DNA from: Phycisphaerae bacterium
Lineage (GTDB): Bacteria; Planctomycetota; Phycisphaerae; Phycisphaerales; SM1A02
DNA length: 64,000 nt
Assembly (NCBI GenBank): GCA_002711415.1
Contig: PARI01000011.1
Location: 55,218-119,217, forward strand
Direction: 5' to 3'
The notes under the pieces: model-generated
Seen by the model: the letters and a program-made list of their open reading frames with translations, nothing else
Told to the model about the DNA's origin: nothing
Database searches by the model: none
In this document: piece by piece, positions 1 to 64,000 of the stretch
How positions within the stretch are numbered: the stretch's first letter is position 1
Layout: each line of letters begins with the position of its first letter
Made by a program: the position numbers and the translations under genes

Positions 1-1515
1 TCGGCTCGTGCAGACACCTGGGTCGTGTCGCTCCAGCATGACCGGGCCGATGGGGATGCGCCGCCGACCAGGCAGAGAAGGCTGGTCCTGATGCTGGTGC
101 CTGCCGGTGTTCCCGAGCTGGAGGAGGTCCGTCCGATCGAAGGGCCGTACCTGGACTCACCTCACCCGGTCGCGTCGATTCCGGTCTCGGGACATGACTG
201 GAGCGAGCCACTGCAGTTCCATGCAGCCGAGTCGTCATGGCCGACTCCGCTGGATCAACTGGATGGCCGATACAGGGTGCAGGCCGTGATGGACATGGAT
301 TCAAGGCATGGCACCCACCTGGACCCGGGCAACATCATGAGCAACATCGTCGAAGTCGAATTGTCCGCCGACGGGCATGATCGCGTCGAGTTGTCACTCC
401 AGGAGGAGATTCCTGGAACAGCCAGGCCCGAGGGTGTGAACATCACGTGGATCGAGCGACCCAGCCCGATGCTCCAGTCGCATCTGGGGCATGAAGCCGG
501 GCACCGTGCCGCAGTCGTCCTGCCGATGGGTTATGACGATGTCAGGCACCCGAGGAGGTTCTGGCCGACCATCTATGTCGTACCGGCTGCCGGCAGGCGC
601 GATGCGATCATCGAGGGACTGGCCAGGCTGAACCTCCAGGCGGAGTCGGTGCATGTCATACCCGGAGCCGTGTGGGTGATACTCGATCCGGAGTCGACAC
701 AGGGATATCACGGGTTCGCTGACACCGGGATGCACGGACCGAGGGCGACGGCCCTGGTCGAGGAACTGATCCCATGGCTTCACCAGAGGTTCAGGCTCGT
801 CGACCAGGTCGATGCACGCATCGTCACGGGGCATTCCGGCGGAGGATGGTCCGCGCTCTGGCTGCAGATGAACCATCCGGACGTGTTCGGAGCGTGCTTC
901 AGCAGTGCCCCTCATCCGATTGACTTCAGCGCCCTGGGTACGATCGACCTGTACGAGGACGAGAGCCTCTTCGTCGATGGGACGGGGAAGGAGAACCCAC
1001 GCTACAGGATGCCTGTCGGCCCGCTCCGGGACAGGGTGCTGATGACGACTCGCGAGGAACTGGGAATGCAACACGGCCTGTCCCCGGGTGGCCGCTCAGG
1101 CATGCAATGGGATACGTGGACGAACATGTTCTCCCGCACGGGACTTGGCCGAACCGGCCGGCCGGTCTTCGACCAGGACACGGGATTGATCGACCGGGAT
1201 GTGGTCCTGGAGGACTGGAGCCGGTACGACATCGTGAAGCTGCTCGACCGGAACCGGGACGAGCTGGGACCGATCATGCTCCAACGGGCACGGATCGTCG
1301 CGGGTGAGCGCGACTCCTTCTATGGCCAGAAGGCCGCCGGGAACCTCGCCGAGCTGCTCGGGGAGATCGGGGCGGAACTCGAATCCGATGGTTCATCCGG
1401 CGGGTACGTGCTGCTTGATCCGGAGGCCGACCATGAGGACATCGTTCCGAGGATCCTCCCACGATGGCACACGGAGATGCGGAAGCATCTGGCCGAGGGC
1501 GGTCACCAGGATTGA
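1..1515 (+). CDS. Putative alpha/beta-hydrolase esterase, 5'-truncated by the window edge
   Basis: The reading frame is open from base 1, so the gene starts outside the window; a GTG at 25 is only an internal possibility. About 504 residues are visible. The core has a nucleophile elbow G-H-S-G-G (Ser codon near 835) followed by a helix and an S-A-P-H segment, as in the esterase D/feruloyl-esterase-like family (PF00756). A late D-H-E-D segment near 1430 could supply the catalytic His. The N-terminal 150 residues look like a beta-sandwich extension preceding the hydrolase. The substrate cannot be told. The gene converges on transketolase with one base between the two stop codons, and no terminator hairpin is visible there. 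Confidence 0.75.
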   Translation, partial: SARADTWVVSLQHDRADGDAPPTRQRRLVLMLVPAGVPELEEVRPIEGPYLDSPHPVASIPVSGHDWSEPLQFHAAESSWPTPLDQLDGRYRVQAVMDMDSRHGTHLDPGNIMSNIVEVELSADGHDRVELSLQEEIPGTARPEGVNITWIERPSPMLQSHLGHEAGHRAAVVLPMGYDDVRHPRRFWPTIYVVPAAGRRDAIIEGLARLNLQAESVHVIPGAVWVILDPESTQGYHGFADTGMHGPRATALVEELIPWLHQRFRLVDQVDARIVTGHSGGGWSALWLQMNHPDVFGACFSSAPHPIDFSALGTIDLYEDESLFVDGTGKENPRYRMPVGPLRDRVLMTTREELGMQHGLSPGGRSGMQWDTWTNMFSRTGLGRTGRPVFDQDTGLIDRDVVLEDWSRYDIVKLLDRNRDELGPIMLQRARIVAGERDSFYGQKAAGNLAELLGEIGAELESDGSSGGYVLLDPEADHEDIVPRILPRWHTEMRKHLAEGGHQD

Positions 1516-1516
1516 A

Positions 1517-3484
1517 TCAGACGTTGGCCAGGCCAAGCATGCTTGCGGCTGTGGCCGCGATGTCGCGGTGATGGATGCCACAGTGCCTGAGCACCTCGTC
1601 CGGGGCGCGACCGGATTTCGGCACGCGCCTGACGTGCATCTGTTGGATCGTGAATCCGTCTCCGCTCTCGGTGCATGCATCGGCGACGGCCGAACCCAGC
1701 GAGGCGCCGTAGTTGTCCTCGACCGTGAGGATGTTGCCGCCGTTGGAGTTGGCCAGATCAAGCAGTCCGTCTGCCTCGAACGGGAGCGAGTACAGGTCGA
1801 CGAGCGTCGCATCGATGCCCGCCTTGTCCAGCGCGTCCAAGGCCTTGTTGCATTCATGGACCATGTAGCCGGCGGTCACGATCAGGAGGTCGCGACCGGT
1901 GGTGAGGACCTCGAATCCACCGAGCTCGAAGCTGGCCGAGGAATCGTAGAGGAACTCGACATCAGGACGGTGCACCCGCATGTAGCAGGCGCCATCGTGC
2001 TCGGCCATGGCCATGGTCAGGGCATAGGCCGCATAGGCATCCGAAGGCTGGAGGACGTAGCAGCCGGGCTGGCCGTTATGGTCCTTCATGGTCGCGAACG
2101 AACGGAACCAGGCGATGTCCGGAAGGGACATCTGGCTCGGTCCATCGGCCGCGAGGCTGATGCCGGAATGGCTTCCGACGATCTTCAGGTTCGCGCCGGA
2201 GTTGATGGCCATCTCGATCTGGTCGTATCCACGGGTCACGAACTTTGAGAAGGTCGCCATGAACGGAACCTTGCCTGCTGCGGACAGGCCCGCTCCGACG
2301 GAGAACATGTTCTGCTCGGCGATCTTGCACTCGAGGAATCGGTCGCTGACCTGCTCGTCGGAAGCGGCCCACTCAGTGAACGTGGAGTTGCCGGTATCGG
2401 CATCGAGCACCCAGATGTCACGCTCGCTTCGTGCCATCGTGTGCAGCGCGATTCCAAAAGCGTGCCTGGTGGCGAACATGCCCTTCTGGAGCACGCTGCT
2501 CTTCCCGAACTGCTCGAGGGCCTGATCGAGTGTGGGCGGAGTGAACGCCGGTCTCTCCGGCTGCTCGAACTCCGTGGGCGGGTAGATCGCCAGTTCATCG
2601 CCGGCCTGTGTCGTGACCAGTTCAGAGCGGATGGCATCGAGCTGCTCGTGCGCCTCTTCAAGCAGTTCGCCGGTGACCGGCTTTCCATGCCAGCCGGGCC
2701 CCTGGATGCACGGAGCACCCCAGCCCTTGACGGTCCTGGCGACGATCGCGGTGAGCGTACCGTCCTGGGCCGTCGTCGCCGCCTCGTTGAAGGCATCACG
2801 AATCTGGGCCGGGTCGTGGCCGTCGATCTCGATCACCGTGAGCCCGTACGCCGCGAGCTTGGCCGCGATGCGCTCTGCGGACTGCTGTGGTGAGACGCGG
2901 TCTGCCTGGCCGTACTCGTTGCAGTTGAAGATCGGAAGCACGTTGGACAGGGAATGATCGGCCATGAAGTCGATCGCCTCCCAGATCTGGCCTTCCCTGG
3001 ATTCGCCGTCACCGACGATGCAGTAGATCCTCTTGTCGAGCGAATCCCCTCGTGCAGCAGCCCCCAGGCCCATCGCCACGGAGAGACCCTGTCCGAGCGA
3101 ACCGGTCGCTGCGTCGAAGAGCGGGAAGCCCTCGACAGGATTCGGATGTCCCTCGATCTCCGAGTCGATCGCGCGGATCTGCATGGCGTCCTCACGGGTC
3201 ATCGGCCGCATCTGGTCGGGATCGGTTCCGATGGCGACACCGAGATCGGCACATGCAGCGTAGACGATCGGAACGGCGTGACCCTCCGACAGCACGAGTC
3301 GATCGGACGTGGGGTAACGTGGATGATCGGGCACCCACCGCATGGTGTGGTACATCAGCACGGTGACGATCTGACCGAGGCTCAGGGCCGTGGAGGGATG
3401 CCCACTCCCGGAATCGGCAATCATGTCCAGGACGAGATGGTCAAGCTCGATGGCCTTGGCCGAGACTGCTGATTCAAATGACAT
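1517..3484 (-). CDS. tkt: Transketolase
   Basis: Thiamine-diphosphate enzyme that moves two-carbon ketol units between sugar phosphates in the pentose phosphate pathway. The protein is 655 aa, the usual length. Visible signatures are the N-terminal S-G-S-G-H-P-S segment, the TPP/metal motif G-D-G-E-S-R-E-G followed by N-C-N-E-Y-G-Q, and a pyrimidine-binding domain with the catalytic-Glu region A-E-Q-N-M-F-S. The frame extends upstream, but ATG at 3484 is chosen because AAAGGA lies about 7 nt before it and the protein then begins with the conserved helix. It is transcribed alone from a long leader (candidate promoter 3637-3665). zwf and pgl at 25-27.6 kb belong to the same pathway. Confidence 0.95.
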   Translation of the reverse strand: MSFESAVSAKAIELDHLVLDMIADSGSGHPSTALSLGQIVTVLMYHTMRWVPDHPRYPTSDRLVLSEGHAVPIVYAACADLGVAIGTDPDQMRPMTREDAMQIRAIDSEIEGHPNPVEGFPLFDAATGSLGQGLSVAMGLGAAARGDSLDKRIYCIVGDGESREGQIWEAIDFMADHSLSNVLPIFNCNEYGQADRVSPQQSAERIAAKLAAYGLTVIEIDGHDPAQIRDAFNEAATTAQDGTLTAIVARTVKGWGAPCIQGPGWHGKPVTGELLEEAHEQLDAIRSELVTTQAGDELAIYPPTEFEQPERPAFTPPTLDQALEQFGKSSVLQKGMFATRHAFGIALHTMARSERDIWVLDADTGNSTFTEWAASDEQVSDRFLECKIAEQNMFSVGAGLSAAGKVPFMATFSKFVTRGYDQIEMAINSGANLKIVGSHSGISLAADGPSQMSLPDIAWFRSFATMKDHNGQPGCYVLQPSDAYAAYALTMAMAEHDGACYMRVHRPDVEFLYDSSASFELGGFEVLTTGRDLLIVTAGYMVHECNKALDALDKAGIDATLVDLYSLPFEADGLLDLANSNGGNILTVEDNYGASLGSAVADACTESGDGFTIQQMHVRRVPKSGRAPDEVLRHCGIHHRDIAATAASMLGLANV

Positions 3485-3636
3485 CCGGATTCCTTTCAAA
3501 CAACCAATGTTCACTCTGTCTGGTGATCCCAGTCGGAATCCCCTTGAAGTACCCGAAACTCCCCACGACAACAGCCTCCGGGCCACCCTGGGCCAGAGAT
3601 GAGCTGGTCTTGGGTAGTGGTCTGTGGGGAATGCCT

Positions 3637-3665
3637 AGTATCGGCCTCAGCGGTGGATCCCGCAA
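3637..3665 (-). promoter_or_regulatory. Candidate sigma-70 promoter of transketolase
   Basis: On the minus strand TTGCGG (3665-3660) and GATACT (3642-3637) are separated by exactly 17 bases, a -35/-10 arrangement with 3/6 and 4/6 consensus matches. It lies in the only non-coding stretch upstream of tkt and would give a leader of roughly 145 nt. Pattern only; no experimental support. Confidence 0.35.
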
Positions 3666-3699
3666 CCACGGCGAGGCGAATGTGGATGGACCAGGACGA

Positions 3700-4068
3700 T
3701 CAACCGCCAGCATAGACCTCGGGGACGGGGCCATGGCTGGCCAGGACCCTCGAGTGGATCCCTCCACGCCCAGTCCAGTCGGTGATCACCTGGATCCATG
3801 CCGGGGAGAGCCCCTGGACGAGGTGCTCGAGCATGAGGTTGGTCACGGCCTCGTAGAAGATTCCCTCGTTGCGGAACGACTGGTAGTAGAGTTTCAGGCT
3901 CTTCAACTCGATGCAGACGGCCTCCGGCTGGTACCTGAGCGTGACATGCCCGAAATCCGGATGGCCGGTCTTCGGGCAGACGGAGGTGAACTCCTCGTTG
4001 ACGTGCTCGATGACGTACGGGCTGTCGGCGGGGTTGTCGAAGAATTCAAGCAGCGTGGGGTCTGGCAT
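3700..4068 (-). CDS. queF: NADPH-dependent 7-cyano-7-deazaguanine reductase QueF
   Basis: Reduces preQ0 to preQ1 in queuosine biosynthesis, in the cytoplasm. The 122-aa protein is the short, unimodal type. It shows the catalytic Cys in S-V-C-P-K-T-G-H-P-D-F-G and the QueF motif E-L-K-S-L-K-L-Y-Y-Q-S-F-R-N-E-G. ATG 4068 is chosen because the upstream extension of the frame is low-complexity read-through of the neighbouring TPR gene. The start lies 11 bases after the TPR gene's stop on the same strand, so it is probably the last gene of the minus-strand run. Confidence 0.93.
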   Translation of the reverse strand: MPDPTLLEFFDNPADSPYVIEHVNEEFTSVCPKTGHPDFGHVTLRYQPEAVCIELKSLKLYYQSFRNEGIFYEAVTNLMLEHLVQGLSPAWIQVITDWTGRGGIHSRVLASHGPVPEVYAGG

Positions 4069-4079
4069 GGTGCAGGCCT

Positions 4080-5141
4080 TTACAGTCGGTAGGTGGTGAT
4101 CAGTTCGAGGACCTTGGGCTGCTCGGGGTTGACCTTGAGCGACTGCCTGAACGCCTGGCGGGCCTCCTCCTTGGCGAGCAGGTCCTCCTTGTTGCTCTTG
4201 AACCACGTGTTCAGGGCGTTGACGCCGATGCCGTTGAGTGACGGCCAGTGTTCCGGATCGATCAGCACGGCCTCGCGATAGGCGATGATCGACCGATCAT
4301 AATCGCCAAGCCTGAAGTAACCCCATCCCAATCGCTCGTAGGCGTTGGCACTGGGTTCGACCTTGACCAGGATGTTGGCCGCGTTCACGGCCTCCTGGTA
4401 TCGACGCTCGGTTGAATAGGCGTTGATGAGGTTCAGCATCAGCCCGGGCGAGGGCTCGGGTTCGAGTTCCATGGCGGTCTCGTACTGCTTGATCGCGTCG
4501 GAGATCCGGCCGACCCCCTCGTAGGCGGCACCGAGGTTCAACCGCGCCCTGACATCGGCACGATCGAGCTGGACGGCCTTGCTGGCGAAGGCGATGGCCC
4601 GCCCGGGCTCGGACATGTCCAGGTAGGTGATCGCCATGTTCGTGTTGGCCTCGAGGTTGTCTGGCTCGATGGTCAGGGCGCGATGGTAGGCCTTCACGGC
4701 CTCGTCGTATCGTTCCAGCATCTGGAGAACGCGTCCGTAGCCGAACTGGGCCTGGAAGTTCTCCGGCTCCAGCTTGGAAGCCCGCTCGAACGCGGGCTCG
4801 GCCTGGGCGAAGTCGCCCTGCTCGAGGTGGATCTCGCCGATCCCGATGTAGGCGGTCGTCAGGGTCGGGTTCTCCGCGAGCAGGTTGCGGAACAGTTGCA
4901 GCGCGGTGTCGTAGTCGCCGGCCGATGCCGCCGACTCGGCTGCCTTGAGCTGGATGGACTCGCCCTGGTCCGACCCCTTCTTGGGCTGGCTTGAGGACTC
5001 CGCTGACGTGCTGGAGATGGTCTGATTCCTCTGGAAGAGGAAGCATCCGTTGAGCACGGGAAGCACGAGCAGGCAGGCCAGCAAGAGTCCCGGTATCCCG
5101 GCACATCGCACGCGTGTCTGTGGTTGTTGGTTCTGCTGCAT
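4080..5141 (-). CDS. TPR-repeat lipoprotein
   Basis: A 353-aa protein with a signal peptide ending in a lipobox (V-L-N-G-C, Cys at about residue 33), a Ser/Thr/Lys-rich linker, and then about seven tetratricopeptide repeats from residue 70 to the C-terminus. TPR proteins of this build are protein-protein adaptors attached to the envelope; the partner is unknown. Start: ATG 5141 has AAGGG 10 nt upstream; a TTG at 5150 would overlap the nfo stop as TTGA and is the alternative. It lies between nfo and queF with no terminator, so it is probably co-transcribed with them. Confidence 0.8.
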   Translation of the reverse strand: MQQNQQPQTRVRCAGIPGLLLACLLVLPVLNGCFLFQRNQTISSTSAESSSQPKKGSDQGESIQLKAAESAASAGDYDTALQLFRNLLAENPTLTTAYIGIGEIHLEQGDFAQAEPAFERASKLEPENFQAQFGYGRVLQMLERYDEAVKAYHRALTIEPDNLEANTNMAITYLDMSEPGRAIAFASKAVQLDRADVRARLNLGAAYEGVGRISDAIKQYETAMELEPEPSPGLMLNLINAYSTERRYQEAVNAANILVKVEPSANAYERLGWGYFRLGDYDRSIIAYREAVLIDPEHWPSLNGIGVNALNTWFKSNKEDLLAKEEARQAFRQSLKVNPEQPKVLELITTYRL

Positions 5142-5146
5142 GGTGT

Positions 5147-6088
5147 TCAAACCCTTGAGGGTCTCCCTCGAGCGATCCGCTTCAGGCAGTCGACGTTGAC
5201 CCGGTCCATGTCACGGCCACGGTCATCCTGCTCCTTGGCCGTCTCAAGGATCTTTGGGACGCCGGCAAAAGCCTCCTCCTGGAGGATGTGCCTGAAACAG
5301 CTCCGACCACAGGTTCCCTTTCCGATGTGTTCATGCCGATCGATCCTTGATCCCACGGCCCCCTTGGAGTCATTGAAGTGAAAGACCGCCAGGTGATCGT
5401 TCCCGCAGATTGTATCCCATATGTCCATGACCGAGGAAGCCCCATCGGGCGTGCTCATGTCGTACCCGGCAGCGGTAACATGGCACGTGTCGAAGCAGAA
5501 GGCGATCCGCTCGGGCTCGCGGACGTTCTGGCGAATCCATGCCAGGTGAGAGAAGTCGTACCCGAGATTGGTTCCTGACCCGACCGTGGTCTCGAGGCAG
5601 GTGACGGTCTCGTAGCCGGACAGATCCCGATGAATCCGATCAAGTGCCCTGGCGATTCTCTTGAGGCCGGCCAACTCATCCCTGGAGGGGTCACCCCCGA
5701 GGGTATTGAGTTCGCCACGTCGCCGTGGTTTGCCGAGGTGTGCCCCGGGATGGGCGACGCACAGCGGGATCTCCAGCTGCTCGCATCGCTCCAGTTCCTC
5801 CGTCTGCAGGGCGATGGACTTCTCCGAGATCTCCTTCTCGGGCGAGGCCATGTTGATCAGGTAGCTGTTGTGGCTGATGACCCGGATCGCCTCGTCTCCA
5901 CGCCACCCGAGTCGATCAAGACCCTCAAGCCAGTCTTCACGATCCGAGTCCTTCAGCGGCGGCACCTTCCACTGCCTCTGGTTCTTGGTGAAGACCTGGA
6001 CGCAGTCGAGCTTCAGTCGTCCGGCCTCGTCCAGCGCATTGACCATGCCTCCTGCGATCGAGAGGTGTGATCCGAGCATCAGGTTCAT
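5147..6088 (-). CDS. nfo: Endonuclease IV (AP endonuclease)
   Basis: Cuts DNA 5' of abasic sites in base excision repair. The 313-aa protein has the AP2 TIM-barrel signatures and metal ligands in order: G-S-H-L-S-I-A-G-G at the N-terminus, H-N-S-Y-L-I-N, A-H-P-G-A-H-L-G, L-E-T-T-V-G-S-G, F-C-F-D-T-C-H, and H-F-N-D-S-K-G followed by R-H-E-H-I-G-K-G. The length is normal to slightly long. It sits 21 bases after the Gfo/Idh gene and 5 bases before the TPR gene, all on the minus strand. Confidence 0.95.
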   Translation of the reverse strand: MNLMLGSHLSIAGGMVNALDEAGRLKLDCVQVFTKNQRQWKVPPLKDSDREDWLEGLDRLGWRGDEAIRVISHNSYLINMASPEKEISEKSIALQTEELERCEQLEIPLCVAHPGAHLGKPRRRGELNTLGGDPSRDELAGLKRIARALDRIHRDLSGYETVTCLETTVGSGTNLGYDFSHLAWIRQNVREPERIAFCFDTCHVTAAGYDMSTPDGASSVMDIWDTICGNDHLAVFHFNDSKGAVGSRIDRHEHIGKGTCGRSCFRHILQEEAFAGVPKILETAKEQDDRGRDMDRVNVDCLKRIARGRPSRV

Positions 6089-6109
6089 GGCGGCGCTCCG
6101 TTGCAGGGA

Positions 6110-7144
6110 TCAGACCATCCTGGCGCCGGCTTCGCGCGCGGCCTCGACGATCCGCTCGGCGGTCCGGACCGCGGCGAATCCGGCATCGGCATCGACCAGC
6201 GGCTTCCTGCCATGACGCAGGCAGTCGAGGAAGTCATCGATCTGGAGGCGGAGGGGTTCACCCGGACTGACTTCCAGGGGATCGATGTTGATCAGGTCGA
6301 GGTAGTCGACGCTGGAGAGGTCCATGCCGTCACGCAGCTGCGATCTGACCTCCTCGAGCTTCTCGGCGTTGGCCGTCTTGCGCACCACGGTGCCGGAGCA
6401 CTCGACGAAGTCGGCCGACACGTACATGTCCTCGCTGATGATCCTGAACTTGCGCTCGGTCTTCAGTGCGAGCCTGCTCGCGGTCACGTTGCAGACGCAT
6501 CGGACGTCATCGTCCTCGCGCGGAGGGAAGACGAGCCTGGCGTTGCACACGTCCTCGGCCTCTCCGACAACGCAGACGGCGTTGGCGTGAACCTCCTCGG
6601 GCTCGGATCCCATGAGCATCAGCAGGGCGTCCAGGTCGTGGATCATCATGTCCAGGACGACCCCGACATCCACGCTCCGGAACGTCATCGGGCTGATCCT
6701 GTGCACCTCGATGAACCGAGGTCGCATCCCCTCGATGCCGCGGATCGCCCGCATGACCGGGTCGTATCGCACGATGTGCCCGACCTGAAGCAGCGTCCCG
6801 GTCTCTGCCGCGATGGACGCGATGTGCTCGGCCTCGGACGCATCGGGAGCCAGCGGTTTCTCGACGAGACAGGCGACGTTGTTCCTCAGCAGCGGCTCGA
6901 CCGACTCCAGGTGATGGATCGTCGGGGTGGCGACGGACACCGCCTCGACACCGGCCTGGATCAACTCTTCGACGCTGGACATAGCGGTTCCACCGAACTG
7001 CTCGACCATGTCACGGGCCCGCTCAGGGTCGCTGTCGACGACGCCGACCAGCTCGACGCCGGGGATCTCCGAGTAGTTGCGCACGTGATGGCGACCCATC
7101 CGACCGGTCCCGATGACTCCACACCTGATTGGCCCGTCTGTCAT
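6110..7144 (-). CDS. Gfo/Idh/MocA family oxidoreductase, possibly GnnA-like
   Basis: NAD(P)-dependent sugar dehydrogenase of 344 aa. The N-terminus has the Rossmann motif G-V-I-G-T-G-R-M-G-R-H-H, then V-E-K-P-L in the conserved EKP position, V-G-H-I-V-R-Y-D-P and V-V-L-D-M-M-I-H-D-L-D. The last two resemble UDP-GlcNAc 3-dehydrogenases (GnnA) that make diamino-sugar lipid A, so an envelope-sugar role is possible but not proven. ATG 7144 is preferred because GGAG lies 6 nt upstream; ATG 7156 in the same frame overlaps that Shine-Dalgarno. It lies between purQ and nfo. Confidence 0.8.
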   Translation of the reverse strand: MTDGPIRCGVIGTGRMGRHHVRNYSEIPGVELVGVVDSDPERARDMVEQFGGTAMSSVEELIQAGVEAVSVATPTIHHLESVEPLLRNNVACLVEKPLAPDASEAEHIASIAAETGTLLQVGHIVRYDPVMRAIRGIEGMRPRFIEVHRISPMTFRSVDVGVVLDMMIHDLDALLMLMGSEPEEVHANAVCVVGEAEDVCNARLVFPPREDDDVRCVCNVTASRLALKTERKFRIISEDMYVSADFVECSGTVVRKTANAEKLEEVRSQLRDGMDLSSVDYLDLINIDPLEVSPGEPLRLQIDDFLDCLRHGRKPLVDADAGFAAVRTAERIVEAAREAGARMV

Positions 7145-7189
7145 GAACATCTCCATTGAATGACCATAGGGTACAACGACTCGTGCCGC

Positions 7190-7990
7190 TCAGGCGACGT
7201 GGACACCGACGGCGACTTCGAACGCCCTCCTGAACATCTGCAGTCCCATGGGTTCGGGATCCATGCATCCGGGGTCCAGTCGCGTCCACGTCGGATGCTG
7301 GGTCCACCGGGTGAACCGTTCCGGATGAGGCATCAGACCAAGGACCAGGCCGCTCGTGTCGCAGATGCCAGCCACGGCTCCGAGGGAACCGTTGAAGTTC
7401 TCACCCTCGCCGTAGGTCAGTGCGATTCGCCCCTGGTCCTGCAAGGAGCTGAGCTGCTCGGGCGTGGTCATGAACCGACCTTCTCCGTGGGCTGATGGCA
7501 GCACATCGGTCTCGGCATCGACCTGGAGATCGCTGGTCCAGATGCAGCGGCTGGTCTCCGGCACATGGATTCGTGTCCACCGATCAACGAAGCGGGCCTC
7601 CCGGTTCGGAGACAGGGTGACGGTCGCGGGGGCGGGTGATTCGGGCCACGGCTCATCCTTGCAGGGCCCCGGGAGAATCCCCGCGGCAACGGCGATCTGG
7701 AACCCGTTGCAGGGTGCGATCATCGGAACACCACGATTGATCGCCTCGACCAGGGCGCCATACAGATCCTGCCTGATCAGTCGACCCATGATCCTGCCCG
7801 CAGCCACATCGTCTCCGTAGCTGAAGCCACCCGGCAACCCGATCAACTGGTAGCGATCGATCATCGTCGGGTTGCGGCGAAGCTGGTTCAGCAGCACGGA
7901 CTCGGCCTGGGCGCCCACGAGTGAGAATGCGTCCAACAGTTCTCGATCGCAGTTGATTCCAGGGGCCGTAATGACGAGAGCACGTGGCAT
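7190..7990 (-). CDS. purQ: FGAM synthase glutaminase subunit PurQ
   Basis: Class I glutamine amidotransferase that delivers ammonia to PurL in step 4 of purine synthesis. The 266-aa protein shows the oxyanion segment L-P-G-G-F-S-Y-G-D-D, the nucleophile in P-C-N-G-F-Q, S-A-H-G-E-G-R-F, and the catalytic His/Glu in P-H-P-E-R. ATG 7990 gives the expected N-terminus (M-P-R-A-L-V-I); the longer frame is read-through of purL. It starts 22 bases after the purL stop on the same strand, so the two subunits are encoded together. Confidence 0.95.
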   Translation of the reverse strand: MPRALVITAPGINCDRELLDAFSLVGAQAESVLLNQLRRNPTMIDRYQLIGLPGGFSYGDDVAAGRIMGRLIRQDLYGALVEAINRGVPMIAPCNGFQIAVAAGILPGPCKDEPWPESPAPATVTLSPNREARFVDRWTRIHVPETSRCIWTSDLQVDAETDVLPSAHGEGRFMTTPEQLSSLQDQGRIALTYGEGENFNGSLGAVAGICDTSGLVLGLMPHPERFTRWTQHPTWTRLDPGCMDPEPMGLQMFRRAFEVAVGVHVA

Positions 7991-8012
7991 CGTTGGGTTC
8001 CTTGTGCCGAGA

Positions 8013-11000
8013 CTAGAACTGGTGAGAGCCAGACCAGGCCCGGTGCATCTGCTCGATGGTGACTGATCCGGGCTCCGAGCCGGAATCGACCAGGAGATCC
8101 AGACGAGGCTGGTCCGTGAACCGCCCCACGACCGCCCACGGAAGTCCCTCCAGGGCATCCGTGACAGCATCCAGGTCGCCGGGCTGGATCTCGAGCATGT
8201 ACCTGGAGGGTTCCTCGCTGAAGGCGATGGTCATGGGATCGAGCCCGTCCTCGGTCACGGGAACCGTGTCCAGCTCGATCCGGCAACCAATACCACCGGC
8301 CAGGCACATCTCCGCAACGGCGACGGCGAGCCCTCCCTCGCTGCAATCATGTGCCGACCGGACCAGGCGATTCGCGATCAGGCCGGCTACGGCGGCGGCC
8401 GTACGGGGCCCTCGCTGAAGATCGACCATGGGCAATCGATCATCATCGGTCGGTGACACGGACGAGAAGACGCTGCCACCCATGCGGCCGCTCGTCGAAC
8501 CGACCATGACCAGGAGATTGTCGGCGGACTTGGCGTCCATCGTGATGCAGTGGTCGAGCCTGGGCACGATGCCCATGCCCGAGATCAGGAGCGTGCTTGG
8601 AATCCGGATCGTCACGCCCTGATCAGTGGTGAACTGGTTGTTCAGGGAGTCCTTGCCGGAGATGAACGGGGCGCGGTACGCCTTGGCGCCGTCGTAGCAT
8701 GCTTCGGCGGCGCGAACCAGGCCGCCGAGGCTTTCACTGTCGCGACAGCCGGGCCAGCAGAAGTTGTCCAGGATCGCGATGCGATCCGGATCACAACCGA
8801 CGCAGACGAGGTTCCGCACGCACTCGTCGATCGCGGCCAGTCCCATCAGGTACGGATCGCTGGCAAGACCGGTCGCCAGGCCGTTGGCGATCGCCAGGCC
8901 CTGGTCCGATTCGGCAAGCGGCCGGATCACGGCGGCATCGGACGGCCCTGCACCGGGTCCGACAAGCGGCTTGATCACGGATCCGCCCTGGACCTCGTGG
9001 TCGTACTGGCGAATGATCCATTCCTTGGATGCGATGTTCGGGTGGCTCAGAAGCGACAGGAGCACGCTCTCGATCGCGTTCCGACCGGTGGAGACATCGA
9101 TCGGTTCGATTCCCTGGATCATGGTGCTCGCAGGCAGTGTCCGCGGCGGCCACTCGGCCTGGCGGACCGGTGTCGGGATCCCGTCATGCAGGAACGACAT
9201 CGGAAGACAGCCGATCTCCTGCCCCTCCCACCGAAGCACGAGTTCCCGGCCAGGTGTTCCAAACTCACCGAGATCGCACCACTCGACCTCGTGATCGAGG
9301 CAGATGGACGCGATCGTGTCGACGTGTTCGGGACTGACCGCCAGGACCATGCGTTCCTGTGCCTCGGAGATCCAGACCTCGGTCGGTGTCAGTCCACGGT
9401 ACTTCAACGGGGCGTTCTCAAGGTCGACCCGTGCGCCGAGGGTTTCACCCATCTCGCCGACGGCGCTGGAGAACCCGCCGGCTCCACAGTCGGTGATCGC
9501 GCTGAAGAGGCATCCGTCCTCGTGATCCCGCGCAGCGATGATCGCGTCAAGGGCCTTCTTCTCGGTGATGGCGTTCCCGATCTGCACCGCGTGGGAGAAC
9601 TCGTCCGCGTGGGAGTCGGTCAACTCGGCCGAGCTGAAGGTCGCGCCATGGATCCCGTCACGACCGGTCCGACCACCGATGGCGATGATCCGGTCACCGG
9701 CCCGGGGTTCACCCTCGACGAACTCGCGTGGGATCAGGCCGATGCATCCACAGAAGACGAGCGGGTTGCCTACGTACCGGTCATCGAACCATACGGTTCC
9801 GTTGAGAGTCGGAATACCCATCCTGTTGCCGTAGTCCCGGACACCCGCGACCACGTTGGAAAGGATCCGCCGAGGCCAGAGGCATCCCTGCGGAATAGAA
9901 TCCAGGTACGGGCTGCCGACACAGAACACATCCGTCGACGCGATCGGGCGAGCGGCCCTGCCGGTACCCATGATGTCCCTGATGCAGCCACCGATGCCCG
10001 TGGCCGCACCTCCATATGGCTCGAGGGCGGACGGATGGTTGTGGGTCTCGCACTTGAAGCAGACCCCCCACTCCTCGTCGAATCCGATCACGCCAGCATT
10101 GTCGACGAAGACCGAGAGACACCAGTCAATGCCGTCCTCGATCAGTTCGTGCGTCGCAGCCGCAACGGTGGACTTGAGCAGGTTCTCGATGGTCACGGAA
10201 CCATCCGCCTCGACCACGTGTCCCGGGCGACTCGCATCGATGATGGAGGCCGGATCGTCGTCCCCTTGCTGCTGCGTGTAGCGGATGGTCGACTTGAGCG
10301 TCTTGTGAACGCAGTGCTCGGACCATGTCTGTGCGAGCGTCTCAAGCTCGATTTCCCTTGGTTCCCGCTGGAGCGAGCGGTACTGGTCCTGGATGCACTT
10401 CATCTCCTGGAGATCAAGGAACAGGTGCGCATTGCGGGAGAGTTCCTCCAGCTGCCCGTCATCCAGGTCACGGATCGGGATCTCCCTGGTCGCCTGCTGT
10501 CGCGTGGTTCCCTTGGGGAACGACTCGGGAAAGAAGGGCTGGTCATGGATGTCATGAATGACCGGGTTAGCCAGGAGCGTCTCGGCGATCCTCGAAGCGG
10601 CCAGGTCGTCGACACCATGGAGATCCCACCGGTGACCGGTTCGAACCTGGACATCGACATCAAGCATCGAGCCGATCACCTGCATGACACTCTGTGCCGC
10701 CGGATCGGTGACGCCGGGAAGCGGATGAACCTCGATGGTCGTGACACCGGGTTCCGGCTGGACGCATTCAGCGGGAGCAAGCGAGATCACCGGGTACTGG
10801 GTGACTGGGTCCGCCAGGAGTTCCATCGCGATCCGCTCGATCATCTCCTGGTCGAGTCGGCCCTGGACCAAGTAGATCCATGCGTGCTCGACTCGTGATG
10901 GCACGAGGGAGACATCCAGGTCCGCCGAAGAACGGGCGACTGCCTCACCAGCGGCATCGGCCGAACCGGGCGACTGCCTGACCTCGATGCGACAGATGAT

Positions 11001-11048
11001 GGTGTCGGTCACTTGATCGGTCACTGGTTCTGCTGCGGCTCGAGGCAT
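8013..11048 (-). CDS. purL: FGAM synthase large subunit PurL with PurS-like N-terminus
   Basis: Converts FGAR to FGAM with ATP and ammonia from PurQ. At 1011 aa it is longer than small PurL (about 740) and shorter than the fused PurL-PurQ (about 1300). Residues about 18-95 and 105-190 each resemble a PurS subunit (second copy: P-L-P-G-V-T-D-P start, E-T-L-L-A-N-P-V-I end). The rest has the linker, E-H-C-V-H-K-T, F-K-C-E-T-H-N-H-P-S, and two AIR-synthase repeats with D-C-G-A-G-G and D-C-S-E-G-G. No glutaminase domain follows; PurQ is separate. The gene starts 23 bases after a porin stop with no terminator between them. Confidence 0.94.
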   Translation of the reverse strand: MPRAAAEPVTDQVTDTIICRIEVRQSPGSADAAGEAVARSSADLDVSLVPSRVEHAWIYLVQGRLDQEMIERIAMELLADPVTQYPVISLAPAECVQPEPGVTTIEVHPLPGVTDPAAQSVMQVIGSMLDVDVQVRTGHRWDLHGVDDLAASRIAETLLANPVIHDIHDQPFFPESFPKGTTRQQATREIPIRDLDDGQLEELSRNAHLFLDLQEMKCIQDQYRSLQREPREIELETLAQTWSEHCVHKTLKSTIRYTQQQGDDDPASIIDASRPGHVVEADGSVTIENLLKSTVAAATHELIEDGIDWCLSVFVDNAGVIGFDEEWGVCFKCETHNHPSALEPYGGAATGIGGCIRDIMGTGRAARPIASTDVFCVGSPYLDSIPQGCLWPRRILSNVVAGVRDYGNRMGIPTLNGTVWFDDRYVGNPLVFCGCIGLIPREFVEGEPRAGDRIIAIGGRTGRDGIHGATFSSAELTDSHADEFSHAVQIGNAITEKKALDAIIAARDHEDGCLFSAITDCGAGGFSSAVGEMGETLGARVDLENAPLKYRGLTPTEVWISEAQERMVLAVSPEHVDTIASICLDHEVEWCDLGEFGTPGRELVLRWEGQEIGCLPMSFLHDGIPTPVRQAEWPPRTLPASTMIQGIEPIDVSTGRNAIESVLLSLLSHPNIASKEWIIRQYDHEVQGGSVIKPLVGPGAGPSDAAVIRPLAESDQGLAIANGLATGLASDPYLMGLAAIDECVRNLVCVGCDPDRIAILDNFCWPGCRDSESLGGLVRAAEACYDGAKAYRAPFISGKDSLNNQFTTDQGVTIRIPSTLLISGMGIVPRLDHCITMDAKSADNLLVMVGSTSGRMGGSVFSSVSPTDDDRLPMVDLQRGPRTAAAVAGLIANRLVRSAHDCSEGGLAVAVAEMCLAGGIGCRIELDTVPVTEDGLDPMTIAFSEEPSRYMLEIQPGDLDAVTDALEGLPWAVVGRFTDQPRLDLLVDSGSEPGSVTIEQMHRAWSGSHQF

Positions 11049-11071
11049 CCTTCTCTCGAGAAATCGGTAAC

Positions 11072-12685
11072 TCAGAATAGAAGCTGGAACTGTGTCCTGA
11101 TGACGATCTGGGGCTGGGCATCCGAGCTCTGGTCGGGCCTGAATCCCGCGATGTCGCTTGAGAAGTACTCGGTCATCTCGTTGAATGTCAGGCTGATGTC
11201 TCCACTGAGCTTGACGTCCTGACCGTCGAGGTAGTAATTGGCGCCAAGGGTCATCGCCAGGAGATCTCCATCAGGAGCGAATCCTGCAGGATTGCCCGGG
11301 AAGTCGAACCCGTGGATGTTGTAATCCCCGTACTCGAACCTGGCGAACCCCTCGAGCTTGGGGGTGAAATAGAGCCCCCCCTGGGCGGTCGCACCCCATC
11401 CAGAAGCGCTGTCGGTGTTCTGGACCAGCGAATCAATGTCCATCCAGACGTAGTACCCGGAGAAGAACAGGTTGGCGCCACCGAACTGGAACGAGGCATC
11501 GGCGGTGACTGCCCAGAAATCAGTCGTGAAGGTTTCATCCGGAGTCGGGAAGGACTGCCCCTCGAGCTTGGCCCCGCTCTCGTCCTTCTGGTAGTGACCA
11601 GCCAATCCGAACATCATCGCGAAAGGCTGTCCCATGGGGCTGGTCATCGCCTTGAAGGACTGCCAGTCACCAGCAGGCTTCCACTCCAGTCGGGAGGTGA
11701 AGGAGAAGTCGGAGGTCGGATCGGACCAGGGCGAGTTGGCGAAATCAAACCTGGTGAAGCCGCCGAACTGCTTCGCACCTGTGCCGGCGATCGTGAAGGG
11801 CAGATTCACCGAACCACCATCGGTGTACGACAGGGCCCAGGAGAAGTCGCTGCCGCGGTAGTAAAGCTCCAATCCCTGACTGCGACCGAGGTTGAACGCC
11901 TCGTTGACCAGGGAACGCTCGATCACCTGCTGGTACGCGCTGGAGACAAGCTCCTCGCGGCTGAAGGGAAGCTTGAACTGGCCGATCCTCAGGCTCCAGT
12001 CCTCGGTCAGGTTGTAGCGAGCCCATGCGTCAAGCAACCTGAAACCACCCCGGTCCCCATTGCTGATATCAGGCGTGACCTGACCAGTGACGCCGCGACT
12101 GAATTCGCCACGAACCAGGTATTGAAGATCGGGACCGAACACGTGCCCCCTGAAGGTCAGCCGTGTCCTCGTGTTCTCGAATCCCCATCTCCAGCGATCC
12201 AGTCCACCGTTGTTGTTGAAGGGATTCGGATTGACATACCGGGTGTGGTTCAGGACGAACCGGAACTGGGTCATGCCATCGATCTTGAGGAGAAACCGAC
12301 CGTCAGGACTGGCCAGGAAGAAGCCGTCGTTCCAACCGGCAGTCATGGCATCGGACTGGAGCGATGCCCGTGTCCCAGCATCGGCAAGCACGTCGGTCAC
12401 CACGGTTCGAATCTGCTGGGCCCGCTGCTCACTGAGCCACTGTTCACCCTCGGAAGCCTTCAGGTGCCTCACCTCGTCCTCGAGGACCTGGTTGGCGGAC
12501 TCGAGTTGCTCGACACGCTTGAGAAGCTCCTGCATCTCCTGGACGTCCAACCCACCAGCCTTGCTGGAGGAATCGGTCTCGCCATGGGCCCCCATCACAC
12601 CCGGTACAAGCAACAGAGCAAGAGCGAGCAACCATGCGGTGATGGTGCTCATCGTGATCTGGCAGGTCGCTCGTGTGTCCGGCAT
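11072..12685 (-). CDS. Outer-membrane porin, OprO/OprP-like (paralogue 1 of 3)
   Basis: Predicted beta-barrel porin of 537 aa. A signal peptide (about residues 1-36) is followed by an acidic coiled coil with Q-E-M-Q-E-L-L-K-R-V-E-Q-L-E, a conserved A-G-T-R-A-S-L-Q-S segment shared with both neighbours, then alternating barrel strands ending in a C-terminal aromatic (L-Q-F...L-L-F). The segment I-G-Q-F-K-L-P-F-S-R-E-E-L resembles phosphate-selective porins; anion specificity is not established. ATG 12685 has GGAG 9 nt upstream; the frame continues upstream through a terminator, so the longer reading is rejected. This copy is the most diverged of the three and has no terminator before purL. Confidence 0.82.
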   Translation of the reverse strand: MPDTRATCQITMSTITAWLLALALLLVPGVMGAHGETDSSSKAGGLDVQEMQELLKRVEQLESANQVLEDEVRHLKASEGEQWLSEQRAQQIRTVVTDVLADAGTRASLQSDAMTAGWNDGFFLASPDGRFLLKIDGMTQFRFVLNHTRYVNPNPFNNNGGLDRWRWGFENTRTRLTFRGHVFGPDLQYLVRGEFSRGVTGQVTPDISNGDRGGFRLLDAWARYNLTEDWSLRIGQFKLPFSREELVSSAYQQVIERSLVNEAFNLGRSQGLELYYRGSDFSWALSYTDGGSVNLPFTIAGTGAKQFGGFTRFDFANSPWSDPTSDFSFTSRLEWKPAGDWQSFKAMTSPMGQPFAMMFGLAGHYQKDESGAKLEGQSFPTPDETFTTDFWAVTADASFQFGGANLFFSGYYVWMDIDSLVQNTDSASGWGATAQGGLYFTPKLEGFARFEYGDYNIHGFDFPGNPAGFAPDGDLLAMTLGANYYLDGQDVKLSGDISLTFNEMTEYFSSDIAGFRPDQSSDAQPQIVIRTQFQLLF

Positions 12686-12766
12686 GCGCAGGTGCTCCAA
12701 GTCTGTGGCTGGCCGGATGATACCCCTAGACGGGGTTCTTGGTGGTCCGACTGGGTACGGTCGATC

Positions 12767-12801
12767 AAAAAAGACCGACCGGCCCCGTCGGGGCCGGTCG
12801 G
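12767..12801 (-). terminator. Intrinsic terminator after porin 2
   Basis: Perfect 13-bp inverted repeat (12775-12787 with 12789-12801, GC-rich) followed on the minus strand by TCTTTTTT. It lies about 70 bases beyond the stop of the porin at 12873-14282 and should end that transcript before porin 1. Confidence 0.9.
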
Positions 12802-12872
12802 AAAAGTCCACCATCTGAGTTCGGATCAAGAACTTGCGCCCTGACCCGGCAGGCGGATGAATCTTCTCTTGA

Positions 12873-14282
12873 TCAGAACAGCAACTGGAGCTGGGTCCTG
12901 AGAACAAACTGGCCGCTTTCATCCTGGGCGTCCTGGAGCCAGTCGGCACCACCACTGCTGAAGTTGACGACCGGGTCGAACGCGTAGCCGAAATCGGTGG
13001 TCCACTTGATCGCATGCTTGGCCATGTACCAGTTGACACCGAAGGTCAGGATGTTGGCATGGGTCGGATCACCAGCAGCGTTGTTGCCGGTGTCACTGTC
13101 ACCATATGAGTAACGAGCAGCGATCTCGATCTCGTCGGTGACGAAGACGCCGCCCTGGATGACGAACCCCCACTGGTTGATGGTCTCCGAATTCGGAGCA
13201 ACCGCAACGGTTGTTGTTGCATCGCGAACATCACGCCACACGAATGAGCCGAACAGATTCGCCCCACCGAACTCGGCACTCACATCCGCGGTCAGGCCGA
13301 AGACTCGTGCCTCGGGAGTATTCCCCGCGACATTCGCCCTTTCCCATAGCATCGCGGCACCGATCATGAGACCGAAGTCCTCTCCACGGAAACTGGTGAA
13401 GTCCTTGAACTGCTTCCAGTCTCCAGCAACCTTGAACTCTGCTCGAGCGGCGAAGGCGTAATCCGTGGTGCGGTTGTTGAACGCGGTGTTTCGGGTTTCG
13501 GCAATACCGTTGGTCCAACCGTTGCCACTTGCCTGGATGCCCTGGGAGTACATCACTGAACCACGGATGGCATCGCCTGCATACTCCAGCGAGATGCCCT
13601 GGTCACGGCCCTGGTTGAAATACTCATTGACCAGCGAGCGTTCCACCATCAACTGCTTGCTGCTTGAAACGAGTTCTTCACGCAGGAAGGGTGCCTTGTA
13701 CTGGCCTACCTTGACGGCGAATCCGTTGCCGAAGTCCTTGCGGATCCAGGCATCCTCGAGATTGAAGAAGCCACCGTTCCGACCAAAGCCACCATTGACA
13801 TAGAACTGCCAGCTCGGGTCGACGACGTGACCCTTGAACTTCAGCTTGACGCGACGCATCTCGAAGCCCCATTCATTCTCGTTCTGGCCGACTCCTGGAT
13901 CCTTTCGATGGTTCCATACCCAGCGAGTCTGGATCTGACCAGAGATGTTGAGCCTGAAGTTACCGTCTGCGCTGGCCAGGAAGAAACCCTTGTCCCAGCC
14001 GGCGGTGGCGCCGGAACTCTGGAGGCTTGCGCGTGTGCCAGAATCAGCGAGAACATCCTCGACGATTCCGCGAATCTCACCGGCACGCTTCTCGGTCAGC
14101 CAGTCGTTTCCATCGGCCGCCTTGAGTTCGGCGATTTCCGCCTGCTGAATGTCGACGGTGCGCTTGAGTTCGGCGATCTGTGAAAGAGCATCCTGGTTGA
14201 TGTCATTGGTCGAACCGATGACGAAGCCCGGAGCTCCCAGCAAGGCTACAACACAGGCCGCCCCTCTGGTCTTCATGGACAT
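12873..14282 (-). CDS. Outer-membrane porin, OprO/OprP-like (paralogue 2 of 3)
   Basis: Predicted 16-stranded-type porin of 469 aa. Signal peptide (residues 1-24), a coiled coil with heptads I-A-E-L-K and I-A-E-L-K-A-A, the family segment D-S-G-T-R-A-S-L-Q-S-S-G, and a barrel beginning near F-R-L-N-I-S-G-Q-I-Q. V-G-Q-Y-K-A-P-F-L-R-E-E-L matches the OprO/P region; the C-terminus ends L-Q-L-L-F. ATG 14282 has AGGAG 7 nt upstream. It has its own terminator (12767-12801) and a 329-base upstream region, so it is probably monocistronic. It is closest to paralogue 3. Confidence 0.85.
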   Translation of the reverse strand: MSMKTRGAACVVALLGAPGFVIGSTNDINQDALSQIAELKRTVDIQQAEIAELKAADGNDWLTEKRAGEIRGIVEDVLADSGTRASLQSSGATAGWDKGFFLASADGNFRLNISGQIQTRWVWNHRKDPGVGQNENEWGFEMRRVKLKFKGHVVDPSWQFYVNGGFGRNGGFFNLEDAWIRKDFGNGFAVKVGQYKAPFLREELVSSSKQLMVERSLVNEYFNQGRDQGISLEYAGDAIRGSVMYSQGIQASGNGWTNGIAETRNTAFNNRTTDYAFAARAEFKVAGDWKQFKDFTSFRGEDFGLMIGAAMLWERANVAGNTPEARVFGLTADVSAEFGGANLFGSFVWRDVRDATTTVAVAPNSETINQWGFVIQGGVFVTDEIEIAARYSYGDSDTGNNAAGDPTHANILTFGVNWYMAKHAIKWTTDFGYAFDPVVNFSSGGADWLQDAQDESGQFVLRTQLQLLF

Positions 14283-14611
14283 GTTGTGACTCCTGTTCTT
14301 GTCTGTTTGAAGGAACTGTTCTTGATACTGCCATTCAAAACGGGAGGTGACCCTACAAGGCCGACCACCATGCAGGCCACGTGACCCAGAAGAGGGCTTT
14401 TCACGCTTCCCGCCATGCGCGACACGATACTCAGGAGAATGCCTCCTGTCATGTCCATCGGGGCCCTTGAATTGCTAAGAATCTGCTAGGCGAGGTCGGG
14501 CCAGGCTGGGCTGAATGAAAAACCGGCCAGCCCGAATGGGCTGGCCGGTGAAACTTCATGCCGTAAGGCTCTTGGGATCCAACGGGTGGATGTCGCCTGG
14601 AGCCCGGTGCC
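14283..14611. other. Intergenic region between porins 2 and 3
   Basis: Contains the terminator of porin 3 (14518-14549) and the leader of porin 2 with its Shine-Dalgarno AGGAG. Short minus-strand frames in it lack coding character. I see no RNA gene and no confident promoter. Confidence 0.5.
14518..14549 (-). terminator. Intrinsic terminator after porin 3
   Basis: A 12-bp perfect stem (14522-14533 with 14538-14549, loop GAAT) followed on the minus strand by TTTTCATT. It sits about 60 bases beyond the stop of the porin at 14612-16048. Confidence 0.88.
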
Positions 14612-16048
14612 TCAGAAGAGAAGCTGAAGCTGCGTCCGGAGAGCGAACTGGCCGCTTTCCTTCTGCGTGGTGTTATCCGTAAGGATATTGGCCTGTGGGT
14701 CAGCAAACGCAATGATGGGGTTGAAGCCGACGGTGAAGTCGGTCGTCCACTTGACGGTCTCCCTGGCGAAGTACCAGTTGACACCGAAGGTCAGTGCGTT
14801 CAGACGATCCGTAGCGAACGGAGCGTTGTTGACGTCGGTCTTGGCCTGGCCGTACTCGTATCGAGCAAAGATCTCGATCTCGTCGGTGATGAAGAAGCCG
14901 CCCTGGAACATGAAGCCCCACTGGCTGACGCTGTCTTCGTTGCCTGCACCAGCGTTGGTATTGGCATCACTGACGTGTCGATAGACGAACGAACCGAAGA
15001 GGTTGGCTCCACCGAAGTCAGCACTGACATCAGCAGTGAGTCCGAAGACCCGTGCTTCGTCGCCAGCAGCACCAGCGTTTGCACTGTTCGCCTTTTCCCA
15101 GATCATGGCAGCACCGATCAGAAGACCGAAGTCCTCGCCACGCCAGCTGGTCATGTCGTCGAACTGGCTCCAGGTACCGGCAGCCTTGAACTCACCACGA
15201 GCCGAGAAGGCATAGTCGGTGGTGCGACCGGTGAAGGGAGAGTTCTGCGAGCTGAGGATCGGGTTGGCCCAACCTGGCCCAGCGCCGTTCGCTGACTGAG
15301 CAATACCATCCGAGTACATCACGTGGACGGCGAAGGCGTCGGCAGCGTAGCTGAGCATCGCACCCTGGGAGTAATCAGTCTGTCCAAAGTAGTTGGACAG
15401 GAGTGATCGCTCCACAGTGAGCTGATTGGCGCTGGAGACGTTCAGTTCACGCATGTAGGGAGCACGGAACTGGCCAACACGGAGGCTGAAGCCGTTTCCG
15501 AAGTCCTTGTTGACGTATGCGTTCTGCAGGTTGGCAAAGCCATTGACATTGCTGGTGCCTGAGAATGCCATGCTGACCATGTACTGCCAGCTGGGATCAA
15601 CCACGTGGCCGCTGAAGAACAGCTTGGTACGAGCAAGCTCGAAGCCCCAGTTGTTCTCTTCGGCGTTACCACCGACGTTTGGATCCTTGCGATGGTTCCA
15701 TGCCCAGCGGACCTGGACCTGGCCATCAATGTTGAGGCGGAAGTTGCCGTCGGAGCTGGCCAGGAAGAAGCCGTTGTCCCAGCCGGCGGTGGCGCCGGAG
15801 CTCTGGAGGCTCGCCCGTGTGTCAGCATCAGCAAGAACGTCCTGGACGATACCGCGAATCTCGGTCGCCCTCTGCTCAGTCAGCCAGTTGTCGCCTTCGG
15901 TGGCCTTCAGCTCAGCGAGCTCAGCCTTGAGTTCAGCGATCTGTGCAAGAGCATCATTGTCAGCATCGGTAGCAGCACCGAAGGCAACGCCCGAAAGGGT
16001 CATGGCCGCGGCACCTGCAACGAAACCAACTCGCTTGGTCAGAGTCAT
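14612..16048 (-). CDS. Outer-membrane porin, OprO/OprP-like (paralogue 3 of 3)
   Basis: Predicted porin of 478 aa. Signal peptide to about residue 25 (G-V-A-F-G-A), a coiled coil I-A-E-L-K-A-E-L-A-E-L-K, the shared segment A-D-T-R-A-S-L-Q-S-S-G-A-T-A-G-W, barrel strands, V-G-Q-F-R-A-P-Y-M-R-E and a C-terminal L-Q-L-L-F. ATG 16048 has AGGAG 9 nt upstream. It is preceded by an unusually AT-rich 500-base region and followed by its own terminator. The strong signals suggest high expression, perhaps a major outer-membrane protein of this cell; that is inference. Confidence 0.87.
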   Translation of the reverse strand: MTLTKRVGFVAGAAAMTLSGVAFGAATDADNDALAQIAELKAELAELKATEGDNWLTEQRATEIRGIVQDVLADADTRASLQSSGATAGWDNGFFLASSDGNFRLNIDGQVQVRWAWNHRKDPNVGGNAEENNWGFELARTKLFFSGHVVDPSWQYMVSMAFSGTSNVNGFANLQNAYVNKDFGNGFSLRVGQFRAPYMRELNVSSANQLTVERSLLSNYFGQTDYSQGAMLSYAADAFAVHVMYSDGIAQSANGAGPGWANPILSSQNSPFTGRTTDYAFSARGEFKAAGTWSQFDDMTSWRGEDFGLLIGAAMIWEKANSANAGAAGDEARVFGLTADVSADFGGANLFGSFVYRHVSDANTNAGAGNEDSVSQWGFMFQGGFFITDEIEIFARYEYGQAKTDVNNAPFATDRLNALTFGVNWYFARETVKWTTDFTVGFNPIIAFADPQANILTDNTTQKESGQFALRTQLQLLF

Positions 16049-16561
16049 CTATTGGCTCTCCTATCTAAGGGTCGGATCACCGCCCTACGTTTGACGGTGC
16101 ATCCTGTTGATTCATCCACCCGCCCGTCAACGTCCACCAACGAGGCGGAAGCCGGACGTGATTTCCATATCGGCCCCATGGACCGGATTTGATAAGCGGG
16201 AGATGATACTGATCTGCGTGGAATCCGCTAGGGGATGCGGATGACGGGACTGTGTATCGCGATATAGCACAGGCTACATTTTGAATAAATCGATACGTAA
16301 GTGCTTTTATATCAATATCTTAACCAGCCAAGAGAAAACCCCCATCACATGGGTTGATAGAAAAAAAAACTCACAAATGCCCCGGGTTGTCCAGATTCGA
16401 CAAAAACGGCTCAAACCACTGGGTGATCCAATGGCTTGTCGCGGAGTGGATGAATGCCATCCAAGCTGCCAGGAACCTTGATCTGGGGAGAAAAACAGCG
16501 TTTTCATGCCTGAAAACGCTGTTGAAGATTCAATGGAGGGTGTCACAGGTGATGCCAGAGG
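16049..16561. other. AT-rich intergenic region upstream of porin 3
   Basis: This 513-base stretch holds the porin 3 leader, an AT-rich core at about 16255-16400 that contrasts with the GC-rich surroundings, and the terminator of the next minus-strand gene (16489-16523). On the minus strand a weak extended -10 (TGCTATATC, 16269-16261) could be the porin promoter. Small frames here have no Shine-Dalgarno or coding character. Confidence 0.5.
16489..16523 (-). terminator. Intrinsic terminator after the 68-aa gene
   Basis: Perfect 13-bp stem (16494-16506 with 16511-16523, loop TGCC). On the minus strand the T pair ending the stem runs on into TTT, giving five T in a row. It lies about 40 bases beyond the stop of 16562-16768. 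Confidence 0.85.
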
Positions 16562-16768
16562 TCACCGCCCCCTCTTGATCTGGTGGACCCAGCGACCGTA
16601 CTCCATGATCACTCGTCGTCTCTGGGCTGGCGAGGGCCACTTTGCAGGATCTGAACCGAATGCGGTCTCGTGACGCCACTTCCAGTAGCGGTTGTTCATG
16701 CGGAAACCGGATCCTGCAGCCAGCAGCAGCAGTTCCCATGCGGATGTGAGTATGGGCCAGGGTTTCAT
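16562..16768 (-). CDS. Small hypothetical protein, basic and Trp-rich
   Basis: A 68-aa protein I cannot assign to a named family. It has a short hydrophobic N-terminal stretch (A-W-E-L-L-L-L-A-A-G) followed by a basic, aromatic C-terminal half containing R-Y-W-K-W-R-H-E-T-A-F-G and E-Y-G-R-W-V. The composition looks like a real protein, and a strong terminator follows it. ATG 16768 is chosen because upstream residues in the frame lack coding character. It could be a membrane-proximal small protein. Confidence 0.55.
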   Translation of the reverse strand: MKPWPILTSAWELLLLAAGSGFRMNNRYWKWRHETAFGSDPAKWPSPAQRRRVIMEYGRWVHQIKRGR

Positions 16769-17148
16769 GCCGTGATTGTATCGCGCACTCCGCCGCAACG
16801 GCCAGGCGACTGGCATGGAGCAGGAACCAGGTACATGCAATGACAACGCCATGTCACGATCACTCATCGTCGAACATCATGGGTGCATCGAGCAGGCTGC
16901 TCAACACGATTGTTCGTTGTGGCAAGTCAACAAAAGTGGAAAAAGGTAGTGCATTGGCACTTGTACGGACGAAAGAACTTTGCCTAGAGTGGGAGATATG
17001 CACGTGGGGCACAACACCCACGTTCCACTTCGAACCACCGTGAAGACGCCGATCGACGCTCCGACACGATCGGCGTCTTCTCTTGCGCCAACATGGAGAA
17101 CACCTTCAATAGGGGTCCTAGTTCGCGGAATACCCGTGGGCGAATCGA
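16769..17148. other. Gene-free region with two nested or perfect inverted repeats
   Basis: This 380-base stretch downstream of nuoH has no convincing ORF. It holds a nested hairpin (ACGTGGG 17002-17008 with CCCACGT 17017-17023, flanked by AGTGG and CCACT) and, 20 bases on, a perfect 14-bp stem (17042-17055 with 17067-17080). The second stem is followed on the plus strand by TCTTG and on the minus strand by no T run. It could be a plus-strand small RNA with a weak terminator, or a processed 3' end of nuoH. Confidence 0.4.
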
Positions 17149-18456
17149 TCAGTGCATCGAGACGGGACCCTGGGAAGGATCCGGAATCGCAGCATCTGAA
17201 AGGGCGACGGGATGCCGTGGTACCTCCAGGCCATCGTCAACCGGGTTGAACCGGCTGCCGATCATGGGGATCCTCCGGTTCGGATCTTCCTGCTTCGGCA
17301 TCAGCGGCTGGAGAATATAGACCAGGATGATGCAGCCGATGGATCCAGCCCACATCCAAGGAGTCCAGCCGAGGAAGACGAACACGCTTGTCACGAGCAC
17401 CACGAGCAGGGCCGTGGGAATCATGCCTTCCCAGGCCAGCTTCATCAGCTGGTCGAACCTGAACCGTGGAAGCGTCCACCTGAGCACCATCGCAAAGGCA
17501 ACGAGGAACACGACCTTGCCCGCGAAGACCGCGAACTGGAGCAGGACCATCAAAAGGCCGCCCTGAACCGGAAGATCGCCTCCCCAGGGCAGGGGGTTGA
17601 TCGACCAGCCACCCAGGAACAACAGCGTGAAGAAGGCCGCACCCGTGATCATGTGGAAGTACTCGGCAAGGAAGAACAGGGCGAACTTCATCGAGGAGTA
17701 CTCGGTGTGGTATCCGCCGATCAGCTCGCTCTCGGCCTCGGCCATGTCGAACGGCGCCCTGTTGCTCTCGGCAAGCATGCAGATGTAGAACAGAAGCGCC
17801 GCCAACGGTTGCTGGAGGATGTACCAGGTGCCGTCGAGCTGGCCTTGGATCATCCGGCCCGGGTCGAGCGTTCCGGCCAGGAGGATCACGGCCAGCAGCG
17901 CCAGGCCCATGGGTATCTCGTACGAGATCATCTGTGCACTGGCGCGAAGGCCGCCCAGGAATGAGAACTTGCTGTTGCTGGCCCATCCACCGAGGACCAC
18001 GCCATAGACACCAAGTGAGGCGACCGCGATCAGGTAGATCAGCCCGATGTTGACCTTCGCTCCGACGATCTGGACCGTCATGCCATCAAGACCGAGCGTG
18101 GTCGCCAGACCAAAGGGAAGCGTGGAGAGGTCAAGGGTCCCGGCGAACGGGATCACGACGAATCCGAGCATCGCGGTGGCGGTGATGACCGCTGGCGCGA
18201 GGAAGAAGAGTGCTCGATCGATGCCCTCGGGGTTGTAGTCCTCCTTGAGCATGAACTTGAGGCCGTCGGCGATCGGCTGGAGCAGGCCCTTGGGACCGAC
18301 CCGGTTAGGCCCGATCCGGTCCTGCATCCAGGAACTGAGCTTCCGCTCCAGGAGAATCAGGTAGGCACAGCCACCCAGGATCATGTGAACCAACATGAAA
18401 ATCACCGCCAGGGAGGTGATCAGCTGAACGGTTTCGGGTGTCAGTTCAAAGGACAT
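17149..18456 (-). CDS. nuoH: NADH-quinone oxidoreductase subunit H (NuoH)
   Basis: Membrane subunit of complex I at the quinone-binding site. The 435-aa protein has eight or so hydrophobic helices and the NuoH signatures E-R-K-L-S-S-W-M-Q-D-R-I-G-P-N-R-V-G-P near residues 37-55 and a later A-E-S-N-R-A-P-F-D-M-A-E-A-E-S-E-L motif. It is about 100 residues longer than E. coli NuoH, partly because of a polar C-terminal tail (M-P-K-Q-E-D-P-N-R-R...). No other nuo gene is next to it in the window, which is unusual because nuo genes normally form one operon. Confidence 0.94.
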   Translation of the reverse strand: MSFELTPETVQLITSLAVIFMLVHMILGGCAYLILLERKLSSWMQDRIGPNRVGPKGLLQPIADGLKFMLKEDYNPEGIDRALFFLAPAVITATAMLGFVVIPFAGTLDLSTLPFGLATTLGLDGMTVQIVGAKVNIGLIYLIAVASLGVYGVVLGGWASNSKFSFLGGLRASAQMISYEIPMGLALLAVILLAGTLDPGRMIQGQLDGTWYILQQPLAALLFYICMLAESNRAPFDMAEAESELIGGYHTEYSSMKFALFFLAEYFHMITGAAFFTLLFLGGWSINPLPWGGDLPVQGGLLMVLLQFAVFAGKVVFLVAFAMVLRWTLPRFRFDQLMKLAWEGMIPTALLVVLVTSVFVFLGWTPWMWAGSIGCIILVYILQPLMPKQEDPNRRIPMIGSRFNPVDDGLEVPRHPVALSDAAIPDPSQGPVSMH

Positions 18457-18527
18457 CGGGCCAACAGTTTACCGATCAATGAAGGGGCGTGGGTACCGGA
18501 AGGACATCCAGTGGACGAGTGATCCGG

Positions 18528-22103
<3,576 letters not shown>

Positions 22104-22144
22104 ATCTGTTCAATCAAGCGCGCATTTGTGGAAGTGTACCTAAC

Positions 22145-23029
22145 GTGGCTGTCCCGCTCAATGCTCAGGAGGGTTCAGGTGGGACATTCATCCGATCAAT
22201 TGACAGCCCGGGCTCGACCAACGACCGTAGGGGCGTGCTGCTCGCCCTCCTGATCCTCGGCCTGCTGACCAGCTGGGTCCTCCTGATGCTCCTGTTCCAG
22301 TACAGGCTTCTGCCATGGCTGGGCAGGCGACTCAACGACGGTGATCCGGTCTCTGGACTGATGAAATGCCTGGCCTGGTGGGTCACCAGGGTGATCCACA
22401 GGACCACCTACATCGACTGGGACCGGATCCCGGCCGCGATCGACCCAGACGGGCGACCCGGCAGAGGCTTGATCATCGCCGCCAACCACACCGCCGGGAT
22501 CGATCCCCTCCTGGTCCAGGTCGGGATCGACAGGCACATCCGCTGGATGATGTGGGACAAGATGATGGTCCCCCAGCTGGACGCCCTCTGGAGGAGGGAG
22601 CGGATCATCCCGATCTCGATGGACCAACGGGATTCCACGAGCATCAGGGAGGCGATCAGGCACCTCAAGGCCGGGGGCACCATCGGGATCTTTCCCGAAG
22701 GGGCCATCGAGCGACCCGGCCGGCAGCTTCGGCCGTTCCACCCCGGTGTCGGCCTGCTTGCCAGGATGTCGGGTGTGCCCGTGGTGGCCGTCTGGATCAG
22801 CGGCACGCCCTACAAGGAGACCGCCTACGGATCGCTTCTGTCACCGAGCCATTCACGACTGCAGGCGATGGGCCCCTTCGAGTACGGGAAGAAGCAGTCA
22901 CCCGAGGAGATCTCCGAGCACCTGCGTCAACAGGTCGCCCAGGCCAGTGGATGGCCCCTGAACGACGAACAGATCATCGAGCATGAAACACCACCGACGG
23001 TCGGACCATTCGGACACCACCTGGCGTGA
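22145..23029 (+). CDS. plsC: 1-acyl-sn-glycerol-3-phosphate acyltransferase (PlsC-like)
   Basis: Membrane acyltransferase of phospholipid synthesis. The 294-aa protein has one N-terminal membrane helix (L-L-A-L-L-I-L-G-L-L), the H-x4-D catalytic motif in N-H-T-A-G-I-D, the glycerophosphate-binding F-P-E-G motif, and V-P-V-V-A-V-W. Start GTG 22145 has GGAAG about 10 nt upstream; a GTG at 22235 just before the helix is the alternative. It leads a plus-strand run with ruvA, manC and ruvX. Confidence 0.85.
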   Translation: MAVPLNAQEGSGGTFIRSIDSPGSTNDRRGVLLALLILGLLTSWVLLMLLFQYRLLPWLGRRLNDGDPVSGLMKCLAWWVTRVIHRTTYIDWDRIPAAIDPDGRPGRGLIIAANHTAGIDPLLVQVGIDRHIRWMMWDKMMVPQLDALWRRERIIPISMDQRDSTSIREAIRHLKAGGTIGIFPEGAIERPGRQLRPFHPGVGLLARMSGVPVVAVWISGTPYKETAYGSLLSPSHSRLQAMGPFEYGKKQSPEEISEHLRQQVAQASGWPLNDEQIIEHETPPTVGPFGHHLA

Positions 23030-23049
23030 TGGAACGGTAGGATGAGATC

Positions 23050-23673
23050 ATGATCAGCAGGATCGAAGGCGAACTCGAATCGATCGAACAGGGTCGAGCG
23101 ACCCTCAGGTGCGGACACCTGTCCCACGAGATCCTTGTGACCGCCTCCGACAGCGAGAGGCTGGCCGAACAGGTCGGGCAGACCATCTCGTTCCACACCC
23201 TGGAGTACCTGGAGGCACAGGGCCAGGGCACTTCGTTCGTGCCAAGGCTGCTTGGGTTCTCATCCTCCAAGGATCGAGAGTTCTTCGAGTTGTTCACGAC
23301 CGTCAAGGGGATCGGGAACAGGAAGGCCCTTCGATCCCTCCAGCTGCCGCTGGGCCGGATCGCCTCGGCGATCGCCGCAGGCGATACGGCGCTGCTGACG
23401 AGCCTTCCCGAGATCGGTCGTCGCACGGCCGAGACGATCATCGTCGATCTCAAGGACAGGATCGACGAGTTCATCCTCGAACCGGGCCAGGTCGACGAAC
23501 CGGTCGGACCCGCCGCTGAAATCAAGGCCGAGTCGATCGCCGTGCTCGTCCAACTGGGTGAATCACGGACCGATGCCCGTGAACTCGTCGAGCGGGCGAT
23601 GGCCGCCGATCCGGAGCTGGAGACTGCAGAGGATGTCGTCACCGCTGCGTACAGGATCAAGCAGCTTGCATGA
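23050..23673 (+). CDS. ruvA: Holliday junction branch-migration protein RuvA
   Basis: Binds Holliday junctions and loads RuvB. The 207-aa protein has the N-terminal OB fold (M-I-S-R-I-E-G-E-L), tandem helix-hairpin-helix segments (T-V-K-G-I-G-N-R-K-A-L and L-P-E-I-G-R-R-T-A-E), an acidic linker and the C-terminal RuvB-binding UBA-like domain. It starts 20 bases after plsC. ruvB and ruvC are not in the window. Confidence 0.93.
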   Translation: MISRIEGELESIEQGRATLRCGHLSHEILVTASDSERLAEQVGQTISFHTLEYLEAQGQGTSFVPRLLGFSSSKDREFFELFTTVKGIGNRKALRSLQLPLGRIASAIAAGDTALLTSLPEIGRRTAETIIVDLKDRIDEFILEPGQVDEPVGPAAEIKAESIAVLVQLGESRTDARELVERAMAADPELETAEDVVTAAYRIKQLA

Positions 23674-23713
23674 GACTCCCGGATGCCAGGACACAAAGGG
23701 GGACCGGATCCCG

Positions 23714-24793
23714 ATGCGATACTCAGTGATCATGGCAGGTGGTTCCGGCACGAGGCTCTGGCCCATGAGCAGGCAGGACCGTCCGAAGCAGCTGCTTGAA
23801 CTGTTCGACGGACAGTCGATGCTTGGACTGGCCGCGGCACGCATCGATGGCGTGATCCCTACCGGGAACCAGTTCATCTGTGGTTCGTCCCGCTGCAAGG
23901 AACAGGTGCTCAAGGCGATCCCCTCCGCCAGCGAGGATCGATTCCTTGGCGAGCCGATGGCCATGGACACGCTCAATGCCGTCGGCCTGTCCGCGGCCGT
24001 GCTGTCTCGACAGGATCCGGACGCTGTCTTCTGCATGCTCAGCGCGGACCAGTTGATCAAGCCCGTCGATGAATTCACCCGGAGGATCCGGGACGGTTTC
24101 GCCCTCGTGGAGGAGGATCCGAACCGGATCGTCACGTTCTCCATAACACCGACACACCCATCAACCGGCTACGGCTACATCAAGGTCGGCGAGCCGGTTC
24201 CCGGACACGAGGCTGCGTACGAGGCGGCCAGCTTCAAGGAGAAGCCGGACATGGTCACGGCCGAGCTCTACCTGGCCGAGGGAACCTACGGCTGGAACAG
24301 CGGCATCTTCATCTTCCACGCCGGAACCGTGATGAACGCACTGGCGAGGCTGCAACCGGACACGGCCGAGGGTCTCCAGAAGATCGCCGCCGCATGGTCG
24401 AGCCAGTATCGGCAGGACGTGCTCGACGAGGTCTACCCGACGCTCCACAGGACCAGCGTCGACTTCGGGCTGATCGAGCCGGCGATCGAGGACGAGCATC
24501 TCCGTGTCTGCGTACTGCCCATGGATGTCGAGTGGGTCGACATGGGCAGCTGGCACAGCTTCATCCAGATGATGGCGTCGGACGAACAAGGTAATCGAAC
24601 GTCGTCGGAGTCCGTGTTCCTTGATTCGACCGGGATCTCGGTGATCAGCGAGGATCCGTCCCACCTCGTTGCCGTGCTGGGCTGCCATGACCTGGTGGTC
24701 GTCAGGACGCCCGACGTGACGCTGATCTGCGACGCCGGATCGTCCGAGCAGGTCAAGGAACTTGCACGCAGGGTTCCGGCACGGTTCCAATAG
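23714..24793 (+). CDS. manC: Mannose-1-phosphate guanylyltransferase
   Basis: Makes GDP-mannose for cell-surface glycans. The 359-aa protein has the nucleotidyltransferase motif G-G-S-G-T-R-L-W-P-M-S-R at residues 9-20, F-K-E-K-P-D, W-N-S-G-I-F, and a C-terminal beta-helix region. It lacks the isomerase domain of bifunctional enzymes. ATG 23714 is fixed by the conserved start M-R-Y-S-V-I-M-A-G-G. It is inserted between ruvA and ruvX on the same strand. The product could feed the glycan cluster at 54.8-60.7 kb, which is inference. Confidence 0.92.
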   Translation: MRYSVIMAGGSGTRLWPMSRQDRPKQLLELFDGQSMLGLAAARIDGVIPTGNQFICGSSRCKEQVLKAIPSASEDRFLGEPMAMDTLNAVGLSAAVLSRQDPDAVFCMLSADQLIKPVDEFTRRIRDGFALVEEDPNRIVTFSITPTHPSTGYGYIKVGEPVPGHEAAYEAASFKEKPDMVTAELYLAEGTYGWNSGIFIFHAGTVMNALARLQPDTAEGLQKIAAAWSSQYRQDVLDEVYPTLHRTSVDFGLIEPAIEDEHLRVCVLPMDVEWVDMGSWHSFIQMMASDEQGNRTSSESVFLDSTGISVISEDPSHLVAVLGCHDLVVVRTPDVTLICDAGSSEQVKELARRVPARFQ

Positions 24794-24797
24794 TCAC

Positions 24798-25205
24798 ATG
24801 AAGTACCTCGCAATCGACCTTGGAGCACGGCGAACGGGCCTTGCGATCGGCGACGACCTGACGGGCGTCGTCACTCCGCTCAAGGTGATCCATGCAGCCA
24901 GCGAGTCGATGGTGCTCGACTCGATCCTCGATCAGATCGATTCACAGGCCCCCACGGCGATCGTGATCGGGCTGCCGCTGAACATGGACGGGACCGAGTC
25001 ATCCGGCTCGGCCGGGGCCCGGCGATTCGGCGAGAAGCTGTCTGAAGCGTGTGGCCTGCAGGTTCATTTCCAGGACGAAAGGCTGACAAGCTTCGCGGCG
25101 GAGCAGCAGCTTGCCGGAAGCGGTCTCACGCACGATCAGAAGAAGAACCTCCGCGACGCGCTCGCGGCGGCGGCGATACTCGAGGATTTCCTGGGTCAGT
25201 CCTGA
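24798..25205 (+). CDS. ruvX: Putative pre-16S rRNA nuclease RuvX/YqgF
   Basis: RNase H-like nuclease of the YqgF family, linked to 16S rRNA 5'-end maturation and formerly called a Holliday junction resolvase. The 135-aa protein shows the three acidic motifs: A-I-D-L-G-A-R-R-T-G at the N-terminus, G-L-P-L-N-M-D-G-T-E, and D-E-R-L-T-S followed by the C-terminal A-A-A-A-I-L. ATG 24798 lies 4 bases after the manC stop. Its 3' end overlaps the end of pgl by 10 bases. Confidence 0.92.
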   Translation: MKYLAIDLGARRTGLAIGDDLTGVVTPLKVIHAASESMVLDSILDQIDSQAPTAIVIGLPLNMDGTESSGSAGARRFGEKLSEACGLQVHFQDERLTSFAAEQQLAGSGLTHDQKKNLRDALAAAAILEDFLGQS

Positions 25206-26011
25206 TCGTGCCCGCATGCTGCGGCATCGAGGTACCAGCGAAGGACACCACCAATTGGCTTGATGCCCTTGATGGGAATCTGCTCGTAGGAGTCGCCCCC
25301 GGTCGCGACGCGGTTGATCATCTCCGCCTTGTTCGAGCCGAGCACCAGCGGCGCGATGAATCGCGATGCGTTCAGAAGCGGATAGGTCATGGTCACCCGG
25401 TCCGGAGGGGTCACGGTCGGCCCCTGGCAGATGCCGACGAAGTGATCGTGTTCATGAAGGACGGAGGTCTCGGGAAACAGGCTTGCGGTGTGGCCATTGT
25501 CACCCATGCCCAGCAGCACGAAGTCAAGCCGGTCCTGCCCCTTCTCCCGCCAGCCGAGCACGTCACGCAACGCCTTCTCGTACGCCTGAGGCGCATCATC
25601 GTCCACGGCATGGATCGGGTGGACCTGCTCGGGCGGGATGTCCGCATGCTCCACGATGATCTCGTTGATGTGCTTGAAGTTGCTGACATCGTCATCGAAC
25701 GGCACGCGACGCTCGTCGACCATCCAGAGGTGCGTCCGCCTCCATGGCAGGTTGCGGAAGTTGGGGTCGTACATCAACCTCCTGTAGAAGGGCATCGGGG
25801 TGTTGCCGCCGGAGAGCGCGATGTGGAAGTCGCCGAACAGGCGGACACAGGTCAACGCGTGCTCGACCAGATCGGATCCGAGCTGATCCATGACGGCCTC
25901 GGCATTCTGGAAGGCGATGACCTCGCCGGGAAGCGAGGGCGTGTCAGACAGGACCTCGCCCTGCGGCTCCTTCAACTCGAAGTCGCTCCTGTCGTCGGAA
26001 GAATCGCTCAT
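25196..26011 (-). CDS. pgl: 6-phosphogluconolactonase
   Basis: Hydrolyses 6-phosphogluconolactone, the second step of the oxidative pentose phosphate pathway. The 271-aa protein (SugarP isomerase fold) has L-S-G-G-N-T-P-M near residue 70, D-E-R-R-V-P, and G-M-G-D-N-G-H-T-A-S-L-F-P. ATG 26011 leaves a short acidic N-terminal extension before the domain; ATG 26020 is possible and neither has a clear Shine-Dalgarno. It follows zwf by 53 bases on the same strand, so the two successive enzymes are co-transcribed. Confidence 0.93.
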   Translation of the reverse strand: MSDSSDDRSDFELKEPQGEVLSDTPSLPGEVIAFQNAEAVMDQLGSDLVEHALTCVRLFGDFHIALSGGNTPMPFYRRLMYDPNFRNLPWRRTHLWMVDERRVPFDDDVSNFKHINEIIVEHADIPPEQVHPIHAVDDDAPQAYEKALRDVLGWREKGQDRLDFVLLGMGDNGHTASLFPETSVLHEHDHFVGICQGPTVTPPDRVTMTYPLLNASRFIAPLVLGSNKAEMINRVATGGDSYEQIPIKGIKPIGGVLRWYLDAAACGHDQD

Positions 26012-26064
26012 GGGGACCATGATGGCACAAATGGTGGCGATCAACCAGCACCAGCCCACCGGGA

Positions 26065-27591
26065 TCAATCGTTGTGCCACTGCCTGCCATGTCGAGCAAG
26101 CAGTTGATCCGCCGTGGCCGGCCCCCAGCTGCCGGGGGCGTAGTTGGCGTGGATGTCACGCCTGATCGAATCAGACGCAGGACCGATGAACGGCATGACG
26201 GCGTTCCAGGCACCCTCGATCTCGGATCGATCCTTGAAGAGCGTCTGGTCGCCTCGCATCGCATCGACGATCAGCGGACCATACGCCTCGACGACAGGCA
26301 GGTGGAACTGTTCGCTGAAGTCGGCGAGCATCTCGATCGATTCGATGACGACACCGCTGCCTGGCTTCTTGGCCTCGAAACGGAGACTCACTCGCTCGCT
26401 CGGCGCGATCTCGAAGACGATCCTGTTGGCAGGCCTCGGCGACTTGCCCTCAAGACCCGGGACCAGCTTGAAGAGGTTGGCCGCCGGAGGCTTGAACTGG
26501 ACCACGATCTCGGTCCGCTTGGCGGCCAGCATCTTTCCGGTCCTGATGTAGAACGGTGTGCCAGCCCATCGCCAGTTGTCGAAGTGCAGCGCGAGGGCGG
26601 CATAGGTCTCGGTGGTCGAGCCGGGTGCGACGCCTTTGGACTCGTGATAGGCGGGTGAACCGTCGCTCGAACCGTACTGGCCCAGCGCCGCGAACTCACC
26701 GATCCGGTCCGGAGCCGGTATCTCGATGGCATCGATGATCTTCGCCTTCTCCTGGCGGATGTACTCCGGTGTGTAGTCTGTCGGGGGCTCCATGGCGACG
26801 AAGGCGAGGATCTGCATCAGGTGCGACTGGAGCATGTCCCTGATCGCACCGGTCTGGTCGTAGAAGCTGGTCCGATCCCGGACCCCGAGCGTCTCGGCCG
26901 CGGTGATCTGGACGTGATCGATGTACTGCTGGTTCCACAGCGGCTCGAAGACCGTGTTGGCGAACCTGAACACGAGGAGGCTCTGGACGACATCCTTCCC
27001 GAGGTAATGGTCGATCCGGTAGATCGATTCCTCCTCGAAGGTGCGGCCGAGCGCGCGGTTCAACTCGACGGCGCTGGGAGCATCATGGCCAAACGGCTTC
27101 TCGACGATGACCCGCTGCCAGCTTCGAGCCCCGGGGTCGATGCTGCACCACCGCTTGCCCTCGGTGACCAGCCCGGCATCGGCTATCTGCCGGATGATCG
27201 GCTCATACAGGTTCGCCGCAACCGAGAGGAAGAACAGGATGTTGCCCCGACATCCATGCTGTCCCGACAGCTGATCGATCCTCGAACGCAACTGCTGGTA
27301 GAACCCCGCGTCGGTGGCATCACCGGCCTGGTAGTGGATCCGGTCGGCCAGGTTTCTCCACGTGGACTCGTTGAAGTCCGCGACCGATGCGCGGACGTCG
27401 GGTTCGATCTTGTCGCGGAACTGCTCGTCACTCATCCCGGTCCTGGAGACGCCGAGGATGCACGTGTCGGGAGAGAGTCCACCGTCCCTGGCCATTTCAT
27501 ACATCGATGGGATCAGCTTGCGCGACGTGAGATCGCCGCTTGCACCGAAGATCACCATGACACAGGGATCGCCTTGAACCATCGATGGCAT
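26065..27591 (-). CDS. zwf: Glucose-6-phosphate 1-dehydrogenase
   Basis: First enzyme of the oxidative pentose phosphate pathway, making NADPH. The 508-aa protein has the dinucleotide motif [10 protein letters not shown] near residue 16 and the active-site motif R-I-D-H-Y-L-G-K-D (normally followed by E), then the typical [14 protein letters not shown] 27591 is used; a TTG at 27618 in frame is less likely. It lies upstream of pgl and 57 bases downstream of xerD. Confidence 0.95.
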
Positions 27592-27648
27592 CTTCACGAG
27601 AGCATGTCCGGCTGTCAAAGATCGTGGGCACCGGCATGTCGGACCCGG

Positions 27649-28566
27649 TCAGGGCCGCGGGTGGTGGGTCTTGACGACCTCGCGAAGCTGAGATCGGTCC
27701 ACGTGGGTATAGACCTGCGTGGTCCCGATGTCGGCGTGGCCGAGCAGTTCCTGGACCACGCGGAGATCGGCACCGCCGGTGACCAGGTGCGTGGCGAAGC
27801 TGTGCCGCAGCATGTGCGGATGAACATCCTTCATGCCGACGATCGCTGCGTACTTCCTCACGATCTGCCAGACGGCGACCCGTTCAAGAGGCTTGCCGGT
27901 GAACGACAGGAGCAGGCGGTGGTCATCTCTTCCGTCATTGAACCGCATGAGCCTGGGACGCAGGTCCTGCAGGTATCGAGAGGTCCATTCCTGCGCGGGA
28001 GTCCCGATTGGAACAAGCCGCTGCTTCTGCCCCTTGCCAGTCACCGTGACCAGGCCGAGATCATCGTGGTACTCGTTCAGCCGGATCGCACCGACCTCGG
28101 AGGCGCGGAGTCCCGCGGCATACATCAACTCCAGCATGGCCCGGTCCCGGATCCACATCTGCCCATGCTCCGACGACGGGGCCTCGAGCAGTAGTTTCAT
28201 CTGTTTCGGTGAGAGTACGCCGGGCAGCTTCCTCCAGCGTGTCGGTCGTTCCAGGAGACGTGCCGGGTCAGCCGGCAGACGCCTGTTGGCATGCAGGAAG
28301 CGGTAGAGCACCCTGATGGTGGCCAGGTGCCTCGCGATCGAGGTCGGTTGCAGTGATTTCTCGCGATGCAGACGCCTCAGGTGATCGGCCAGGTCGGCCG
28401 GGCCTGCGTCCATGATGCCGCCGACGCCATTTGCATGCAGATCCTGCTCCAGGTCCTTGATGTCCCGCTGGTATGCCTCCACCGTCGCAGCGGAGAGGCC
28501 GGCCTCGACGCGGATGTACGCGATGAAGTCACGTACCGGTTGGACGGAACTTGATGGGCTCTGCAT
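27649..28566 (-). CDS. xerD: Tyrosine recombinase XerC/XerD
   Basis: Site-specific recombinase of the Xer family, which resolves chromosome dimers at dif. The 305-aa protein has an N-terminal SAM-like core-binding domain (residues about 10-95) and a catalytic domain with Arg in G-L-R-A-S-E, Lys in T-G-K-G-Q-K, H-P-H-M-L-R-H-S, L-G-H-A-D-I, and the Tyr nucleophile in T-T-Q-V-Y-T-H. Length and motifs fit housekeeping Xer rather than a phage integrase. ATG 28566 lies inside the end of the Cys-rich gene, a 38-base overlap that suggests coupling. Confidence 0.9.
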   Translation of the reverse strand: MQSPSSSVQPVRDFIAYIRVEAGLSAATVEAYQRDIKDLEQDLHANGVGGIMDAGPADLADHLRRLHREKSLQPTSIARHLATIRVLYRFLHANRRLPADPARLLERPTRWRKLPGVLSPKQMKLLLEAPSSEHGQMWIRDRAMLELMYAAGLRASEVGAIRLNEYHDDLGLVTVTGKGQKQRLVPIGTPAQEWTSRYLQDLRPRLMRFNDGRDDHRLLLSFTGKPLERVAVWQIVRKYAAIVGMKDVHPHMLRHSFATHLVTGGADLRVVQELLGHADIGTTQVYTHVDRSQLREVVKTHHPRP

Positions 28567-28867
28567 GGTGCTTGATCGCGGTGAAATCCTGGTCAAGGGG
28601 GGTCGTGGTCCGACCGACGAGAATCGGATCGCCCTCCTGGCGTGTCTGGATCTCCCCAACGGCCCCGACCCGGATCATCGGAGTCTTGACGGCATCGAGC
28701 TCGAGGGTGATCTGGTGATACGTGCCGCAGCGAAGGAACTTGTCGCAGCAGACCTCGAACATCGACGCGATCCGACCGAGCTGGAACATGCAGGCACAGC
28801 GTGAATCACCACGGTCGATGTGCGGGCAGTGCCCGGCCTGTTCGTCACGAGGGCGTGTGCTGTCCAT
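28529..28867 (-). CDS. Small Cys-rich conserved-looking protein overlapping xerD
   Basis: A 112-aa protein of unknown function. The N-terminal half is rich in Cys and His: H-C-P-H-I-D, then C-A-C-M-F-Q-L-G-R, then F-E-V-C-C-D-K-F-L-R-C-G. That spacing could bind a metal or an Fe-S cluster. The second half is an ordinary mixed segment with L-E-L-D-A and D-P-I-L-V-G-R. ATG 28867 has GGAAGG upstream at good spacing; the longer frame lacks coding character. It overlaps xerD by 38 bases. Confidence 0.6.
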   Translation of the reverse strand: MDSTRPRDEQAGHCPHIDRGDSRCACMFQLGRIASMFEVCCDKFLRCGTYHQITLELDAVKTPMIRVGAVGEIQTRQEGDPILVGRTTTPLDQDFTAIKHHAEPIKFRPTGT

Positions 28868-29048
28868 CCGCGGCCTTCCATGGTGCGATGCCGGTTGAGT
28901 TATCGACGCCCCGGGGGTGGTGCCACCAGAAAACATCCCTTCGCCGGATGGACCGGCCTTGCGCACCTGGAGCCGGCAGTTCTTGCGCACCTGCGGGCTC
29001 TGAATGGTCATGAAGGGGCCGGGGCTTCTCCTGAAGGGGCGCCCGCTT

Positions 29049-29064
29049 CGGCACGGCACTTGCA
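29049..29064 (+). promoter_or_regulatory. Near-consensus sigma-54 promoter of the flagellar operon
   Basis: CGGCACG (29049-29055), four bases, then TTGCA (29060-29064), against the sigma-54 consensus TGGCACG-N4-TTGCA. Only the first base differs, and the invariant GG and GC are exactly 10 bases apart. Transcription would start near 29076, about 30 bases before the GTG of the 72-aa protein. Sigma-54 control of flagellar rod and hook genes is well known in other bacteria. Confidence 0.8.
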
Positions 29065-29106
29065 CCAGTACCTCCGAACACCGACACCAGGGCAAGGAGT
29101 GCCAGA

Positions 29107-29325
29107 GTGCGGAGCAGACTCCACAACATGGTTCTTGAGGCCGTCAGGGCCTCGAAGACAAGTACACGGAACGATGACGGGCTTCTCGAGGAGCTCGCCA
29201 GTGGCCAGTTGGGTCGACGAGTCGCCCGGATCGCCACGATCGCATCGGTGATGCACCGTCACCAGGCCGCCCTGGGTCAGCCCGAACACGACCTCCATGG
29301 TGAGGAACAGGAGATCCAGGCATGA
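29107..29325 (+). CDS. 72-aa first protein of the flagellar operon, function unknown
   Basis: A small, mostly helical protein (L-L-E-E-L-A-S-G-Q-L-G-R-R-V-A-R-I near its middle) ending in an acidic/Gln-rich tail. No family is recognised. It is well supported as a gene: AAGGAG lies 7 nt before the GTG start, a sigma-54 promoter lies just upstream, and its stop overlaps the flgF start as ATGA. Being first in a flgF-flgG-flgA-flgH operon, it probably serves flagellar assembly or its regulation. ATG 29128 is an alternative start without a Shine-Dalgarno. Confidence 0.65.
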   Translation: MRSRLHNMVLEAVRASKTSTRNDDGLLEELASGQLGRRVARIATIASVMHRHQAALGQPEHDLHGEEQEIQA

Positions 29326-30092
29326 ACTACGGCATGTACCTCTCGGCCAATGGAGTCATCAACGACCTTCACAGGATGGACGTCCTGGCGAACAACCTGG
29401 CCAATGCGGAAACACCCGCCTTCAAGCCACAATCGATCATTGTGCAGCAGCGGGATCCGCAGCGGCTCGAATCGACCAGCGTCACCGGGGACCCCCAGTG
29501 GCTGCTGGAGAGACTCGGTGGAGGCACCTTCCTCAGGGAAGTGGTCGATTTCGACGCTCCAAGCACGCACAGCAGGACGAATCAGCCCATGGACGTGGCC
29601 ATCGAGGGCAAGGGCTTCCTGGTCCTCAAGTCACCGGACGAGCAGGGCGCGATGAAGCTGACCCGCAATGGCTCGATGACGCTGGATGCACATGGTCATC
29701 TTGTCAGCACCGGTGGAGAAGGCCTGGTCATGGACACCCAGAACCGTCCCATCAGGCTTCGTGATGACGAGCCGGTGAGGATCGGTGGTGACGGCACCAT
29801 CGTCCAGTCCGGCCGCACCGTCGCACGATTGAAGCTCGTGGACGTGAAGGAGACCTCGAACCTGACTCCAAGCGGAGGGAACGCGTTCACCTACTCCGGC
29901 GATCCGAACAACCTCGGGCGGTCCGATGCCCGGATCCTCCAGGGCTCCCTCGAGGACAGTGGCGTCGATCCGATCCGGATGCTCACGGAGATGATCAAGA
30001 TCGGCCGGAGACTCGAAAGCAACGTCAAGCTCATGCAATACCACGATCAGGCGATGGGACAGGCGGTCAACACGCTTGGTCGCGTCACCTGA
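29322..30092 (+). CDS. flgF: Flagellar basal-body rod protein FlgF
   Basis: Proximal rod protein of the flagellar basal body. The 256-aa protein has the rod/hook N-terminal motif D-V-L-A-N-N-L-A-N-A-E-T-P-A-F-K at residues 20-35, the mid-domain R-T-N-Q-P-M-D-V-A-I-E-G-K-G-F, T-R-N-G-S-M, and the C-terminal helix ending M-G-Q-A-V-N-T-L-G-R. CAGGAG stands 8 nt before its ATG. It is translationally coupled to the 72-aa gene and followed 23 bases later by flgG. Confidence 0.9.
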   Translation: MNYGMYLSANGVINDLHRMDVLANNLANAETPAFKPQSIIVQQRDPQRLESTSVTGDPQWLLERLGGGTFLREVVDFDAPSTHSRTNQPMDVAIEGKGFLVLKSPDEQGAMKLTRNGSMTLDAHGHLVSTGGEGLVMDTQNRPIRLRDDEPVRIGGDGTIVQSGRTVARLKLVDVKETSNLTPSGGNAFTYSGDPNNLGRSDARILQGSLEDSGVDPIRMLTEMIKIGRRLESNVKLMQYHDQAMGQAVNTLGRVT

Positions 30093-30115
30093 ACAGATAC
30101 CAGGAGTACACAGAC

Positions 30116-30928
30116 ATGACCTACATCGCACTGAACACGGCAGCAACGGGACTGGACTCGATGAGCACCAAGCTCGATGTGATCGCCAACAACCTCGCCA
30201 ACATCAACACCCCGGGGTTCAAGTCCAACACGACGAGCTTCGAGGACCTCATGTACATCGAGCGCCAGCAGCCGGGGCTGGAAGACGGCAACGGCTATCG
30301 GAAGCCGCTCGGGCTGAACATCGGTCTTGGAACGAACATCTCGGGAACACAGCTTGATTTCTCGCAGGGTTCTCAGGATCAGACGAACCAGCCACTGGAC
30401 GTCCTGATCGACGGCACGGGCCTCTTCCGTGTCGAGGTGCCGCAGGAGTTCAGCGAGAACGGCATCGGGTACACGCGAAACGGCCACTTCCAGCTCAACG
30501 AGGACGGGCAGCTCGTCCTGGCCAACTCGACCGGCAACCTCCTGATCTCCAACGTGACGATCGACCCGCAGAACCAGGGTGTCCAGATCAGACAGGATGG
30601 CGAGGTCTTCTACCAGGAACCCGGTGCGATCGAGATGACCAAGGCCGGCCGGATCGAGATCGCATCGTTCGTGAACCCCGGTGGTCTCAAGTCGGTGGGA
30701 CAGAACATCTACGTCGAGACCGTCGCCAGTGGTGAGCCCCTCGTCGGCAGCCCGGGCGAGGACGACAGGGGCACGCTCCTGCAGGGATCACTTGAAGCCT
30801 CCAACGTGCAGCCGGTGGTGCAGTTGGTCGACCTGATCAAGACCCAGCGGGCGTTCGAGATGAACAGCCAGGTGATCCAGGCCGCCAACGAGGCGCTCCA
30901 GCAGATCAACAACCTCCGTCGATTCTGA
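30116..30928 (+). CDS. flgG: Flagellar distal rod protein FlgG
   Basis: Distal rod component that spans periplasm and outer membrane through the L/P rings. The 270-aa protein matches FlgG length and has D-V-I-A-N-N-L-A-N-I-N-T-P-G-F-K at the N-terminus, Q-P-L-D-V-L-I-D-G-T-G-L-F-R, Y-T-R-N-G-H-F, and the C-terminal S-N-V-Q-P-V and T-Q-R-A-F-E-M-N-S motifs. AGGAG lies 9 nt before the ATG. Confidence 0.96.
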   Translation: MTYIALNTAATGLDSMSTKLDVIANNLANINTPGFKSNTTSFEDLMYIERQQPGLEDGNGYRKPLGLNIGLGTNISGTQLDFSQGSQDQTNQPLDVLIDGTGLFRVEVPQEFSENGIGYTRNGHFQLNEDGQLVLANSTGNLLISNVTIDPQNQGVQIRQDGEVFYQEPGAIEMTKAGRIEIASFVNPGGLKSVGQNIYVETVASGEPLVGSPGEDDRGTLLQGSLEASNVQPVVQLVDLIKTQRAFEMNSQVIQAANEALQQINNLRRF

Positions 30929-30959
30929 TTGAACCAAGGACTTCAAGGCAGGAACTGAC

Positions 30960-32012
30960 ATGATCAATCGCCTACTCATCACCGCCCTCCTGGTCTTGCT
31001 GACCGACCCGATCTGCATCGCGGACACGATCCGACTGCACGGATCCGTCCGTGCCCCCAGGGGCAGGCAGGTCGTGATGCTGTCCGACATCGCGGAGATC
31101 CAGGGCGACCATGCCGAGGGATTCGCCCGTGTCGTGATCTGCAACGTCGACCAGGAGACACCGGTCCGACTTGGCCTGGAGACGATCCGCACCAAGCTGG
31201 CCGGAGCCGGGTGCAACTTCGCTCTGGTCGACCTCTCCGGTGGCACGACGATCGTCCGATCCCCCTCGCTGGAACAGCAGCCCCCCCGCCGTCACTCCGA
31301 CAGTCGATCCAAGAGCGTGACCGCCAGTGCCGATGACCGCACCGGGATCCAGTTCGACCTGGGAAGCTTTTCGATCGAGGGCAGTCCGTTGTGGATGGCA
31401 TCCCGGATGATCTGCAACGCCCACGACATCGACACCGCGGACCTGAGAATCGTGCTGTCCCACTGTGACGTGAATGTGGAGGCGCCCCATGACGGACCGG
31501 GCCGGCTTGAAGTCGATCCCACCTCGAGCCTCACGAGCAATGACGTCAGCTTCACGATCAGGACCTGGGAGGATGGCCGGATCTCGCCGATCGGGACGAT
31601 GCGGCTGAAGCCGCTGATCAGGACCATGACGGCGCACGCGACCGAGGACCTCCAACGCGGTGACGTCATCGAGGCGTACATGACCAGGGAGGAGATCGCG
31701 TGGCTCGCTCCGGTCGAACATGCCAGGACGATCACGCAGGACGAACTGATCGGATCGACGATGAAGCGATCACTCGACTCGGGTGACCGGATCGCCCGGA
31801 GGGACGTCGGTGAACGGACGCTGGTTCGTCGTGGCGATTCCATCGTCGTCAGACAGAGGGTCGGGCTGCTGGCGATCTCGCTGGAGGCCGTGGCCCAGGA
31901 GGATGCGAGCGAGGGAGAGACGATCAGGATGATTCGAACCGGCAGCAAGCGTCGCAACGGACGATCCTTCATGGCGACCGTGACCGGGCCCGGGGAAGCG
32001 ATCGTCCAGTGA
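30960..32012 (+). CDS. flgA: Flagellar P-ring chaperone FlgA
   Basis: Periplasmic protein that assists P-ring (FlgI) assembly. The 350-aa protein has a signal peptide (residues 1-21, ending near C-I-A-D), an N-terminal beta domain, and a C-terminal SAF-like region with G-D-V-I-E-A, S-G-D-R-I and R-R-G-D-S-I-V-V. It is longer than E. coli FlgA (219), with an extra middle domain. AGGAA precedes the ATG. It overlaps the frame of flgH only through an unused GTG. Confidence 0.85.
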   Translation: MINRLLITALLVLLTDPICIADTIRLHGSVRAPRGRQVVMLSDIAEIQGDHAEGFARVVICNVDQETPVRLGLETIRTKLAGAGCNFALVDLSGGTTIVRSPSLEQQPPRRHSDSRSKSVTASADDRTGIQFDLGSFSIEGSPLWMASRMICNAHDIDTADLRIVLSHCDVNVEAPHDGPGRLEVDPTSSLTSNDVSFTIRTWEDGRISPIGTMRLKPLIRTMTAHATEDLQRGDVIEAYMTREEIAWLAPVEHARTITQDELIGSTMKRSLDSGDRIARRDVGERTLVRRGDSIVVRQRVGLLAISLEAVAQEDASEGETIRMIRTGSKRRNGRSFMATVTGPGEAIVQ

Positions 32013-32047
32013 ACACGACACGAGCCAACAGAGACATGGAGATTCCA

Positions 32048-32827
32048 ATGAGATCCACGAACATGATTCAATCCGGGCTTGGTCGACTCCCGATCGCGTG
32101 CCTGCTGCTGGTGACGTGCGCTGCACATGCCGATGACAGGCGCATCGAGCCGGTGCGAGTGGCCCTGGAAGCCGCCGAGCAGGCGGAGCGTCCAGCGGCT
32201 TCAGGCGAGGTCACCTCGTCCCTGGTCGCCAGGTCGATGCAGTCGAAGCAATCGGAGACGGTCCAGGATGGCGGCAGCCTCTTCACGGTCAACCCACCGA
32301 AGCCGCGGAAGTTCCTCGAACATGATCTCGTGCAGATCATCGTCCAGGAGGTCGCCGAGGCCAGGAGCGAACAGGAACTGGACACGGACAAGCGGTATGG
32401 TCTCGGGGCCGAAGCCGGGGCGTGGACCACGTTGAACTTCTCGAACATATTCGCCGGTGGCTTCTTCAGCGGCACCAGTGACGAGAAGCTTCCCGTGTTC
32501 GAGGTCGAGGGTGCCAAGGAGTTCGATGGTGAAGGCGACTACAGGCGGAAGGACTACCTCACGGCGAGGATCACCGCCGAGGTGCTCGAGGTCCTGCCGA
32601 ACGGCAACCTGGTCCTCGAGGCCCGGAGCACCATCATCACCGACGAGGAGAAGACCACCATGAAACTCACGGGCATATGCAGGCAGGCGGACATCACCGC
32701 AGCCAACACGCTGATGTCGTACCAGTTGCATGATGCCAGGATCGAGAAGATTCACTCTGGTGAAGTCCGAAACAGCGCGACCAAGGGCATCCTGGCCAAG
32801 GCGCTGGACTTCATCTTCGCTTTCTAG
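32048..32827 (+). CDS. flgH: Flagellar L-ring protein FlgH
   Basis: Outer-membrane ring around the rod. The 259-aa protein has a signal peptide, an S-L-F segment, H-D-L-V-Q-I-I-V-Q-E with the A-R-S-E-Q-E-L pattern, F-D-G-E-G-D-Y-R-R-K-D-Y-L-T-A, L-P-N-G-N-L-V-L-E-A and a late R-Q-A-D-I-T-A-A-N-T motif. It is a clear FlgH, but the usual lipobox Cys is not obvious after the signal peptide (H-A-D-D). ATG 32048 is preferred because GGAG lies 6 nt upstream; an in-frame GTG at 32009 overlaps the flgA stop. flgI does not follow. Confidence 0.9.
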   Translation: MRSTNMIQSGLGRLPIACLLLVTCAAHADDRRIEPVRVALEAAEQAERPAASGEVTSSLVARSMQSKQSETVQDGGSLFTVNPPKPRKFLEHDLVQIIVQEVAEARSEQELDTDKRYGLGAEAGAWTTLNFSNIFAGGFFSGTSDEKLPVFEVEGAKEFDGEGDYRRKDYLTARITAEVLEVLPNGNLVLEARSTIITDEEKTTMKLTGICRQADITAANTLMSYQLHDARIEKIHSGEVRNSATKGILAKALDFIFAF

Positions 32828-32841
32828 TGATCGTACCGGGT

Positions 32842-32882
32842 CGCGGTGGGCCGCTCTGCCGCCCACCCCGGCCCGGATTCTC
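32842..32882. other. Large imperfect hairpin after flgH
   Basis: GGTGGGC and GCCCACC pair across a 9-base loop, with outer CCGGG/CCCGG arms. No T run follows, so if it ends the flagellar transcript it is not a canonical intrinsic terminator. flgH and trpS converge here. Confidence 0.35.
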
Positions 32883-32971
32883 GTACCCGGGGCGGTCAGG
32901 GAGGATCCCCCGGAGGGCGACAAGGGCTCGGACCACCTGCTGCAACGGCGGGTGCTCCGGGCCCGTTTTCT

Positions 32972-34060
32972 TCAGGTATAGGAGAGTGATCGAGGTGAGA
33001 GCGAGAGGTGCGTGGCATCCTTGACCATCTCGAGGGTGACCTCTGCAACGGCGTTGGCTCGCGCACACCCATCCTTGAGGATGTCGATGACCAGGTCCTC
33101 TGATTCCTCGTACTGGCGCCTTCGCTCACGCATCGGCTCGAGCAGCCGGTTGATCCCCTCGGCGATCTCGGCCTTGATGTGTCCGTCACCGATGTCATCG
33201 CCACGTGCATATCGATCACGAAGCTCGGCCACTCGATCGGCATCCTCGATGAAGTGATCCGCGTATTCGAAGAGCACGTTGTTCGGATCGCCAGGTTCGG
33301 TCGGACTCTGCCGGCCGGTGTAGATCTTGTTGACCTTCTTCTTGACCTGCTTCTCCGTGTCGCTGATGAAGATGGCGTTGTTCAGGGACTTGCTCATCTT
33401 GTTGGTCCCGTCGATCCCGACCAGTCGACCCACCTTGCCGACATCGGCGATCGGGACATGGAAGATACCGCCAAGGTCGACGTGTTCGTCATCCTCGGCC
33501 TGGTCGGACACGTTGCAGTAGACCTGGTTGAACCGCCTGGCAACCTCGCGAGTCAGTTCCAGGTGTGGGACCTGGTCCTCCCCCACCGGGACCGACACGG
33601 GCCTGAAGGCGAGGATGTCCGCGGTCTGTCCGACTGCATAGAGCGGAAACCCGAAACTGTAGGTCTCGCCGAGGTCCTTGACCTTGATCTCGTCCTTGAG
33701 GGTCGGGTTGCGCATCACGCGGTTGAACGGTAGGAGCATCGCGAAGAGGAACGTCAGTTCCGCGATGGCCGGGACCTCGCTCTGGACGAAGATGGTCGAC
33801 CGCTTCGGATCCAGACCCATCGCAAGGTAGTCCCTGACGATCTCGATGACGTTGGCTCGAATCTGATCGCTCTGCTCGGCGTTGGTCGTGAACGCGTGCA
33901 TGTTCGCGATGATGATGAAGCAGTCATGCGTGTCCTGGAGCTCGACCCTGCGCTTGACCGAACCGAGCCAGTGGCCCAGGTGCAGCGGTCCCGTGGGCGT
34001 GTCGCCGGTGAGGATCCTCGGTTTCAGGTGTGAGCCGGACGCTGTGTCGGACATGTTCAT
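32972..34060 (-). CDS. trpS: Tryptophanyl-tRNA synthetase
   Basis: Charges tRNA-Trp in the cytoplasm. The 362-aa class I enzyme has T-P-T-G-P-L-H-L-G-H-W-L-G near residue 20 (HIGH-type motif), the N-M-H-A and F-N-R-V-M-R-N-P-T segments, V-G-E-D-Q-V-P-H-L-E, and the K-M-S-K-S motif. Its ATG overlaps the stop of the CPBP protease gene as ATGA, so the two are translationally coupled. Confidence 0.95.
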   Translation of the reverse strand: MNMSDTASGSHLKPRILTGDTPTGPLHLGHWLGSVKRRVELQDTHDCFIIIANMHAFTTNAEQSDQIRANVIEIVRDYLAMGLDPKRSTIFVQSEVPAIAELTFLFAMLLPFNRVMRNPTLKDEIKVKDLGETYSFGFPLYAVGQTADILAFRPVSVPVGEDQVPHLELTREVARRFNQVYCNVSDQAEDDEHVDLGGIFHVPIADVGKVGRLVGIDGTNKMSKSLNNAIFISDTEKQVKKKVNKIYTGRQSPTEPGDPNNVLFEYADHFIEDADRVAELRDRYARGDDIGDGHIKAEIAEGINRLLEPMRERRRQYEESEDLVIDILKDGCARANAVAEVTLEMVKDATHLSLSPRSLSYT

Positions 34061-35010
34061 ACAGGGGAGTCTATCAACAGGATGTTCCCGAGGTTGAACA
34101 GGCCGTGCATGATGATCGGGGCCAGGAGCCTGCCGGTACGCTCGTAGAGAAACCCGAGGACCAGGCCAAGTGCGAACAGGGTCAGGACGGCCGACAGGGC
34201 CGACTCCATCGACAAGGCGGGAAGGTGCATCAGGGCGAAGATGATCGATGCCACGATGATCGCGGGCCAGCGACCGATCCCGGCTCCTGCCAGGCCCTGC
34301 TGGAGAAGGCCCCGGTACATGAACTCTTCGAAGATCGGGGTGAGCAGGACGACAATGACGATCACGAGGTACTTCCAGATCGTTCCGGGATCCTCCGCGA
34401 TCGACTGCAGGGCCGAGTGGGCGATCTCCTGCGGTTGGATGGAGAGGAACACCTCCTGCAGCACGCTGGCGATCCAGGAGACGGTGATCACCATCGGCCA
34501 GCCCAGCACCAGCCCACGGATCGCCCAGGTGATCGCCATGCCCGGCCCAAGCTGGGCCCGCAGTTCATCGCCGGGCAGTCGATGTCCACTGGCCCATGCC
34601 ATGAGAAGGCCGATCACAATCGCCTGTCCGACATAGGACGCCACGAGCATCATGGCCAGGTCGGCCAGCCGCACTCCGGAGTCCGAATCACCCGGTGCCG
34701 GCATGAAGAAGCCAAGGAACATCACTGCAAGGCTCGAGCCGACGAGCATGCTGAAGAACCCGACGGCACAGGCCCTGCCAGGGAGTCCGAGCACGGGGCC
34801 GATGCGATCATCCAAGTGATGAAACCGGAAACCGAGCACGATCAGGAGGGCGATCGGCCCACAGAGCATCGGGAAGAGGTTCAACCCGGACACGTCTTCA
34901 ACCACCACCTGGGTGTCAGGCGACTGCTGGATGCCAGCCTCCTGTCCACCGATCATCGTTGAGGCTATAACTGGACCGGCCGAAAGGGCCATGACGAAGA
35001 CGATACCCAT
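34057..35010 (-). CDS. CPBP-family intramembrane metalloprotease
   Basis: Membrane protein of about 317 aa with about eight hydrophobic helices. It has the CPBP/CAAX-protease motifs E-E-F-M-Y-R, F-A-L-M-H-L and H-G-L-F-N in the last third. Such proteins cleave or modify prenylated or other membrane substrates; the substrate here is unknown. ATG 35010 has GAGGG 8 nt upstream and gives a signal-like N-terminus; ATG 35034 in frame is possible. It is head-to-head with trpC: the two start codons share bases. Confidence 0.85.
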   Translation of the reverse strand: MGIVFVMALSAGPVIASTMIGGQEAGIQQSPDTQVVVEDVSGLNLFPMLCGPIALLIVLGFRFHHLDDRIGPVLGLPGRACAVGFFSMLVGSSLAVMFLGFFMPAPGDSDSGVRLADLAMMLVASYVGQAIVIGLLMAWASGHRLPGDELRAQLGPGMAITWAIRGLVLGWPMVITVSWIASVLQEVFLSIQPQEIAHSALQSIAEDPGTIWKYLVIVIVVLLTPIFEEFMYRGLLQQGLAGAGIGRWPAIIVASIIFALMHLPALSMESALSAVLTLFALGLVLGFLYERTGRLLAPIIMHGLFNLGNILLIDSPV

Positions 35011-35809
35011 GAGCAACGCCCTCGAACGGATCATCTCGGCCAAGCGGAATGAAGTCGTTGCTTCACGCAATGAAGTCTCTCTGGAGCAGCTCAAGGACAC
35101 GATTGATCAGCAGGATCCGCCCAGGAGATTCCTGGATGCGATGCTGGCGGGGCCTGCTCCACGGGTGATCGCCGAGATCAAGCGGAAGAGCCCGTCCGCA
35201 GGCGTGATCCGTGAGCAGTTCGATCCCGTCGACATCGCCAGACGGTACCACGAGGCCGGAGCCGCCGCGATCTCGTGCCTGACCGACCGGGAGCATTTCG
35301 GAGGAAGTCTCGGGTTCATCCGGCAGATCAGGGATTCCGTTCCACTGCCGGTGCTGCGCAAGGACTTCATCATCGATCCATACCAGGTCTGGCAGTCACG
35401 CGGAGCCGGCGCCGATGCGATCCTCCTGATCGCCGAGGCGATCGACGAGGCGTTGATCCGGGAGTGCGTCGACACCGCCAGGGGGCTCGGCATGACGACG
35501 CTCGTCGAGGTGCATGACCGGGAGAACCTTGAATCGATGCTCGGGCTGCTCGGCGATCCGATCGAGGATGACGTCCTCCTGGGAATCAACAACCGGGATC
35601 TGCGCACGATGACGACGAGCGTCACGCATACGATCGAGTTGCTCGAAGGCGTGAAGGACAGGACCCGGATCGTCAGCGAATCGGGCATCCGGAACAACGA
35701 CGACGTGCAGGCACTGGCGGGCGAGGACGTGAACAAGGTGCTCGTCGGAGAGTGCCTGCTGCGGCAGGAGGATCCCGGCGGGGCGCTCCTGGAACTCATG
35801 GGTCGCTGA
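35009..35809 (+). CDS. trpC: Indole-3-glycerol-phosphate synthase
   Basis: Closes the indole ring in tryptophan synthesis. The 266-aa TIM barrel has E-I-K-R-K-S-P-S with its catalytic Lys, L-T-D-R-E-H-F-G-G-S, V-L-R-K-D-F-I, G-I-N-N-R-D-L and S-E-S-G-I. No other trp gene is adjacent. ATG 35009 is followed by the conserved N-A-L-E-R-I-I; an in-frame ATG at 34991 would deepen the overlap with the divergent protease gene. Confidence 0.95.
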   Translation: MSNALERIISAKRNEVVASRNEVSLEQLKDTIDQQDPPRRFLDAMLAGPAPRVIAEIKRKSPSAGVIREQFDPVDIARRYHEAGAAAISCLTDREHFGGSLGFIRQIRDSVPLPVLRKDFIIDPYQVWQSRGAGADAILLIAEAIDEALIRECVDTARGLGMTTLVEVHDRENLESMLGLLGDPIEDDVLLGINNRDLRTMTTSVTHTIELLEGVKDRTRIVSESGIRNNDDVQALAGEDVNKVLVGECLLRQEDPGGALLELMGR

Positions 35810-35844
35810 TCGAAACTATCGGTACCTGATAGGTGCTGATAAGA

Positions 35845-35875
35845 AGCCCCCTGTCACGGTTGATGAACAGGGGCT
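35845..35875. terminator. Imperfect hairpin after trpC
   Basis: AGCCCCCTGT (35845-35854) can pair with ACAGGGGCT (35867-35875) with one bulged C. No T run follows on the plus strand, so it is a weak terminator candidate in the 146-base gap before apaG. Confidence 0.35.
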
Positions 35876-35955
35876 GAAAGTCAGGGCACGACTTTCAAAG
35901 AAACGCGGCGATCTGATCCGACACTTCTATTCACCTGTTGTAGGTTTCCCTCGAA

Positions 35956-36378
35956 ATGGATAGTGAGCAGACCAGTACAAGCGCCCTGCAGCACGGTACG
36001 GGATCGGAATCCCTGACCAACGGCATATTCGTCCGTGTCAGTCCGAGCTACCTTGCCGCGCAATCTGATCCGGCGGCAGGCCGGTTCCTGTTCTCATACC
36101 ACGTGATGATCCGCAACGAGGGAGTCGTCGGCGCCAGGCTCTGCAGCAGGCAGTGGATCATCGTCGACGGCGAGGGCAACCGTCATGATGTCAACGGCAT
36201 GGGCGTCGTGGGACACTATCCCGACCTGGCCCCCGGCGAGTCGTTCGAGTACAGCAGCTTCTGCCCGTTGCCGACCTCGTGGGGAACCATGGAAGGCAGC
36301 TACATCATGGAGCAGCACGAGGGTGGCGTCTTCGAAGCGGTGGTCAATCGTTTCTTCCTCGTCAGCCCCGCGTGCTGA
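35956..36378 (+). CDS. apaG: ApaG domain protein
   Basis: A 140-aa protein with an Fn3-like ApaG fold: F-S-Y-H-V-M-I-R-N-E-G early in the domain, S-R-Q-W-I-I-V-D-G-E-G and a late P-G-E-S-F-E-Y-S-S-F-C-P-L-P-T-S-W-G-T-M-E-G pattern. ApaG has been linked to Co/Mg efflux phenotypes in enterobacteria, but its biochemical role is unsettled. About 20 extra residues precede the domain. It lies between trpC and asd on the plus strand. Confidence 0.88.
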   Translation: MDSEQTSTSALQHGTGSESLTNGIFVRVSPSYLAAQSDPAAGRFLFSYHVMIRNEGVVGARLCSRQWIIVDGEGNRHDVNGMGVVGHYPDLAPGESFEYSSFCPLPTSWGTMEGSYIMEQHEGGVFEAVVNRFFLVSPAC

Positions 36379-36418
36379 ACCAAAGAGACGGCAACCGCAT
36401 CGCCGATAGAATGGGTTG

Positions 36419-37468
36419 ATGCCAGAACCACGTGAACACGCCTCCGCGGTCATCGGCGCCACCGGTGCGGTGGGACGAGAGTTGCTGCAACTGCTTCGAT
36501 CACGCTGTCCGAACGAGCCGATGCCGCTGGCCTTCGCCTCCAGCAGATCCGCGGGCACGACGATCACGGTCGGTGACGAGGAGATCGCCGTCCGGCCACT
36601 GGAGCAGGATTCAATCTCCGGTCTCGACCTGGCCTATCTCTGCACGCCCGCCGACACCAGCCGGGAGATCGTCGCTTCCATGACCGGATCGGAGACCGCG
36701 ATCATCGACCTGTCCAGTGCATTCAGGATGGAGCCAGGGGTGCCCCTGGTGATCCCGGAGATCAACGGCGACCTGCTCGGGCATGCAGACCAGGCGGCGC
36801 TTGTGGCCAACCCGAACTGCTCGACGATCATCGCGATGATGGTCGTCGCCCCGCTGCATCAGCGGTTCGGTGTCCGCCGGCTGATCATGAGCACCTACCA
36901 GGCCGTCTCGGGGGCGGGTCTGGAGGCCATGGAGGAACTGCAGGAACAGACCAGGCAGCACGCCGCCGGCGAGCCTCCCCTTGCGAGAGTGCTTCCGACG
37001 ACGTGCCTGTTCAACGTCTTCAACCACGAGTCCGATGTCGACGACACGGGGTACAACCAGGAGGAGCGGAAGATCCGCGAGGAGTCCAGGAAGATCCTCG
37101 ACTGCGCGGACCTGCAGGTGTCGGCGACATGCGTCCGCGTCCCGGTGATGCGTGCGCACTGTGAATCGATCAACATCGAGCTGGCCACGGACGTGACCGA
37201 GGAGCAGATCCGTGATGCGTTTGTGGATGCTCCGGGCGTCACGATCGTGGACGACCATGAAAACGGACGCTACCCCGAGCCGGTCGATGCCAGTGGCCGG
37301 GACGATGTGCTCGTCGGCCGAATCCGGTTGGATTCCAGCCGCGATGATCGACGGGGTGTGGCGTTGTTCGTGGCCGGGGATCAGCTGCTCAAGGGTGCCG
37401 CGTTGAATGCGTTCCAGGTCGGCAGACTGCTCCTGGACCGGCGACAGCGGTCCTCCAGCCGGGCTTGA
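36419..37468 (+). CDS. asd: Aspartate-semialdehyde dehydrogenase
   Basis: Reduces aspartyl phosphate on the way to lysine, threonine, methionine and diaminopimelate. The 349-aa protein has G-A-T-G-A-V-G-R-E near the N-terminus, the active-site Cys in N-P-N-C-S-T, S-T-Y-Q-A-V-S-G-A-G, and the catalytic His region R-A-H-C-E-S. ATG 36419 is preferred over the TTG directly before it. A tRNA-Gln gene follows 35 bases downstream. Confidence 0.95.
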   Translation: MPEPREHASAVIGATGAVGRELLQLLRSRCPNEPMPLAFASSRSAGTTITVGDEEIAVRPLEQDSISGLDLAYLCTPADTSREIVASMTGSETAIIDLSSAFRMEPGVPLVIPEINGDLLGHADQAALVANPNCSTIIAMMVVAPLHQRFGVRRLIMSTYQAVSGAGLEAMEELQEQTRQHAAGEPPLARVLPTTCLFNVFNHESDVDDTGYNQEERKIREESRKILDCADLQVSATCVRVPVMRAHCESINIELATDVTEEQIRDAFVDAPGVTIVDDHENGRYPEPVDASGRDDVLVGRIRLDSSRDDRRGVALFVAGDQLLKGAALNAFQVGRLLLDRRQRSSSRA

Positions 37469-37503
37469 AGCGGCTCGTCGCACGGGTACAATGTTCGACA
37501 GCC

Positions 37504-37574
37504 TGGGGATTGGTGTAATGGTAGCACGAAGGTTTCTGGTTCCTTTAGTCCAAGTTCGAGTCTTGGATCCCCAG
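37504..37574 (+). tRNA. tRNA-Gln (anticodon CUG)
   Basis: Folds as a tRNA: acceptor TGGGGAT with ATCCCCA, a D arm with GGTAGC, T arm CCAAG-TTCGAGT-CTTGG and discriminator G, as expected for Gln. The anticodon loop reads TT-CTG-GT. The anticodon stem AAGGT/TCCTT closes with a T-T mismatch next to the loop, which is a little unusual. CCA is not encoded. A terminator follows 12 bases later. Confidence 0.9.
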
Positions 37575-37585
37575 TTGGAACACGC

Positions 37586-37613
37586 AAGGGCGGCAGGCAA
37601 CTGCCGCCTTTTT
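37586..37613 (+). terminator. Intrinsic terminator of tRNA-Gln
   Basis: 8-bp GC-rich stem (GGCGGCAG 37589-37596 with CTGCCGCC 37601-37608, loop GCAA) followed by TTTTT. It fits termination of the tRNA, or of asd plus the tRNA. Confidence 0.9.
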
Positions 37614-37625
37614 CATTGCTGTTCA

Positions 37626-38081
37626 TCAGTCGGCGTCGATCACCTGAGACATCGGGATGCCCAGATCGTCCGGCGTACCGTGGGTGTGGTCATGACCGAG
37701 TGAAAGCAGCATGTACTCGCTGTTTCTGGTGTCGGGACTGTTGTAGACCCAGGAGTTCCCCCAGATGTCAATGAGATGCTGCTGATCGATGTAAGGGCCA
37801 TTCCATCGCCCCTGATCGGACACGGGGGTGATCGCACCCGCGTTCCAGAGTACATCGAGCCCCTCGACCTGCCGGGGCCATCGTCCCATGTCGGTCTGGA
37901 ACATCTCGAGCTTCTGGTGGATCAGGTCGAGCTGGTCAAGTGTCGCCAGATGACGCTTGTTGGTGCCGAGCCCGATGTAGACGGCCAACACGATCGCCGC
38001 GATCGCGATGACGACTCCCGAGATGACCAGCACCTCTATGAGGGATGAACCACGCCGATGACAGTGGATGGATCCGATCAT
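37626..38081 (-). CDS. Type II secretion GspG-like pseudopilin
   Basis: A 151-aa protein with a type IV prepilin N-terminus: R-R-G cleavage site then S-S-L-I-E-V-L-V with Glu at +5, and a hydrophobic helix. The rest matches the GspG tail (M-G-R-W-P-R-Q-V-E-G-L, G-P-Y-I, I-D-I-W-G-N-S-W-V-Y, Y-M-L-L-S-L-G). Major pseudopilin of type II secretion, or a related secreted planctomycete pilin; no other gsp gene is nearby. ATG 38081 has AAGGG 7 nt upstream. Confidence 0.82.
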   Translation of the reverse strand: MIGSIHCHRRGSSLIEVLVISGVVIAIAAIVLAVYIGLGTNKRHLATLDQLDLIHQKLEMFQTDMGRWPRQVEGLDVLWNAGAITPVSDQGRWNGPYIDQQHLIDIWGNSWVYNSPDTRNSEYMLLSLGHDHTHGTPDDLGIPMSQVIDAD

Positions 38082-38167
38082 GTGCATACCCTTGAAATCA
38101 CCGAGAACGATGGAACAAGGGTAGTGAATCCACGGGTGGATGCATGAGAATGCGGCTGTGGCATGAA

Positions 38168-38896
38168 CTAGAGTCGGCGCGAACGCCTCCGGAGCACAGT
38201 TCCCGCCATGGCCATGATCCCCATGACCCCTGGCGATGGAACGGTCGAGAATGTGGCGATGACCTGGAACTGCTCGCTGTACCCGGCCTCTCCGAGGTGA
38301 AGTAGGAGCAGGTCCGTCGAAGCCATGACCATCGTCGAATCAATGCCGCCGTCATCCCCGGGATCAGCGACATCATCCGGTGGCAGGGTGAAGCTCACCA
38401 TCAATCGCCCCAGGTAGCCCAGCGCAACGTGGTTGATCCCGCCCGGGTACGAGCCACTTGTCGAATCCATCAACGCGACACGCTCCATGAGCGTCTGGCT
38501 GGACTCGTCCTGATGATGCTGGTTCGGTCCGATGTACTCGGCCGTGAACTGGGTGCCCTGCGGAAGCCCGGTGAAATCCAGAAGGTCGACATCGGCCCCG
38601 GGGCTCCCGTAGTACTGGTTGACGCCAGTGTCGATGATCGTGATCGAGACGAGTGAATCAGCATGCACCTCCTGCATGATGGCCCCGATGTCGATGTTGT
38701 ACCGGGTCCTCTGGTACAGGTAGTCGACCGCGTCGGTCCACACGTGCTGTGCGAAGTCACCCTCGTACTCCATGGTCGGAACCGGGTACGTGTTCCTGAA
38801 ACTGCCGAGGTCGACCTCGAGGAAATCGGCATCGGCCGAATACGGCACCAGCAGGAGTGCACAGGCGGACAGGACGATCAGTGTGCTCGTTCGCAT
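38168..38896 (-). CDS. Secreted protein with PEP-CTERM-like tail
   Basis: A 242-aa exported protein. The signal peptide covers about residues 1-23 (ends D-A-D-F). The body has no recognised domain. The C-terminus is V-P-S-P-G, a short hydrophobic helix and R-R-R-S-R-R-L, the three-part pattern of PEP-CTERM sorting signals processed by exosortase, with P-S-P in place of P-E-P. ATG 38896 has GGAGAG 8 nt upstream. Function unknown; probably a surface or matrix protein. Confidence 0.7.
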   Translation of the reverse strand: MRTSTLIVLSACALLLVPYSADADFLEVDLGSFRNTYPVPTMEYEGDFAQHVWTDAVDYLYQRTRYNIDIGAIMQEVHADSLVSITIIDTGVNQYYGSPGADVDLLDFTGLPQGTQFTAEYIGPNQHHQDESSQTLMERVALMDSTSGSYPGGINHVALGYLGRLMVSFTLPPDDVADPGDDGGIDSTMVMASTDLLLLHLGEAGYSEQFQVIATFSTVPSPGVMGIMAMAGTVLRRRSRRL

Positions 38897-39117
38897 ATTC
38901 CATCTCTCCGGTTGACGGTCGAATCCGCGTGGTGCGGGTCCGGCCAATCCAAGCCTAGACGCGCCTCGAACCCGGGCAAGCAGACGTGAAGGGCCCGGGT
39001 TCGACATGTAGGGACTGTCCGGATCAGCCTGCTCATGTCATCGACGAGGCCGCTTGGAGGGGCTCTGCCCTCGTGTTATCAGCACCGGGCGTCCCGGGCT
39101 GCCGTATGATCGGTCCG

Positions 39118-40032
39118 ATGCGAGTCGTCAGCCTTCTTCCATCGGCAACCGAGATCCTCTGCACGATCGGAGGGGCATCGATGCTCGTGGGTCGAAGCCA
39201 TGAATGCGACCATCCCGAAAGCACCAGGGACGTGCCTGTCCTGACCCGCCAGAAGACGACCGGCGGCAGCAGCGCGGAGATCGACCTGCAGGTCCGGGAT
39301 GCCCTGGAATCGGGCTCGTCCCTGTACGAGATCGATGAGGCACTGCTCCGAGAACTCGAACCTGATGTCATACTCACCCAGGACATATGCGCGGTCTGCT
39401 CGATCGATCTGGTGCAGGTGAAGAGGATCGCATCAGACATGGAACCGCCCCCACGGATTCTCAGCCTTGATCCATCGACGATCTGGGACGTCTTCGACGA
39501 CATCCTGGCCGTGGGCGCCCTCGTCGGACTTCACAAGGAGGCGGAGGCCGCGATGGTGCGGCTGCGCGAGGGATACTGGACCGCGATCGATCACGTGAAT
39601 CCATATCAGGCGATGGGTGAAGTGGCTTTCCTGGAGTGGATCGATCCACTGTTCGTCGCGGGTCACTGGACGCCGGGGATGATCACAGCCGCTGGTGGCA
39701 CCTGCAGCCTCGGCGTCGAGGGACAGCCGTCGGTGACCATCACGCAGCAGCAGTTGATCGACGCGGCGCCCGAACGCATCATCATCTGCCCGTGTGGGAT
39801 GGACATCGGCCAGGCACGGGGTGAAGTCGAACACCTCGCCGACCAGGATTGGTTCCGAGCCCTTCCAGCCATGAGCAGGTCCGACGCCGTCATGCTCGTC
39901 GATGGCAACCAGATGTTCAGTCGCCCCGGACCACGGCTCGTTGACGCCTTCAGGTGGCTGGTCGGCTGGATCAACGACCGTTCGGAACTGGTCCCTGATG
40001 GCTTTCCTGCAGAGCCACTGAAGCTTGGTTGA
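39118..40032 (+). CDS. BtuF-like periplasmic-binding-family protein
   Basis: A 304-aa protein of the ABC-transporter Fe/B12-binding fold: starts M-R-V-V-S-L-L-P-S-A-T-E, then a T-Q-D-I-C-A-V-C segment, L-S-L-D-P and a late C-P-C-G-M. No signal peptide is visible, as is common for the cytoplasmic-looking cobalamin-binding group, so the ligand and location are uncertain. No permease or ATPase gene is next to it. ATG 39118 is fixed by the conserved N-terminus. Confidence 0.8.
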   Translation: MRVVSLLPSATEILCTIGGASMLVGRSHECDHPESTRDVPVLTRQKTTGGSSAEIDLQVRDALESGSSLYEIDEALLRELEPDVILTQDICAVCSIDLVQVKRIASDMEPPPRILSLDPSTIWDVFDDILAVGALVGLHKEAEAAMVRLREGYWTAIDHVNPYQAMGEVAFLEWIDPLFVAGHWTPGMITAAGGTCSLGVEGQPSVTITQQQLIDAAPERIIICPCGMDIGQARGEVEHLADQDWFRALPAMSRSDAVMLVDGNQMFSRPGPRLVDAFRWLVGWINDRSELVPDGFPAEPLKLG

Positions 40033-40125
40033 CCCGGTCGCGGCAGTCCGGGTGCCCCGGACTGCCCTTCTTGCAGTCATGGTCTACCGGAAAGGGCCCT
40101 AGAACGCATTCAGGGGGGTGGTTCC

Positions 40126-40141
40126 TGGCGCGGGAATTGCA
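40126..40141 (+). promoter_or_regulatory. Sigma-54-like promoter upstream of clpB
   Basis: TGGCGCG (40126-40132), GGAA, TTGCA (40137-40141) against TGGCACG-N4-TTGCA: one mismatch, correct GG-N10-GC spacing. Transcription would begin about 60 bases before the clpB ATG. A sigma-54 promoter on clpB is not typical, so treat as a candidate. Confidence 0.6.
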
Positions 40142-40212
40142 TCAGTACAGTGTCATGAATCCAGGCCGGAGATGGCCGGACGGATGGCGACAGGAAACGA
40201 GGTACACCCACG

Positions 40213-42006
40213 ATGAGAATGGACAGATTCACGACCCTGGCCCAGGGAGTTCTTTCGGCAGCACAGGAGATGGCCGGCAACTCAGGTCATCCGGAGCTGT
40301 CACCACTGCACATGCTCGCGGCGATGCTGGAGGAGCCCAGTGGGGTCACAGGTTCGATCCTGGCCAAGAGCGGGATCAACGACGGCCAGCTCAAGCAGGT
40401 CATCGAATCGGAACTCTCAAGGCTGCCGAGCGTGACCGGTACCCAGCCGGGAACCGGCTCGGAATCGATGCAGGTCCTCAACGACGCCCAGCGGTTTGCG
40501 AAGGAACTCGGAGATGCATACATCTCCACCGAGCACCTGCTCCTGGCACTTGCGGACGTGAAGAGCGCGGCTCGAGAGGCCCTCTCGGTCGTCGGCGCGG
40601 ACAAGAACGGGCTCATGGACGCGATCAAGCAGATTCGCAAGGCATCCGGTGTCGAGAACGTGAATGATCCTGATGCCGAGAGCAACCTGGAGGCGCTCAA
40701 CAAGTACGGGATCGACCTCAACGAGCGGGCGCTGTCCGGCAAACTCGATCCCGTGATCGGACGGGACGAGGAGATCCGGCGCTGCATGCAGGTCCTCAGC
40801 AGGCGGACCAAGAACAACCCGGTGCTGATCGGCGAACCCGGTGTCGGCAAGACGGCGATCGCCGAGGGGCTTGCGCTGCGAATCGTCAATGGCGACTGCC
40901 CCGACTCGATGCGGGATGCAAGGATCATCGCCCTGGACGTCGGCCAGTTGCTGGCAGGCGCAAAGTTCCGGGGAGAATTCGAGGAGCGCCTCAAGGCGGT
41001 CCTCAGGGAGGTTGGTGCAAGCGATGGTCGGATCATCCTGTTCATCGACGAGCTTCATACGATCGTCGGCGCCGGGGCGGCCGAAGGCGCGGTCTCCGCA
41101 GGCAACCTCCTGAAGCCGGCACTGGCCAGAGGTGAGCTTCGCTGCATCGGTGCGACCACGCTCGACGAGTACAGGGTGCACATCGAGAAGGATCCGGCTT
41201 TCGAGCGGCGCTTCCAGCCCGTTTACGTCGGCGAACCGACACTGGAGGACACCATCGCGATCCTGCGAGGACTCAAGCAGCGGTACGAGGTCCACCACGG
41301 CGTGCGGATCCAGGACGCTGCGCTGATCACCGCGGCCAACCTCAGTCACCGCTACATCGCCGATCGATTCCTGCCGGACAAGGCGATCGACCTGCTCGAC
41401 GAAGCCGCATCGAAGCTCCGCATCGAGAACGACTCGATGCCGGCGCTGCTGGACGAGGCTCGCAGGCGCATCATGCAGCTCGAGATCGAACGTGAGGCCC
41501 TGAAGCTCGAGAGTGACAAGGACAGCAAGAAGCGAGTCGACGCGATCGCGGAGGAACTCGCCGAGCTCCAGGAGTCCAACAACGGATTGACCGCCCAATG
41601 GGAGGTTGAGAAGCAGGAACTCGACCAGATCATGGACGCCAAGAGCCAGATCGACCAGAAGGAGATCGAGCTGGAACAGGCCGAGCGCCGGGGAGACCTC
41701 GAGACGGCGGCACGGATCAAGTACGGCGATCTGAAGCAGTTGGAGGAGCAGTTGGAGCAGGCCGAGAAGGCACTGCACGAGAGGCAGGTCTCCGGAACCG
41801 CGCTGATCAAGGAGGAGGTTGATCCCGAGCAGATCGCGGAGGTCGTCGGCAAGTGGACGGGGATCCCCGTCTCGAAGCTGATCGAGTCCGAGCGAGAGAA
41901 GCTGCTCCAGATGGAGAGTCACCTGAAGGATCGGGTCGTCGGGCAGCCGGAAGCAGTCACCGCGGTCGCCGAGGCGGTCAGGCGATCCAGGGCCGGGCTC
42001 GGGTAA
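40213..42006 (+). CDS. clpB: ATP-dependent chaperone ClpB, N-terminal two-thirds, ended by an in-frame TAA
   Basis: Disaggregase of the Hsp100 family. This 597-aa part holds the Clp N domain (residues 1-150), NBD1 with G-E-P-G-V-G-K-T-A and L-F-I-D-E-L-H-T, the coiled-coil M domain (about 405-530) and the start of NBD2 up to [12 protein letters not shown] at 42004-42006 then replaces a residue just before the conserved R-P-I-G-S-F. The same frame continues intact to 42849 (next entry), so the full gene is 878 codons with one stop inside. GAGGT lies 9 nt before the ATG. Confidence 0.9.
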
Positions 42007-42849
42007 GCCCACCGGCCGATCGGTTCATTCATGTTCCTCGGACCGACCGGTGTCGGGAAGACCGAGCTGTGCAAGGCCCTTGCACAGTTCCTCTTCGACA
42101 CGGAGGACGCCATGGTCCGCATTGACATGAGCGAGTACATGGAACAACACGCGGTCGCGAGGCTCATCGGAGCCCCTCCCGGGTACGTCGGATACGAGGA
42201 GGGCGGCAGGCTCACCGAGGCCGTCCGCCGTCGGCCGTACTGCGTCATCCTGTTCGACGAGATGGAGAAGGCACACCCGGACGTCTCCAACGTGCTGCTG
42301 CAGGTTCTCGATGACGGCCGCCTCACCGACGGGCAGGGACGCAAGGTCGACTTCTCCAACACGATCATCGTGCTCACGAGCAACATCGGGTCACAGGCAA
42401 TCCTCGAGATGACCGAATCCGGTGCGATCGATGCGGAGATCGAGGCTCACGTGCGGGAACTCCTGAAGAAGTCGCTGAGACCCGAGCTGCTCAACCGGAT
42501 CGACGAGACGGTGATCTTCCACCAACTGGACAAGAAGGATCTTGCGGGCATCGTCGACATCCAGGTCGAAAACCTCAGAAAGCGCCTGGCGCAGAGGGAG
42601 ATCGTCCTGGAGATCACGCCCGCGGCATCCGAAGCCCTGGCTGCAGAGGGATACGATCCGCAGTTCGGGGCACGCCCACTCAAGAGGGTGATCCAGCACC
42701 GGATCGAGAACCCACTGGCGACGGAGATCCTCTCCGGAGCCTTCAATTCCGGTGACCGGATCAAGGTCGACTACGAAGGCAAGTCCTTCCTGTTCCAGAA
42801 GCAAGATCCCGTCCCGGAAGTGGTCGAGGCCGAGCTGATCGAGGAGTAG
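42007..42849 (+). pseudogene. clpB: ClpB C-terminal part (NBD2), in frame after the TAA
   Basis: Continues the clpB frame: [20 protein letters not shown] (Walker A), [11 protein letters not shown] (Walker B), sensor and C-terminal D2 domain to the natural stop. The first ATG (42031) lies inside Walker A's strand and has no Shine-Dalgarno, so independent translation of a working domain is unlikely. Either the TAA is an assembly error, the gene is recently broken, or the stop is read through. Coding quality beyond the stop shows no decay. Confidence 0.85.
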
Positions 42850-42984
42850 GTCCAGGCACGTCCCCAGACCCCTGCAGGGGGCGTAATGCGGGAATCGTAG
42901 ATTTTTCGGGAACACGATCGAGCAAGCCTGTATAACCGCGTACTTGCATGTGAACCGAGATTCACACGCAAGGGGGTACTCACA

Positions 42985-43920
42985 ATGCACTGGAACACGA
43001 CACGGAATGCAGGCATGGCATCGCTCGTGGCCATATCGGCCTGGAGTGGCTTCTCCGCAGACGTCAACGCCGATGCCCAGGACGTCTTGGCACACGGTCG
43101 ACCCGTGGTCGCCAATGACGGAGCGACTGATTTCACGGGGCACGTCGTCGACCTGTACGTCGTGCTTGATCATCCGGATGATCGAATCCTGGCCTTCGCC
43201 AGCATGATCGATGTGAACCTGGGAACCAACTACTACCAGAGCTCCACTGGAGCAGGGTGGCTTCCCAGCAACGATCGAAGCGAACAGACCGAGGCTCGAA
43301 CGTATGCTGATTCCTTCGTCACGATCGGTGGAACAGCCAACTCCGGCGCAACACCGGTCCAGCCATCCTTCAACCAGACGGAACTGGATCCGGGATTCGG
43401 TGGAAACGGTGCGGCCGGCCCGGAGTACATGGGTGGATGGTACGTCCCGGGATCCGAGTTGACCCAGGGAACTGCACAGGAACAACCCGGTATCGGCGGG
43501 CAACTGGCTGTGATGGTCGGCCGATTCGCCATCGAGGGTGACGAGTACTTCTCGATGGCGGAGACTCCTGTGCTTGTCGTCTGGGTGGATGGCGAGAATG
43601 GCAGCGTCAACGGTACGCAGATCGATGTGCGAGAGTACATCATCGATGACTGCAACCAGAACGGGATCGACGACGCGAACGATCTCTTCTACGGATTCGA
43701 TGTCGACGGCAATGGTGACGGGATCCTCGACGGTTGCCTGCCGACCGATCTGGACGGCAACGGAACGGTTGATGGCGCGGATCTGGCGATGTTCCTGGCC
43801 CGATGGGGCACCGATGACCAGTCGGCCGACTTCAACAATGACGGCCTGATCGACGGATTGGATCTCGCCCTGCTGCTGGCAGCCTGGAGCATCGACCGCG
43901 ACGAGCCCGGAGGGGGTTGA
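42985..43920 (+). CDS. Secreted protein with paired dockerin-like repeats
   Basis: A 311-aa exported protein. A signal peptide (about 1-32) precedes a 200-residue beta-rich region of no recognised family, then a Ca-binding-type segment (D-C-N-Q-N-G-I-D-D) and two dockerin-like repeats at the C-terminus: D-L-D-G-N-G-T-V-D-G-A-D-L-A and D-F-N-N-D-G-L-I-D-G-L-D-L-A, each ending in an aromatic. AAGGGGG lies 8 nt before the ATG, and a -10-like TATAAC lies at 42931. It has its own terminator and is probably surface-attached through the repeats. Confidence 0.75.
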   Translation: MHWNTTRNAGMASLVAISAWSGFSADVNADAQDVLAHGRPVVANDGATDFTGHVVDLYVVLDHPDDRILAFASMIDVNLGTNYYQSSTGAGWLPSNDRSEQTEARTYADSFVTIGGTANSGATPVQPSFNQTELDPGFGGNGAAGPEYMGGWYVPGSELTQGTAQEQPGIGGQLAVMVGRFAIEGDEYFSMAETPVLVVWVDGENGSVNGTQIDVREYIIDDCNQNGIDDANDLFYGFDVDGNGDGILDGCLPTDLDGNGTVDGADLAMFLARWGTDDQSADFNNDGLIDGLDLALLLAAWSIDRDEPGGG

Positions 43921-43941
43921 GGGGTCGAAGAGATGAACAAG

Positions 43942-43969
43942 GCACCCGGATCATGTCCGGGTGCTTTTT
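43942..43969 (+). terminator. Intrinsic terminator of the dockerin-like gene
   Basis: Perfect 9-bp stem (43942-43950 with 43956-43964, loop TCATG) followed by TTTTT, 21 bases after the stop codon. Confidence 0.92.
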
Positions 43970-44002
43970 CATGGACACATGTTCGAGTGATCGTGATGAA
44001 TT

Positions 44003-44449
44003 TCAGGGCCGTGCCAGGGGAGCGATCAACCGTCCGCAATCGATCAGCAGAACGGTCTCCTGAGGCGTGAACTCACGCTCGTTCCGATTGGCGATCCCGA
44101 GTGCTCCCACGACCGAGTGCCCATCGAACATCGGGACGACGATGGCGCCCTCCAGACCCGTCTGCCTGGCGCCGGGACGAACAGCCTCGCTGTCGTCCTC
44201 CTGGATGTTGCAGGACGTCACGGGTCCCCTGCTGTTGACGGCTTCGCCGGCCATCCCTCGCCCGGCAGGAATTGTCCTGATGATCTCCAGCACGTGCTCG
44301 GGAATCCCATCGCTTGCTGCAAGCAGGTGCAGGTCCCCGTCATCCCCGACGCGGTGGATCGTTCCACTGTCTGCCTTGAACTCGGCAATCACCAGGGCGA
44401 GTGCTGTCGCTGGATCCTGCTGGTTTGAAAGTTGTTCCTGGATGCTCAT
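44003..44449 (-). CDS. GAF-domain protein
   Basis: A 148-aa protein that is almost entirely one GAF domain: residues about 20-145 with T-I-H-R-V, L-H-L-L-A-A-S-D-G-I-P, G-M-A-G-E-A-V, and a late V-V-G-A-L-G-I-A-N segment. GAF domains bind small ligands or tetrapyrroles; no output domain is attached, so it may be a stand-alone sensor. ATG 44449; a TTG at 44455 is possible. Divergent from the cytochrome gene. Confidence 0.8.
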   Translation of the reverse strand: MSIQEQLSNQQDPATALALVIAEFKADSGTIHRVGDDGDLHLLAASDGIPEHVLEIIRTIPAGRGMAGEAVNSRGPVTSCNIQEDDSEAVRPGARQTGLEGAIVVPMFDGHSVVGALGIANRNEREFTPQETVLLIDCGRLIAPLARP

Positions 44450-44544
44450 GATCAAGGCAATATAGGTTGGACGTCCGATGCAGTCGAGCGTTCAGATCGA
44501 TGCGCTCATCTGCTAGGATCGAACCACCTGCATATACGAGCGAG

Positions 44545-47277
44545 ATGTCCATGCAAGCAACCAGGGTCAACAAGCACCTCAGGACTACGGGCATGCTCGT
44601 TCTCATGGCCCTTGCCGGCTGTGGTGATGGTGATCCCGCCGCCACGAGGACCCGGGCGATCTCGCTCGAGACGGAGGTGCTTGCATCCCGGAACAACTGC
44701 ATCGCCTGCCATGATGCAGGCGCAGCCGTCAACGATCGCATCGGCACGATGCGGGGACCGGTCCTGATCGGGACGGCGGGCTCCCGGATGCACCCGGACT
44801 ACCTCCGTGAGTTCCTGCTGGACCCCCATGGCACCAAGCCGGATTCGCTGATGCCGGACACCCTGGCCGGTCTTTCACAAGAACAAAGAGAAAGCGTGGT
44901 GGAAGGCCTTGTGCACTTTCTCGCTGCCCAGGGCGCCCCCTTCGATACGAGTTCGAGTGCCGCGATTCCCGGTGATGAACAGGTGGGTCGAGAGCTGTTC
45001 GAGTCGATTGGATGCATGGCCTGTCATGATGGTGGTTTCGACCACGCACGGCTGGCACGCAAGACCAATCTCGACGAACTGACGAAGTTCCTGGTGGATC
45101 CAGTGGCGACCCGTCCGTGCGGAAGGATGCCGGGCATGAACCTCGATCAGCCGGAGGCACAGAGCATCGCGACGTGGCTGCTTCGTGACCAAGCCGTGAC
45201 CGAGGGGGATTCCCGATACCTCAGAGAACCCGGATTGAAGTACGAGTACTTCCACAAGCACTTCTCGGGAACCGGTCCGAGCCTGATGGACACGGAACCC
45301 CTGGAGATCGGCCGAACGGACATCCCGAGCATCGAACCCAGGACCCGGGACGACCTGGTGGGTTTCCGATTCACGGGAGAGATCCTCGTGCCCCGAACGG
45401 GAGACTGGACGTTCCATCTCGGATCGGATGACGGTTCCGCGTTGTGGATCGATGGAAAGCAGATCATCAACCATGGAAACGACCATGGGATGACGTACAA
45501 ATCCGGCACGATCCAGCTCGAGCAGGGATGGCACGCCTTCATGCTGAGCTTCTACAACGCGTACGGAGAGTTCGGACTCGACCTGCAATGGGAAGGTCCG
45601 GGCGTGTCCAGGCAGACGATTCCAGGCGAATCGTTCTCGAGCCGGAACATGCGCCTCGAGCCTCCGGGACTGGACTCGTTCATCATCGACCCTGAACTGG
45701 TGCGGGACGGCGCACGGTCGTTCAAGCTGCATGGTTGCACGGCGTGCCATGTCAGTCCCGCACCGGGAATGGGACCACGAATGGACCAACTGGATCCTGA
45801 ATCCGGATGCCTCTCGGACCAGGTCGATGGCCAAGCCCCGAGATTCCCCCTCGAACCGGACCAGAGGGAGCAGCTTCGACTGCTGGTCGACGCGATCAGT
45901 GATGGCGGATTGGCCGAGCCCCTGGAACCGGACATGCATGTTCAAATGATCATGCAGAAGCTCGACTGCATGAGCTGTCATTCAAGGGACGAATTCGGTG
46001 GACCGGGCGAGAACCATGCGATCTTCGTGGCGGCTGATCACGCGGAGATGGGAGACGAGGGCAGGATTCCACCCGACCTCTCGGGCGTGGGCAACAAGCT
46101 TCGGACCGAGGCGATCGCATCCATGCTGATGGAGGGCGACCTGATCAGGCCCTACATGAAGACAAGGATGCCGCAGTTCGGCGACGCCAACGTGAAGATG
46201 CTCCCGGAACTGTTCGCCCGGGCGGACATGCTCCCCGCCGACTCACGAGAACCACGCTTCGATGCGGAGATCGCGACGACGGGCCGTGACCTGGTGGGCG
46301 TGGACGGCGTCAACTGCATCCAGTGCCATGAACTGGCGGGGCATCCATCGCTGGGCATTCCCGCAGTGGATCTGGCGACGGTTCACCGGAGGATTCGTCC
46401 TGGTTGGTTCAGAAAGCTGCTCGAGGATCCCATGACGGTGAGCCCTGGCACTCGTATGACCCGGTTCTGGATCGATGATGAACGGATCTTCCCGGAACAC
46501 ATGGGCGGCGATCCCGGCAGGCAGATGGATGCGATCTGGACATATCTCTCACTCGGCGAGTCGATGCCACTGCCGAAGGGGCTGGTCGTCGACCGGGACA
46601 CCTACACGCTGACCCCGGTGGACGAACCGATGTTGTGCGGCGTGTTCATGGATGGCGTCAGCCCGCGGACACTGGCTTGCGGATTTCCTGAACGTGTCCA
46701 CGTGGCCTTCGACATGGAGAACGCCCGGATGGCCAAGGCATGGAAGGGCGAGTTCCTCGATGCCAGGGGAACATGGCACGCACGGGCGGGACAACTGGAA
46801 AACCCGGCGGGCACGGGCGTTCACGATCTGCCTGATGGACCGGCGTTCGCCCTGGTCGGTTCAACAGAGGAACCGTGGCCCGAGGACGGCCCGGGCTCAC
46901 GGTGGAACTGGAATGGATCGAGCAGGGATGAGAAGCAGAGGCCGGTATTCCACTACTCGATGGATGACATCCAGATCCAGGAAAGCGCCGTACCGCTGCT
47001 GTCTTCCGGAGGCACCCGGCTGGTGAGGGACTTCACGGTCCGCTCATCCGGTTCACAGCCGACGCTCTACATGCGAGCGGCCACGGGCGACTCGATCGAA
47101 CCCAACGGCGAAGGCCATGTCATCGACGGACAAGTGCACATCTTCGTGCATGGTGCACAGGCCATCGTTCGGGAGAACCTGATGGGAGAAGAACTGCTCG
47201 TGCGGATCCCGATGAACTTCGTCGGCCGGGACGACACCGACTACGAGGCCGGATTCAAGGTGGAGATGAAATGGTAG
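44545..47277 (+). CDS. PA14-containing pentahaem c-type cytochrome lipoprotein
   Basis: A 910-aa exported protein. Signal peptide with lipobox L-A-G-C; five C-x-x-C-H haem sites at about residues 52, 157, 398, 475 and 591; a PA14 domain at about 230-360 (R-T-G-D-W-T-F-H-L-G-S-D-D-G-S). PA14 usually binds carbohydrate, so the protein may hold a glycan and pass electrons outward. The last 200 residues form a beta-rich domain similar to the tail of ethylbenzene-dehydrogenase-type haem proteins, which is uncertain. ATG 44545 is chosen as the start of the signal peptide. The next gene overlaps its stop. Confidence 0.8.
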   Translation: MSMQATRVNKHLRTTGMLVLMALAGCGDGDPAATRTRAISLETEVLASRNNCIACHDAGAAVNDRIGTMRGPVLIGTAGSRMHPDYLREFLLDPHGTKPDSLMPDTLAGLSQEQRESVVEGLVHFLAAQGAPFDTSSSAAIPGDEQVGRELFESIGCMACHDGGFDHARLARKTNLDELTKFLVDPVATRPCGRMPGMNLDQPEAQSIATWLLRDQAVTEGDSRYLREPGLKYEYFHKHFSGTGPSLMDTEPLEIGRTDIPSIEPRTRDDLVGFRFTGEILVPRTGDWTFHLGSDDGSALWIDGKQIINHGNDHGMTYKSGTIQLEQGWHAFMLSFYNAYGEFGLDLQWEGPGVSRQTIPGESFSSRNMRLEPPGLDSFIIDPELVRDGARSFKLHGCTACHVSPAPGMGPRMDQLDPESGCLSDQVDGQAPRFPLEPDQREQLRLLVDAISDGGLAEPLEPDMHVQMIMQKLDCMSCHSRDEFGGPGENHAIFVAADHAEMGDEGRIPPDLSGVGNKLRTEAIASMLMEGDLIRPYMKTRMPQFGDANVKMLPELFARADMLPADSREPRFDAEIATTGRDLVGVDGVNCIQCHELAGHPSLGIPAVDLATVHRRIRPGWFRKLLEDPMTVSPGTRMTRFWIDDERIFPEHMGGDPGRQMDAIWTYLSLGESMPLPKGLVVDRDTYTLTPVDEPMLCGVFMDGVSPRTLACGFPERVHVAFDMENARMAKAWKGEFLDARGTWHARAGQLENPAGTGVHDLPDGPAFALVGSTEEPWPEDGPGSRWNWNGSSRDEKQRPVFHYSMDDIQIQESAVPLLSSGGTRLVRDFTVRSSGSQPTLYMRAATGDSIEPNGEGHVIDGQVHIFVHGAQAIVRENLMGEELLVRIPMNFVGRDDTDYEAGFKVEMKW

Positions 47278-48722
47278 GAACACTCATCATCTCGGCCATG
47301 CTGCTCGGATCACCACCCACGGAGCGGGAGTATTATCGAATCGTCGATGTGGAGATACCAGAATCCATTGTCATGGAGGTCGGAGGACTGCTTGCGCTGG
47401 GAGACGGACGGATCATGGCATGCACCCGTCGTGGAGAGGTCTGGATCATCAACGACGCATACGGTGACGAGCCATCACTGACACTGTACGCGGACGGACT
47501 CCAGGAACCGCTCGGGCTCATGGAGCATGATGGCTGGATCTACACGGCCCAACGAGGCGAGCTCACCCGGATGAAGGACACGGATGGTGACGATCGTGGC
47601 GATGTCTTCGAAACCGTGTGTGATGACTGGGCCATCAGCGGCAACTACCACGAGTACACCTTCGGTCCGGCCATGGACACCAACGGTGACTTCTGGATCA
47701 CATTGAACCGTCCCTTCGGGGCCCAGCCGTTCGGAAAGAAGGACTGGAGAGGCTGGGCGATGCGGGTCACGCCCGAGGGCGAGATGTTCCCCGAGGCCGC
47801 GGGCCTGCGATCACCGGCCGGTGTTGCAATCAGCCCGGACGGGGACGTCTTCTACTCGGACAATCAGGGCGAGTGGTGTGGCACCAGCAAGCTCAGCCAC
47901 ATCGAGCGTGGGGACTTCCATGGTCATCCACTCGGAATCGACTCGGCGCACCGTGAGGAATCCCTCGTGGAGCATCCGGGCGAGATTCCCGATGGAGAGC
48001 TGATGCCGGAGGCCAACCGTCGGATTCCGGGGTTCAAGCTTCCGGCGGTCTGGTTCCCCTACGACAAGATGGGCAAATCACCCGCCGGGTTCGTATGGGA
48101 CAGGACCGGGGGCGCGTTCGGGCCGTTCCAGGGGCAGGTGTTCATCGGTGATCAGCATCATGCATGGGTGATGCGGGTCTATCTCGAGAAGGTCGACGGT
48201 GCCTGGCAGGGTGCGTGCTTCCCGTTCATGTCCGGCTTCCAGTCAGGCATCGTGCGCGTGGCCTGGGGCGAGGATGATTCACTCATCGTCGGAATGACCA
48301 ACCGGGGCTGGGCCTCTAGGGGGAACCGCCAATGGGGAATCCAGCGGCTGGAATGGACCGGTCAAACACCGTTCGAGATCCAGAGGATGGAGGCGATCCC
48401 GGGAGGATTCAGGCTGAGCTTCACCCACGAGGTTGATGCGGAGACGGCACGGGATTCGAAAAACTGGACGATCAATAGCTACACGTACAGGCACCACAGT
48501 CCGTATGGAAGCCCGGAGGTCGATGTGAAGGAAGGGCTCGTGATCGAGTCGATCACGGTCAGCGAGGATCGGCGTCAGGTCGATCTCAGCGTGAACGGCC
48601 TTCGAGAAGGCTACGTTCACGAACTGCATGGCGATGGGGTCCGCGACCTGTCCGGACATCCCCTGCTTCATGATCGTGCGTACTACACACTCAACAGGAT
48701 TCCGCAAAAAAGTCCGGATTGA
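47271..48722 (+). CDS. Six-bladed beta-propeller protein (PVC-type dehydrogenase-like)
   Basis: A 483-aa protein resembling the soluble glucose-dehydrogenase/PVC-type membrane-bound dehydrogenase propeller: G-L-Q-E-P-L-G-L early, G-L-R-S-P-A-G-V-A, F-Y-S-D-N-Q-G-E-W and F-I-G-D-Q-H-H. A short hydrophobic N-terminus may be a signal peptide. GGAG stands 8 nt before the ATG, which overlaps the cytochrome stop (translational coupling). The pair looks like an extracellular oxidase with its electron acceptor; the substrate is unknown. Confidence 0.75.
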   Translation: MVGTLIISAMLLGSPPTEREYYRIVDVEIPESIVMEVGGLLALGDGRIMACTRRGEVWIINDAYGDEPSLTLYADGLQEPLGLMEHDGWIYTAQRGELTRMKDTDGDDRGDVFETVCDDWAISGNYHEYTFGPAMDTNGDFWITLNRPFGAQPFGKKDWRGWAMRVTPEGEMFPEAAGLRSPAGVAISPDGDVFYSDNQGEWCGTSKLSHIERGDFHGHPLGIDSAHREESLVEHPGEIPDGELMPEANRRIPGFKLPAVWFPYDKMGKSPAGFVWDRTGGAFGPFQGQVFIGDQHHAWVMRVYLEKVDGAWQGACFPFMSGFQSGIVRVAWGEDDSLIVGMTNRGWASRGNRQWGIQRLEWTGQTPFEIQRMEAIPGGFRLSFTHEVDAETARDSKNWTINSYTYRHHSPYGSPEVDVKEGLVIESITVSEDRRQVDLSVNGLREGYVHELHGDGVRDLSGHPLLHDRAYYTLNRIPQKSPD

Positions 48723-48900
48723 ACTGAGAGAAGCAGCCCGTTGCCTGAGGATACTCCTGCAGGGGCCCCTATCGGACCCCTGGAATCACACCAGAACATG
48801 ATCCAGGTCGGATCCACATGAATTTTTCGAACCCCATCCCCCCTGCCCGGCTCACAGGTCAAGCCAGGATTCCACTCTTGATGAATTCGCGGGATTGTTC

Positions 48901-48930
48901 TTGGAAGATCGATCTCCTGCGCAATATTCT
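48901..48930 (+). promoter_or_regulatory. Candidate promoter of the Cys-rich repeat gene
   Basis: TTGGAA (48901-48906) and TATTCT (48925-48930), 18-base spacer, 4/6 consensus each, about 45 bases before the ATG at 48975. The rest of the 250-base gap after the propeller gene holds only a weak imperfect hairpin near 48760. Confidence 0.3.
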
Positions 48931-48974
48931 CATGGATGCGGGTATCCACGACGGGGGGAGATCCAGGTAGGCAC

Positions 48975-50501
48975 ATGATGAATTTCAGGGCGGATACAAC
49001 AGGTTTTCGAGCACTCTTCAGCTGCGCCATCGCATGCGGTGGGATCGTGATGTCGGCTCTTGCAGGGCCTGATTTCGACGAGGGGCCCGATGATGCCGGG
49101 AACACCGTGACCACTGCCAAGAAGGTCAAGGGCGGTCTTGGCAAGGTCGAACGGATCAGGGGCAGTCTGACCGGAACCAGTGCCGCTGCTTCGGGCATCG
49201 GCGATTTCGTAGACGTCTACGAGATCGACATCGACAACCCCGTCAGCTTCAGCGTCTCGACCAGCTCGTCGAACTTCGGCGCGGCTGACTTCGACACGAC
49301 GATCTACGTGTTCACCCAGGAGGGCTTCGGCGCCATCGCCAACGATGACACGACGGCGACCGACACCGCCTCGACGGTCACGCCGATCTCCTCCGGCGGC
49401 CAGGTCGTGATCGACCGGCCGGGAACATGGTACGTGGCGATCGTCGGGTTCCCGAGCATCCCCACCTCCACCGACGTTGACGGCAACGTGCTCGACATGT
49501 GGATCATCACGGATCCGACCGACCTGATCGAGGCGAACGGACCCGGAGCGGACTTTCTCCAGACCGGATGGGACACCAACGGCGAGATCGGCACGTATGA
49601 AATCAAGTGCGAGTCCATCGAGTTCGTCGTCGACTGCGGCGACTCCATCGCCGGATCATGCTGGACCCCCCATGGGAACCAGTCATGTGATGACGAGGAG
49701 TGCTGCAATACCGTGTGCTCGCTGGATCCAATCTGCTGCGAAGAGGAATGGGATTCAGGCTGCGTGCTGCTCGCCGAGGAAAACTGCGCCCCCGAATGCG
49801 GTTTCTGCGACGGCGACCTGAGCAGGGACGGGCAGATCGACGGCAAGGATCTGGCTTTCTTCCTCGCATCATGGGGCGGAGAGGGATGCGCCGATCTGGA
49901 TGAAAACGGCGTGGTCGACGGATCCGACCTGGCCATGCTTCTTGGGAAATGGGGCGCCTGCGCATCCGATTGTGGCAATCCACTCGCGGGCGACTGCTTC
50001 CTCAACAATGGCACTCCCTACTGTGACGACGAGGATTGCTGCCTGATCGTCTGTGCGATCGATGCCTTCTGCTGCGATGTCGGCTGGGATGCGACATGCG
50101 TCAACCATGCAAATGAAAACTGCAAGGGAGAGAAGCTCTTCTGCGGCGTCAAGGGAGCGGGTGACTGCTGCTCGGCACACTCGACCCCCTACTGCGATGA
50201 TGGTGGCTGCTGCGGCGAGGTCTGTGCATTCGAGCCCGATTGCTGCATGGTCGAGTGGGACTCGGAATGCGTCTCACTGGCCGCATCGATCTGCGATAGC
50301 TGTGGTGGTGATGAGTGCGGCAGCTCGAGTGCGGGAGACTGCTGCTCGCCCAATGGCACCCCGGGATGCGATGACGGCACCTGCTGCGATACGGTCTGCG
50401 CCGCTGATCCCTTCTGCTGCACGAACGAGTGGGATGTCAGCTGTGCCGACAGGGCCGAATTGCTGTGCGGCGTGTGTCGACGTCCTCCGCCTAAACCCTG
50501 A
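48975..50501 (+). CDS. Secreted Cys-rich repeat protein with dockerin-like pair
   Basis: A 508-aa exported protein. The signal peptide ends near A-L-A-G; residues about 50-210 form a pre-peptidase-C-like beta domain (D-F-D-T-T-I-Y-V-F, T-W-Y-V-A-I-V-G). It then has four Cys-rich repeats of about 50 residues with the pattern C-D-D-x-x-C-C-x-x-V-C, C-C-x-x-x-W-D-x-x-C. Two dockerin-like repeats (D-G-Q-I-D-G-K-D-L-A and E-N-G-V-V-D-G-S-D-L-A) sit between repeat 1 and repeat 2. The tail is P-P-P-K-P. Function unknown; probably an extracellular, disulfide-stabilised adhesion or scaffold protein. It converges on the methyltransferase gene. Confidence 0.75.
   Translation: MMNFRADTTGFRALFSCAIACGGIVMSALAGPDFDEGPDDAGNTVTTAKKVKGGLGKVERIRGSLTGTSAAASGIGDFVDVYEIDIDNPVSFSVSTSSSNFGAADFDTTIYVFTQEGFGAIANDDTTATDTASTVTPISSGGQVVIDRPGTWYVAIVGFPSIPTSTDVDGNVLDMWIITDPTDLIEANGPGADFLQTGWDTNGEIGTYEIKCESIEFVVDCGDSIAGSCWTPHGNQSCDDEECCNTVCSLDPICCEEEWDSGCVLLAEENCAPECGFCDGDLSRDGQIDGKDLAFFLASWGGEGCADLDENGVVDGSDLAMLLGKWGACASDCGNPLAGDCFLNNGTPYCDDEDCCLIVCAIDAFCCDVGWDATCVNHANENCKGEKLFCGVKGAGDCCSAHSTPYCDDGGCCGEVCAFEPDCCMVEWDSECVSLAASICDSCGGDECGSSSAGDCCSPNGTPGCDDGTCCDTVCAADPFCCTNEWDVSCADRAELLCGVCRRPPPKP
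49631..50470 (+). repeat. Four Cys-rich protein repeats interrupted by a dockerin-like pair
   Basis: Copies lie at about 49631-49790, 49972-50128, 50149-50297 and 50320-50470, each encoding C-D-D then C-C, V-C, C-C, W-D and a final Cys. The dockerin-like pair occupies about 49801-49966. The DNA copies are diverged, so this is an old duplication, not a recent tandem expansion. Confidence 0.8.
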
Positions 50502-50509
50502 GGATCGAC

Positions 50510-51268
50510 TCACTCGTCCCGCTTGCGACATTCGATCACGAGCTCATCGATCGAGGGATCGTTGATCATTCCATCATGAACCTGGAGCGGCTCCTGCTTC
50601 CGCACGACTATGGGAAAGTAGAAGTTGTTGTAGCACCACATGGAGAAGGCGGGAAACTTCCTGAGGAACCAGAGTCCGAAGCAGGCGAAGCGGTTGCTTT
50701 CATGCCGCAGCCCGTACGGGGCCGAACGAAGTACCTCGAATCCAGAATCGCACAGCTGCTGCTCCAGCTGGACTGGATCGTATCGACGACAGTGTCCGAC
50801 GATCCTGTCGAAATCAGACCAGGCGTCCGCGTGAAGAGGAACGGAGAGGAAGAACGATCCCCCGGGCCGCAGGACGCGACTGATTTCATCGAACACCGCC
50901 TGGTCATCGGTGACATGCTCGATCACGTCGAATGCGCCGACGAGGTCCATGGATCCATCCTTGATCGGGATAGAGTCGGCACCGGACTCATGCACCGTCG
51001 CACCCTCCTTCCTGAGCCGCTCCACGGCGACGGGGCTGAGGTCGACGAACGTCGTTCCAGACACGGGCAGACGCGGGCGAAGGCCGGGGCCGATCTCGAG
51101 ACGACGACTTCCACCTTCGACATGCGGACGGATCAGGGCCCAGGTGTTGAACCTGTCGCCGTCATAGAGGCGAGCATGGCGCCACAAGGGATCATAGAAC
51201 CTGCGGTTTTCCAGCTCGATCGAATCTGGAGGAAGCTCGTCGGTGGCCGGGCATCGAGTTGGTTCCAT
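50510..51268 (-). CDS. Class I SAM-dependent methyltransferase
   Basis: A 252-aa protein with motif I L-E-I-G-P-G-L-R-P, post-I acidic V-D-L-S, motif D-V-I-E-H-V, and R-V-L-R-P-G-G-S-F-F-L-S-V-P typical of Methyltransf_11/23. The C-terminal hydrophobic, aromatic stretch (M-W-C-Y-N-N-F-Y-F-P) is characteristic of glycan- or lipid-cluster methyltransferases. Substrate unknown. It follows the YceI gene by 27 bases. Confidence 0.85.
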   Translation of the reverse strand: MEPTRCPATDELPPDSIELENRRFYDPLWRHARLYDGDRFNTWALIRPHVEGGSRRLEIGPGLRPRLPVSGTTFVDLSPVAVERLRKEGATVHESGADSIPIKDGSMDLVGAFDVIEHVTDDQAVFDEISRVLRPGGSFFLSVPLHADAWSDFDRIVGHCRRYDPVQLEQQLCDSGFEVLRSAPYGLRHESNRFACFGLWFLRKFPAFSMWCYNNFYFPIVVRKQEPLQVHDGMINDPSIDELVIECRKRDE

Positions 51269-51295
51269 GTGATCCGCCTTGCGAATGATGCCGGG

Positions 51296-51937
51296 TCAGC
51301 CTTCGGTGTCCAGGTCGCCCTCGAGCGAGATGATCACCCGGACCTGGTCGCCCAGTGATCCATTGTTCACGCCGAACATCATCCCGTAGTCACTTCGGTT
51401 GACCTCGAACACGCCCTCGAATCCGCACTTGATGCCGCGACCCTTGTCGGCCATTCCGGTCATGGTCATTGGGACGGTGATGGTTCGTGACACGCCATGC
51501 ATCGTCAGGTCACCGGTGACATCCCATGTCTCGGGCGAATCCTTCGTCTTCGTAGCCGACGTACTCTTGAAGGTCAGGGACGGGTACTCCTTGGCGTTGA
51601 AGAAATTGGGGCTCTTCAACGTTCGATCCAGTCCCTCGTGTGCGCTGTCGACACTCTCGGTGGCGATGGTGACGTCGAACGATGGTCCCGCCTCGGAATC
51701 GGCATCGAACTGGAACGATCCGGCAACCTCGTTGAAACGACCGTAGAACTGGCCGGCACCCATGTGCTGTACCCTGAAGATCGCCATGCAGTGTACGGGG
51801 TCGAGAGTGAACGTTTGAGTCGCTGGAGCCTCCGCTTCCTGCACGTGTACGCGGGAGGGTGATCCAGGTGCGACCAGGATCGCAAGCGAGATCATCATCA
51901 TCGTGAACAGGGACATTCGGATCAGTTGATTCTTCAT
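51296..51937 (-). CDS. YceI-family periplasmic protein
   Basis: A 213-aa protein with a signal peptide and a lipocalin-like YceI barrel: F-T-L-D-P-V-H-C at the start, V-Q-H-M-G-A-G-Q-F-Y-G-R-F, S-P-N-F-F-N-A-K-E-Y-P-S-L-T-F and a late N-R-S-D-Y-G-M. The family binds isoprenoid or lipid-like ligands. ATG 51937 has GGAAG 8 nt upstream. It shares a transcript with the methyltransferase gene. Confidence 0.9.
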   Translation of the reverse strand: MKNQLIRMSLFTMMMISLAILVAPGSPSRVHVQEAEAPATQTFTLDPVHCMAIFRVQHMGAGQFYGRFNEVAGSFQFDADSEAGPSFDVTIATESVDSAHEGLDRTLKSPNFFNAKEYPSLTFKSTSATKTKDSPETWDVTGDLTMHGVSRTITVPMTMTGMADKGRGIKCGFEGVFEVNRSDYGMMFGVNNGSLGDQVRVIISLEGDLDTEG

Positions 51938-52040
51938 CGTGTGTCTTCCAAGTGGATGTGTCGACATGGCCATGCTTCAACCCGGCAGGCCATGGTGGAT
52001 TCTATGCGAAAGGGCACGGCTTCCTGCTGCAGGCAGGCCC

Positions 52041-53429
52041 TCAGATGGCCACGTCCTGGTCGACATGCAGCCTGATCACGCTCGAGGCCGGATCCGATTC
52101 GCTGGTTTCACCCGTAACCTTGAAGAATCGCTCGTCGGACGCACGGAGCGGCTGAAGCTGGTCGAACCAGGCGGCGTTTGGATCGAATCGGGCGAAGAAC
52201 GGCTGGCGGACCAGCTCGGGATCACGGCACTGGAGGTACTCGAGCATGAACGCCTTCTGCTGATCGCACTCGGTCACACCAAGGACGTGAACCTTGCCCG
52301 GGAACGCCGACATGGACGGTCCTCGCACGGTTCGAGCGATACCGGACACCTGCTGGTAGGCGTCCCTGAAGATCTCCCAGCATCGAACCAGCGGCACGGC
52401 GAAATAGTGCCTGGCGCCGGTGTCACGCTCGACGAACATGTAGTAGGGAATGCAGCCAAGCTCGACACCGGACTGCCAGAGATTCGCCCAGGTGGCCGGG
52501 TCGTCGTTGACGTGCTTGATCAGAGGGCTCTGCATGCGGATGTTCGCGCCCGTGGAACGGACCCGCTGGATCGCCGCCTCGGCGATGTCGGTTGAGAACT
52601 CGACCGGGTGCGACGTGTGCGCCATGATCGCCAGGTTCATTCCGGAATCGGTGATCTGCCTGAAGAGGTCGATCATGTGATCGGCATCGGGATCGGTGAC
52701 GAATCTCTGTGGCCAGTAGCCCAGGGACTTCGTGCCGATACGGATGGTGCGGATGTGATCTAGACCGTCACTGTTGACCAGCGGTTCGATGTAGCGCTGG
52801 AACACGGCACTCTTCATGATCATCGGATCACCGCCGGTGAAGAGCACGTCGGTGATCTCGGGATGCTGCTGCAGGTAGCCGACAAGCTGGTCGACGTGCT
52901 TGTTGCTGAACTTGAGGTCGTCGAGACCAACGAACTGGGCCCATCGGAAGCAGAAGCTGCAATATGCGTGGCAGGTCTGTCCCTGGCTCGGGAAGTAGAG
53001 CATCGTCTGCTCGTACTTGTGCTGGATGCCATCCAAGGGCTCGCCTTCAAGCATGGGCACGTTGTGGGTCATCTGGCCGGCCGGGTGAGGATTGAGCTCG
53101 TACCTGATCCGGTCGATCTCCTTCTTGAAACGCGGCTTGTCCTGCTTGTCGACCCCCTCCTTCAGCATCGTGGCAACATGCTCGTAGTGTTCAGGGGTGA
53201 GCATGTCCCGCTGGGGGAAGGTCAGCTGGAAAATGGGGTCATTGGGGACGGAATCCCAGTCGATCAACTGGTCCATGACGTAGTGATTGGCCCTGAATGG
53301 AAGGACCGATCCGACGACCCTGATGGCCTCCTGCTGGTCAGGACCAAGCTGCTCCCACTGGGGGCACGAGGACACGTTGGCCATCGTGACAGCCTTGTAA
53401 CGATCGGGGTTTCCAGCATTTCCAACCAT
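52041..53429 (-). CDS. kamA: KamA-family radical SAM aminomutase
   Basis: A 462-aa radical SAM, PLP-type protein. The cluster motif is C-H-A-Y-C-S-F-C (C-x3-C-x2-C), followed by L-F-T-G-G-D-P-M. The best match is lysine 2,3-aminomutase; the S-A-F-P-G-K-V-H-V-L-G region carries a candidate PLP lysine. The substrate could be lysine or glutamate; EF-P beta-lysylation needs an EpmA partner, which is not seen. AGGAAAGG lies 7 nt before the ATG. Next to the YceI/methyltransferase pair but not obviously in one operon. Confidence 0.88.
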   Translation of the reverse strand: MVGNAGNPDRYKAVTMANVSSCPQWEQLGPDQQEAIRVVGSVLPFRANHYVMDQLIDWDSVPNDPIFQLTFPQRDMLTPEHYEHVATMLKEGVDKQDKPRFKKEIDRIRYELNPHPAGQMTHNVPMLEGEPLDGIQHKYEQTMLYFPSQGQTCHAYCSFCFRWAQFVGLDDLKFSNKHVDQLVGYLQQHPEITDVLFTGGDPMIMKSAVFQRYIEPLVNSDGLDHIRTIRIGTKSLGYWPQRFVTDPDADHMIDLFRQITDSGMNLAIMAHTSHPVEFSTDIAEAAIQRVRSTGANIRMQSPLIKHVNDDPATWANLWQSGVELGCIPYYMFVERDTGARHYFAVPLVRCWEIFRDAYQQVSGIARTVRGPSMSAFPGKVHVLGVTECDQQKAFMLEYLQCRDPELVRQPFFARFDPNAAWFDQLQPLRASDERFFKVTGETSESDPASSVIRLHVDQDVAI

Positions 53430-53729
53430 TCGGGAACCTTTCCTCGTCTTGAGCAGGGGGAATCCCCGCCAGCGTCCAGCGTTGGTGGCCAGTGTCCTGA
53501 AAGGACCAGCCGATGTTCCACGGTTCGGAGGTGGTGCCCTCCGTGACCCTGAGCAGACCCTCGATCGGCTCGGATCTATAGCTTTACCCTAGAGGCAAAC
53601 AACCAGGAGTTCAAATATGAAGCAGAAAGCCCCTGACAGGCTTGATTCACCACTTATTAAAGGCCATAAGCCCATTTAAATCATTGACTTATACGCAATA
53701 TCAGGCTGATTGGATCAGGATAAAAACCA
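53430..53729. other. Gene-poor 300-base gap upstream of kamA
   Basis: Holds the kamA leader and an AT-rich core (about 53600-53720). On the plus strand a 20-codon frame at 53617-53679 has AGGAG exactly 7 nt before its ATG; it could be a leader peptide or chance. No clear terminator of the TraB gene is visible. Confidence 0.4.
53617..53679 (+). CDS. Possible 20-codon small ORF
   Basis: ATG 53617 with Shine-Dalgarno AGGAG (53605-53609). The peptide is basic (M-K-Q-K-A-P-D-R...H-K-P-I). It sits in an AT-rich gap between divergent-facing minus-strand genes. Evidence is only the ribosome binding site, so it may well not be a gene. Confidence 0.15.
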   Translation: MKQKAPDRLDSPLIKGHKPI

Positions 53730-54770
53730 TCATCCGGCCTTCTTCAGGGGTGGTTGGGCATCTGAGCCGCTTGGCTTGATGTCCTTGGCTGGTTTTGAAT
53801 CCGCTGGCGGGGTCAGGCGGGTCACGGTGAAACCGTCCTTCTGGAGATAGTTGTTGACGCTGTTATCCCCGATGAAATGAGCGGCCCCGAATGCGAAGAA
53901 GAACGTCGTGTCGGGAGCGGCCTTGAGCTTCTGGGCGATCCGCTCGGCCATGACCTTGTTCCGGTCATCCAGGAGGGCCTTCATCGACTTGGCCTGCCAG
54001 GCGACCGAGGGATCGTAGTTGTCCATCATGACCTCGGTGATCTGCTCGCTGTCACCGGTGCAGTAGGCATCGGTCAGGACCTTGAGCATCGATGTGCCGT
54101 CGGCCTCGTAGTCCTTCATCGATTTGAGGGTCATTTCCAGTGACTGGACGCTCTCGGGACCATCCAGAACGGTCAGCGCCGTGATCTGTTCATCCATCGT
54201 CTCGATGCCACCCGTCTTCTTACCGGCCGCCTTGGCTCGCTTGTAGAGAACACCGTCAAGCGGTTCTGCACCAGCCATGAGCATCGGCATCATCTCCAGT
54301 TGCTGCAATGTCATCTCGATCATGAACGGCTTGAACCGCTCAACGCCTGCGAATGGGAGGCCCTTGCCGGCAAAGTACGAATCCAGGTCCGAGTACAGCT
54401 GTTCCGGAAGAACATCCTTCAGAGTCTTGCCGTCGGGAAGCATCGCGACCTTCATCAGGCCGGCACTCATGGCCAGCATGTTGTCCATCTCGAGTTCGGC
54501 GTAGAATTCGTCGGACTCCTTGAATGAATCGATGACCACCTGGTTGAACTGCAGGACCCGTTCATCGGGTATGTGGATGGTGCCGAAGAGATAGGACGGT
54601 TCCTTCCTCTCGGGGGATTCGATCTTCCACAGGAATGCGGATTCGAGAACCGGCGGATCCTGCGATTCGGCTTCGGGCTTCTCCTGGGCGACGGTGCCTG
54701 CCAGCAGCAGAGAGACCGGGTTGAGACAGACGATGGCGGCGATAAGAAGCGAATGAAGTCTGGATGTCAT
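53730..54770 (-). CDS. TraB/GumN-family protein
   Basis: A 346-aa protein with a signal peptide (to about residue 28). It has the TraB/GumN hallmarks: L-F-G-T-I-H-I near residue 60 and F-A-F-G-A-A-H-F-I-G-D late, which carry the putative metal-binding residues (Tiki/PrgY-like fold). Probably a secreted metalloprotease-like protein; its substrate is unknown. Upstream of kamA's leader on the same strand. Confidence 0.85.
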   Translation of the reverse strand: MTSRLHSLLIAAIVCLNPVSLLLAGTVAQEKPEAESQDPPVLESAFLWKIESPERKEPSYLFGTIHIPDERVLQFNQVVIDSFKESDEFYAELEMDNMLAMSAGLMKVAMLPDGKTLKDVLPEQLYSDLDSYFAGKGLPFAGVERFKPFMIEMTLQQLEMMPMLMAGAEPLDGVLYKRAKAAGKKTGGIETMDEQITALTVLDGPESVQSLEMTLKSMKDYEADGTSMLKVLTDAYCTGDSEQITEVMMDNYDPSVAWQAKSMKALLDDRNKVMAERIAQKLKAAPDTTFFFAFGAAHFIGDNSVNNYLQKDGFTVTRLTPPADSKPAKDIKPSGSDAQPPLKKAG

Positions 54771-54828
54771 TGTTCACCTCGGTGACGGGCGTGTACGGGT
54801 AGGGAACTATAGCATCCGACCCGATCGA

Positions 54829-55707
54829 TCAGCCCGATTCGAGACCGAGAATGCTGGCGCACGTGTCGAAACGATAGTTCTCCAGCATCATCTCGAACTT
54901 GCCCTGCGTCGTGGAAAGGCCGACGTATGATTTGAAGCGCCGATGAGGTGGCATGCTCGGCCTCGGCTGATCCGGTGCGAAATCCCTCGGGTGCAGGTAG
55001 ACGACCACCGGCAGGTTCCGTGCATTGGTTCTGGCGAACCCCCACCTGATGAACCACTTCGGGAACAACCTGAGGTATCCACCTCCGGAGAAGGCGACCC
55101 TGAACGGGCCGATGGGCAGGACGGTCATCGGCAGTTCGGGCATCGGCCTGCCCGACGGCGTGCCGGTGAACTCGTGTGGACCGTCGCTGCACGGATATCC
55201 ACCATGTCCCCGCCGCGCGGGAAAGAGGCTCGCGTCGTACTCGAGACCGAGCTCGTGCATGATGTCGAACGCCCACTCGGTACCGGGAACCAGCGAAAAG
55301 GTCGGTGCCCTGAACCCGATGACGCGCTGTCCGGACTGCTGCTCAATCAGGTCCTTGTTCCTGGAGATGTCCTCCCTGAACTGCTCGGGGGTGAGCTGAT
55401 CGACCCGGCGATGCCACCAGGAATGGAGTGCAAGTTCATGGCCCGCGTCGGCGATCTCCCTCGCCAGTTCCGGGTGCTGCTGGGCCGTCCAGCCGAGCAT
55501 GAAAAAGGTGCCTCGCACCTGGTGTTGCTGGAGCGTCTGGAGGATTCCACGGGTCCGCTCCAGGGCGATCGATGGGAACTCGGACCACTGTTCAGGATCC
55601 TCGGTTGCCCGGATCCCGACGATGTGGAACCAGTCCTCGATGTCGAAGGACATCGCGTTGATGATCTGGTTGTCGTCCTGCCTGGTTGTCACGAGCCTTC
55701 CTGTCAC
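54829..55707 (-). CDS. Polysaccharide deacetylase, DUF3473 (PEP-CTERM/exosortase-locus) type
   Basis: A 292-aa protein matching the polysaccharide deacetylases of exosortase loci: S-F-D-I-E-D-W-F-H at the N-terminus (metal Asp pair), G-T-F-F-M-L-G-W, G-H-E-L-A-L-H-S-W-W-H, G-F-R-A-P-T-F-S, S-G-G-G-Y-L-R and Y-L-H-P-R-D. It should remove N- or O-acetyl groups from an exopolysaccharide or peptidoglycan. The GTG start overlaps the VOC stop as GTGA. Last gene of the 54.8-60.7 kb cluster. Confidence 0.85.
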   Translation of the reverse strand: MTGRLVTTRQDDNQIINAMSFDIEDWFHIVGIRATEDPEQWSEFPSIALERTRGILQTLQQHQVRGTFFMLGWTAQQHPELAREIADAGHELALHSWWHRRVDQLTPEQFREDISRNKDLIEQQSGQRVIGFRAPTFSLVPGTEWAFDIMHELGLEYDASLFPARRGHGGYPCSDGPHEFTGTPSGRPMPELPMTVLPIGPFRVAFSGGGYLRLFPKWFIRWGFARTNARNLPVVVYLHPRDFAPDQPRPSMPPHRRFKSYVGLSTTQGKFEMMLENYRFDTCASILGLESG

Positions 55708-56120
55708 CGGTCCATGGGAGCCGATCGCTCCACGAACTCGGTCAATTGCCTTGTGGGCGTGAGAACCCAGGCGATGCGCCGTCCGTCGTATGCGACCGCC
55801 GGAACCGGGTTGCTCACGATGATCGATCCCTTGCCCCGGAACTCCTCGAGGGTCTTCTCGATGTCCTCGACCTCGTAGCAGACATGGTACGCAGAGACCC
55901 CCTTCGCGAGTGTTCTCGCGACGTGCGAGTCGTCTCCCAGGGGGGCGATCAGTTCGAGAACGACGTCCCCTTCCTGACCGCTGCCGATGAATGCGACCCG
56001 TGCCTGCTGGGTCGGGTCGTCATACGGTCCTCGAAGGAGCTTGTATCCGAACAGGTCGGCATAGGTCTCAAGGGCCTTCTCGATGTCAGCGACTGCAACG
56101 CCAAGGTGATCAATCAGCAT
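55704..56120 (-). CDS. VOC-superfamily protein (methylmalonyl-CoA epimerase-like)
   Basis: A 138-aa protein with two beta-alpha-beta-beta-beta units: I-D-H-L-G-V-A-V-A-D-I-E at the start, a middle E-L-I-A-P-L, Y-H-V-C-Y-E-V and a final E, the metal-binding H/E set of VOC proteins. Epimerase, glyoxalase or binding roles cannot be separated. ATG 56120 is preferred because AGG stands 9 nt upstream; ATG 56129 is the alternative. It overlaps the glycosyltransferase stop. Confidence 0.8.
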   Translation of the reverse strand: MLIDHLGVAVADIEKALETYADLFGYKLLRGPYDDPTQQARVAFIGSGQEGDVVLELIAPLGDDSHVARTLAKGVSAYHVCYEVEDIEKTLEEFRGKGSIIVSNPVPAVAYDGRRIAWVLTPTRQLTEFVERSAPMDR

Positions 56121-57390
56121 GGTCTTCATCCTGCCTGGTGACGGCTGCTTCGTCACCGTTGACGTGCATCATATCGGAGAGGGTCCGGCAGACCATTCCG
56201 AACAGTCGCTCCTTCGAGAAGCGATGCTCGAGGACCTGGTGGGCCCGTTCTCCCATGGCCGCCAGGTCGGCGGGATCCATGTCGACGATCGATCTGACCA
56301 GTCGAACCAGGCCGTCGACGTCACCGTTGTCGACACGCCAGCCGATGTCCTCGGCCTCGACCAGGTCGGAGACGTGTGATTCTTCCGGTCCGACCATGAG
56401 GATTGGCCTTCGAACACCCATGGCACCGTAGATCTTGCATGGATGGATCACCCCGACAACCTCGGGCAGGATCGTGACGGCATGCACGTCGGCAGCCGAC
56501 AACGAATGGCGGAGTTCCGACAGCGGCTGGTAGGGCAGCGAGATGATGTTGTCGGGAGCATGATCCCTGATCGCATCCTCGACCTCCTGCTTGGCGATCC
56601 CACCGCCGATGAACATGTACACGATCCGGGGATCGGTCGTCGCCAGCGCCGCCTTGACCAGGGTCGTCACGGGCGTGGTGAGTCCGTGATTGCCCGAGTA
56701 CATGATCACGAACTTGTCCTGCAGACCGTGTTCCTTCCTGAACGGGTTGTCCTGGTGAGGTACGGGGGCCTCGAACTTGTCCATGGGACCGGGAGCGATC
56801 ACGTGCATTCGATCGCCGATGTCCAGCTTCGCGTTCAGCCTGTCGGCCATGAAGCGATCCATCGCGATGGTCGCTGCACACCGCCGGAGTGTCATGCGGT
56901 TCAACCGGTTGAAGAACCTGGCGACCAGCGAGCGTTCACTCATGGTGCCCATGGCGATCATCTGGTCGGGATTCAGGTCCATCGCCCAGTAGGTGAACGG
57001 CTTTCTCCGGAACAGACGGAGGAAGATGGCGGCCATCGAGGCGAATGGCGGAGCCGTCGAGACGAGGACGCCATCAAGCCCTCGCAGGAAGAGTCCTCGA
57101 ATCGAAGCCTGCTTGACGAACAGGAGTCCCGCGAGCATTCGGATCAGCAGGGATCCCTTCCCGAACGAACTCCAAGGAAGCCGGACGACCTCGACACCAT
57201 TGATCGTCTCCCGTGAGGGGTACCGGGTCCGACCCGTTTCGTAGTCCCTGTTGGACGTGTAGACGATGACGCGGAAACCGCGTGACACCATCATCGCCGC
57301 GGCCTCGGAGATCAGTTGACCCACCGCAGGCGTGTCGGGCAGGTACACCTGGGTGATGATCAGCAACGTCCTTGGCTTGCTCTGTGGCAT
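56110..57390 (-). CDS. Group 4 (GT4-type) glycosyltransferase
   Basis: A 426-aa GT-B enzyme: N-terminal T-Q-V-Y-L-P-D-T-P, then Y-S-G-N-H-G-L early in the C-terminal domain, and H-P-C-K-I-Y-G-A-M-G-V-R-R-P-I in the nucleotide-sugar-binding half. It resembles WbuB-type enzymes that build surface polysaccharides. The sugar and linkage cannot be read. Cytoplasmic face of the inner membrane is likely. Part of the six-gene cluster. Confidence 0.87.
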   Translation of the reverse strand: MPQSKPRTLLIITQVYLPDTPAVGQLISEAAAMMVSRGFRVIVYTSNRDYETGRTRYPSRETINGVEVVRLPWSSFGKGSLLIRMLAGLLFVKQASIRGLFLRGLDGVLVSTAPPFASMAAIFLRLFRRKPFTYWAMDLNPDQMIAMGTMSERSLVARFFNRLNRMTLRRCAATIAMDRFMADRLNAKLDIGDRMHVIAPGPMDKFEAPVPHQDNPFRKEHGLQDKFVIMYSGNHGLTTPVTTLVKAALATTDPRIVYMFIGGGIAKQEVEDAIRDHAPDNIISLPYQPLSELRHSLSAADVHAVTILPEVVGVIHPCKIYGAMGVRRPILMVGPEESHVSDLVEAEDIGWRVDNGDVDGLVRLVRSIVDMDPADLAAMGERAHQVLEHRFSKERLFGMVCRTLSDMMHVNGDEAAVTRQDEDHAD

Positions 57391-57404
57391 CTTGGTCTGA
57401 TCCG

Positions 57405-58493
57405 TCAGAAGGCGTCGTGATCGGAGAAGCAGAACGTCCAGTGATCGAGATCACCCTCCCATGATTCCTCGGGAACGAGCGGGCCCGGGTAGACCAGGAG
57501 ATGGTACTGCTCAGGGGAACGCATGAATCGAGCGGAACGCACGATCCCGGGTACGGGCTCCTGCATTCCACCCATTGAGAGGATCGCATCGGCACCATCG
57601 CGCACCATCGAATCCTGCATCGTGGACAACAGCGCTGCGCCGACCTGGCCGTCCTCCGGTCCGACCAGGAGATCGATGACGATTCCGAACCGGATCCCGT
57701 GTCTGTCACCCACCCTGTGGATCGAGGCGGCGATCACTTGTCCATCACGTGATGCGACATGGATGCGGTAGGGCGCATGATCGATGGCCGTCCTGAATCG
57801 CTTTTGAAAGTACTCCACCGACCAGTCCATGGCCACGGTGCCGCGGGCGCGGTCCTGCATCATGGCCACGATCTGCTCGATCCTTGAGTCACCCGTGTCG
57901 ATCCGCTCGATCGTCACACCACCGGGCGCACGACTTCTCCCGATCGAAAGCCATGCCCGCCATCCGAGGTCGGGCACCGAGGCGGCCGCCTCGATGAACT
58001 TCGCCGGGAACTTGTGCCTGGCCAGCATCCGGAACGGCCTCAGGGGGCGGAAATCGACGGGAATGGTCCCCATGAGGCGGTATCCGATCTTCTGGTGACT
58101 CTCGGCGACGACGGTCTGCCGCGTCGCCGTGTATATCATGTCGATCCCGGAGCTGCGCATCGCGCGGTTCATCGCGAAGACGAGCTGCGTGTAGACCATC
58201 AGCTTCCGGTACTTCGGATCAATGTAGAGATGGGACCAGAATCCTGATCGCCGCCGAATCTTTTCGCCATGATCGAAAGTGACGTCTCTCATGTAGAGAG
58301 CTGTCATGCCGGCCGGCTGGTCGTCGACATGGGCGATCCATGCAAGGAAGTGTTCCGGATCGCAGTGGAAGAGATAGTCCTCGACATCCGTGGTTTCGTA
58401 GGGCACCTCGTCCCGATCACGGAGGAGCTGCGCCAGGACGGGGAGATCATCCGGTGTCGCTTCCTTGATCGTGATTTTCGGCTTGTGGTCCAA
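57405..58493 (-). CDS. GNAT-like acetyltransferase, two domains
   Basis: A protein of about 362 aa with two GNAT-type halves; the first has I-K-E-A-T-P-D-D-L-P-V-L-A and F-W-S-H-L-Y-I-D-P-K-Y-R-K near the acetyl-CoA loop. The start is uncertain: no ATG lies near the expected N-terminus. TTG 58493 gives D-H-K-P-K-I-T-I-K-E; CTG 58508 would overlap the ACP stop. It may acylate the sugar made by the neighbouring glycosyltransferase, which is inference. Confidence 0.72.
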   Translation of the reverse strand: MDHKPKITIKEATPDDLPVLAQLLRDRDEVPYETTDVEDYLFHCDPEHFLAWIAHVDDQPAGMTALYMRDVTFDHGEKIRRRSGFWSHLYIDPKYRKLMVYTQLVFAMNRAMRSSGIDMIYTATRQTVVAESHQKIGYRLMGTIPVDFRPLRPFRMLARHKFPAKFIEAAASVPDLGWRAWLSIGRSRAPGGVTIERIDTGDSRIEQIVAMMQDRARGTVAMDWSVEYFQKRFRTAIDHAPYRIHVASRDGQVIAASIHRVGDRHGIRFGIVIDLLVGPEDGQVGAALLSTMQDSMVRDGADAILSMGGMQEPVPGIVRSARFMRSPEQYHLLVYPGPLVPEESWEGDLDHWTFCFSDHDAF

Positions 58494-58504
58494 TTCGAGG
58501 ATGC

Positions 58505-58744
58505 TCAGGAACCGAGTGAATCGATCTTTGCGACGATCGCATCGACGGTGACCAGTTCGGGGATGTCGTCGGGGTCGAAGGAGACACCGAACCTCGACTC
58601 GAGAGACATGACCAGGTTCAGGTGGGACATGGACTCCCATGCCTCGACGGTCTCGGGGGATGTCTCCATGGTGACATCGTCCAGATCGATCCCGAAGGTG
58701 TCTGCCACGACCTGCCTGACGGTGTCAACGGTCTGCTCAGCCAT
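58505..58744 (-). CDS. Acyl carrier protein
   Basis: A 79-aa carrier protein with four predicted helices. The phosphopantetheine serine is Ser38 in A-W-E-S-M-S-H-L-N-L, the variant of D-S-L seen in non-fatty-acid ACPs of FkbH and exopolysaccharide clusters. It overlaps the FkbH gene end by 8 bases (its ATG at 58744 lies inside), so the two are translationally coupled. A holo-ACP synthase is not in the window. Confidence 0.92.
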   Translation of the reverse strand: MAEQTVDTVRQVVADTFGIDLDDVTMETSPETVEAWESMSHLNLVMSLESRFGVSFDPDDIPELVTVDAIVAKIDSLGS

Positions 58745-60701
58745 GAAGGAATTCCCCTTTGCTCGTGTTTCTCGTGATCCAGTCCGGTGGATCGATCGAG
58801 GTGGTGGTCATGTCCAGTTCCCAACGAACCTCTTCGGAGGATTCGGAAATCTTCTTGAATCCATGGGATTCATAGATCGCCTGGGCAGGCGGGTTCTTCT
58901 TGGTCGGCATGAAGCTGCCCGCCAGCTTCGTCGCTCCAGCGGCACGCGCATGCTCGACCACGGTCGCCAGCATGGCGGTCTCCACGGTCCTGCCGATCAC
59001 GCGGCAGCTCATGAGGAAGGTGTCGAACTCCCAGGTGTCCCCCCGGTCGAGGAGGATCATCACCCCGACGACACCGTTGTCGCCGAAGCGATCCTTGACG
59101 TTGATCCAGTAGACGTGTGAATCATCAGCCGATGCGAAATCCTGGATCTGCTGCTCGCTGTAGCGACGGGTGGTCATGTTCAACTGGTTCGTCTTCTGGG
59201 TGAGCTGAGCGACCCTGGCGAGCCTGGCATCATCGACCAGGCCGATGTCAGCGACCATCTCCAGTGAACGGTAGTAGTCCTCCATGGAGGAACTCGATGT
59301 CTGGAGGTCCTTCCGCTGCCGCTGCTCGGCATACATCTGGCCACGTCGGCGATCGTCATCGGACAGCGAGACCCTCGAGAACATCGGGTTCTCCCTGACC
59401 GCCCTGGCGTGACCGATGGGGTCGGACGGATCCACGTCGATGACGGTGACTTCCGGAAGCATCTCCCGGACCATCTCTCGCTCGACCGGGTTGTCATCGA
59501 TGAACGCGAGCGAATCGATCCCGATGTTCAGCTCCTCCGCGATTTCACGGAGGTTCTGGACCTTGTCCTGCCAGTTGATGCGCATCGAGGCGAAATGGGG
59601 TTCCTTCAGAATCATTCCATCGTGATCCCGGATGACCTCCATTGCATCATCCATGTTGTTCTTGCTGCAGATCGCGATGATCACACCCTGCTGGTACAGG
59701 TCCAGAACAGCTCGCTGGAACTGCTGGTAGGCGGCCCCCGGGTACTCCACGCCGAGATCGATTCCGTTGATCCCGTCCTCCCCGATGATCCCGCCCCACA
59801 TCGTGTTGTCCAGATCGCACACGAGGCACTTGCTCGAACGACCGGCGATGGCGACGAGGAACCGAAGCCACTCGCCGGCAAGCGGCACGAGCGAGTCCGC
59901 GGCCAGCGGCATCCGCATGGTCAGCCACTTCCTGTGATCATGCCATCGACTCCGTCCATGGCGGGCGACAAGAGAGTCGTAATCGAGAACGTGGACACCC
60001 TGGTACTCCGAGGCGATCTCGACCAGAGACCTGTTCAGGTCACGGATGGCCGCCTGCTGTCCATGTGGATCCTGTCCATCCATCGGCGAGACGACGGGGA
60101 ATTCCGGGCACTCGAGATTGTGGATGATGACATGGGCCTGTGTCCGGGTTCGGACCATGTCGAGCCATTGCCTGAATGATCCGACGGCATCCCGCACGAT
60201 CTCGGCGATCTGTTCAGCGGTCTTGTCGGCGAAGTCGAGGTAGATCCCGGGAACCAGATCGCGCGACTGGATCGCCAGCACGATGACATCCGGTTCACTC
60301 GAGTAGAGCCTGCTGTCGGCGTCGATGATCTCCTGGACATGGGCATTGAACTCCCCCACCATCGATTCCGCCCGGATGCCATGGCAGGCGGCCGCCGCCT
60401 CGAGCGGACCAAGGGCCGGTTCGATCGTGAAGGATCGCAGGAAGAAGATCTTCATGCTGGACGCCGACGGGTCCTCCGGAAGCTTCTTGAGCATCGCATT
60501 GACCGTGGTGGCGGTTGCAGCGGTGGGATCCTGCTCCCACATGCGGCGGACAAGCCGTCGAGCCAGCGCATGATCGCCGGACGAGATCGCATCCTCTATA
60601 TCAGCTCTGGTATTGGTTGAATCGGCCACGGTCAGTCTCACCCAGTCCTGATAGGTCCCCTGCCGGTGCCTGCGGATCAGGCCCGCCCGGTCGACGTCCA
60701 T
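58737..60701 (-). CDS. FkbH-like HAD-IIIC protein
   Basis: A 654-aa protein: an N-terminal SGNH-like domain, a HAD domain at about residue 295 with C-L-V-C-D-L-D-N-T-M-W-G-G (D-x-D-x-T nucleophile), then a GNAT-like C-terminal domain with R-V-I-G-R-T-V-E. Characterised FkbH proteins take 1,3-bisphosphoglycerate and load a glyceryl group onto a partner ACP. ATG 60701 is used; a TTG further upstream is unlikely. No Shine-Dalgarno is obvious. First gene of the six-gene minus-strand cluster. Confidence 0.88.
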   Translation of the reverse strand: MDVDRAGLIRRHRQGTYQDWVRLTVADSTNTRADIEDAISSGDHALARRLVRRMWEQDPTAATATTVNAMLKKLPEDPSASSMKIFFLRSFTIEPALGPLEAAAACHGIRAESMVGEFNAHVQEIIDADSRLYSSEPDVIVLAIQSRDLVPGIYLDFADKTAEQIAEIVRDAVGSFRQWLDMVRTRTQAHVIIHNLECPEFPVVSPMDGQDPHGQQAAIRDLNRSLVEIASEYQGVHVLDYDSLVARHGRSRWHDHRKWLTMRMPLAADSLVPLAGEWLRFLVAIAGRSSKCLVCDLDNTMWGGIIGEDGINGIDLGVEYPGAAYQQFQRAVLDLYQQGVIIAICSKNNMDDAMEVIRDHDGMILKEPHFASMRINWQDKVQNLREIAEELNIGIDSLAFIDDNPVEREMVREMLPEVTVIDVDPSDPIGHARAVRENPMFSRVSLSDDDRRRGQMYAEQRQRKDLQTSSSSMEDYYRSLEMVADIGLVDDARLARVAQLTQKTNQLNMTTRRYSEQQIQDFASADDSHVYWINVKDRFGDNGVVGVMILLDRGDTWEFDTFLMSCRVIGRTVETAMLATVVEHARAAGATKLAGSFMPTKKNPPAQAIYESHGFKKISESSEEVRWELDMTTTSIDPPDWITRNTSKGEFLHG

Positions 60702-60988
60702 TGGGAGTGTATCGACGCCCCGGTCCGTACTCAATCATCCAGCATCCATCCGATCAGCAGGAATCCTCGACCCTCCTTGTACATGCTCCAGGGAGAACCG
60801 GTTCCCTCATGTGACCACCGGATCGAGTTTTCCATCCGCGAGAGCCCGTCACGGGGAGCCTGCGGCGACCCAGGGGATCAAGCCCCCTGTTATCACCCCC
60901 CCGGAACAGGGAATCGAACCGGTCACTGGCGGTGGAATCTACAATCCCATGCGGAGGCATGACCCACCAATAAACACGAGGTGCAGAC
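60702..60988. other. Divergent promoter region between the FkbH cluster and the lipoprotein
   Basis: A 287-base gap with genes transcribed away on both sides, so it should hold the promoters of both. It contains a hairpin CCCTGTT...AACAGGG near 60895-60920 but I see no confident -35/-10 pair. Confidence 0.45.
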
Positions 60989-61585
60989 GTGAACCAGATC
61001 CTATCCATGCGTGCCCAGGCCGTGATCATCATCGCCTTCTCGACGACACTGCTGGGCGGATGCCGGCAGAAGTTCGCGGCACCGATATCCGATGCAGCCA
61101 CCCAGCAGCAGCAGCTTGATGCGGGCTACAGCCTGCTGCTCGGATTGATGGAGGATGAATCGAGGGTCAAGGACGTCCTTGTCATCAAGTCGGCACCGGA
61201 TGACACCAAGACGCTGCTGAAGGACATATCCACGACATGCAGCGAAGCGGCCGAACAACTCCAGGCATTCGGCGAGGCTGATCCGGATCTCGCGATGGAT
61301 CAGCCGGGACTTCCACTGCTCGAGCAGGCGACGAGGGATGCGATCGCGTCGGCGACCGCTGGAAGGATCCTGCTTGCAGGCAAGACCTTCGAGGTGAGGA
61401 TCCTCCTGACACAGGCCGAGGCGCTGAACTACGGGAACTTCCTCGCACGTTCGATCGCCAAGGGCGACACCGACCCTGATCGCAGCAAGTACCTGGATGG
61501 CCTGGCATCCCGCCTGGAGCAGCTGTGGAAAAGAACGACCGCAAGGTTCGATGAACTGGTTCAACAGCCTGCTGATTCGGGTTAG
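60989..61585 (+). CDS. Hypothetical lipoprotein
   Basis: A 198-aa protein with a signal peptide ending in lipobox L-L-G-G-C (Cys at about residue 25), then a mostly helical region with Q-Q-Q-Q-L-D-A-G-Y. I recognise no family. GTG 60989 has GAGGTG 5 nt upstream; ATG 61007 is an alternative. It is followed 40 bases later by the PepC gene on the same strand. Confidence 0.7.
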   Translation: MNQILSMRAQAVIIIAFSTTLLGGCRQKFAAPISDAATQQQQLDAGYSLLLGLMEDESRVKDVLVIKSAPDDTKTLLKDISTTCSEAAEQLQAFGEADPDLAMDQPGLPLLEQATRDAIASATAGRILLAGKTFEVRILLTQAEALNYGNFLARSIAKGDTDPDRSKYLDGLASRLEQLWKRTTARFDELVQQPADSG

Positions 61586-61625
61586 GATGGATGCCCTACA
61601 TTCAATGAACACGCAAGGAGTCGAC

Positions 61626-63041
61626 ATGGCGACCATCACCAGCAACTCGTCGGAAGCAGTGGAAACGATCCTCCTGGATGAATCCAACGCAACGGGACTT
61701 GACGGGGCGACCCTCGAATCCATGAGGCATGGACTGGAATCGGACAACGGGTTCAGGTTGATGCAGAACGCCGTGACAAGCGTTTCGATCGACGAGATCG
61801 CCGTGAATCGATCGGTCCTGAACTCGGTAGATCACACGTTCTCCACCCTGCTGGACGACTGGAAGGTCACGAACCAGAAGCAGTCGGGCCGCTGCTGGAT
61901 GTTCGCGGGACTCAACCTGTTCCGGGTCGGTGCAATGAAGAAGATGAACGTGTCCGACTTCGAGTTCAGCCAGAACTACACCCTCTTCTGGGACAAGCTC
62001 GAACGAGCCAACTACTTCCTGGAGATGATCATCAACACCGCGTCCAGGTCGCTCGAGGACAGGCTCGTGAGCTTCCTGCTGGACGGACCACTTGATGATG
62101 GCGGGCAGTGGAACATGTTCATCAACATCGTGAACAAGCACGGCCTGGTCCCCAAGGCGGCGATGCCGGAGACCCAGAGCTCCTCCAGCACCAGGCGGAT
62201 GAACCGGAACCTGCTCACGATCCTTCGCAAGGGCGCCTGCATGGTCCGCGAGGCGATCGAGAAGTCTGGAGTCGATGCGGGTCGCGAGGTCAAGGATGAA
62301 GTCGTCGCGAACGTGCACCGTGTCCTCTGCATCCACCTGGGAACACCGCCGGAGAAGGTGCACTGGCAATGGCATGACAAGGACAAGGGGTTCACGAGGG
62401 ACGAGGTGATGACCCCGGTCGAGTTCGCGAAGAAATACGTCACGCTGCCGATCGACGACTACGTCTGCCTCGTGAACGACCCGAGACCCGGCAGCCCGAT
62501 CGGCCGGACGTTCACGGTCGAGGGCCTGGGCAATGTCGTGGGCGGCAGCATGGTCAAGTACCTCAACATAGACATCGAGACCATGAAGCGGATCACGATG
62601 GAGTCGCTGGTCGACCAGGAGCCCGTGTGGATGGGCTGCGATGTCGGCCCGATGATGCATCGGAAGCTCGGGATCTGGGATGCCAGGATGTTCGAGTACG
62701 ACATGGTCTACGAGATGGACATGACGACGAGCAAGGAACAGCGGCTTCTCTACCACGACACCTGCATGACCCACGCGATGCTCTTCACCGGCGTGGACGT
62801 CGTCGAGGAAGGCGGCGGCAGTTCGGCCAGGAGATGGCGCGTCGAGAACAGCTGGGGCGATGACAGCGGCAACAAGGGCTTCTTCGTGATGAACGATTCC
62901 TGGTTCGACGAGTACATGTTCGAGATCGCCGCGCACCGCGACAGGTTGCCGGATGAACTCAAGGACGCCATCGACCAGGATCCGATCGTGCTGCCGGCCT
63001 GGGATCCGATGGGATCGCTTGCCGGCAGGCGGACGACGTGA
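61626..63041 (+). CDS. pepC: C1-type aminopeptidase (PepC/bleomycin hydrolase-like)
   Basis: A 471-aa papain-fold peptidase. The triad is visible: Cys in S-G-R-C-W-M-F-A-G-L, His in T-H-A-M-L-F-T-G and Asn in E-N-S-W-G. The conserved N-Q-K-Q-S-G-R motif precedes the Cys. Cytoplasmic aminopeptidase of protein or peptide turnover. AAGGAG lies 5 nt before the ATG; no signal peptide. The next gene starts inside its stop codon (GTGA). Confidence 0.92.
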   Translation: MATITSNSSEAVETILLDESNATGLDGATLESMRHGLESDNGFRLMQNAVTSVSIDEIAVNRSVLNSVDHTFSTLLDDWKVTNQKQSGRCWMFAGLNLFRVGAMKKMNVSDFEFSQNYTLFWDKLERANYFLEMIINTASRSLEDRLVSFLLDGPLDDGGQWNMFINIVNKHGLVPKAAMPETQSSSSTRRMNRNLLTILRKGACMVREAIEKSGVDAGREVKDEVVANVHRVLCIHLGTPPEKVHWQWHDKDKGFTRDEVMTPVEFAKKYVTLPIDDYVCLVNDPRPGSPIGRTFTVEGLGNVVGGSMVKYLNIDIETMKRITMESLVDQEPVWMGCDVGPMMHRKLGIWDARMFEYDMVYEMDMTTSKEQRLLYHDTCMTHAMLFTGVDVVEEGGGSSARRWRVENSWGDDSGNKGFFVMNDSWFDEYMFEIAAHRDRLPDELKDAIDQDPIVLPAWDPMGSLAGRRTT

Positions 63042-63367
63042 AGCTCCGGATCACCCCGGACCTCGTGCGATTCCGCCTCGAGGATGGTGAAGTCGAGCGG
63101 CTCCTGAGGGATCGACACCTGGTCCAACGGCTGAGCGTCTCGAGGGAACATCCGTTCGAATACGGAATCGTCATCGATGACTCCAGGAACTCGTGTTCAC
63201 TCGAATCAGGCGGCGATCGATCCAGCGGCCTGGTGGTCGTTCTTCCGGGCACGATGATCGACGGCCTGATGAACGAACCGGATGAGTCGATCCGGCTGGA
63301 AGCGACTTCCGACACCGATCCGATCAACATCGTGATCGAGGCCGACCAGGCTTGTCGACATGGCTGA
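63038..63367 (+). CDS. Small hypothetical protein coupled to pepC
   Basis: A 109-aa protein starting M-K-L-R-I with a beta-rich body (F-R-L-E-D-G-E-V-E, V-V-V-L-P-G-T). The GTG start overlaps the pepC stop as GTGA, which argues for a real, coupled gene. It resembles an uncharacterised small planctomycete family, but I assign no function. Confidence 0.6.
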   Translation: MKLRITPDLVRFRLEDGEVERLLRDRHLVQRLSVSREHPFEYGIVIDDSRNSCSLESGGDRSSGLVVVLPGTMIDGLMNEPDESIRLEATSDTDPINIVIEADQACRHG

Positions 63368-63375
63368 GCAAGATG

Positions 63376-63401
63376 GTCGGATCACCATCCTGTGATCCGA
63401 C
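63376..63401. other. Perfect 10-bp hairpin between convergent genes
   Basis: GTCGGATCAC (63376-63385) and GTGATCCGAC (63392-63401), loop CATCCT. Neither strand has a T run. It may still end both convergent transcripts. Confidence 0.4.
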
Positions 63402-63461
63402 GATCAACAGCGACATCGGGAGGACACGGTCCGGTTCCGGGGATTGAGATGGAATCGGTCC

Positions 63462-64000
63462 CTAGAGGATCGGAGCGATGATCTGCGACATGCCTTCGAG
63501 GAACTCGCGACCATGGCCGACCTTCCCGACACCGGTCTCGCAGTCGACCTCCAGGTGCGTGTACCACTTCCTGGTCTGCTCGACCAGTGAAGGCGAGTAG
63601 GTGTACATCGAGACCTCGTAGTTCAGGAACAGGCTTCTCAGATCCATGTTCGTGGATCCAATCATCGCGAAGTCGTCGTCGACGGTCATCACCTTGGCAT
63701 GGACCATGCCCGGCTTGTACAGCTTGACCTGGACGCCGGCATCCTGGAGATCCCGAAGGTACGGACCCCTGGCCAGGTTCGCCAGGCCGTGGTTGGACTT
63801 GGATGGGGTCAGCACGCGGACATCAACCCCGCGGAAGCTGGCCACGCGCAATGCCGTGCTCAGCGAGTCATTCGGGATGAAGTACGGAGTGATGATCCAG
63901 ATGGAGTCCCTCGCCTGGTAGATGATGTCCAGAATCGAGTTGTAGAGGATGTCCCTGGTGAAGTCGGGCCCGGACGGCACGATCTGGAGCGTGTCAGAAC
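63462..64000 (-). CDS. cls: Phospholipase D-type cardiolipin synthase, 5'-truncated
   Basis: About 179 residues of the C-terminal half are visible; the frame is open to the window end, so the start is outside. It has the HKD motif H-A-K-V-M-T-V-D-D-D followed by G-S-T-N-M-D-L-R-S, and the typical cardiolipin-synthase segments V-P-S-G-P-D and T-P-Y-F-I-P. Membrane enzyme that condenses two phosphatidylglycerols. The first HKD motif lies outside the window. Confidence 0.88.
   Translation of the reverse strand, partial: SDTLQIVPSGPDFTRDILYNSILDIIYQARDSIWIITPYFIPNDSLSTALRVASFRGVDVRVLTPSKSNHGLANLARGPYLRDLQDAGVQVKLYKPGMVHAKVMTVDDDFAMIGSTNMDLRSLFLNYEVSMYTYSPSLVEQTRKWYTHLEVDCETGVGKVGHGREFLEGMSQIIAPIL

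Follow-up and report, generated by a model that had tools for sequence, protein, structure and literature searches.

What acyl group is being made, and on what is it placed, where an FkbH-type protein and an acyl carrier protein (ACP) stand beside an acyltransferase, a glycosyltransferase and a polysaccharide deacetylase? The question is raised by six genes of a Phycisphaerae bacterium lying in a stretch of 64,000 nucleotides (the window). The reading towards which we lean, at a little above even confidence, is that the genes form an N-acyl-exchange cassette working in the cytoplasm on a glycan precursor, in which glyceryl would replace acetyl. In its simplest form an acyl-ACP supply unit would serve one transferase and the deacetylase would expose the amine.

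Organisation of the cassette and its gene products

The genes (Table 1) run in the order FkbH, ACP, GNAT, GT4, VOC and deacetylase, packed as in an operon with gaps of −8, +11, +14, −11 and −4 bases, and so agree with an earlier note on this DNA that had described six same-strand genes with overlaps and small gaps. Its family calls were likewise matched when families were assigned with Pfam and NCBIfam models and scores set against the model cut-offs. Chance adjacency is ruled out, since conservation across relatives places the six-gene set far beyond chance. No membrane segments are predicted in any of the six proteins, and the deacetylase is of low hydropathy.

Table 1. Genes of the cassette, in positions of the window.
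Product	Position	Strand	Features
FkbH-type protein	60701-58737	minus	FkbH_N/SGNH + HAD-IIIC + GNAT-like C-terminal part
ACP	58744-58505	minus	8-base overlap with FkbH
Tandem-GNAT acyltransferase	58493-57405	minus	TTG start, C-terminus DHDAF
GT4 glycosyltransferase, WcaI-like	57390-56110	minus	PF13579/PF13439
VOC protein, methylmalonyl-CoA-epimerase/GloA-like	56120-55704	minus	PF13669
DUF3473 polysaccharide deacetylase, signal peptide absent	55707-54829	minus	PF11959, PF01522

FkbH scores 316 bits against a cut-off of 146.65 with TIGR01686 of NCBIfam and matches PF21211 of Pfam, and its motifs DLDNT, CSKNN, DDN and SCRVIGRT are invariant across six relatives; the domain model and HAD motifs of the FkbH type are thus present, as is a stand-alone cognate ACP. 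A TTG at 60734, upstream of 60701, is a possible alternative start. The ACP matches PF00550 (PP-binding; 26.4 against 20.8) and has Ser38 within E-S-M-S-H-L-N-L, where relatives have D-S, the Ser, H and LN being invariant in six. An ACP accompanies FkbH in all eight FkbH cassette loci, with 3.5 kb between the two in G005. On sequence grounds FkbH is the predicted glyceryl transferase/phosphatase that loads the ACP, and we infer glyceryl because this is the chemistry of FkbH in known pathways.

The acyltransferase contains two GNAT domains (PF00583 and PF13480 of Pfam), as a tandem GNAT should. The canonical RxxGxG/A CoA loop by which acetyl-CoA-using GNATs are recognised is missing, and in a nine-member alignment RxxMxYxxL is found instead in 9/9 N-domains. 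An AlphaFold model from a three-sequence run is of low confidence (pLDDT 57.5), and its Foldseek matches are tandem GNATs with TM-scores of about 0.3, indicative of fold class only. GNATs are mostly N-acyltransferases, which argues against the unlikely case that glyceryl-ACP is made but the GNAT esterifies a sugar hydroxyl, the deacetylase separately exposing positive charge; we infer an amide rather than an ester linkage.

The deacetylase matches PF11959 (DUF3473; 109.5 against 29.6) and PF01522 (87.2 against 23.1), has invariant SFDIEDWFH and HxxxH motifs, and possesses the fold model and the invariant D, H95 and H99 of CE4/NodB enzymes. Its description as an exosortase-locus-type deacetylase was nearly right: the DUF3473 subfamily is common to the cassette and the XrtA/exosortase-associated EPS loci (TIGR03006), but the score of 263.2 lies below the TIGR03006 cut-off of 276.2, and the locus is without an exosortase, the two exosortases of the genome sitting on other contigs (C16 and C6). 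The GT4 scores 101.9 bits with PRK10307, below the cut-off. A GDP-mannose-3,5-epimerase-like gene adjoins the GT4 in five relatives, and no close copy of it was found in the window's genome.

The VOC protein matches PF13669 (Glyoxalase_4; 80.8 against 27) and is under the equivalog cut-offs of TIGR03081 (64 against 114.95) and GloA (38.2 against 120), and so is not assigned as a methylmalonyl-CoA epimerase or glyoxalase I equivalog. It has the fold model of the VOC metalloenzyme superfamily together with H, E, H and E residues, which we take to be the 2His-2Glu metal site of that superfamily; these positions align with PDB 2qh0 and are invariant in relatives. A VOC is near FkbH and ACP also in Acidobacteriota, on S. 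meliloti pSymB and on two Rhodobacterales plasmids, and given this recurrence in Acidobacteriota and Alphaproteobacteria the VOC may be an epimerase acting at C2 of glyceryl-ACP. A protein of this methylmalonyl-CoA-epimerase/GloA-like kind could do other isomerisations, and methyltransferases are near FkbH in G534 and Paroceanicella, and so the group transferred might be other than plain glyceryl, the VOC or enzymes elsewhere making another C3 acyl beforehand. This seems quite unlikely, as the window cassette is without a dehydrogenase, dehydratase or methyltransferase, unlike the methoxymalonyl and tetronate operons.

Conservation and exchange of genes in relatives

A gene-neighbourhood search across Planctomycetota, as the earlier note had suggested, found the set conserved, with the tandem GNAT present in ten loci from five families. 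Its carriers are Phycisphaerales genera from three families, a Phycisphaerae family further removed, and one Pirellulales MAG. Among ten close GNAT loci an ACP or ACP-like protein and a GT4 are each present in all ten and FkbH in eight; in most loci FkbH, ACP and GNAT stand side by side or almost side by side, and GT(-VOC) and the deacetylase shift around them. The idea of the six genes as one fixed unit is not supported: no VOC was seen in G037, G046, G607, G451 or G534, the G005 cassette is without the deacetylase, which is placed in another EPS locus, and two genomes have other genes in place of FkbH. In these two (G014 and G880) an ACP-like protein, an SDR (ketoreductase) and an AMP-ligase replace FkbH and ACP beside the same GNAT, the ACP-like proteins being under, or without match to, the Pfam ACP model, and G014 has no genome-wide FkbH match at E<=1e-20. 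As read from these sequences, acyl-supply genes are exchanged and the GNAT is kept.

A class-wide search with the expectation fixed beforehand gave five new loci, and G880 and G443 fitted (the G880 deacetylase is not assessable), the latter a distant GNAT relative with GNAT-SDR-ligase-ACP adjoining a deacetylase. Other distant GNAT relatives have a ligase and ketoacyl synthase with no deacetylase seen (G255), a deacetylase with no ACP seen (G803), or neither (G718). A 371-aa protein of Acidobacteriota (L018:10003-11118) was considered as a GNAT homologue; homology could not be shown and L018 is therefore counted only for VOC-FkbH-ACP.

The deacetylase is within the cassette at 8 of the 9 assessable GNAT loci, which argues against esterification with a separate role for the deacetylase, whereas its different location in G005, and the pairing of MBOAT O-acyltransferases with FkbH and ACP in S. 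meliloti and Rhodobacteraceae SC52, would suit an ester.

Polysaccharide or secondary metabolite setting

In relatives the cassette is usually within polysaccharide loci (WecA-like, Wzx, nucleotide-sugar enzymes), and the EPS genes nearby include a WecA-like gene, GMD and a MOP flippase. In the window it is flanked by unrelated genes, with no initiating transferase, flippase or polymerase nearby, and therefore the term exopolysaccharide rests on relatives: of the glyceryl- or acyl-decorated exopolysaccharide first proposed, the decorated glycan is supported by their loci, but no EPS locus is seen around the cassette in the window. A solitary cassette, with FkbH best known from antibiotic pathways, might instead yield a small secreted glycolipid or glycoside, a secondary metabolite and not a surface polysaccharide. 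We regard this as very unlikely, given that in the L017, G014 and order-f2 relatives the cassette lies within loci of sugar genes that include WecA-like, Wzx and GMD, and that the contig is without PKS or NRPS. A hidden PKS/NRPS is ruled out, as no condensation domain is found in the genome and ketoacyl synthases, none of which is on this contig, are confined to other contigs; the earlier statement that the six genes come with no such synthase thus holds, and none lies just outside the window.

Comparison with known systems

In the tetronate and methoxymalonyl-ACP pathways, which also use FkbH/ACP and glycerate, the unit enters a polyketide via FabH-like enzymes or dehydrogenases. The cassette has neither a FabH-like enzyme with Agg4/Agg5 nor two dehydrogenases with an O-methyltransferase. 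In the literature searched, which covered few subscription journals, no pathway is described that joins FkbH to exopolysaccharide, O-antigen or polysaccharide. The view that nothing of this kind had been described needs revision, as FkbH and ACP acyl supply recurs in glycan loci elsewhere, including the Campylobacter flagellar glycan locus.

There, in the flagellin DMGA-Pse genes (cj1295...cj1302), FkbH (cj1302) adjoins an 'epimerase' (cj1301), a pairing comparable with FkbH and the proposed VOC epimerase of the cassette (PMC7099621; PMC3068675), and two C. jejuni strains, each without cj1302 or cj1301, both lack DMGA sugars, although these strains differ in other genes too (PMC7099621). The sugar bears a glyceroyl-derived group, as proposed for the cassette, and acetyl is replaced by mass: 390.16383 minus 316.12705 is 74.0368, or C3H6O2, dimethylglyceroyl for acetyl (PMC7099621). 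Replacement and not addition of a group again speaks against an ester. In contrast to the cassette, the sugar is an O-methylated nonulosonic acid on protein, a DUF3473 deacetylase or tandem GNAT is not named, and cj1295 is the only acyl gene assigned by experiment.

The Caulobacter holdfast proteins HfsH and HfsK resemble the other half of the cassette, in that a cytosolic deacetylase is joined by a tandem-GNAT transferase proposed to acylate the HfsH-exposed amines (PMC5362036). HfsK differs in being FemX-like and binding c-di-GMP, with no mention of FkbH-ACP, and is set beside the cassette GNAT by description only. The wfp genes for the Flavobacterium psychrophilum O-polysaccharide likewise use a dedicated ACP, bringing a hydroxyacyl (3,5-dihydroxyhexanoyl) to the amino sugar Qui4N (PMC6519341), but ketoacyl-ACP synthases and a reductase make the chain, transfer is PglD-type and there is no deacetylase step.

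A proposed pathway and its significance

For N-acyl exchange, FkbH would move glyceryl from 1,3-bisphosphoglycerate to a thioester on the dedicated ACP. The VOC would then invert or equilibrate C2 of glyceryl-ACP via an enediolate, the route that VOC enzymes take on alpha-acidic thioesters. This step would be optional, being missing in several relatives. The DUF3473 deacetylase would strip acetyl from a HexNAc residue in a lipid-linked precursor, the presumed acceptor, and the tandem GNAT pass glyceryl from ACP onto the freed amine. The GT4 would build or extend the precursor, to be handled then by export machinery whose genes lie in other parts of the genome.

More tentatively, and with somewhat less than even confidence, we propose a general N-glyceroyl/hydroxyacyl amino-sugar pathway, in which a fixed deacetylase and tandem-GNAT core would take interchangeable ACP cassettes, either FkbH-ACP, with the VOC as the first glyceryl-ACP epimerase, or ligase-ketoreductase-ACP. 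This would point also to the missing Campylobacter dimethylglyceroyl-pseudaminic acid genes, and would account for a known sugar at the level of genes. The cassette would name a specific donor, glyceryl-ACP, for acyltransferases encoded in polysaccharide loci of the holdfast-like and exosortase-like kinds, with a predicted mass shift of +46.005 Da per HexNAc where glyceroyl replaces acetyl. FkbH chemistry would thereby be carried from antibiotics to surface glycans, and the VOC given a testable role.

Gene content and setting of the cassette

The six genes that the earlier note grouped into a one-strand cluster are indeed ORFs in succession, with intergenic gaps of −8, +11, +14, −11 and −4 bases in order and a TTG as the required start codon of the tandem-GNAT acyltransferase. 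Curated models confirm the families of all six proteins, and a hydropathy scan detects no membrane segment in any of them, so the reactions of the cassette would be cytosolic. At its phosphopantetheine site the ACP has Glu-Ser, versus Asp-Ser in 5/5 aligned relatives. As to the proposed lack of a PKS or NRPS partner, no NRPS condensation domain is found in the genome (2.8 Mb, 45 contigs), and its ketoacyl synthases all lie on contigs other than that of the cassette. A single 745-aa open frame on contig C16 carries two ketoacyl-synthase stretches.

The exopolysaccharide product suggested earlier cannot be established from the window by itself, since the flanks are unrelated to the cassette (downstream a TraB/GumN-type and a radical SAM protein, upstream a divergent lipoprotein-like gene and a C1 peptidase) and the two exosortase-type EPS loci of the genome (L034, L035) are on other contigs, C16 and C6. 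It is the relatives that seem to decide the glycan setting, as there the cassette mostly lies within polysaccharide loci. A Pirellulales MAG locus (L017) has a WecA-like transferase, GDP-mannose dehydratase, WcaF-like acetyltransferase and MOP flippase, the G014 locus a GDP-mannose dehydratase and flippase, and the order-f2 genomes a hexapeptide transferase, methyltransferase and nucleotide-sugar epimerase, together with apparent sulfotransferase, GT2 and polymerase-like genes (these three judged by eye). A GDP-mannose-3,5-epimerase-like gene lies near the glycosyltransferase (GT4) gene in five relatives, and has no close copy in the window's genome.

Coordinates of the cassette and of features in related loci
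Feature	Location	Strand	Remarks
Cassette	window 60701 to 54829	minus	FkbH, ACP, GNAT, GT4, VOC, deacetylase
GNAT start (TTG)	window 58493
ACP	window 58505-58744
Ketoacyl-synthase frame	G000:C16:130505-132268
GDP-mannose-3,5-epimerase-like	L017:7152-8150; L021:2917-4071; L022:16021-17070; L045:2092-3162; L047:18156-19145
Large predicted gene	L020:8225-11778		G005
Separate deacetylase	L060:9123-10007		G005
VOC-MBOAT-unknown-ACP-FkbH, in a row	L062:2440-8469		S. meliloti 1021 pSymB

Conservation and exchange of the acyl supply

FkbH relatives occur in other Phycisphaerales genomes, one Pirellulales and one Acidobacteriota MAG, the closest being surrounded by the same partner genes. L017 has the uninterrupted run GT-VOC-FkbH-ACP-GNAT-deacetylase, G037 and G046 have GT-FkbH-ACP-GNAT-deacetylase, and in G005 FkbH is followed by a 3.5-kb insert and then ACP-GNAT-GT-VOC. 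Directly before this ACP, 199 bases still duplicate the FkbH 3' end at 75% identity, a scar of earlier FkbH/ACP adjacency; a large gene predicted between the two is subtilase-like as judged by eye. The G005 deacetylase (56% identical) stands alone in a separate EPS locus, with neighbours resembling wecB/wecC, GMD and fcl. By GNAT profile search the GNAT gene is rare (8/251 genomes of the order, 3/392 of the phylum), and at the new loci so found the cassette partners are present again.

The most informative result is that the supply genes have been swapped in some relatives. The G014 order is GT, ACP-like protein, FabG-like SDR, AMP-ligase, GNAT, deacetylase, flippase, and FkbH has no match anywhere in that genome at E<=1e-20. 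G880 has ACP-like, SDR, ligase, GT4 and GNAT before a contig end that leaves deacetylase presence not assessable (identity to G014 55%, 71% and 62% for ACP-like, SDR and ligase), and in G443 a more distant GNAT is accompanied by SDR, ligase, deacetylase and an ACP that Pfam recognises. No ligase was recognised in the scanned part of the ORFs of the FkbH loci. GNAT and deacetylase are thus retained while the route of acyl-ACP production differs, which suggests that the GNAT is the transferase using acyl-ACP and that FkbH-ACP is one among several acyl supplies.

The GNAT and VOC proteins

The window GNAT is a tandem protein by Pfam and by a low-confidence structure model. Acetyl-CoA-using GNATs canonically have a glycine-rich RxxGxG/A loop, in place of which the N-terminal domain of all nine aligned members has RxxMxYxxL; the C-terminal DHDAF is likewise common to 9/9. 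The replacement is compatible with a donor other than acetyl-CoA and is no proof of an ACP donor.

The VOC protein is optional, because it is found in the window, G005 and L017 but was not found in G037, G046, G607, G451 or G534. It resembles methylmalonyl-CoA epimerase and glyoxalase I, scoring under both cut-offs, and retains H, E, H, E where solved relatives have their metal positions. As both families act adjacent to a thioester carbonyl, a glyceryl-ACP epimerase is the natural guess by analogy. VOC also stands beside FkbH and ACP in Acidobacteriota L018, S. meliloti pSymB, Rhodobacteraceae SC52 and Paroceanicella; with its membrane acyltransferase, the S. meliloti run makes up a second type of FkbH-ACP cassette.

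Parallels and overall reading

Flagellin of Campylobacter jejuni 11168 has pseudaminic acid bearing a di-O-methylglyceroyl group, according to the relevant passages of PMC3068675. In those of PMC7099621, cj1302 (fkbH domain) is reduced to a pseudogene in strain 12664, cj1301 ('epimerase') is missing from strain 12661, and neither strain shows dimethylglyceroyl sugars; the masses there differ by 74.0368, by our own arithmetic C3H6O2, that is dimethylglyceroyl replacing acetyl. Loss of cj1302 or cj1301 coincides with loss of the modified sugar (PMC7099621, PMC3068675), a link not drawn by the authors in these passages, and the two strains differ in further genes. Caulobacter HfsH/HfsK and the Flavobacterium wfp genes are other close parallels.

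Overall the cassette is read as a conserved acyl-exchange unit for a glycan amino sugar, in its FkbH version, in which most likely a glyceryl group, possibly epimerised, would be joined in amide linkage as N-glyceroyl on a presumably lipid-linked acceptor. ACP-dependent sugar acylation is already known, and the cassette is a new variant of it.
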